This document shows positions 1-33,229 of a stretch of 33,229 nt of DNA, in pieces; within the stretch, counting starts at the first letter, position 1; every line of letters begins with the position of its first letter. The translations under genes were made by a program, and so were the position numbers. The stretch covers positions 1 to 33,229 of the forward strand of contig JAAZAH010000059.1 in NCBI GenBank assembly GCA_012514415.1, read 5' to 3'. This DNA comes from Sandaracinaceae bacterium (GTDB lineage: Bacteria; Myxococcota_A; Polyangia; Polyangiales; Houyiibacteriaceae). The notes under the pieces are model-generated. The model was not told the DNA's origin. It was given only the letters and a program-made list of their open reading frames with translations, and did not search any database.

Positions 1-282
1 ACCGAGGCTGAAGATGGGGTCGATGGACTCCGAAAGCTCGCGACGGGGACCTTCGATCTGATCATCACCGACATCAATATGCCCATCATGGACGGCCTGA
101 AGCTTGTGCAGCGCATTCGGAGCGATGAGAAGCATAAGGACGTCCCCATCATCATCATTACCACCGAGGGCTCGACCGAGGACCGTCAGCGCGCCATGGC
201 GCTCGGCGCGAACGCCTACATCACCAAGCCCATTCAGGCGCCGCAGGTGATCTCCGAGGTGAAGGCGCTCCTTCAGCTGTGA
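1..282 (+). CDS. Response regulator receiver (CheY-like) protein, 5' end truncated by window
   Basis: Frame is open from base 1 (TEAEDGVDGLRKLATGTFDLIITDINMPIMDGLKLVQRIR...PIIIITTEG...GANAYITKPI...). It shows the receiver phospho-Asp, conserved T and KP motifs. Confidence 0.9.
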   Translation, partial: TEAEDGVDGLRKLATGTFDLIITDINMPIMDGLKLVQRIRSDEKHKDVPIIIITTEGSTEDRQRAMALGANAYITKPIQAPQVISEVKALLQL

Positions 283-420
283 ACAGCTCGGAGCGGAGAC
301 GCGAGCCCAACGAGCCGCGCGGTGGTGCACTTTTGCCTCGAATAAACTGAGGCGGGAGCCCGAACCAGCGCGGCATTTTCGTTGATGCAGGCGCGCCTCG
401 CTCCGGGCACGCACCCAAAT

Positions 421-459
421 AAAAAAAGGCCGCGGCATCGAATGCGCGCGGCCTTTTTT
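421..459. terminator. Bidirectional Rho-independent terminator between the receiver gene (+) and rpmG (-)
   Basis: A7-GGCCGCG-N12-CGCGGCC-T6. The stem is perfect with an A-tract and a T-tract on either side. Confidence 0.9.
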
Positions 460-474
460 GATGAGGAAGAAGCT

Positions 475-642
475 CTACTTCTTGGGGTTCGGCATCTTCT
501 TTTCGACGAACTCGACGTGCTTACCCGCACGCGGATCGTATTTCTTGAGCGTAAGCTTTTCCGTCATCGTCCGCTTATTCTTCGTCGTGACGTAGGAATA
601 ACCGGTCCCTGCGGTGGAAACGAGCTGAATGAGTTCACGCAT
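475..642 (-). CDS. rpmG: 50S ribosomal protein L33
   Basis: [55 protein letters not shown] is L33-like. The start is placed at the internal ATG (cat at 640-642), not at the longer track ORF start. Confidence 0.9.
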
Positions 643-777
643 TTGAACTTGGACTCCGTGAGTGTGAAAGGGCGCAGGGAAGCTGCGCGGAAAGGGCTTT
701 GGGCCGAAGTTAATAAAAGAGATGAGCGCCGAGCGCAAGGCAGGGAGACCAGTTAATCGGCTCCTCGCCTCGTCGCG

Positions 778-1782
778 TCACTCAACCTTCCAGGTATCTC
801 CCGAGTGAAGGAGGGCCTCGATGCTCGGCTCGCCAAGGCGCTCGACCGCCTGGGCGTGCTGCGCCTGCACCGCCGAATCGTAGGACGGCGCCGGATCGCA
901 ATAGATCACGCCGAGCGCGCAGACTCCCGGAAGCGCGCTGATGAGCCAAGCGATCGTCGGGTTCGTCTCATCGTGCACGAGGAGATCGTCCTCCGTGATC
1001 CCGTCCTCGCCGAGCTTGACGATCTCGGCTTGGAGCGTCTTGGGATTAAGGCGGACGCCCATTTCGTTGTTCGCTCCGAAGATCATCGGCTCGCCATGCT
1101 TGAGCCAGAGCTGATATGCCGGCCCCTGCTTGCGATCGGTGATCTGGACGAAGGCCTCATCGTTGAAGACGGGGCAGTTCTGGAGGATCTCGACAAACGA
1201 GGCGCCTCGATGCTGGTGTGCGCGCTTCAGCACCTCGGGGAGCTCTTTCGAGACATCGTAGCCGCGAGCGACGAAGCGCGCCGCCGCACCGAGCGCCACG
1301 TGTGCGGGGATCACCGGCGCATCGACCGAGCCGAAGGGGGTCGAAGGCGTGACCTTTCCGACCTTCGACGTCGGCGAATATTGACCCTTCGTGAGCCCGT
1401 AGATCTGGTTGTTGAACAGAAGGATCTGGAGATCGATGTTGCGGCGAAGCGCGTGGAGGAGGTGGTTTCCACCGATGGAGAGGCCGTCGCCATCACCCGT
1501 CACGACCCAGACATCAAGCTCCGGGTTCGCGAGCTTCAGCCCCGTTGCGATCGCGGGCGCGCGGCCGTGGATCGTGTGGAAGCCGTAGGTGTTCATGTAG
1601 TAAGGGAAGCGGCTCGAGCAGCCGATCCCGCTAATGAAGACTGTGTTTTCCTTCTTCTCGACCAGTTCGGGGAGGACGCGCTGGACGGCTGCGAGGATCG
1701 CGTAATCGCCGCAACCCGGGCACCAACGGACCTCCTGATCCGAAGCGAAATCAGTACGGCTGAGGGGGATATTGGCGCTCAT
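778..1782 (-). CDS. korB: 2-oxoacid:ferredoxin oxidoreductase, beta subunit (TPP-binding)
   Basis: WCPGCGDYAIL, GIGCSSRFPYYMNTYGFHTIHGRA and VTGDGDGLSIGGNH...NNQIYGLTKGQ are TPP/Fe-S beta-subunit motifs. Substrate assignment is not proven. Confidence 0.9.
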   Translation of the reverse strand: MSANIPLSRTDFASDQEVRWCPGCGDYAILAAVQRVLPELVEKKENTVFISGIGCSSRFPYYMNTYGFHTIHGRAPAIATGLKLANPELDVWVVTGDGDGLSIGGNHLLHALRRNIDLQILLFNNQIYGLTKGQYSPTSKVGKVTPSTPFGSVDAPVIPAHVALGAAARFVARGYDVSKELPEVLKRAHQHRGASFVEILQNCPVFNDEAFVQITDRKQGPAYQLWLKHGEPMIFGANNEMGVRLNPKTLQAEIVKLGEDGITEDDLLVHDETNPTIAWLISALPGVCALGVIYCDPAPSYDSAVQAQHAQAVERLGEPSIEALLHSGDTWKVE

Positions 1783-3650
1783 CGCTCTTCCTCTTTCTTC
1801 CCAAGGCGAGCCTCGATCTCATCGACGATCTCGCTGATCTTGAAGGGCTGTCCGGCGATCTTATTGAAGCCCTTGGCGTTGATGAGGAGTTCGGCCCGGA
1901 GGAGCCGGACGAGTTGACCGTGATTGAGCTCCGGGACCATGATCTGATCGAATCGCTCCGCGAGCTCCTTCAGTCCCTCGGGAAGGGGCCAGATGTGGCG
2001 GAGGTGGAGGTGGCTCACGCGGCGACCGCTCTTTCGCACACGATCGACGGCTTGGCTGATCGCGCCGTGCGTCGAGCCCCAACCGATGACGAGCATCTCG
2101 CCCTCGCTTTCGCCCTGATCGAGCGTGAGCTTCGGATAGAGCGCGCGAACGTTCTGCACCTTCTCGGCGCGGGTGAGCGTCATGCGGTGGTGGTTGGCCG
2201 GATCGTACGAGATATGCCCCGTCTCATAATCCTTTTCGATGCCGCCGATGCGATGCTCGAGCCCGGGCGTTCCGGGCTTGGCCCACACGCGGGCGAGCGT
2301 CCTGGGATCGCGCTTGAACGGCGAGAAACCTTCCGTTTCGGTATGGTGCGTGACCGGGAAGGGCTCAAGCGAGCTCACGTCTGGGATCTTCCAAGGCTCG
2401 GCGCTATTGGCGATGAATCCGTCCGTGAGGAGCATGACGGGCGTCATGTACTTCACCGCGATCTTCGAGGCGAGGATCGCAAACTCGAAGCACTCTCCCG
2501 GCGTTGCGGGTGCGAGGACCGGAAGAGGCGCGTCGCCGTTTCGCCCCCAGACCGCTTGGAAGAGATCGCTCTGCTCGGTTTTCGTCGGAAGACCCGTCGA
2601 GGGGCCGCCGCGCTGTACATCGACGACGACGAGCGGAAGCTCCGTCATGATGGCGAGGCCGATGGCTTCGGTCTTGAGCGCCACGCCCGGGCCCGAGGTG
2701 CCCGTGATGCCGAGTGCTCCGCCGAAGCTCGCACCGATCGCGGACGCCACCGCCGCGATCTCATCTTCGGCTTGAAAGGTGGTGATGCCAAAATTTTTGA
2801 GGCGTGCGAGGTGGTGAAGGAGCGTCGAGGCGGGCGTGATCGGATACGATCCGTAAAAGAAGGGGAGACCGCTCAGTTGAGCCGCCGCGGCAAAACCCCA
2901 AGCGAGCGCTTGGTTGCCGTCGATGGTGCGATAGGTTCCGCGAGGGAGCTCGGCACGCGCCACAACCACCGGACGAATCTCGGTGGGAAGCTCCGCCGTC
3001 TCACCGTAGATATGACCGGCGTTGATCGCCGCAATGTTGGCGGCGGCGATCTCGGGCCGTTTCTTGCCGAATTTCTCGTTGAGAAAATCGATCGAGGGCT
3101 GACGATCCCGGCCGTACAGCCAGAACATCAGCCCGAGCGTCCACATATTCTTGCATCGCGCTGCGTCCTTCGCGCCGAGCTTGAAGGGCTTGACGGCGTC
3201 GAGCGTGAGCTTGGTGATGTCGATCGGGAGGACGCGATATTTTTCGAGCGCCGGATCCGCGAGCGGATCCTCCTTACATCCAGCCTTCGCGTTATTCGCC
3301 TTGGTGAACGCCCCCGTATTGACGATGAGCAGCCCGCCCTCTTTCAACGCGCCAAGGTTCACCTTGAGCGCCGCGGGGTTCATCGCGACGAGCACGTCCG
3401 GGGCGTCGCCCGGGGTCTTGATGTCGTGCGAAGCGAAGTGGATTTGGAAGCCCGAGACCCCGTAGGTCGTCCCAGCCGGGGCTCGGATCTCCGCCGGGAA
3501 ATCCGGGAAGGTCGAGAGATCGTTCCCCATCAGTGCGGTCGCCGACGAGAACTGGGTCCCGGTGATCTGCATTCCGTCGCCAGAATCGCCAGCGAAGCGG
3601 ATGACGACCGAGTCGAGCTCCTCTCGGATTTGGGTAGCGGTATTCGGCAT
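1779..3650 (-). CDS. korA: 2-oxoacid:acceptor oxidoreductase, fused gamma/alpha subunit
   Basis: N-terminal gamma-like domain (VVIRFAGDSGDGMQITG) followed by alpha domain (GNQALAWGFAAAAQLSGLPFFYGSYPITPAS). Overlaps korB by 4 nt. Start placed at MPNTATQ. Confidence 0.9.
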   Translation of the reverse strand: MPNTATQIREELDSVVIRFAGDSGDGMQITGTQFSSATALMGNDLSTFPDFPAEIRAPAGTTYGVSGFQIHFASHDIKTPGDAPDVLVAMNPAALKVNLGALKEGGLLIVNTGAFTKANNAKAGCKEDPLADPALEKYRVLPIDITKLTLDAVKPFKLGAKDAARCKNMWTLGLMFWLYGRDRQPSIDFLNEKFGKKRPEIAAANIAAINAGHIYGETAELPTEIRPVVVARAELPRGTYRTIDGNQALAWGFAAAAQLSGLPFFYGSYPITPASTLLHHLARLKNFGITTFQAEDEIAAVASAIGASFGGALGITGTSGPGVALKTEAIGLAIMTELPLVVVDVQRGGPSTGLPTKTEQSDLFQAVWGRNGDAPLPVLAPATPGECFEFAILASKIAVKYMTPVMLLTDGFIANSAEPWKIPDVSSLEPFPVTHHTETEGFSPFKRDPRTLARVWAKPGTPGLEHRIGGIEKDYETGHISYDPANHHRMTLTRAEKVQNVRALYPKLTLDQGESEGEMLVIGWGSTHGAISQAVDRVRKSGRRVSHLHLRHIWPLPEGLKELAERFDQIMVPELNHGQLVRLLRAELLINAKGFNKIAGQPFKISEIVDEIEARLGKKEEER

Positions 3651-3822
3651 ATCGATCAACAGTCTCTTTTCACCACGATCGACGGATTTCACCGCCGATC
3701 TTCGACGCATCGCACTTTGGTCCAGGCAAAGAGTTTACGCCAGTCAAAGGATTGTCTTAGAGGACGAACCCTCATTCCACGATAAAGAATGCGGGAATTG
3801 TCGATCTTCGGCAAGGAAAATC

Positions 3823-4488
3823 ATGAACACGCCCAAGCAAAAGACGGCGAAAGTGAAAATCTGCGGCATTACGCGCGTTCAGGATGCGGAAAAGGCGCTC
3901 GCTTTGGGCGTCGACGCGATAGGGCTCAACTTTTGGCCCGGGACGCCGCGCTGCATTGAAATCGACAAGGCGCGTGACATCGCCTCGCTTGCGAAAGGGC
4001 GCGCCTTGATCATCGGGGTCTTCGTCGACGCGTCAAGGGAAGAAATCCTTCGTCTTTACGAAGAGATCGGGCTCGATGAAGTGCAGCTTCACGGGAGCGA
4101 GACCCCGGAGTTTCTCAGCTCGCTCAAGCTCCCTGCCTATAAAGTGGTCGGCGTCGGAAAAGGAGAGGATGAGAAGGCACTCCATCGACGGTGTCGTCAA
4201 TATCCCGGAACGAAGCTACTACTCGATACCAAAGTGCGCGGCGCGATGCCGGGAGGGACGGGTGCGCGTTTTGACTGGTCCTTGGCTGTGAAGATCGCCA
4301 AAGAGAGGGAGCTCATCTTGGCTGGTGGCCTGACTGCTGAAAATGTCCGAGAGGCGATCGAGCTCGTCGAGCCGGCCTGGGTCGACACGGCGAGCGGGGT
4401 CGAGGTGGGCACCCCCGGCACCAAGGATTTCGAGAAAATGCGCGCGTTCGTCGAAGCCGCTCGTGGCATCTCGGCGCCGCTCGTGTAG
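3823..4488 (+). CDS. trpF: Phosphoribosylanthranilate isomerase
   Basis: KVKICGITRVQDAEKALALGVDAIGLNFW, VQLHGSE, LILAGGLTAENV and DTASGVE. Start placed at internal ATG 3823. Confidence 0.93.
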   Translation: MNTPKQKTAKVKICGITRVQDAEKALALGVDAIGLNFWPGTPRCIEIDKARDIASLAKGRALIIGVFVDASREEILRLYEEIGLDEVQLHGSETPEFLSSLKLPAYKVVGVGKGEDEKALHRRCRQYPGTKLLLDTKVRGAMPGGTGARFDWSLAVKIAKERELILAGGLTAENVREAIELVEPAWVDTASGVEVGTPGTKDFEKMRAFVEAARGISAPLV

Positions 4489-4503
4489 GGTTAGGGCGCG
4501 AAT

Positions 4504-5715
4504 ATGTCGAACGAAGAGAACCAACGCAGTCAGACGGGGCGTTTTGGCCCTTATGGTGGCCGCTTTGTCGCCGAGACGCTGATGCCTGCGCTCGATGAGC
4601 TCACCCGGGCTTACGAGGCAATCAAAAACGATCCCGGCTTCCTCGAAGAGCTTGACGAGCTCCTTCAGCATTATGTCGGCCGACCCACCTCACTTTACCA
4701 CGCGAAGAATCTCTCCGAGGAGGTTGGCGCTCGCGTCTGGCTGAAGCGCGAAGATCTCTGCCACACCGGCGCGCATAAGGTGAACAACACCATTGGGCAG
4801 GTGCTCCTCGCCAAGCGGATGGGCAAGACGCGCGTCATCGCCGAGACGGGCGCCGGACAGCACGGCGTGGCGACTGCGACGGCCTGCGCGCTCCTCGGTC
4901 TCGAATGCGAGGTCTACATGGGGAGCGAGGACGTCCGGAGGCAGGCCCCGAATGTCGCCCGGATGGAGCTCCTCGGCGCGAAGGTCAATCCGGTCTCATC
5001 CGGCTCCGCGACGCTGAAAGACGCGATGAACGAGGCGATGCGCGATTGGGTGACCTACGTGAAGGATACGCATTATTGCGTCGGCTCGGTGGCGGGGCCG
5101 CATCCTTATCCCACGATCGTCCGTGATTTTCAGGCCGTGATTGGGCGCGAGGCCAAGGCTCAGATTCTCCAGCGGATCGGAAAACTCCCGGATGCCCTTG
5201 TCGCGTGCGTCGGCGGCGGTTCGAACGCGATGGGGCTCTTTCACGAATTCGTCGGCGATGCCGAGGTCAAACTCTTTGGCGTCGAGGCGGCCGGCGAAGG
5301 GCTCGATACCGATCGGCACGCGGCTGCGCTCACGAAGGGGAGTGTGGGCGTGCTCCACGGTTCGAAGAGCTATCTTCTGCAGGATGAGGACGGCCAAGTG
5401 ATCGAGGCGCATAGCGTTTCTGCCGGCCTCGATTACCCCGGCGTTGGCCCGGAGCACTCCTTCCTCAAGGACTCGGGCCGCGCCACGTACGGCACCGTCA
5501 CCGATCGCGAGGCGCTCGATGCCTTCAAACAACTCTGCCGCACCGAGGGCATCATCCCAGCGCTCGAATCGAGTCATGCGATCGCGTACCTGCCCAAGGT
5601 CGTCGAGGCGATCGGCGAAGGGCGTGACATCATCGTCTCACTTTCGGGCCGCGGCGATAAAGATCTCGACAACGCGCGAGAATGGCTCGAAGCGCATGGA
5701 GAAAAAATCGGATGA
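4504..5715 (+). CDS. trpB: Tryptophan synthase beta chain
   Basis: [38 protein letters not shown] (PLP Lys), [10 protein letters not shown] and GGGSNAMG. Confidence 0.97.
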
Positions 5716-6509
5716 CTCGTCTGAATCAGGCGTTTGAAAGAGCGGCCGCTGAGGGCCGTTCGGCGCTCGTCGTCTTTCTCTCGGCGGGCGATCCCAGCCT
5801 CGATGCGACCGTTGACCTTGTCCTGGCAGCGGCCGATGCGGGCGCCGACATCGTCGAACTCGGCGTCCCTTACAGCGATCCGACCGCCGACGGCGCCGCG
5901 ATCCAGCGGGCGAGCGCGCGGGCAATCAAAAACGGAACCACCCTCAAGGGTGTGCTCGAGGCGGTGAGAAAGATCCGCACAAAGAGCGAAATCCCCCTCG
6001 TTCAGTTCGGATATTACAATCCGATCCTTCGCTACGGCGAGGAGCGTCTGGTGCGCGATGCCAAAGTGGCGGGGGTCGATGGACTTCTCGTCGTCGATCT
6101 GCCCCCCGAGGAGTGTGCCTCGCTTCGTGATCCGGCGATTCGGGAGGGTCTCGATTTCATCCCGCTCGTCGCGCCCACGAGCGATGAGGCTCGGCTGAAG
6201 CTCGCAGCGAGTGTGGCAACCTCTTTCGTCTATTCCGTCTCGATGACGGGCGTGACGGGGAGCGCGGGGTTGGATCTCGAGGCCGCGGGAAACCGCTCCA
6301 TCGCGCTTTCGAAGATTCTCGGCAAACCCATCGCGCTCGGCTTCGGCATTCGCACTCCCGAGCAGGTGCGTGCGATCGCGGGCAAGGCCGAGGGCATCGT
6401 GGTCGGGAGCGCCATTGTCGAAACCATCGAGGCTGCGTCCAGCCCAGAAGAGGCTGTCGAGCGCGTGCACGCACTCATCCGTGCGCTCTCCGAGGCGACG
6501 CGTACCTGA
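5712..6509 (+). CDS. trpA: Tryptophan synthase alpha chain
   Basis: [49 protein letters not shown] and [10 protein letters not shown]. The start ATG overlaps the trpB stop (ATGA at 5712-5715). Confidence 0.96.
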
Positions 6510-7040
6510 GCGCTGTCGAGGAGCTCCCCGGATCGCGCTTGGGCGGCGCGGAGCTCCTCGGTATGGGAGTCGCGCTCCTCGCCTTCGCTTCGATGAGGCG
6601 GCAGACGGCGCGATGCGTCGGGCGCCCCGTCTTCGGACTCACGCCCAGCGGGCTCCTCAGCGCGACGGCCGCGGCCGATGTGCCGGAACAGGGCCTGGGC
6701 GTTGAGCCCGAGAGCGTGAGGCGAGCAGAAGAGCCAAGCAGAAGCGCGCGTGGAGACTCTGAGCCCATCGCGAGCGCTCCGACCTCCGTCCTCGCCTCCC
6801 GTTTGCGCGCCGCCTCCCGCGTGCCCGCCGAGGCCGCCCTCTTCGGCGACGCCGGCGGCGACCGCGCCCTCGCCCGCAACGGCGGCTTTCTGAGGGCCAC
6901 CTCACCTAGCGTTTTGACGTCGCGCGCTCGCGTTGAGGCGCCCAATCGCGCCGCGGCCGGGGCACGCGCCGCCTTAAAAAGTCATCCCTAGGATTGTTTG
7001 CCTCCCGAGAAGAAAAGCTTGACCCGCCGAAAAGAATGGT

Positions 7041-7057
7041 CTACGCATTTGTTCAGT
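7041..7057 (+). promoter_or_regulatory. Candidate LexA box upstream of recA
   Basis: CTACGCATTTGTTCAGT. From memory, the Myxococcus xanthus LexA-box consensus is CTRHAMRYBYGTTCAGS; this site matches 15 of 17 positions. A -35-like TTGACC lies at 7019-7024, but the -10 is weak. Confidence 0.55.
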
Positions 7058-7079
7058 CTTTTTTCTCTTCGGAGCGTTC

Positions 7080-8165
7080 ATGTCCATCGATACCAACCGC
7101 GAAAAAGCCCTCAATCTCGCTATCGGAGCCATCGAGAAAAACTATGGAAAGGGCTCGATCATGCGCCTCGGTGATGCGCAGAAGATCGAAGTCGCGACTT
7201 TTCCCACGGGCTCGCTCAGCCTCGACCTTGCGCTCGGGGTGGGTGGCTATGCGCGCGGAAGGATCGTGGAGGTCTACGGTCCCGAATCGTCGGGAAAGAC
7301 GACGCTCACTCTTCACGCGATCGCCGAATGCCAGCGAAAGGGCGGCGTGGCGGCGTTCATCGACGCAGAGCATGCGCTCGATCCGACGTATGCACGTCGG
7401 CTCGGGGTGAATGTGGACGAGCTCCTCATCAGCCAGCCGGACCACGGTGAGCAGGCGCTCGAGATTGCCGATACCCTCGTTCGCTCGGGAGCCGTGGACG
7501 TGATCGTCGTCGACTCGGTCGCGGCGCTCGTTCCCAAGGCCGAGATCGAGGGAGATATGGGCGACAGCCATGTGGGTCTCCAAGCGAGGCTGATGAGCCA
7601 AGCGCTCCGAAAGCTTACCGGCACGGTGCAGAAGAGCCATACGACCCTCTTCTTCATCAACCAGATCCGTATGAAGATCGGAGTGATGTTTGGCAGCCCG
7701 GAGACGACGACTGGCGGAAACGCGCTCAAATTCTACGCCTCGCAGCGCCTCGACATCCGGCGGATCTCGACGCTGAAGGCGGGAGAGGATGCCATCGGAA
7801 ACCGCGTCCGCGTCAAGGTCGTCAAGAATAAGCTCGCGCCTCCGTTCAAGACGGCTGAGTTCGACATTCTCTTCGGTAAGGGGATTAGCAAAAGTGGCGA
7901 TATCCTCGATCTCGCGGTCGCCGAGGACATCGTCGAAAAATCGGGCGCTTGGTATAGCTATGGCGGCGATCGTCTCGGCCAGGGGCGGGATAATGCGCGG
8001 AACTTCCTCGAGGAAAATCCGAGCATGCTCGATGAGATCGAGGCGAAGGTCCGCGCAAAATATGGCCTCGCTCCCGCCACCGAGGAAAAGCCCGAGAACA
8101 CCACCGGAAAAGGCGAGAAGAATGCTTCGACGGCGAAGTCCGCGGTGGCTCGCTCCAAGGCGTGA
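7080..8165 (+). CDS. recA: Recombinase RecA
   Basis: [34 protein letters not shown] (Walker A), [19 protein letters not shown] and [28 protein letters not shown]. Confidence 0.98.
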
Positions 8166-8212
8166 TTGGCCTAAGTTGGCGGAATCAGTAGAAAATCCCA
8201 AGTAGGGAGGGA

Positions 8213-8241
8213 TTGACGGACGCAGCGTTTTGCGCTATGAT
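8213..8241 (+). promoter_or_regulatory. Near-consensus sigma70-type promoter for cdnL
   Basis: TTGACG (8213-8218), 17-bp spacer, TATGAT (8236-8241). It lies 115 bp upstream of the cdnL ATG. Confidence 0.75.
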
Positions 8242-8257
8242 TATGAAGTCATTTTCG

Positions 8258-8339
8258 CCGCCCCTCGCCAAGACGGTGTCCCCAACGGGCTCCTCTCTGC
8301 TAGGGGCGGATGCGTCCCGGGCTCGGCAGGATGAGCCCG
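8258..8339 (+). promoter_or_regulatory. Structured 5' leader of cdnL with two hairpins
   Basis: CCGCCCCT (8258-8265) pairs with AGGGGCGG (8302-8309). CGGGCTC (8318-8324) pairs with GAGCCCG (8333-8339). GGAGG at 8342-8346 follows as a likely ribosome-binding site. Confidence 0.5.
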
Positions 8340-8355
8340 ATGGAGGATATTCTGG

Positions 8356-8835
8356 ATGAGCTTCAAGATCGGAGATAAAACTGTACACCGCGCCCATGGA
8401 GTGGGTGAGATCACCTCGATCGAAGAGAAGCGCATCAAAGGGCAATCCCAAAGCTTCTATGTGATTCATATCGTCGAGACCGGCATGAAGGTGATGGTCC
8501 CGACCGCAGGAGCTTCGGGCTTGCTTCGGCCGATCATCTCGCGTCAGGACGCGAAGGCCGTGGTTGAGACCCTGAAACGTGATGAGATCGCCGTGACGGC
8601 GCAGCCGTGGAATCGGCGCTATCGCGAATATACGGAGATGCTCAACAGCGGCTCGCCCGTTGAGGTCGCCAAGGTCCTTCGGGATCTGAGCCGGCTTCGC
8701 GGCGAAAAAGAGCTGAGCTTTGGTGAGCGACGACTTCTCGAACAGGCACGGAACCTTTTGGTGGCAGAGCTCGCGCTGGCGCGCCGTTGCAAGGAGCAGA
8801 AGGTGGAGCAAGAGCTCGACGCTCTTCTCGGCTGA
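8356..8835 (+). CDS. cdnL: CarD_CdnL_TRCF-family RNA polymerase-binding regulator (CdnL-like)
   Basis: FKIGDKTVHRAHGVGEITSIEEKRI...FYVIHI...MKVMVPTAGASGLLRPIIS, about 160 aa, typical of CdnL. Confidence 0.9.
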   Translation: MSFKIGDKTVHRAHGVGEITSIEEKRIKGQSQSFYVIHIVETGMKVMVPTAGASGLLRPIISRQDAKAVVETLKRDEIAVTAQPWNRRYREYTEMLNSGSPVEVAKVLRDLSRLRGEKELSFGERRLLEQARNLLVAELALARRCKEQKVEQELDALLG

Positions 8836-8843
8836 ATCGATGG

Positions 8844-8880
8844 CGCGGTCTAGGAAGTTTCCTCGACCGCGTTTCTCTTT
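8844..8880 (+). terminator. Candidate terminator downstream of cdnL
   Basis: CGCGGTC-t-AGGAA-gt-TTCCT-c-GACCGCG hairpin (8844-8871) followed by a T-rich GTTTCTCTTT. Confidence 0.6.
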
Positions 8881-8896
8881 GCCGTTTCTCTTTGCC
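8871..8896. repeat. Two-copy perfect tandem repeat, 13-bp unit
   Basis: GTTTCTCTTTGCC followed directly by GTTTCTCTTTGCC. Confidence 0.85.
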
Positions 8897-9080
8897 GCCT
8901 TCATCGAGTTTGGGAGCGCGGTCGATTCCCCCCTCATTCGGCAAGACTCTTTCGAGTCACTCAAGGCCGAAATGAGCGCGGGGTATCGCTGTTTAAAGCG
9001 AACGTGATCGAGGGGAGCGTCGCTCGCACAGAGACTCGGGGCGAAGAGGTGCTAAGGTGCGCGTTGGCTCGCGTTTTCGA

Positions 9081-9112
9081 GTCTTTTCGCGTCAGGGTCT
9101 TTTCGCGTAAGG
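9081..9112. repeat. Two-copy tandem repeat, 16-bp unit
   Basis: GTCTTTTCGCGTCAGG followed directly by GTCTTTTCGCGTAAGG (1 mismatch). Confidence 0.85.
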
Positions 9113-9201
9113 CATGGACCGTCGCGAAACGACGCCACCAGACGATCGTGGCGATCGATGGTGCGATGCTCGAAGGGCGAACGGCCTAGGAACTTTCGAA
9201 G

Positions 9202-9891
9202 ATGGAGCGCGAAGCGATGAAACTTGACGAGTTGAAATGGGACGAGCGTGGGCTCGTCACCGTCGTCGTCCAAGATGTGGCGACCGGCGAAATCCGCATG
9301 CTTGCTCACGCGAACCGCGAGGCCGTCGAAAACACCCTGAGCACCGGGGAGGCCCATTTTTATAGCCGTTCGCGTCGTGCTCAATGGAAGAAGGGGGAAA
9401 GCTCGGGACACACGATACGTGTCGATGAGATCGTTGCCGATTGCGATGGTGATGCCGTCCTTTATCTCGGTGAGGCGACGGGGCCCAGCTGCCACACGCT
9501 CGAAGAGACGTGCTTTTTTGAGCGCCTCGATGCGGGCGCGGCAAAGAAAGAGCCCGCGCTCCCCATCCTTGGGCGGCTTGAGCGAGAGCTGAACGCGCGG
9601 CGGGATTCGAGCGGCGATAAAAGCTATACGCGCTATCTCCTCGACCGCGGCGCACCCAAAATCGGAGAGAAGATCCGCGAGGAGGCGGGCGAGCTTGCGG
9701 AGGCCATCGCCAATGAATCCGATGAGCGCGTCGTCTCGGAATTTGCCGATCTCTTCTACCACGCCCTCGTCGGGCTCATCCATCGAGGGATCCCGCTGCG
9801 CGCAGTGCTCGCCGAGCTTGGCCGGCGCTTCGGGCGGTCAGGCCATGAAGAGAAGGCCTCGCGGAGCGAATTGAACGCGCCGAAAGGTTAA
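9202..9891 (+). CDS. hisIE: Bifunctional phosphoribosyl-AMP cyclohydrolase / phosphoribosyl-ATP pyrophosphatase
   Basis: HisI motifs (MLAHANREAVENTL...GHTIRVDEIVADCDGDAVL...GPSCHT) are fused to a HisE domain (KIGEKIREEAGELAEAIANES...EFADLFYHALV). The start could instead be ATG 9217. Confidence 0.95.
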   Translation: MEREAMKLDELKWDERGLVTVVVQDVATGEIRMLAHANREAVENTLSTGEAHFYSRSRRAQWKKGESSGHTIRVDEIVADCDGDAVLYLGEATGPSCHTLEETCFFERLDAGAAKKEPALPILGRLERELNARRDSSGDKSYTRYLLDRGAPKIGEKIREEAGELAEAIANESDERVVSEFADLFYHALVGLIHRGIPLRAVLAELGRRFGRSGHEEKASRSELNAPKG

Positions 9892-9892
9892 C

Positions 9893-10738
9893 TCAGCTCG
9901 GATCCTCGCCAATCCAGCGGCCATTTTCCCAACGAAGTCGCGTCGGGCCGGGGAGCGCGCGCGTTTTATCCGGATGAAGAGGATCGCCCGGGAGGGTGAG
10001 AACGAACGCATCGCCGACCTGCGCGACGCCGGGCCGGATGAGCGGCAAAGGCCTCCGTGCGCCGAGCGCGACGGCCTCGTCCACGCTCGCGGCTTCGGCG
10101 AGCTCTTGAAGCGTCCGAAGCGTTGGGGGCGCGAGCATCATCTCGAGTCGATCGGCCAGATCGAGTGCTTCCTCAGGCCGGTACCACGCGCCATCGATGG
10201 TCTCCACACCGTCGTGACAGGCGCGGAGGCTCTCGTCGCGATCGCAGCGCGCGAAAAAGAAGCGCGTATCGAAGCGGCGGTTTTCCATGGGCGGCGTGAC
10301 CCAACGCGCATAGGGGACGAGCCGGTCGAGCCGCAAGCGAGCGTCGGCTTTCACGAGCGCCTCGCGAAAGCCGAGGCCTTCGCGGATTGCGCGATCGATC
10401 TGCGCCGGAGTGCGCGCTTCTCCGAGGAAAATTCCGGCCTCCTCAAGCGTCTCCCGAATTGCGGCGACGAAAAGCCCGAAGACGGCATCGACAGGCGATT
10501 GCGGTTCGGAAAGGAGTGCAGGGAGCGGATCGACCTTGCGGCCGGAATAGGGCAGGCTGAGATCGCGATCCGAGGTGTCGACGCGCCCTCCCGGAAAGAC
10601 GTGGAAGCTTCCCATGAAGCCGCTCTCGGAGTGTCGCTTAAGGAGGAAGGTCTCGAGCCCGCGCCCGTCTGCCGCCTCGCGCAAGAGGATGACGGTCGCC
10701 GCATCATGAATCGGTTTTTGTTTATCGGCGCTCTTCAT
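9893..10738 (-). CDS. NUDIX hydrolase
   Basis: LLKRHSESGFMGSFHVFPGGRVD and AAIRETLEEAGIFLGE (Nudix box). Confidence 0.85.
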   Translation of the reverse strand: MKSADKQKPIHDAATVILLREAADGRGLETFLLKRHSESGFMGSFHVFPGGRVDTSDRDLSLPYSGRKVDPLPALLSEPQSPVDAVFGLFVAAIRETLEEAGIFLGEARTPAQIDRAIREGLGFREALVKADARLRLDRLVPYARWVTPPMENRRFDTRFFFARCDRDESLRACHDGVETIDGAWYRPEEALDLADRLEMMLAPPTLRTLQELAEAASVDEAVALGARRPLPLIRPGVAQVGDAFVLTLPGDPLHPDKTRALPGPTRLRWENGRWIGEDPS

Positions 10739-10807
10739 CCGCTAAGCATAGAGCATTGAGCGGAGTCCAGCGTTTGTTTTTTAGGCGCCGTGACAAAAGC
10801 GGGGGAA

Positions 10808-11578
10808 TCAGCGAAGGATCTGACTCGGGTTGACGCCGAGCGCCTCGGCAAGCCTCGAGATCGTCTCGAGCGAGGGCGTATGGCGCCCAGCCTCGACCCT
10901 CGCGATATTGGGCCGATGAATCCCCGTCCGCCGAGCGAGCTCGGCCTGGGTGATGCCGGCATATTGGCGGAGTTCGCGGATCCTCGCTCCAAGGCTTCGC
11001 CCATCGAGCGGCTCGGACTTCGCCATCGTGAATGTAAAGCGAGCGCCGCCGGTCGTGCCGATCTCGACGCCGCGGCCGTCGTCGAGGATGGTGATGGAAG
11101 CGAGCTGCTCCCGATCGTCCTCGGCATGAAGCGGTCTTGGCTCGAGGCGCGCAGAGCCATCGCTCATCACGAGAAGGAGCGCGTCGTGATGTGGCGCCAT
11201 CGTCGTCGCAAACTCGATGCGCGGATCGCGGCGCTGAACGGCGATGAAGGCGAGGCGGACCGTGAGCGCATCGAGCTCGGACGGCGCGCGAGCGGTGAAT
11301 CCGTGGGCAAGCTCAATCAAGAGCGGGTCGACATTTGCTGCGCGTGAAAGATCGATCGCAAAGGGGATCTCTTGCGCCCTCAGAAACGCCGCTTCGCGGA
11401 AAAGCAGATCCTCGTCGCCGAAAGAATACGCGTCGAGAAGCACGCCGCTGACGCCTTCATACGCCGCAATATCTCCCGGCGAGATCCGAGCAACCTCGAT
11501 CTTCGAGGCGTCGAGCAGACGCGCGAGGCGGTCTTCGAAAGAAGCCTGGGTGGTCACGAACGCGAGGGTGCTCTTCAT
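10808..11578 (-). CDS. XRE-family transcriptional regulator with unassigned N-terminal domain
   Basis: C-terminal HTH (LGARIRELRQYAGITQAELARRTGIHRPNIARVEAGRHTPSLETISRLAEALGVNPSQIL). Start placed at the MKSTLAF ATG (cat 11576-11578). Confidence 0.8.
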   Translation of the reverse strand: MKSTLAFVTTQASFEDRLARLLDASKIEVARISPGDIAAYEGVSGVLLDAYSFGDEDLLFREAAFLRAQEIPFAIDLSRAANVDPLLIELAHGFTARAPSELDALTVRLAFIAVQRRDPRIEFATTMAPHHDALLLVMSDGSARLEPRPLHAEDDREQLASITILDDGRGVEIGTTGGARFTFTMAKSEPLDGRSLGARIRELRQYAGITQAELARRTGIHRPNIARVEAGRHTPSLETISRLAEALGVNPSQILR

Positions 11579-11664
11579 ATTGGCTGAGTTATAGTCCTGC
11601 TCGCTCAAGAAATACAGAGACGGAGCGCAACTTATCGAAAAGCGCCGCTGTAGGTGTTGCCAAT

Positions 11665-12126
11665 TCAGCTGCTGGCGGAGTGACCGGCCCGCCGAAAATA
11701 GCTGCGGAGCTCAAAGGTCGGGCAGAAGAGTCCCTCGGCCTGAAGGCGCTCATTCGCGTCCGCGATCGCCTCTTCGGCCGTGCCGAAACAGTTGATCGGA
11801 TACGGGAAGTCCGTGAGCCAGGTCACGGCCTTCACCACGCCTCGCATGATGGGAGAGTCGGAGATGACGATCGAGGCGATCATCCGCTCCGCGAGCTGCT
11901 GATGAATCTCGTTCAGGGTCGAGCTCATTTTCTGCCGCTCGAGAACGCCTGCGGGACGAATCGATTTGACGTCCGAGATGAAGATGAAGCGCTCGGTGTC
12001 CTCGGCGAGGATCTCTCGGGTGATGGCCTGAAGGTCCGCCACATTCCAACCTTCGCGGAAAGCAGCCACGTAGACGGGGGGAAGGCGTATGAGCTCGAGA
12101 CCGACTGGGGAATCGTTTTGAGTCAT
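11665..12126 (-). CDS. STAS/SpoIIAA-like protein (uncertain family)
   Basis: 153-aa alpha/beta protein. The C-terminal PYPINCFGTAEEAIADANERL resembles tails of STAS/SEC14-like small proteins. Start placed at MTQNDSPV. Confidence 0.5.
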   Translation of the reverse strand: MTQNDSPVGLELIRLPPVYVAAFREGWNVADLQAITREILAEDTERFIFISDVKSIRPAGVLERQKMSSTLNEIHQQLAERMIASIVISDSPIMRGVVKAVTWLTDFPYPINCFGTAEEAIADANERLQAEGLFCPTFELRSYFRRAGHSASS

Positions 12127-12240
12127 GGCTGCGCTGTGTTCGTCATTTTTGCTTCGTGTCAAATCGCCAATGGGAGAAATCCTTAAGGGGGATTTTTGTC
12201 CTCGGCAGAATATGCGCGTGAAATCGAATGGTTCCCGGAA

Positions 12241-12267
12241 TGTGCACCCCGATCTACGGATTGCACA
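12241..12267. promoter_or_regulatory. Candidate operator: perfect inverted repeat upstream of purH
   Basis: TGTGCA-N15-TGCACA (12241-12246 and 12262-12267), flanked by two CCTTAAGG palindromes at 12181-12188 and 12286-12293. Confidence 0.35.
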
Positions 12268-12470
12268 CGAGTACCACAGGAATAACCTTAAGGGTGGGTT
12301 CTCATCATCCGAAGTGTGCTTCCTCGACGAAAGCCGAAGAAAAGCAGGACCTGGGCTTGCACGCAATAGGGATCACGCGCTATGGCCCGGCGGCATACGT
12401 CGGCCCCGCTGATTCGCTCGATGGGGCGGCGCGCGGATGGATCGCGCGCAGCGAAGGAGTGCGTTGAAAG

Positions 12471-14033
12471 ATGAAAAGAGCGCTGATCTCGGTCTCGGAT
12501 AAGACAGGCGTCGTGGACTTTGCCAAAGAGCTTGCGGAGCTGGGCTTCGAGATCCTCAGCACGGGCGGCACGGCAAAGGCACTCCGCGACGCCGGAATTC
12601 CCGTACGCGATGTGAGCGATTTCACGGGTTCGCCCGAGATCATGGATGGACGCGTGAAGACCCTTCATCCGCGAGTCCACGGCGGCATCCTCATGCGCGA
12701 TTGCGATGAGGACCGCGCCGATCTCGAGCGCATCGGCGGCGCACCCATCGATCTCGTCTGCGTTAACCTCTACCCCTTTGAGGAAACGGTCGCTCGGGGC
12801 GCAGGACGTGAGGAGACGATCGAGAACATCGATATCGGCGGCCCCACGATGGTGCGGAGCGCGGCCAAATCCCATGAGCGCGTGACGATTGTCACCTCGC
12901 CCGAGGATTATGAGAGCGTCATCGACGAGCTACGTGAGAACGGCGAGACCTCGCTCACGACGCGTCAGCGCCTCGCCGCCAAGGCGTTCAGCCATACGGC
13001 GGCGTACGATGGCGCCATCGCGGCTTATATGACGAGCACCGGCCCCTTTGCCGAGGAGGATGGAACGCCGGCGCGTTTCCCCTCGACGCTCACGCTCTCG
13101 CTTCAGAAGGCTTACGATGTGCGCTACGGCGAAAACCCGCATCAGGCGGGCGCGTTCTATATCGAGCGCGGCGCAAAGCCTGGGAGCCTTGCGCTTGCCG
13201 AAAGCCTCGGCGCGGGCGGCAAAGAGCTCAGCTTCAACAACCTCGTCGATGTGGATGCGGCGCTCGACGCCGTCCGGGAATTCACTGAGCCTGCGGCGGT
13301 GGTTGTCAAGCACACCAATCCCTGCGGCGTCGCGCGTGCGGCTGAGCTTGCCGAAGCCTACCGCCTCGCGCGCGAGGCCGATCCGACGAGCGCCTTCGGT
13401 GGGATCGTCGCGCTCAATCGCGAGGTCGATGAAGCGACGGCAGCCGTCCTCTCGGAGACCTTCCTCGAGTGCATCGTCGCGCCCTCGTTCAGCGAAGCCG
13501 CGCTCAAAAAGCTTCGAGAAAAGCCGGCGCTAAGGCTGCTCGCGACGGGCGCGTGGCTCGGCCCTGATTTCCAAGAACTTCATATGAAGCGGATCGGGGG
13601 TGGCCTCCTTGTGCAAGATCGCGATCGCACGCTTCAAGACGAGATTCGAGCCGCCAAGGTTGTCACCAAGCGCGCGCCCACCGAGAGCGAATATCGCTCG
13701 CTTGAGATGGCGTGGCGTGTGGGGAAGCACGTCAAATCGAACGCGATCGTTTTCGCCCTCGAAGATCGGACCGTCGGCGTTGGGGCGGGCCAGATGGCCC
13801 GCGTGACGAGCGTGCAGATCGCGGCGCAAAAGGCCGGTGAGCTTGCGCGGGGAGCGGCGATGGCGTCGGATGCATTCTTCCCCTTCGCCGATGGCATTGA
13901 AGCGGCGCGCGATGCGGGCATCACCGCGATCGCTCAACCCGGCGGGAGCAAACGGGACGAGGAGGTGATCGCTGCAGCCGACGCAGCCGGCATCGCCATG
14001 GTCTTTACGGGGCTACGTCATTTCAGGCATTGA
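12471..14033 (+). CDS. purH: Bifunctional AICAR transformylase / IMP cyclohydrolase
   Basis: KRALISVSDKTGVVDFAKELAELGFEILSTGGTAKAL, YGENPHQAGAFY, KHTNPCGVA, SAFGGIVALN and DAFFPFADGIE. Confidence 0.97.
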   Translation: MKRALISVSDKTGVVDFAKELAELGFEILSTGGTAKALRDAGIPVRDVSDFTGSPEIMDGRVKTLHPRVHGGILMRDCDEDRADLERIGGAPIDLVCVNLYPFEETVARGAGREETIENIDIGGPTMVRSAAKSHERVTIVTSPEDYESVIDELRENGETSLTTRQRLAAKAFSHTAAYDGAIAAYMTSTGPFAEEDGTPARFPSTLTLSLQKAYDVRYGENPHQAGAFYIERGAKPGSLALAESLGAGGKELSFNNLVDVDAALDAVREFTEPAAVVVKHTNPCGVARAAELAEAYRLAREADPTSAFGGIVALNREVDEATAAVLSETFLECIVAPSFSEAALKKLREKPALRLLATGAWLGPDFQELHMKRIGGGLLVQDRDRTLQDEIRAAKVVTKRAPTESEYRSLEMAWRVGKHVKSNAIVFALEDRTVGVGAGQMARVTSVQIAAQKAGELARGAAMASDAFFPFADGIEAARDAGITAIAQPGGSKRDEEVIAAADAAGIAMVFTGLRHFRH

Positions 14034-14040
14034 GGTGCAA

Positions 14041-15309
14041 ATGAAGGTCCTCATCATCGGGAGCGGCGCGCGCGAGCACGCCATCATGCATAAGCTTTCA
14101 CTCGATCCGAAGGTCGAGGTCCACGCGGCACCGGGCAATGGCGGAATGGCCGGGCTCGGACCGAATCACCCCGTCGATGTGAACGATCCGGACGCGATTG
14201 TTTCGCTTGCGAAGGAGATCGGCGCGGGTCTTGTGATTCTGGGGCCCGAGGCGCCGCTCGTGGCGGGCGCGGTCGATGCGCTTGAAGCCGCGGGGATTGC
14301 AGCTTTCGGTCCGACGAAGGCGGCCGCACAGCTCGAGGGCTCGAAGATCTTCAGCAAGGAATTCATGGCGCGCCACGGCATCCCCACGGCGGATTTTCGC
14401 GTCTTCGGCGATCCGGACGAAGCCGATCGCTTTATCGAAGAGGCGAACCGGCCGCTTGTCGTCAAAGCCGATGGCCTCGCGGCGGGGAAAGGTGTCTTTG
14501 TCGCCAAGGACGCGGCCGAGGCAAAAGACGCGGTCGATCGCATCATGCGAAAGCGGGAGTTCGGCGCCTCAGGCGAGCGCATTCTTATCGAAGAGACGCT
14601 CGTCGGAGAAGAGGTGAGCTACCACGTGATAAGCGATGGAACGCGCTATCTTCGGATGGCGCCGGCGCAGGATCATAAGCGTGTTTTCGATGGCGATCAG
14701 GGCCCGAATACGGGCGGTATGGGTGCGTACTCCCCGCCACCCGTCGTCACGCCCGAGGTCGAAGAGGCGATCATCCAGCGCGTCGTCGAGCCGACACTTC
14801 GTGGGATGCGCGAGGAAGGCGTCCCCTTTAAGGGCGCGCTCTTTGTGGGGCTCATGATCGTCGACGGAGAGCCGCAGGTTCTCGAATACAACGTTCGCCT
14901 CGGCGATCCCGAATGCGAGTCGCTGATGGCCCGGATGAAAGGCGATGTCCTCCCGCTCTTTCTCGGGGCGGCGCGCGGTGATTTCGGTGAATTTTCTCCG
15001 AGCTGGGAGGCGCCTGCGGCGCTTTGCGTCGTGCTCGCTTCGGGCGGCTATCCGGGCGAGTTCGAAAAGGGGAAGCCCATCGAAGGCATCGATGAGGCCA
15101 ATCAAACCGAAGGCGTGATTGTTTACCACGCGGGCACTCGGCTTGAAGGCGATACGATCGTGACCTCAGGCGGGCGTGTTCTTACGGTCACAGCGATCGG
15201 GGGCAACGTCGATGATGCCGCCGCGCGCGCGTATGAGGCGGCGTCGAAGATCCGCTTTGATGGCGTGCACTACCGTAAGGACATTGGTCACCACGCAAGG
15301 ACGAGGTGA
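14041..15309 (+). CDS. purD: Phosphoribosylamine-glycine ligase
   Basis: MKVLIIGSGAREHAIMHKL, VKADGLAAGKGVFVA and NVRLGDPECES. The track start is GTG 14035; ATG 14041 with upstream GAGG is preferred. Confidence 0.96.
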   Translation: MKVLIIGSGAREHAIMHKLSLDPKVEVHAAPGNGGMAGLGPNHPVDVNDPDAIVSLAKEIGAGLVILGPEAPLVAGAVDALEAAGIAAFGPTKAAAQLEGSKIFSKEFMARHGIPTADFRVFGDPDEADRFIEEANRPLVVKADGLAAGKGVFVAKDAAEAKDAVDRIMRKREFGASGERILIEETLVGEEVSYHVISDGTRYLRMAPAQDHKRVFDGDQGPNTGGMGAYSPPPVVTPEVEEAIIQRVVEPTLRGMREEGVPFKGALFVGLMIVDGEPQVLEYNVRLGDPECESLMARMKGDVLPLFLGAARGDFGEFSPSWEAPAALCVVLASGGYPGEFEKGKPIEGIDEANQTEGVIVYHAGTRLEGDTIVTSGGRVLTVTAIGGNVDDAAARAYEAASKIRFDGVHYRKDIGHHARTR

Positions 15310-15313
15310 ACCC

Positions 15314-15898
15314 GTGCGGTCGGCGATCCAGATTCTCCGCCGCGGCGGGGTGATCGCGGCGCCGACCGAGACGCTCATCGGGCTTCTCGCTGACGCGCAT
15401 TCGAAGGCGGCCGTCGAGGCCGTACTTGCGATCAAACGGCGGAGCGGAGAAGAGACCCTTGGTCTGATTGCCCCCGATCTCGAGAGCGTCGCCTCGCTCG
15501 CTCTCCCGCTCGAAGGAAAAGCTCGGGAGCTCGCTGAAAGGCACTGGCCGGGTCCGCTCACGCTCGTCCTCGATGCAAAACCAGGTCTCCATCCCGCGCT
15601 GATCCGCGATGGCGCCGTCGCGATCCGCATCCCTGCCGCGAGCCCCGCGCTCGACCTTTGTCGGGCCTTCGGCGGCCCGCTGACTGCGACGAGCGCGAAT
15701 CTTCGGGGCGGGCCCTCCGTCGCATCGACCGAGGCGCTCGATCCGGCCATCCTTCAGGCGGTGGATGGGATCCTCGAAGGAAAATCCCCAGGCGGTGCCC
15801 CATCGACGATCGCGCGAGTCCGTGGTGATCGCATTGAAGTTCTGAGAGAAGGGGCCATCGCCGCCGAAGCTTTGACTTCGGGCTCGTCCCCGCGTTAG
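15314..15898 (+). CDS. L-threonylcarbamoyladenylate synthase (Sua5/YciO/YrdC family)
   Basis: AIQILRRGGVIAAPTETLIGLLADA, WPGPLTLVLDAKPGL, AIRIPAAS and GPLTATSANLRGG. GTG start at 15314, shortly after the purD stop. Confidence 0.88.
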   Translation: MRSAIQILRRGGVIAAPTETLIGLLADAHSKAAVEAVLAIKRRSGEETLGLIAPDLESVASLALPLEGKARELAERHWPGPLTLVLDAKPGLHPALIRDGAVAIRIPAASPALDLCRAFGGPLTATSANLRGGPSVASTEALDPAILQAVDGILEGKSPGGAPSTIARVRGDRIEVLREGAIAAEALTSGSSPR

Positions 15899-15912
15899 TC
15901 TTCGAAACAGTC

Positions 15913-16176
15913 ATGACGCCGATCGATAACGCAGACGCCGCACGCCGCTTTGCTCGCCATATCGCGAGCGATCTCAGCCTCTACAACGAGGAGAAGATCC
16001 TCGAGGGGCTGGCGAACGACACCCTTTTCGAAGTCCTTGAAGACGAGATCGAGGAGGGGCGCGCCCTGTATAAAAAGCGAGTCCCGCCCGAGCTGTACGC
16101 CAAGAACTACTACGATCGCGCGCTCATCGATGTGCTCGTGCGATCCAAGGGGCACATTCCTTCCAAGGTCTGGTGA
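15913..16176 (+). CDS. Small 87-aa acidic hypothetical protein
   Basis: MTPIDNADAARRFARHIASDLSLYNEEKILEGLANDTLFEVLEDEIEEGRALYKKRVPPELYAKNYYDRALIDVLVRSKGHIPSKVW, co-directional and 14 bp after sua5/yrdC. Confidence 0.7.
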   Translation: MTPIDNADAARRFARHIASDLSLYNEEKILEGLANDTLFEVLEDEIEEGRALYKKRVPPELYAKNYYDRALIDVLVRSKGHIPSKVW

Positions 16177-16179
16177 GCC

Positions 16180-17124
16180 TCAGCGTTTGAGCGCGCGAAG
16201 CGCCTCAAGTGCGCGCTGAAAATCCGCCGGGGCCTCGCGCTCGAATCGGACGTCCTCGCCGCTCAGCGGATGTTGGAACGCGAGGACGCGAGCGTGGAGC
16301 GCTTGCCGGCCGAGCTCCCGACCGATGGCGCGGACGGCCGGGTTGGAGATGGAGCGTCCGTAGAGCGGATCGCCGAGGAGGGGATAGCCTGCATCGCTCA
16401 GGTGGACGCGGATTTGATGCGTCCGTCCGGTGTGGAGGCGGCATTCGACGAGCGCCGCGAAAGGGAGCGCCTCGAGCCTCCGGACCTCCGTGATGGCGAC
16501 CTTTCCGGCCTCAACGCGGCTCGAAAAGCGCTTTCGATCGCGGGGATGTCGCGCATGGAGGGTCTCGAACCGCTGCTGCTCGCGATCGAAGCCGAGCGCG
16601 ATGGCGTGGTATTCGCGGTGGATCTCTTGCGCCCGAAAGAGGGCGCCGAGCGCCTCGAACGCTTTGACCGTCCGCGCGATGACCATCAGGCCGCTGGTAT
16701 CTTTATCCAAACGGTGGACGATGCCGGGCCGATCCTCGTCTTCACCGCTTCGCTCGATGAGCTTATGGAGGATGGCGTGGACGAGCGTTCCGCTCGTGTG
16801 CCCCTTAGAGGGATGAACGACCATCCCGGCAGGCTTGTCAACCACGAGCAGATGCGGATCCTCGTAGAGGATGTCGATGGGGAGGTTTTCGGGCTCGAGC
16901 ACGAGGCGTTCGGATGGGGGCGCTGCGATTCGGATCTCGGCGCCCGCGATTGCACGCGAGGTCTTTGTGAGCGTTTCGCCATCCTGCGTGATCGCTCCCC
17001 CCTCGATGAGTCGCTGTATTTGGCTCCTTGAATAGTTCGGCGTATAACGCGCTAAGACCTTATCGAGACGCTCTCCGGCGTCCTCTTCGCGCACCTGAAA
17101 ACGCTCGATCGCGGTCGGGCTCAT
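16180..17124 (-). CDS. RluA/RluD-family 23S rRNA pseudouridine synthase
   Basis: S4-like N-terminus (ERLDKVLARYTPNYSRSQIQRLIEGGAI) and RluD core (HRLDKDTSGLMVIARTVKAFEAL, GRTHQIRVHLSDAGYPLLGDPLYG). Confidence 0.93.
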   Translation of the reverse strand: MSPTAIERFQVREEDAGERLDKVLARYTPNYSRSQIQRLIEGGAITQDGETLTKTSRAIAGAEIRIAAPPSERLVLEPENLPIDILYEDPHLLVVDKPAGMVVHPSKGHTSGTLVHAILHKLIERSGEDEDRPGIVHRLDKDTSGLMVIARTVKAFEALGALFRAQEIHREYHAIALGFDREQQRFETLHARHPRDRKRFSSRVEAGKVAITEVRRLEALPFAALVECRLHTGRTHQIRVHLSDAGYPLLGDPLYGRSISNPAVRAIGRELGRQALHARVLAFQHPLSGEDVRFEREAPADFQRALEALRALKR

Positions 17125-17127
17125 GGT

Positions 17128-17865
17128 TCAGCGAAGGTCCGCGATCTTCCACACCGAATCTTCGAAGACGAGGAAGACGAGGCCGTCGCTTGCGTATTGG
17201 ATGACGGCGCGATCGTCTTCAATCTGAGCCTTGAAGGAGTCGGTTTCATCGACGATGGCGAAGAGACGAGCGAGCGCTGGGTCAGGACCGTCCTCGAAAG
17301 CCTCGCGGAAAACCTGCTCATTGAGCCCCTCGCGATCGCGCCTCGGAACGAAACGGATGAGAAGATCGAAGCGCTTATTCTGCACCGCGCGCGAAAAAGA
17401 TCGGAGCGCGAGCTCGGGCGTCGATTGAGGATAGGGGTTGAGGATGGAGCCATCGAGCCGCCATTCCCCGTCCTCGAGGTAGAAACGGACGACTGTTCCA
17501 TCTGCAAGCGTGAATCGGGCTTCAGCGCGCTGGGCCTCTGGTTCGCCTCGGAGCATCGAGGCGAGGGCGAGGCGTTCGCTCGGATTTTGACGAAGCTCGC
17601 GGGCGAAATCCTCCGGACTGACCTCGGCGCGGCTTTCCGAGGCGAGGAGGTGGTAGGCCGCGTCGTAAGCCTCGCGCTCGATGAGGTTTCCAAAATCGCG
17701 CGCGGTGCGCGAGGGCGTTGATGGCCCGCCGCACGCATTTTGCGTGAGGACAATCGCGACTGCGAATAAGACTAGAAGGCGAAGGCCTCTGGGCGAGGTG
17801 TCATGTGCGAACCCGCCATGCGAGCGGATGAGGCGAATCCAACGCGTTGAAAAAGAGCGATCCAC
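17128..17865 (-). CDS. Hypothetical secreted protein or lipoprotein
   Basis: N-terminal hydrophobic segment (LRLLVLFAVAIVLTQNACGG) ending at a Cys, although the lipobox is non-canonical. 3 bp upstream of rluD, same strand. Confidence 0.65.
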   Translation of the reverse strand: MDRSFSTRWIRLIRSHGGFAHDTSPRGLRLLVLFAVAIVLTQNACGGPSTPSRTARDFGNLIEREAYDAAYHLLASESRAEVSPEDFARELRQNPSERLALASMLRGEPEAQRAEARFTLADGTVVRFYLEDGEWRLDGSILNPYPQSTPELALRSFSRAVQNKRFDLLIRFVPRRDREGLNEQVFREAFEDGPDPALARLFAIVDETDSFKAQIEDDRAVIQYASDGLVFLVFEDSVWKIADLR

Positions 17866-17924
17866 ATCCCTTCTTTATCAGGCTTCGGTCTCCCACGCAT
17901 GGGGCAAGACGAGAGCGAAGAAGA

Positions 17925-17957
17925 AACGCCCGCTCCGATGCATTCGAGGCGGGCGTT
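17925..17957 (-). terminator. Rho-independent terminator of the Cys-rich lipoprotein gene
   Basis: AACGCCCGC (17925-17933) pairs with GCGGGCGTT (17949-17957). On the minus strand it is followed by TCTTCTTCGC. Confidence 0.8.
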
Positions 17958-18029
17958 CAGCTTCACGTTGGCTTCAACATCTGGACGAGGGCGAGGCGGC
18001 GAGGTGCGCCCCGCTCGAATCACAGCCGA

Positions 18030-19286
18030 TTAGCTGCAAGTGGGCTCGCCGGCGCTCGCCCCACTCGTCGAGGCCGACGCGCTCACGCAGGCGCTGAATT
18101 CGACCGTGACGCTCACGCTCGCGGCGGCCGCGGCCGTCGAAGCCACGGCATTTCCAAGCGCTTCGATCTTCACGAGGGCGCAGGCGAAGTTGTTTCTCAG
18201 GCCGGCCGAGAGGCGCTCCACCGAGCGGACGAAGGCGCCTGCGTCCTTGAAGAGCTGTCCGTAGCCCTCGACGACGAGGAGGAGCTTCGGAAGGTTGGCC
18301 TCGAGCGTATCGACGAGCTCCGCGGCCCCTTCGCCATCGGCGCGGACCTCGACGTGGATCGAACCCTCGGTGCACTCGGCGGCGAAGTTGGCTTGAGCCT
18401 CACAGCTCGCATGGCACTCGGCATCCCCTTCGCAGCGGGGCGGCTCGAAGCTCCCCTCGCAGCGGGGCGGTGAAACCTCCTTGGTGCAGCCGCCTCGGCA
18501 ATAAAAATCGCCACGCGCGTCACATTCAGCCTTCCCCTCGACCTCGACGCGGCATGAGCCTTCGCACGATCCCGAGCAGGTCCCGCTGCACGATCCTGAG
18601 CAGGTTCCTTCGCAGCTCCCCTTGCAGACTCCATCGCAGCGTCCATCGCCGCCAAGTTCGCCTTCGCAGGTCCCGTTGCAGACGCCATCACAGGTTCCGC
18701 TGCAGCTCCCTTCGCATCCGCCTTCACAATAGCCTTGGCAGCTCCCCTCACAGTCGGCGACGATGTCTCCGCTCAGCTCGCAATAGGCCTCGACGTTCGC
18801 TTCGCAGTCGACATCACACTCGACGGCGAACTTGCCTTCCTCGCAGCGGACGTGAAGCTCGGGCTCGGTGCACTCGATGTCGATCTGGCAGCCCGCCTCG
18901 CAATCGACCCGTGCTTGAGCGTCGATATGGCAGACCGGCGGGGTCGCGATGATGTCGATCTCGATGCCGAGCTCGAGATGAGCGGCGATCGCTCGGTCTG
19001 CCGCGCGGCATGCCTCCTCGACGCTTGCCTCGTTGAAATCGGTCTCGCCGAGATCCTTCGCGATGGAAGCGCACGCCGAGGCGACATCACCCTCGATCAT
19101 CTTCGCTCGCGTCTCGAGGAGCTTGGCGGCCTCGAGCGTTGCGTCGATATTCGCGGATAGGCTGGTGTCGCAGAATTTATCGACGTCTTCATCGCCGCAG
19201 CCGGCGAAGAGGAGTGCGGCGACGAGCGCCGCGGGGAGAAAGATGGGATGCGCAGTCCTGCGCGAGTAAGAATTGTGGAGGTTCAT
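18030..19286 (-). CDS. Cysteine-rich repeat lipoprotein
   Basis: Signal peptide with lipobox (AALVAALLFAGC). 39 Cys in 418 aa. Central array CEGSCQGYCEGGCEGSCSGTCDGVCNGTCEGELGGDGRCDGVCKGSCEGTCSGSCSGTCSGSCEGSC. Confidence 0.88.
   Translation of the reverse strand: MNLHNSYSRRTAHPIFLPAALVAALLFAGCGDEDVDKFCDTSLSANIDATLEAAKLLETRAKMIEGDVASACASIAKDLGETDFNEASVEEACRAADRAIAAHLELGIEIDIIATPPVCHIDAQARVDCEAGCQIDIECTEPELHVRCEEGKFAVECDVDCEANVEAYCELSGDIVADCEGSCQGYCEGGCEGSCSGTCDGVCNGTCEGELGGDGRCDGVCKGSCEGTCSGSCSGTCSGSCEGSCRVEVEGKAECDARGDFYCRGGCTKEVSPPRCEGSFEPPRCEGDAECHASCEAQANFAAECTEGSIHVEVRADGEGAAELVDTLEANLPKLLLVVEGYGQLFKDAGAFVRSVERLSAGLRNNFACALVKIEALGNAVASTAAAAASVSVTVEFSACVSASASTSGASAGEPTCS
18552..18752 (-). 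repeat. Intragenic CxGx-encoding tetrapeptide repeat array (two blocks of 8 Cys)
   Basis: Residues 179-245 of the Cys-rich protein have Cys every 4 residues, with one 10-residue spacer (CEGELGGDGR). Confidence 0.85.
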
Positions 19287-19439
19287 GAGATCGGGTGCCT
19301 CGGTCGAAGGTTGACGTAGAACGACATCCCAAAGGACGTGGCCAGACTAACACCAAGCGCGCGAGAAAAGAATCACGCAGCGCGTCTTTATGAACGATTC
19401 GGGACACATCGAGGGAAAGCCCTGATAGACTACGGCGCC

Positions 19440-22400
19440 GTGAGTGTGCCGAACGAAAAGAACCTCGACCTCTCGCTCCTGCGCTTCCGAAAAGCGCCGG
19501 ATGAAGCCTCCGGTGAGGCCCTTGCCGAGGCACTGATTGCAGCCTCGCGCGAAAAGGATGCGCTCTCGATTTTCGAGACCTTGCGTAAACTCTCGCCGCG
19601 TGAGCCGCGATTTCCGTATCGGGCTGGAAAACTCCTTCTCGCCGCAGGGGATTACCCCGCCGCACAAAAGGCGCTCGTCGACGCTCTGCGTCTTGCTCCA
19701 GGGGATGCGGAGATCACTCTGAGTCTTGGGGAGGTCCTTCTAAAGCGCGGTGAGCCGCGCCGCGCTGTGGAACTTCTTTCGAAGCACCGCGGAGAAAGCG
19801 ACGCGATCGATCGGCTCCTCACGCGCGCCGAACGCTTCGCCCGCTTGAGCGAGATCGGCGATGAATTCGCCGAAGCGAGCGGTCCTCCAGCACCTTCTCC
19901 TTTTCATGCCGAGGGCTTTGACGCCGAGGGGTTTCTCGAGGATGTGCCGACCGAGATGCTCGCCCGCGAGGAGCTCGAGATGCTCCGAAAGCCGACCGAG
20001 CCGCCAAAGATCGAGATCGAGATCGATGAGGAGATCTTTACCGCCGAGGGTGGAGCGGATGTTGCGGCGGGTGGGCACGGCGGTGCGGATGATGGTTCGG
20101 AGAGAGGCGCACGTGATGCCGCCGAGAAGAAAGCCGCTCCGCCCCCGCCTCCGGTCGCCGCGCAGCCAGGCGCTTCTCCGCCGGCCCCGAAGGCCGCCCT
20201 CAAAGAGACCATCCCACTTCCCGAAAGCAATGAGCTCGCTGGCGCTCCAACCGGACGGGAGGGGGCTGGGACCGGAGCGTCGGGCCTCGCCTCCAGCGAG
20301 ATGCCGCCGCGCCCGAGCGCTCGTGATCGAGCCGACTCACCGGCAGTCGACGATGCGGAATTGGTCCGCGGCGTTCCTCGAACCGAAAAAAGAGCGAAGC
20401 GCCGCCTCCGCTTCTTCGTTGCGAGTTTCATTTTCGCGGCGCTGGCGGCATCGGGCGCCTATCTTGCCCGGCAATTTTACGAGCACGAGCAAGCGCGTGA
20501 GCGTCAGGCGCTCCGACAAGAGATTACGGCGGCGATCCTCTCAGCGGAGTCCGGAGAGGTTCGTGAGGCGCTCTCGCTTTCCGTGCGTCTCGGCTCCATC
20601 GACGAGATGCCGGCCGAGCTACGTGCCGATCTTGCATTCGGTGAAGCCGTTGCCCTGCTCGATCTCGGGGAGAGATCGAGCGATCAACTGCGCGCGCTCA
20701 TCCCGCTCGTCGAGGCACCTCTTCGGGAGGCGCTCGCCGCGACGGCCGACTATGTGGATACGGGCATCGCTCCCAAATCCGACGCGCTCCCGCTTCCCTC
20801 GACCGCGCTCGACCCACGTGCGTCCTATCTCTTTGGTCGGCTCAAGCAGATCGCGTCCATCGATGGGCTGGCGGATCTCGAGGCCGCTTTTCGAGCGGAG
20901 CGAGGCGCGGTGCGGTTGGCGCGCGTCGAACACGCCCTCACGCTCTTCATCCGCGGTAAGAAGCGAGAAGCGCGGACGATCCTGAGCGAAAAGCCCATCG
21001 ACGAGGCGCCCCGTGCGGCGGCCGTCGCCTCGCTCCTTGGTCTTGGCGAACCTTTCCAAGATGAAATCGAGGCCTCCTCGCCCTTCGATGTCTTTCTCTG
21101 TGAGCTTGCGCGCATCCATGCCGAGTATCGCGCGGGGCGCGCCGCCGAGGCGAGGGAACGGATCCTCGCCATCCCGCTCACCGAAAGCGGCCGCGGCGCC
21201 ATCGAAGCGCTGCTGCTCTACCGCGTCGCCGAGTCCACGGGTGCGCTTGAGCGCGCCAATTCCGCGCTCGAGCTTGCCCTCGAGCGTCACCCGGAGGATG
21301 CGGCCCTTCGAGCCGAGGCCGCGAGACTTGCCGCGCGAAGGGGCGATCTCGAACGCTCGAGCGTCCTTGTCGAGGCTCTTCCCCCCGAGCGCACCCGGGA
21401 GCTTCGAGCCGAACTCGCCTTCCGCGCGAAAGACGCGGAGGCCATCGCTTCGCTCGTCCAAGAGCTCGAGGCTGCCGAAGAGGAACCCAGCCTCATCTTC
21501 GCGCTGCGACTCAGACACGCTCTTCTTGCACGTGATGAAGTCGCCAGCTCACGCACGGAGGGCGGGAAAGGCCGCAGCGGAGAGCGGCTCGATGCCGGGG
21601 CCTTTGATGCGGCGGACCTCGAAGCGTTGAAAGAGAGCGAAACGCCGCTCGGGCTCTACGCGCTCGGTCTCTACTCACTCTCACTTGGCACCGAAGACGG
21701 GCGCGCGCAGGCAATCGAGCTCCTCGAGTCGGCATACGAGAGTTTTCCCAACGATGCGCTCCTGCTTCGAGAACTTGGAAAGGCGCTCCTCGACGCGGGG
21801 GAAGCGACGCGCGGTCGGACCTACCTGAGCGAAGCGAGCGAGCTCGGAGACGCTCGGGCAAATCTTTGGCTCATCGAGGCGCTACCTCCCGCCGGCGAGC
21901 GGTCCGCCGACGAAAGATCGGAGCTTCTCCTCCGTCTCGAGGCGCTCGATCGCAGCGAGCTTCGTCCCGAGGAGGCCGAACGCGCGCTTCGCCTCATCGC
22001 GCAGTCCGCCGCCGAGCGAGAAGATTACTCCCAAGCGCATCAGACGCTCGACACACTCGCCCGCGAACATCTCGCCGATGTTCTCGAACTTCGCGCCAAG
22101 CTCCTTTATCGCGAAGGCCGCTACGCGGAGCTCATCGAGCTCGTCGAGGCGCCCCTTCGGGATCTCGTCGAGGGAAGAGCGGGCGCACGCACTGAGCTCA
22201 TTCCGCTCCTTCCTCTTTATGGCGAAGCGCTTGAGGCCGAAGGGGAGGTGCGTCGCGCGGGACCTGTCTTCGAAGCGAGCGTGAAGCTTGATCCGGAGGC
22301 GACGATCGGCCGACTCGGTTATGCCCGGTCGTTCATCCGCGCCGGGAAGATGTGGGCCGCGCTCAAAGTACTTGAGCGGGCCGAAGAAACGCTCAAGGCC

Positions 22401-22661
22401 GCAGGGCTCTTCGAGAAGCACCGCGAGGAGTGGCTCTTTCTCAAGGGGCGCGCGCTCCTCGCGCTCGATCGCCGCGAAGAAGCGGAAGAGCCGCTCACTG
22501 AAGCCTCGAAGATCGAAGGAGTGCGACCCGAGATCTTCTTTTATCTCGGCGAGGCGCTCGCCGCCCGAAAAAGCAGCGAGGCACGCGCCGCCTACATGCG
22601 ATATCTCGAACTCGAGCCCGATGGCGCCCACCGCCGCCGCGCTGAGCGCGCCATCCGCTGA
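19440..22661 (+). CDS. Large TPR-repeat protein with one predicted TM segment
   Basis: Multiple TPR-like helices (AGDYPAAQKALVDALRLAPGDAEITLSLGEVLLKRGEPRRAVELL; RGRALLALDRREEAEEPLTEASKIEGVRPEIFFYLGEAL). TM segment FFVASFIFAALAASGAYLA. Start is uncertain: ATG 19338 in the track, GTG 19440 preferred. Confidence 0.8.
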   Translation: MSVPNEKNLDLSLLRFRKAPDEASGEALAEALIAASREKDALSIFETLRKLSPREPRFPYRAGKLLLAAGDYPAAQKALVDALRLAPGDAEITLSLGEVLLKRGEPRRAVELLSKHRGESDAIDRLLTRAERFARLSEIGDEFAEASGPPAPSPFHAEGFDAEGFLEDVPTEMLAREELEMLRKPTEPPKIEIEIDEEIFTAEGGADVAAGGHGGADDGSERGARDAAEKKAAPPPPPVAAQPGASPPAPKAALKETIPLPESNELAGAPTGREGAGTGASGLASSEMPPRPSARDRADSPAVDDAELVRGVPRTEKRAKRRLRFFVASFIFAALAASGAYLARQFYEHEQARERQALRQEITAAILSAESGEVREALSLSVRLGSIDEMPAELRADLAFGEAVALLDLGERSSDQLRALIPLVEAPLREALAATADYVDTGIAPKSDALPLPSTALDPRASYLFGRLKQIASIDGLADLEAAFRAERGAVRLARVEHALTLFIRGKKREARTILSEKPIDEAPRAAAVASLLGLGEPFQDEIEASSPFDVFLCELARIHAEYRAGRAAEARERILAIPLTESGRGAIEALLLYRVAESTGALERANSALELALERHPEDAALRAEAARLAARRGDLERSSVLVEALPPERTRELRAELAFRAKDAEAIASLVQELEAAEEEPSLIFALRLRHALLARDEVASSRTEGGKGRSGERLDAGAFDAADLEALKESETPLGLYALGLYSLSLGTEDGRAQAIELLESAYESFPNDALLLRELGKALLDAGEATRGRTYLSEASELGDARANLWLIEALPPAGERSADERSELLLRLEALDRSELRPEEAERALRLIAQSAAEREDYSQAHQTLDTLAREHLADVLELRAKLLYREGRYAELIELVEAPLRDLVEGRAGARTELIPLLPLYGEALEAEGEVRRAGPVFEASVKLDPEATIGRLGYARSFIRAGKMWAALKVLERAEETLKAAGLFEKHREEWLFLKGRALLALDRREEAEEPLTEASKIEGVRPEIFFYLGEALAARKSSEARAAYMRYLELEPDGAHRRRAERAIR

Positions 22662-22672
22662 AAGGAAAAAGG

Positions 22673-23413
22673 ATGTTTCGTCTCTGTCTTCTTGGTGTCG
22701 TGATGGCGGGAGGCTTGGCCGTCGCCGGATGTGGAGGATCGGAAGCGAGCGGAGAGGCTGGTGCGATGGCCTCGGACGCGAGCCGCGCGGGTGCGGGCGG
22801 TGAGCGGACGTCTCGGCCTTATGAAGAGGCGGACGATGGCATGATCGTCGAAGGCCTCGATGGAACGATCCGCCCCGAAGCGGTCGAGGATGGTGTCCGT
22901 TCAGTTCTCCCTCAAATGTTCGATTGCTTCACCGCGCGCTACGACGATCTCGAGATCCTGAGTGGGGACGTGACGATCGGCTTTCGCATTGCGATCGATG
23001 GGCGGGTCGCTTCGGCGAAGCTCCTGAGCTCGACGCTTGGGGATCGCGAAACTGAGCGCTGTATTCTCTCCGCCGCGCGCACGATCCGCTTTTCGCGCCC
23101 GAGCGGCGGCGAGGCCGAGGCGACGCATTCCTTTGGGGTCGCTCTTCCGGAGGATACCCGCGCTCCCGAGGTTTGGCCCTCGCAACGAGTTTCGCGGCAG
23201 CTCGGCGGCGGTGCGGCGCTGCGCAGTTGTGGTCGCGGGGAAGGTCCGCTTACCGCCGCAATCTACATTGGTCCCGGGGGGCGCCCCCTCGCGGCCGGAG
23301 CGAGTGGCGATCTCGACGATCGGGCCCTTGATTGCGTTGCGAAAAAATTGTCCTCGCTTCGCTATGACGATCCGGGAAGCTACCCGGCCAAAGTGATCGT
23401 TCGCTACGAATGA
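22673..23413 (+). CDS. Lipoprotein with AgmX/PglI-type C-terminal domains
   Basis: Lipobox LAVAGC. GTIRPEAVEDGVRSVLPQMFDCFTARYDDLEILSGDVTIGFRIAIDGRVASAKLLSSTLGDRETERCILSAARTIRF matches the myxobacterial AgmX/PglI tail pattern. A second, similar Cys-paired segment follows. Confidence 0.75.
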   Translation: MFRLCLLGVVMAGGLAVAGCGGSEASGEAGAMASDASRAGAGGERTSRPYEEADDGMIVEGLDGTIRPEAVEDGVRSVLPQMFDCFTARYDDLEILSGDVTIGFRIAIDGRVASAKLLSSTLGDRETERCILSAARTIRFSRPSGGEAEATHSFGVALPEDTRAPEVWPSQRVSRQLGGGAALRSCGRGEGPLTAAIYIGPGGRPLAAGASGDLDDRALDCVAKKLSSLRYDDPGSYPAKVIVRYE

Positions 23414-23428
23414 GGCGAAGGGGCTCGG

Positions 23429-23460
23429 TGAGGCGCCCGTTGCGGAGTCTACGCGCCTCA
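23429..23460. terminator. Hairpin between convergent genes
   Basis: TGAGGCGC (23429-23436) pairs with GCGCCTCA (23453-23460). It sits between the 23413 (+) and 23487 (-) gene ends, but no strong T-tract is present. Confidence 0.5.
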
Positions 23461-23486
23461 TCCACCACCCAATCGCGATCAAGCCC

Positions 23487-23990
23487 TTAGGCTTCGACGC
23501 CGTCCTCGTCCATCGGCGTGAAATCGCCGCGGAGCACCTGGAGGATGCCTTCGACCTCAAGGGCGATCTCGATCTCGGGGTTCGTTTTGAGGAAGGCCTC
23601 GAGGTATTTTTGTGCCGCTGCATTCTCGCCGCGTTGATAATGGACGAGCCCAAGGAGATAAAGCGCGTCCGGATCGTCCTTGCGGATCGAGAGGATCTGT
23701 CGCCCCATGCGGAGCGCTTTATCGTGCTCGCCGAGGAGCCTCAGGCATTGACCCGCACCGATCATCGCGCCGATATAATGGGGCGTGATCTCGAGCGCCT
23801 TCACGTAGGCAGCGAGCGCACGCTCGTATTCCTTCTGTTCATAGAGTGCCTGACCCATGAAGAAATACGCGTGCTCATTGGAGGGATCGCGGGCGATGAT
23901 CGCTGTGAGCTCGCCGATCGCCTCTTCGGTCTCGCCGGTGACGAGGAGTTCGATCGCCTCTTCGCATGCGCTATAATTCTCATCGCTCAT
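23487..23990 (-). CDS. TPR-repeat protein
   Basis: AIGELTAIIARDPSNEHAYFFMGQALYEQKEYERALAAYVKALEITPHYIGAMIGAGQCLRLLGEHDKAL shows clear TPR periodicity. Confidence 0.88.
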   Translation of the reverse strand: MSDENYSACEEAIELLVTGETEEAIGELTAIIARDPSNEHAYFFMGQALYEQKEYERALAAYVKALEITPHYIGAMIGAGQCLRLLGEHDKALRMGRQILSIRKDDPDALYLLGLVHYQRGENAAAQKYLEAFLKTNPEIEIALEVEGILQVLRGDFTPMDEDGVEA

Positions 23991-24113
23991 CCTCTGAGTA
24001 TCCTCTGGTTTTGCGCCTAGGCAATTGCGCGCCCGGTGATTCTGAAAATCTTAGCCGGACCAGTCACGATTTTTCGCTATGATCAAGCAACGATCACGAG
24101 GGTGACGAAAGAG

Positions 24114-25793
24114 ATGTCGATGAACGATCCCGAGATGAAGTCCAAGGCTGAGGTTGCGCGCAAAGAGTGGGAAGCGGCTTATGAGCGCTCGCAAACGAAG
24201 GTGCCGCTCCGAAAGGAGCGCTTCACCACGCTGAGCGATATGGAAGTGCCGCCGCTTTCCACCCCGGACTCCGCCGCTATCGATTATGAGCGCGATCTCG
24301 GGTATCCGGGACGGTTTCCTTTTACGCGCGGCGTGCAACCGACGATGTACCGTGGCCGGCTTTGGACCATGCGGATGTTCGCTGGCTTCGGAACGCCACG
24401 GCAAACGAATGAGCGGTTTCGATATCTCCTCGAACAAGGACAGACGGGGCTGTCGACCGCGTTCGATTTCCCCACGCTGATGGGATACGACAGCGACAGT
24501 CCCCTTTCCCTTGGCGAGGTCGGCAAGGTGGGTGTCGCGATCGATACGCTCCGCGATATGGAGATCCTCTTCGATCAGATCCCCTTGGATGAAGTCACTA
24601 CTTCCATGACGATCAACGGACCGGCTGCGGTCCTTCTCGGCTTCTATGTGGCGCTTGCTGATAACCGAGGTATCCCCCGTGATAAGATCGGCGGCACCGT
24701 CCAGAACGATTGCCTCAAGGAGTTCATCGCGCAGCACGCTTGGGTTGTTCCACCGCGTCCAGCGATGCGTATCGTAACTGACACCATCGAGTTCTGCACC
24801 GCCGAAGTGCCTCGATGGAACTCCGTGAGCATCTCGGGCTATCATATTCGCGAGGCGGGTTCGACGGCTGCCCAAGAGCTCGCCTTTACCCTTGCGGATG
24901 GCCTCGAATACGTGAAATGGGGCGTCGAGCGTGGGATGAAGGTGGATGATTTCGCACCGCGCCTCTCCTTTTTCTTTGACGTTCATTCGGACTTCTTCGA
25001 AGAGATCGCCAAATTCCGCGCAGCGAGGCGCCTCTGGGCGCGCCTCATGAAGGAGCGCTTCGATCCGAAGGATCCGCGCTCGATGATGCTTCGCACTCAC
25101 GCGCAAACCGCGGGCGTCTCTCTCACGGCCCAGCAGCCGTACAATAACGTGGCGCGCGTCGCGCTTCAGGCGCTGGCGGCTGTGCTCGGCGGGACGCAGA
25201 GCCTTCACACCAACAGCCTCGACGAGACCTATGCGCTGCCCACGACCGAGGCCGTGACGATCGCCCTCCGCACCCAGCAAATCATCGCCGAGGAGTCCGG
25301 CGTCGCCAACACCATCGATCCGCTCGCGGGCAGCTATTTCGTCGAGGAGCTGACGAACCGGCTTGAGCAGGAGGCGCGCGAAATCATTGAGCGGATTGAC
25401 GCGATGGGCGGCATGGTCGAAGCCGTTGAGCGCGGCTATCCGCAGCGCGAGATTGCGGCGTCGGCCTATCGGTACCAGCAGCAGCTCGAAGCGCGAGAAA
25501 AGATCGTCGTTGGAGTCAATCGCTACGAACAGGAAGAGGAGCCCGCGATCCCCCTGCTCCGCATCGACGATTCGATCGAGCGCGAGCAGGTGGCCTCACT
25601 TCAAAAAGTGAAGCGCGAGCGTGACTCCGCCGCCGTGGAGCGCGCCCTCGCTGCCGTCGCCGAGGCCGCGCGAGGCTCATCGAATCTCATGCCGCCGATC
25701 ATCGATGCCGCGAAGGCCTATTGCTCGGTGCAGGAAATCTGTGACGTGCTCCGAGAGGTTTTCGGGCGCCATCAAGATCGCCCCGAGTTCTAG
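24114..25793 (+). CDS. Acyl-CoA mutase large subunit (methylmalonyl-CoA mutase family), lacking a C-terminal B12-binding domain
   Basis: [70 protein letters not shown] and [20 protein letters not shown]. It ends shortly after the TIM-barrel region. Confidence 0.92.
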
Positions 25794-25876
25794 AGGCTCA
25801 CAGCGAGCGCGGGCGGCGCGCGATACGTCGCCCAGAGCGCTAGACGCTCACATCGAGCGCGGGCGGCGCGCCGTAC
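25790..25876. repeat. 37-bp imperfect direct repeat, 50-bp period, at the convergent gene ends
   Basis: 25790-25826 CTAGAGGCTCACAGCGAGCGCGGGCGGCGCGCGATAC versus 25840-25876 CTAGACGCTCACATCGAGCGCGGGCGGCGCGCCGTAC (33/37 identical). Confidence 0.9.
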
Positions 25877-27042
25877 ACCGGGCAATGGGTGCCTTGGTAA
25901 ATCGTAGGCATGCAGCGGTTGCAATGGATGCAGCGCGATTTCGCGTTCGGATCGGCCTCAAGCTGCTTGGGTAGATCGGGATCGGCGAGCAGCGCGCGCC
26001 CCATGGCGACGAAATCAAAACCCTCCGCCATGGCACGCTCGAGCGAGGCGTTGTCCGTGACGCCACCAAGAAGGATGAGCGGCATCTTGAGCTCCCGCCG
26101 GAAGGTGCGCGCAAGCTCGAGGAGATAGAGCGGATGATAGGGGTATTTTTTGAGAAAGAAGCGGCCAAAAACGCTGAGCCCCGCTTTGATCGGCTGCCGG
26201 AAGTTTTGCGCGAATTCCCGGAGCGGGACGTCGCCGTGAAAGAGGTACATCGGATTGAGCAGGGAACTGCCTGCCGTGAGCTGAAGCGCGTCGAGTGAAC
26301 CATCGGATTCGATCCACTTCGCCACCTGAAGGCTTTCTTCGACATCGAACCCCGCAAAGACGGCGTCGCGCATATTGAGCTTTGCCGTCACGGCGAGTTT
26401 ATCTCCGGCGGCCTCGCGGACCGCACGTGCGGTTTCACGGACAAGCCGCGCGCGATTTTCGAGGCTGCCTCCATACTCATCCTTTCGCCGGTTCAGGCGC
26501 GGGCTGAGGAAAGAGCTCGCGAGATAGTTGTGTCCGAAGTGGATCTCGACTGCGTCGAAGCCGCATTCGATGGCGTATTTCGTCGCCCTTCGGTGATCTT
26601 CGACGACTCGTTCGAGGTCGTCCTTACTCGCCCCCTTCGTCATGCTGAGGCTGAGCGGATGGAACATCTTCTTGGGCGTGAGCGCCTTATGCCCATGCGA
26701 GCTCTCATCGGCGACGGGGCCGGCGTGACCAATCTGCGCCGAGATGGCAGCGCCTTCACGATGGACCGCCTCAGTGAGCTTTCTGAGGCCGGGGAGAGCT
26801 TCGGGGCGCCAATAGAGCTGATCGGCCTCGGTACGACCTTCGGGAGAGACGGCGCAATAGGCGACCGTCGTCATTCCGACGCCGCCGCGAGCGATCCCCG
26901 CGTGAAACTCGATGAGCGGATCGGAGACGAGCGCCCCGGGTGTCCTTCCCTCGAAGGTGGCCGCCTTGATGATGCGGTTTCGAAGGGTGATGGGGCCCAA
27001 TTGGGCGGGCTGAAAGACGGCTTTCTGGTGGCTCTGACTCAT
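25840..27042 (-). CDS. Old-yellow-enzyme-type NADH:flavin oxidoreductase with C-terminal Cys cluster
   Basis: QPAQLGPITLRNRIIKAATFEGR, AQIGHAGP, GFDAVEIHFGHNYLASSFLSPRLNRRKDEYGGSLENRARL and CIHCNRCMPTIYQGTHC (CxxCxxCx9C). Confidence 0.9.
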   Translation of the reverse strand: MSQSHQKAVFQPAQLGPITLRNRIIKAATFEGRTPGALVSDPLIEFHAGIARGGVGMTTVAYCAVSPEGRTEADQLYWRPEALPGLRKLTEAVHREGAAISAQIGHAGPVADESSHGHKALTPKKMFHPLSLSMTKGASKDDLERVVEDHRRATKYAIECGFDAVEIHFGHNYLASSFLSPRLNRRKDEYGGSLENRARLVRETARAVREAAGDKLAVTAKLNMRDAVFAGFDVEESLQVAKWIESDGSLDALQLTAGSSLLNPMYLFHGDVPLREFAQNFRQPIKAGLSVFGRFFLKKYPYHPLYLLELARTFRRELKMPLILLGGVTDNASLERAMAEGFDFVAMGRALLADPDLPKQLEADPNAKSRCIHCNRCMPTIYQGTHCPVYGAPPALDVSV

Positions 27043-27208
27043 CGAATTTCTCGAAGCGTGGATGGATTCGAGTCGAGGATAGGATGAATCGAGGCGTAGT
27101 GAAATCGGAAAACGGTCGAGAGGCCGGGCGTCGCGGTTCGGGCGGCGATGGGGTGGAGGAGCCGTCAGCGGGTGAATACGAGGCGATCTGCGGTCTTGCG
27201 ACGTTCGC

Positions 27209-27952
27209 TCAAAGCGCGTCGCTCGGCTTTCCGATATCGGGAAGTGCGCCCCGCTCGCTCCTCAATGGCTCTTCGGTCGAGCGCCTCTCGCCTCGGCTTC
27301 TTTGATCGTTGAGAGCGCCCGAATGGAGTGCGCCCCTGAAGCGCGTCCTCCCCGCTCCGATCTCGTCGAGAGGGCTGAGCTGACGCGCGTCGTCCATGCC
27401 GGGCCCAGCCTCGCCGCGATGGGCTCGCGGACCGAGGAGCTCGACCAACGCCATCGCGACGAGCGAGCCGATCGCGACGCCGATCATGAAAAAGATGGCC
27501 AAGCGGAGTGCGCCACCGAGCCACTGGAAAAGGAGTGTGTACCAGCGGAGCGGAGCCGTTTTCTGTGCGGCCCTTTCCATGCTCGGTACGCGCGGCAAGG
27601 CGCGAGGCTTGATCGCATCGGACGCGCTTTCGAGCGTGATCTCCGCCTCCTGTCGAGCCTCGCCTTCACTCTTCTTCGCCGTTTCGGTTCTCCCAAGCTC
27701 GAGCGCGCGCTCGCTTCCCTCGGCTGCTGCCGGAGTGTCGCGCAGCTGGGTTGCACTCTCGATTTCTTTGAACGCCTCGTCGCGGATTGCGCGGAGCGCC
27801 TCTTCAGCGCGCGCCCTCAGCTCTTCTTTTTTCGCCCGGATCCCTGAGATCCGATGGGTGGTCGCCTCCTCGTGCGCGTCCTCCTCGTCGAGCTCGATCA
27901 CGTCGTCCGGATCGAGCCATTCTGCCTCCGTATCATCGATATCTCTCGTCAT
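27209..27952 (-). CDS. Hypothetical single-TM protein with acidic N-terminus
   Basis: MTRDIDDTEAEWLDPDDVIELDEEDAHEEATTHRISG..., then TM segment LRLAIFFMIGVAIGSLVAMALVELL. Other overlapping frames look less protein-like. Confidence 0.6.
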   Translation of the reverse strand: MTRDIDDTEAEWLDPDDVIELDEEDAHEEATTHRISGIRAKKEELRARAEEALRAIRDEAFKEIESATQLRDTPAAAEGSERALELGRTETAKKSEGEARQEAEITLESASDAIKPRALPRVPSMERAAQKTAPLRWYTLLFQWLGGALRLAIFFMIGVAIGSLVAMALVELLGPRAHRGEAGPGMDDARQLSPLDEIGAGRTRFRGALHSGALNDQRSRGERRSTEEPLRSERGALPDIGKPSDAL

Positions 27953-28014
27953 CCATGCCCCTCCCAGCTCGTCTCACCTTGATCGTTTACGGAGAGGAGG
28001 CGACAATCATTCCA

Positions 28015-28758
28015 ATGTCGAAACATCCCCGCGTCGATTCTTCCATCCACGACGCTTACGAGATTCTTGGCGGATTCTTGGACACGAAGCTCTTCCTTAC
28101 GGCGGAGCACGCCGAGGAGCGCGTCCCCGAAGGTTTCCATTTTCGGCCCGAAGACGAGCGGCTGCGAGGCACGCACTGGGCCTACGATCTCGGTGTCTCG
28201 GAGCTGACTCGCGAGCTCTCGGAAGCGCTCGAGGCGCCCGGTGTCCTTGCCCGCTTCACCCGCCTCTTGGTCGATCCGAACCGCGCCGAAGACGAAGACG
28301 AGCTCTTCCGCACCGAGGCCGAAGGTGCGCCCATCCTTACCAACGTCGATTTGAGCGAGGCGGAACGCGAACGCCGGCTCACAGGCCTTTACCGTCCCTA
28401 TCACGAGGCGATCGACACGCTCCTTGAGCGTTCGACAGCACCGATCGTCTTTTCGGTTCATAGCTTCACGCCCGTTTACGAAGGAAAGCCGCGCGAAATG
28501 GAGCTTGGTGTCCTCTTTAACCGCGAGATTGAGCTCGCCGAGCGCCTTCGTCATCACCTCGAAGAGGCGGGCTTCATTGTGGCCATGAACGAGCCCTACT
28601 CGGGAGCACTCGGCCTGATCTATTCGGCGGAATCACACGCCGATCGCCACGGAAAGCACGCGCTCGAGCTTGAGATTCGGCAAGATCTCGCGGTCGATCC
28701 TCGGGCTCGGGCGAAGGTCGTTGCGGGCATCGAGAGCTTCATCGCCGAGCTTCCTTGA
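28015..28758 (+). CDS. N-formylglutamate amidohydrolase family protein
   Basis: LFLTAEHAEERVPEGF, GTHWAYDLGVSELTRELSEAL, YRPYHEAIDTLLERS, VFSVHSFTPVYEGKPREMELGVLFNRE and LELEIRQDL. Start placed at MSKHPRV. Confidence 0.85.
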   Translation: MSKHPRVDSSIHDAYEILGGFLDTKLFLTAEHAEERVPEGFHFRPEDERLRGTHWAYDLGVSELTRELSEALEAPGVLARFTRLLVDPNRAEDEDELFRTEAEGAPILTNVDLSEAERERRLTGLYRPYHEAIDTLLERSTAPIVFSVHSFTPVYEGKPREMELGVLFNREIELAERLRHHLEEAGFIVAMNEPYSGALGLIYSAESHADRHGKHALELEIRQDLAVDPRARAKVVAGIESFIAELP

Positions 28759-28783
28759 ACGCTCCGGCGAGCATCCCTCGCTC

Positions 28784-29386
28784 TCACTTCGAAGGAAGGA
28801 TGAAGCCACTCGCGCGGAGCAGTTCGCCGAGCTTCATCATCGGCATGCCTTCGATCGCAGTGAAATCCTCGCCGTCGATCCGCTCAAAGAGGAAAATCCC
28901 GCGTCCTTCGATTTTGTATCCGCCGGCGGAGTCATAGGGCTCATCCCAGTCGATGATGGAGAGCAATTCGTCTGCGTCGAGGTGCCTCATCGTCATCTGG
29001 TGGATGACGGTAGCGCATCGTTCGCTCCCATTGGGATGGATAAGCGCGATCGAGGTGATGAGGCGATGGGTCTTTCCGACCATCTCGGAGAGGATCTCGA
29101 TGGAGCGCTCACGGCTGCCAGGCTTCCCCAGCATTCTTCCTTCGAAGGCGACGATCTGATCCCCTGCGAGGATGAAGGCTCCGGGATATTTTTCGGTGAG
29201 GGAGCGGGCCTTCAAGAGGGCGAGTGTGCTCGCGAGCTCTTCGGGATCGGGGATGGAAGCTTTGATCGCGTCTTCGTCGACGTGATGCGCGTCTTGCTCG
29301 AACTCAAAGCCGTGCCGTTTGAGTACGGCGCCGCGATAGGGTGAAGTGGAGGCGAGGATGAGGCGCGAGCGTGCGAGGGCGGTCAT
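28784..29386 (-). CDS. maf: Maf-like nucleoside triphosphate pyrophosphatase
   Basis: LILASTSPYRGAVLKRHGFEFE, DEDAI, ILAGDQIVAFEGRMLGKP and YDSAGGYKIEGRGIFLFERIDGEDFTAIEGMPM. Confidence 0.92.
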   Translation of the reverse strand: MTALARSRLILASTSPYRGAVLKRHGFEFEQDAHHVDEDAIKASIPDPEELASTLALLKARSLTEKYPGAFILAGDQIVAFEGRMLGKPGSRERSIEILSEMVGKTHRLITSIALIHPNGSERCATVIHQMTMRHLDADELLSIIDWDEPYDSAGGYKIEGRGIFLFERIDGEDFTAIEGMPMMKLGELLRASGFILPSK

Positions 29387-29395
29387 CGCACCGAA

Positions 29396-30811
29396 TCATA
29401 CGCCGACAAGGGGAAGCTGTCGCCTCTCCTCGTTGATATCCCGGACTTCGACCGGATAATTCCCCGTGAAACAGGCGTCGCAAAAGCCGCCATCGGCCTG
29501 AACCGCTTGGCGAAGCCCTTCCATCGACAGATAGGCGACGGTGTCGGCGAGGACGTAGCGCGCGATCTCTTCCTCGGTGTGGTTTGAGGCGATGAGCTCC
29601 TCACGATCGGGCGTGTCGATTCCGTAAAAGCAGGACCATTTTGTCGGAGGCGAGCTGATGCGGAGGTGGATCTCGGCGGCCCCTGCGTCGCGGAGCATCC
29701 GAACGATCTTGCGGCTTGTCGTACCGCGCACGATCGAATCGTCGACAACGGCCACGCGCTTTCCGGCGAGAAGTTCGCGGATGGGATGAAGTTTGAGGCG
29801 GACCCCGAAGTTGCGGATGCTTTGCTGGGGTTCGATAAAGGTTCGTCCGACGTAATGAGAGCGGATGATGCCGAGCTCGAAGGGGCGATCGATCTCTTCG
29901 GCATAGCCGAGCGCCGCTGCGATGCCGCTGTCGGGAACGGGGACGACGATGTCCACATCGGCGGGAGCTTCGCGGCCAAGGGCGCGCCCCATGGCCTTGC
30001 GCGCTTCGTACACACCGACGCCGCCAAGACGGGCGTCCGGTCGCGCGAAATAGACATACTCAAAGATGCACATCCGCCGCGGCTCGACCCGATCGCCAAA
30101 AGGACGAAGGGAGCGCAGCCCCACGCGATCAATCACCACCATCTCGCCAGGCTCGATATCGCGGATGTATTGGGCACCGATGAGTTCGAAAGCGGGCGGT
30201 TCGCTCGCGATCACATAACCTTCATCGAGCTGTCCGTGGCAAAGCGGCCTGAAGCCGAGCGGATCGCGGACGGCGATGAGCTCTTCGGCCGAGAGGAAGA
30301 CGAGGCTATAGGCGCCCTCGATCTTTGAGAGTGCCTCGGCCATCCGATCGACGGCGGTCTTCTGTCTGGAGCGTGCGATAAGGTGGATCAGCACCTCGGT
30401 ATCGCTTTCGGAGGAGAAGATCGAGCCCTCAGCTTCGAGCTTGTGCCGGAGGTGGAGCCCGTTGGTGATCGCTCCATTGTTGGCGAGTGCGATGGAGCCG
30501 TGCGCGCAATCGACAGCGAACGGCTGGGTGTTCTTCACGTGCTTCGTCCCGCGGCGCGCGTAGCGAACGTGGCCGATGGCGCGATCGCCCGGGAGCCGCT
30601 CCATCACCGCAGGGGTAAAAACATCCTGCACGAGGCCGAGCTCGCGATGGACGAAAAGCTGCTCGCCATTGCTTGTGACGATCCCCGCGGCCTCTTGACC
30701 GCGATGCTGAAGGGAGTGGAGTCCGAGATAGGCGAGGTTGGCGGCTTCGGGGACGCCGAAAACACCGAAGACACCGCATTCATCGTGAAAATGATCGTCG
30801 TCGAGGGGCAC
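29396..30811 (-). CDS. purF: Amidophosphoribosyltransferase
   Basis: MPLDDDHFHDECGVFGVFG (Cys nucleophile after an 11-residue propeptide), GLHSLQHRGQEAAGI, VVDDSIVRGTTSRKIV and Fe-S-type Cys (SCFYGID, FCDACFTG). Confidence 0.96.
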   Translation of the reverse strand: MPLDDDHFHDECGVFGVFGVPEAANLAYLGLHSLQHRGQEAAGIVTSNGEQLFVHRELGLVQDVFTPAVMERLPGDRAIGHVRYARRGTKHVKNTQPFAVDCAHGSIALANNGAITNGLHLRHKLEAEGSIFSSESDTEVLIHLIARSRQKTAVDRMAEALSKIEGAYSLVFLSAEELIAVRDPLGFRPLCHGQLDEGYVIASEPPAFELIGAQYIRDIEPGEMVVIDRVGLRSLRPFGDRVEPRRMCIFEYVYFARPDARLGGVGVYEARKAMGRALGREAPADVDIVVPVPDSGIAAALGYAEEIDRPFELGIIRSHYVGRTFIEPQQSIRNFGVRLKLHPIRELLAGKRVAVVDDSIVRGTTSRKIVRMLRDAGAAEIHLRISSPPTKWSCFYGIDTPDREELIASNHTEEEIARYVLADTVAYLSMEGLRQAVQADGGFCDACFTGNYPVEVRDINEERRQLPLVGV

Positions 30812-30896
30812 AGCGCATTCATAGCGCCGCTCGGCCGTTCGTGAAAGCCGATCATCTCAGAAAATCAAAGAGGGGGCAGGGCGCGACCGATTTGCT

Positions 30897-33229
30897 ATGT
30901 TGCGATCCGCTTTCATGGCTTCTCGACTCATCCGACCCATCGAACAGCTCTCCCCGAGGAGAGCGGCTGATTTTGGGGGTAAAGCGAAAGGGCTCGCGCT
31001 CATGGCGCGAGGAGCGTTCCCCATCCCGCGGGCGTTCGCCATCTCTGCGGGCGCGGCCGACGCGCATTTCGCGAAGGTGCTCGACGAGGCTTCGCTACCC
31101 GAGGCGTTGATCGAGAGCGGTGAGTACGACGATGAGAAGCTCGAAGCGCTGCGCGCCCGCGTCCAAAACGCTGAGCTCGATCCGGCGCTCGATGCCGCGC
31201 TCGTCAAAGCCGTCGAAGAGCTCTTACGCGAAGGCGATGTCCTCGCGGTCCGCTCGAGCGGGACCCTCGAAGATACCGAAGATTATTCCGCTGCAGGGCT
31301 CCACGAGACAATCCTTGGCATTCGGAGTGTGGACGAGGTTCGCGCTAGCATCAAAAAGATCTGGGCCTCGCTCTTTGCTCCGCGGATCCTTACCTACCTC
31401 GAGGCGCAACATAAGCATGCGACGCCGCGTATGGGTGTGATCCTCCAGCGGATGATCGAACCGCGGATCTCTGGCGTCTTTTTTACGGCGAACCCGCTCA
31501 CGGGTGATGCCGGCGAGATCGTGGTGGATGCGAGCTATGGTCTTGGGACGCTGATCGTCGAAGGGCGAATCGGACCCGATACCATCCGCCTCGATAAAGC
31601 GACGAGGCTGCCGCGCGATCGCGTGATCGGCGATAAGCGTCTCGAGGCTCGGTTCGAGGACGGGGCGATTGTCGAAAGGCAGGTCGAACCCGAGCGCGCG
31701 TCGAAGCTTTGCCTTAGCGATGAAGAGCTCGATCTCCTCCTCAATACAGCGCTCGCTCTCGAAGAGCGCTTCAAAGATCCGCTTGATGTCGAGTTCGCCT
31801 TCACCGACGAAGGGCTCGTTCTTCTCCAGATGCGTCCTTCGCGCGTGAGCGTTCAGCCGGGCACCCGAAAATGGGCGAAGAAGGCGGGCCCCGATCAGCC
31901 CGATCGCCGCGATTATCTCTGGACGAATATCAATGTCGGCGAAGCGCTGCCGGGAGTCGCGACGCCGCTTACTTGGTCGGTATTGAGCGGGTTTTCGGAG
32001 CTTGGATTTCGGCGCGCTTTCGGGGCGCTTGGTTGCGCCGTTCCGAAGGATGCCGAGCTCGTCGGTGATTTCCGTGGGCGGATCTACCTGAACCTCACGG
32101 AGTTCATGAGCATCCTCTCGCAGATCCCCGGCTTCCGTCCGAGCCTCGTCCTTTCGCTTGCGGGTGCCGATCTCGATCCCTCGCTCTTTGAAGAGGGCAT
32201 CCGAAGGCGCAATTCGCGCGGCTTCTTCACGCGTCTTCCTTTCGCGATCCGGCGGTTCATTCGCGAAAATTACCGGATCGAGCATCGCCTTAAAGAGTAC
32301 GACGAAGAGTTTCGGAGTGAGCGCGATCGCATCGCCTCACTGGATCTCCGCGTGCTCGCCCCGGCCGCGCTCGACCAGACGCTCTACGATGTCGAAGCGC
32401 TTCTCGATCGAACCGGGGCGATGGCGCTCAACGTCTATGGGAATCTCCTAGCGACGCTGGTCGTGCTTTACGCCTTGCTCAAGATCACGGCGCGCGAGGA
32501 GGCCGATTCGCTCCTTCGCGATCTCCTCGTCGGTCTCAATGAGGTGGAAAGCGCTGAGCCGGGATATGCGCTCGCGACGATCGCCGATCGCGTCCGCTTC
32601 GACGAAGGCGCGCGCGAATTCTTCCTATCGGAAGAGCGCTCGCTTCGACTCGAAAACCTTCCCGAAGGCGAGATTCGACGCTCACTCGACGAGTTTTTGA
32701 GGGATTTTGGACATCGTGGACCGCGTGAGGCCGAGCTCTCGGAGAAGCGATGGGCGGAAGATCCGAGTCTCGTCCTCGCTGCCCTCCGCGCCGCCGTGCT
32801 CAGCGCGCACGCCGGCGTGAAGCCGCGCAACCCACTCGCCATCCGGGCTTCCATCCGCGCCGATGCCGAGCGGCGTCTCGCCCAATCCGTTCCTTTGCCG
32901 CTCCGCCCTTCGGTGAAAGCGCTCGTCTCGCTCGCACAGCGCTTCATGCTCCTTCGCGAACGCTTGCGCTCCGATATTACGCGTGTCCTCGGGATGTTTC
33001 GAAGTGTTGCGCTCGAGGTGAGTCGGCGGATCGAAGCGTGGGAACCCGAGGCCGGAAGCGACGCCGCTTTTTTCCTCACGCTTGAGGAGATCCACTCCGG
33101 CCTTCGCGCGAGCCTGACCGGGATCTCGCTCCGCATTCAGCAGCGCCGCGCCGCGCTCGCACGCGATGAATCTCTTCCCGATCCACCGGATTTCTTTGTG
33201 GGCCTCCCGCCGCCTGTAAGCGAGGAGCC
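30897..33229 (+). CDS. PEP-synthase / rifampin-phosphotransferase-like protein, 3' truncated by window
   Basis: Frame read by hand and open to the window edge, absent from the ORF track. GGKAKGLALMARGAFPIPRAFAIS, VLAVRSSGTLEDTEDYSAAGLHETILG, GVILQRMIEPRISGVFFTANPLTG and VEFAFTDEGLVLLQMRPS are PPDK_N/ATP-grasp motifs, followed by WTNINVGEALPGVATPLTWSVL. The start could instead be ATG 30915. Confidence 0.85.
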   Translation, partial: MLRSAFMASRLIRPIEQLSPRRAADFGGKAKGLALMARGAFPIPRAFAISAGAADAHFAKVLDEASLPEALIESGEYDDEKLEALRARVQNAELDPALDAALVKAVEELLREGDVLAVRSSGTLEDTEDYSAAGLHETILGIRSVDEVRASIKKIWASLFAPRILTYLEAQHKHATPRMGVILQRMIEPRISGVFFTANPLTGDAGEIVVDASYGLGTLIVEGRIGPDTIRLDKATRLPRDRVIGDKRLEARFEDGAIVERQVEPERASKLCLSDEELDLLLNTALALEERFKDPLDVEFAFTDEGLVLLQMRPSRVSVQPGTRKWAKKAGPDQPDRRDYLWTNINVGEALPGVATPLTWSVLSGFSELGFRRAFGALGCAVPKDAELVGDFRGRIYLNLTEFMSILSQIPGFRPSLVLSLAGADLDPSLFEEGIRRRNSRGFFTRLPFAIRRFIRENYRIEHRLKEYDEEFRSERDRIASLDLRVLAPAALDQTLYDVEALLDRTGAMALNVYGNLLATLVVLYALLKITAREEADSLLRDLLVGLNEVESAEPGYALATIADRVRFDEGAREFFLSEERSLRLENLPEGEIRRSLDEFLRDFGHRGPREAELSEKRWAEDPSLVLAALRAAVLSAHAGVKPRNPLAIRASIRADAERRLAQSVPLPLRPSVKALVSLAQRFMLLRERLRSDITRVLGMFRSVALEVSRRIEAWEPEAGSDAAFFLTLEEIHSGLRASLTGISLRIQQRRAALARDESLPDPPDFFVGLPPPVSEE

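Follow-up and report, generated by a model that had tools for sequence, protein, structure and literature searches.

The window, which is the whole 33,229-nucleotide stretch of DNA analysed here, carries on its minus strand an ATG-initiated open reading frame (ORF) encoding a lipoprotein of 418 aa (Table 1). The earlier note, which gave no strand for this ORF, had described its product as a 39-cysteine lipoprotein with lipobox Cys30 and two blocks of eight cysteines at four-residue spacing. The count and the lipobox were confirmed, and the two blocks were located at residues 179-207 and 217-245 on either side of the EGELGGDGR segment. Besides the cysteines listed in Table 1, the protein contains C369, C400, and C417. 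The unbroken 8+8 run is particular to the window protein; many homologs break the run by a step of 8-10 residues, nearly always at mirrored places of both blocks. As judged from sequence comparison, the ORF is a genuine gene and not a chance one, because homologs are widespread, the invariant alignment columns are nearly all Cys or Gly, and the signal peptide with its lipobox, present in the window protein, is kept in nearly all homologs.

Table 1 Parts of the lipoprotein gene and their positions in the window
Feature	Position	Strand	Basis
Whole gene, 418-aa 39-Cys lipoprotein	18030..19286	-	ORF and homologs
Signal peptide, residues 1-30, ending in lipobox LLFAGC with lipidated Cys30	19197..19286	-	Sequence; lipobox kept in homologs
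N-terminal helical region, residues 31-118; predicted helices 41-78 and 89-104; C39, C72, C93	18933..19196	-	AlphaFold2, pLDDT about 79-97 from residue 41
Arm 1 outer part, residues 119-178; Cys 119, 129, 133, 139, 148, 157, 161, 169; includes predicted C129-x3-C133 helix	18753..18932	-	Mirror of 246-305; AlphaFold2 strands
Inner arm 1, residues 179-207; eight Cys in steps of four (CxGx array)	18666..18752	-	Sequence; AlphaFold2 strand 178-211
Predicted hairpin turn EGELGGDGR, residues 208-216, palindrome centre	18639..18665	-	Cys map
Inner arm 2, residues 217-245; eight Cys in steps of four	18552..18638	-	Sequence; AlphaFold2 strand 216-249
Arm 2 outer part, residues 246-305; Cys 255, 263, 267, 276, 285, 291, 295, 305; mirror of arm 1	18372..18551	-	Cys map
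C-terminal helical region, residues 306-418; predicted helices 321-406; low-complexity Ser/Ala tail	18033..18371	-	Alignment and AlphaFold2

The neighbouring genes of the window (pseudouridine synthase, purine genes, TPR proteins, methylmalonyl-CoA mutase) look unrelated to the lipoprotein gene, and the gene order around it is kept only in a sister genome. The product of the next gene downstream (17128-17865, minus strand) is 245 aa long, matches no Pfam family, and likewise contains a lipobox-like motif, LTQNACGG; the gene is kept beside the lipoprotein gene in the sister genome (L002) with 42% identity. A promoter and terminator scan at the lipoprotein gene gave nothing useful.

Pfam and NCBIfam scans of the window protein returned no fitting family. 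A PDB sequence search with phmmer gave a best E value of 0.41, and Foldseek against PDB a best E value of 3.5, neither of which is significant; viral structures were also without a significant match. The earlier statement that no named domain is recognisable thus holds for Pfam, NCBIfam, and PDB. Two results had been named beforehand as telling against the earlier reading, a match to a characterised Cys-rich family and the loss of Cys conservation; the same searches found no such family, and the homologs keep the cysteines.

Homologs were found at E<=1e-3 in 72 of the 97 related genomes, with up to nine matches per genome. In a further search, which started from a four-sequence alignment, the named relatives that carry them include Polyangium, Sorangium cellulosum, Nannocystis, Plesiocystis, Paraliomyxa, and Sandaracinus. 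When 29 homologs were aligned, the invariant columns were almost only Cys and Gly. An even draw across the phylum (237 genomes) yielded strong, long matches all within class Polyangia, and nine genomes outside Polyangia gave short array matches only (E 5e-7 or weaker). Full-length family members were found only in this class. One contig contains four adjacent family copies, two per strand (G063:C151:85559-91136), a sequence arrangement pointing to local duplication. An acidobacterial protein with 63 Cys at four-residue period and no obvious turn (L111:572-1831) looks, from its sequence, like a different kind of Cys array. At the end of a contig labelled gammaproteobacterial (L110) lies a fragment whose Cys spacing, 4,4,8,4,4, is mirrored; we take the residues with which it ends (YTSPSPRDRQKS) to resemble a translated sequencing adapter, which makes this contig end doubtful.

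Mirrored cysteines and their co-variation between the arms

When the cysteines of the window protein were numbered outward from C207 and C217, those of arm 1 fell at distances of 0, 4, 8, 12, 16, 20, 24, 28, 38, 46, 50, 59, 68, 74, 78, and 88 residues, and those of arm 2 at the same sixteen. The mirror match is therefore 16/16 and takes in all 32 Cys from residue 119 to 305, including the irregularly spaced flanking ones; this palindrome through the flanks is absent from the earlier note. Any other pair of neighbouring cysteines taken as the centre gave at most five matched rungs, and the 15 spacings in one arm can be placed in 900,900 distinct orders. The residues other than Cys are mostly unmirrored (17/76 mirrored, 8 of them Gly).

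We considered an internal duplication or inversion as the source of the symmetry and rejected it on account of these unmirrored residues. Inversion is moreover ruled out because a DNA inversion gives the reverse complement and not a reversed protein.

The turn Cys pair aligned in 91 of 96 homologs, and the following counts refer to these 91. Up to 90 residues from the turn, arm 1 has 1268 cysteines in all, of which 1170 had an exact partner in arm 2 and 1266 a partner within one residue. The spacings themselves vary between lineages: inner runs of 5+5, 6+6, 7+7, and 8+8 were found, some runs are broken by an 8-residue step at mirrored places of the two arms, and the rung count reaches 19 (L079, L088, L100). 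When one homolog was taken for each arm-1 pattern (n=33), arm 2 was identical in 25; shuffling the arms among these representatives gave a mean of 0.8 identical and a maximum of 6 in 20,000 trials.

Pattern changes were also placed on a tree built only from the flanks, that is, from residues outside the mirrored domain. This tree needed 29 changes in arm 1 and 32 in arm 2. It was revealed that 28 of the 29 arm-1 changes fall on the same branch as an arm-2 change (about 5 expected), and that in 22 of these 28 the two arms change to an identical new pattern. The palindrome register was the best of seven compared: Cys lies opposite Cys at 943 of 994 positions (95%), and slides by 4, 8, or 12 residues lowered this to 41-68%. 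The ratio of opposite to like charges was also highest in the palindrome register (1.77 versus 0.66-1.41 in the others). At the level of sequence, such mirrored co-variation is what an antiparallel hairpin with paired positions would be expected to show.

The profile also found proteins of about 290 aa that have a signal peptide, 34-39 Cys, and the same kind of palindrome (L109, L112-L121, L129; for example L113:158-1027:-). The palindrome of this second family amounts to 12-13 exact rungs in the clearest cases, with about 15 within one residue, and is weaker in some members. The segment GALFCDGQYVD is conserved among these proteins, and at their C-terminus lies a membrane helix with an Arg tail that resembles MYXO-CTERM (15.9 bits against a cut-off of 20). 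Strong members occur in many relatives and none was found in the window's genome. Since the second family has a different anchor, the putative ladder module would occur with two anchors.

Predicted structure and oxidative folding genes

AlphaFold2 was run on the window protein with a 62-sequence alignment, and the model was of moderate confidence (mean pLDDT 72, pTM 0.54), being poor at residues 153-177 and 249-271. Two strands, 178-211 and 216-249, flank the turn with pLDDT mostly 78-90. Outer strands (143-149/275-281) and helices bearing the Cx3C motifs (123-131/289-301) are at mirror positions, so that the beta-strands suggested earlier for the flanks are borne out by the model. The inner strand ends are 3-4 residues off the palindrome register, which would fit a slipped register in that model; periodic repeats invite register slips in such models. 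The model of a 19-rung homolog (L088) had low confidence in the centre, and six strand pairs in it are mirrored exactly: 122-133/333-344, 144-147/319-322, 150-163/303-316, 172-183/283-294, 187-194/272-279, and 197-209/257-269.

The survey of gene neighbourhoods at 80 loci gave no universal partner. A VKOR-DsbA fusion (VKOR plus Thioredoxin_4/DSBA, with a CxxC thioredoxin site) adjoins the gene in 6 of 78 named loci, on the same strand and 20-191 bp away (L082, L089, L094, L098, L099, L101). Only a minority of loci show this adjacency. It is far above chance, the estimated expectation being <0.1 when each genome has one or two VKOR genes, with the reservation that some of the six may share descent. 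VKOR was present in 55 of the 72 lipoprotein carriers versus 2 of the 25 non-carriers. One genus largely confounds this difference, which we left out of the evidence. In the genome of the window (93.5% complete), only DsbA-like proteins were found, and neither VKOR nor DsbB. One of its proteins (G000:C115:862-2661) has three DsbA-like domains in one chain, as do proteins of relatives (L130, L131, L132), in which three CPFC sites were read.

Pairing of the cysteines and alternative readings

The mirrored Cys map, the co-evolution of the arms in the 91 homologs, and the AlphaFold2 strands favour a two-stranded antiparallel hairpin over the solenoid proposed in the earlier note. A beta-solenoid, in which the CxGx repeats would wind into a disulfide-filled helix with about 12 residues per turn, accords with the regular four-residue period and with a sub-threshold Pfam match to the solenoid family Bactofilin, although that match is weak (E=0.32). 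Such a helix leaves the exact palindrome about one turn and the joint changes of the arms unexplained, and the modelled protein has two strand runs around the turn and no fold match in PDB; we therefore consider a solenoid very improbable. Harder to set aside is an intermolecular ladder, in which arm 1 finds its partner in arm 2 of a different chain, so that a domain-swapped dimer or polymer results. The palindrome and the Cys pairs would then be the same, and the sequence cannot distinguish the two arrangements. The turn, however, is 8-9 residues long in 81 of the 91 homologs and usually has a D/N/S-G type turn sequence, which favours self-folding, and pairing between chains is thus regarded as unlikely, if somewhat less so than the solenoid.

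The metal-binding surface protein that had been suggested, which would have reduced and metal-bound Cys as in metallothionein, is not the best fit either. Its 39 Cys and CxxxC patterns could in principle bind metal, but an exported lipoprotein resides in an oxidising compartment, a metal site would need no palindromic spacing, no metal family was matched in Pfam or NCBIfam, and some loci have VKOR-DsbA neighbours. It is very doubtful that this is the function of the array. The only cysteine-repeat family that matched at all was TIGR04114, whose CXXX-repeat proteins have Cys every four residues, as in the window protein, and are associated with radical SAM maturases; its substrates would carry thioether cross-links. 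The genome scan gave 27.2 bits, summed over neighbouring repeats, but the protein scan gave 10.6 bits, below the 20-bit cut-off. The cognate maturase TIGR04115 had no candidate in the window's genome (G000) and none above the cut-off in 12 genomes, and the window protein is a 418-aa lipoprotein whose palindrome this reading leaves unexplained. The radical SAM link was rejected for lack of the maturase, and we attach almost no probability to it.

Disulfide pairing, which had been thought compatible with the cysteine count, is judged likely, as predicted pairs. The most satisfactory reading, and in our view a probable one on the Cys map, its co-evolution, and the models together, is a lipid-tethered antiparallel hairpin rod with about 16 predicted cross-strand disulfides and a helical base. 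The hairpin and the helices are predicted by modelling; we infer which disulfides form, how the rod is oriented, and what role it has.

A putative disulfide-ladder rod and its relation to known systems

The protein would be exported and then lipidated on Cys30. With a single reversal at the turn, residues 119-305 may form a long antiparallel hairpin, in which 16 consecutive disulfides would join, across the two arms, the cysteines that are equidistant from the turn. The predicted inner pairs are C207-C217, C203-C221, C199-C225, C195-C229, C191-C233, C187-C237, C183-C241, and C179-C245, and the predicted outer pairs are C169-C255, C161-C263, C157-C267, C148-C276, C139-C285, C133-C291, C129-C295, and C119-C305. 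Along the inner CxGx part, Cys and Gly would alternate on one face with small polar residues on the other. Among the homologs, the middle residue of the C-x-G-x-C units is Gly in 83% and Ala in 16%, and small polar residues fill the rest of the four-residue units, where large hydrophobics amount to 3.4%. Because of this composition the ribbon would be without a hydrophobic core, and it is expected to be held by its disulfide rungs. Further out, C129-C295 and C133-C291 may staple two antiparallel helices. The N- and C-terminal helical regions would meet at the base by the lipid anchor, so that the rod would point away from the membrane. By our estimate the inner ladder by itself would measure about 11 nm (34 residues at about 3.3 A each), and the whole rod would be longer. 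The rungs would be made by envelope enzymes of the DsbA type, and length may have been adjusted in evolution by gaining or losing rungs on both arms together.

As for the role, we tentatively suggest that the rod serves the cell envelope or surface as a spacer or spike that is stiff and resists degradation. This is the likeliest role because the turn is short and has no obvious binding domain. No conserved gene partner was found that would point to a role. It is plausible, with about equal weight on either side, that envelope rods of this kind are typical of Polyangia, being giant cystine ladders (mostly 13-19 rungs) that gain and lose rungs symmetrically, are attached to the membrane in at least two ways (by lipid or by a C-terminal membrane tail), and have a dedicated VKOR-DsbA oxidase in some lineages. 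If this is true, bacterial cell envelopes would have in such rods a new structural element that is zipped covalently.

Provided that the pairing is right, sequence alone gives the disulfide connectivity of a 32-Cys domain, and this in an undescribed family that most of the sampled relatives carry. The cystine-ladder principle, known with three rungs from small peptides, would then reach sixteen or more rungs in a protein that is anchored. The ladder protein would also be a demanding natural client for bacterial oxidative folding, some of the genomes being without detectable DsbB or VKOR. A rod whose length can be tuned may be of use in protein design. Small cystine ladders are already known; as far as we know, and in the literature that was searched, neither the protein family nor the scale of the ladder nor the symmetric evolution of its rungs has been described. 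What sequence comparison establishes here is the undescribed family, the palindrome, and the co-evolution of the arms, as distinct from the disulfides and the role.

In alpha-hairpinins, which are small secreted peptides, a Cx3C...Cx3C pair staples two helices that run antiparallel. This staple resembles C129/C133 with C291/C295, which in the window protein would form one segment of a long hairpin. Theta-defensins contain a three-rung cystine ladder (PMC10096437), and have been compared (PMC6327110) with a cystine-ladder-like module in the HAP2 protein of a green alga, which has three disulfides in a 37-residue loop with the connectivity 1-2, 3-6, 4-5. In theta-defensins, as would be so in the predicted ladder, parallel disulfide rungs link two beta-strands that run antiparallel. 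Theta-defensins, however, are 18-residue head-to-tail cyclic peptides with three rungs, whereas the window protein is linear, lipid-anchored, and 418 aa long, with long flanks and 16 predicted rungs at four-residue spacing with Gly between. The HAP2 module is without a palindrome over 88 residues per arm and belongs to an unrelated protein. By analogy, the theta-defensin ladder and the HAP2 module are the nearest structural ideas. The cysteine-rich part of TraA, a surface protein of Myxococcus xanthus, has been proposed as a rigid stalk (PMC3325183). TraA resembles the window protein as a myxobacterial surface protein with a cysteine-rich part, but Pfam and NCBIfam scans at E<=10 found in the window protein neither the PA14 domain nor the tandem TIGR04201 repeats nor the MYXO-CTERM that TraA has. 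With this difference, the TraA stalk is, again by analogy, the nearest functional idea.
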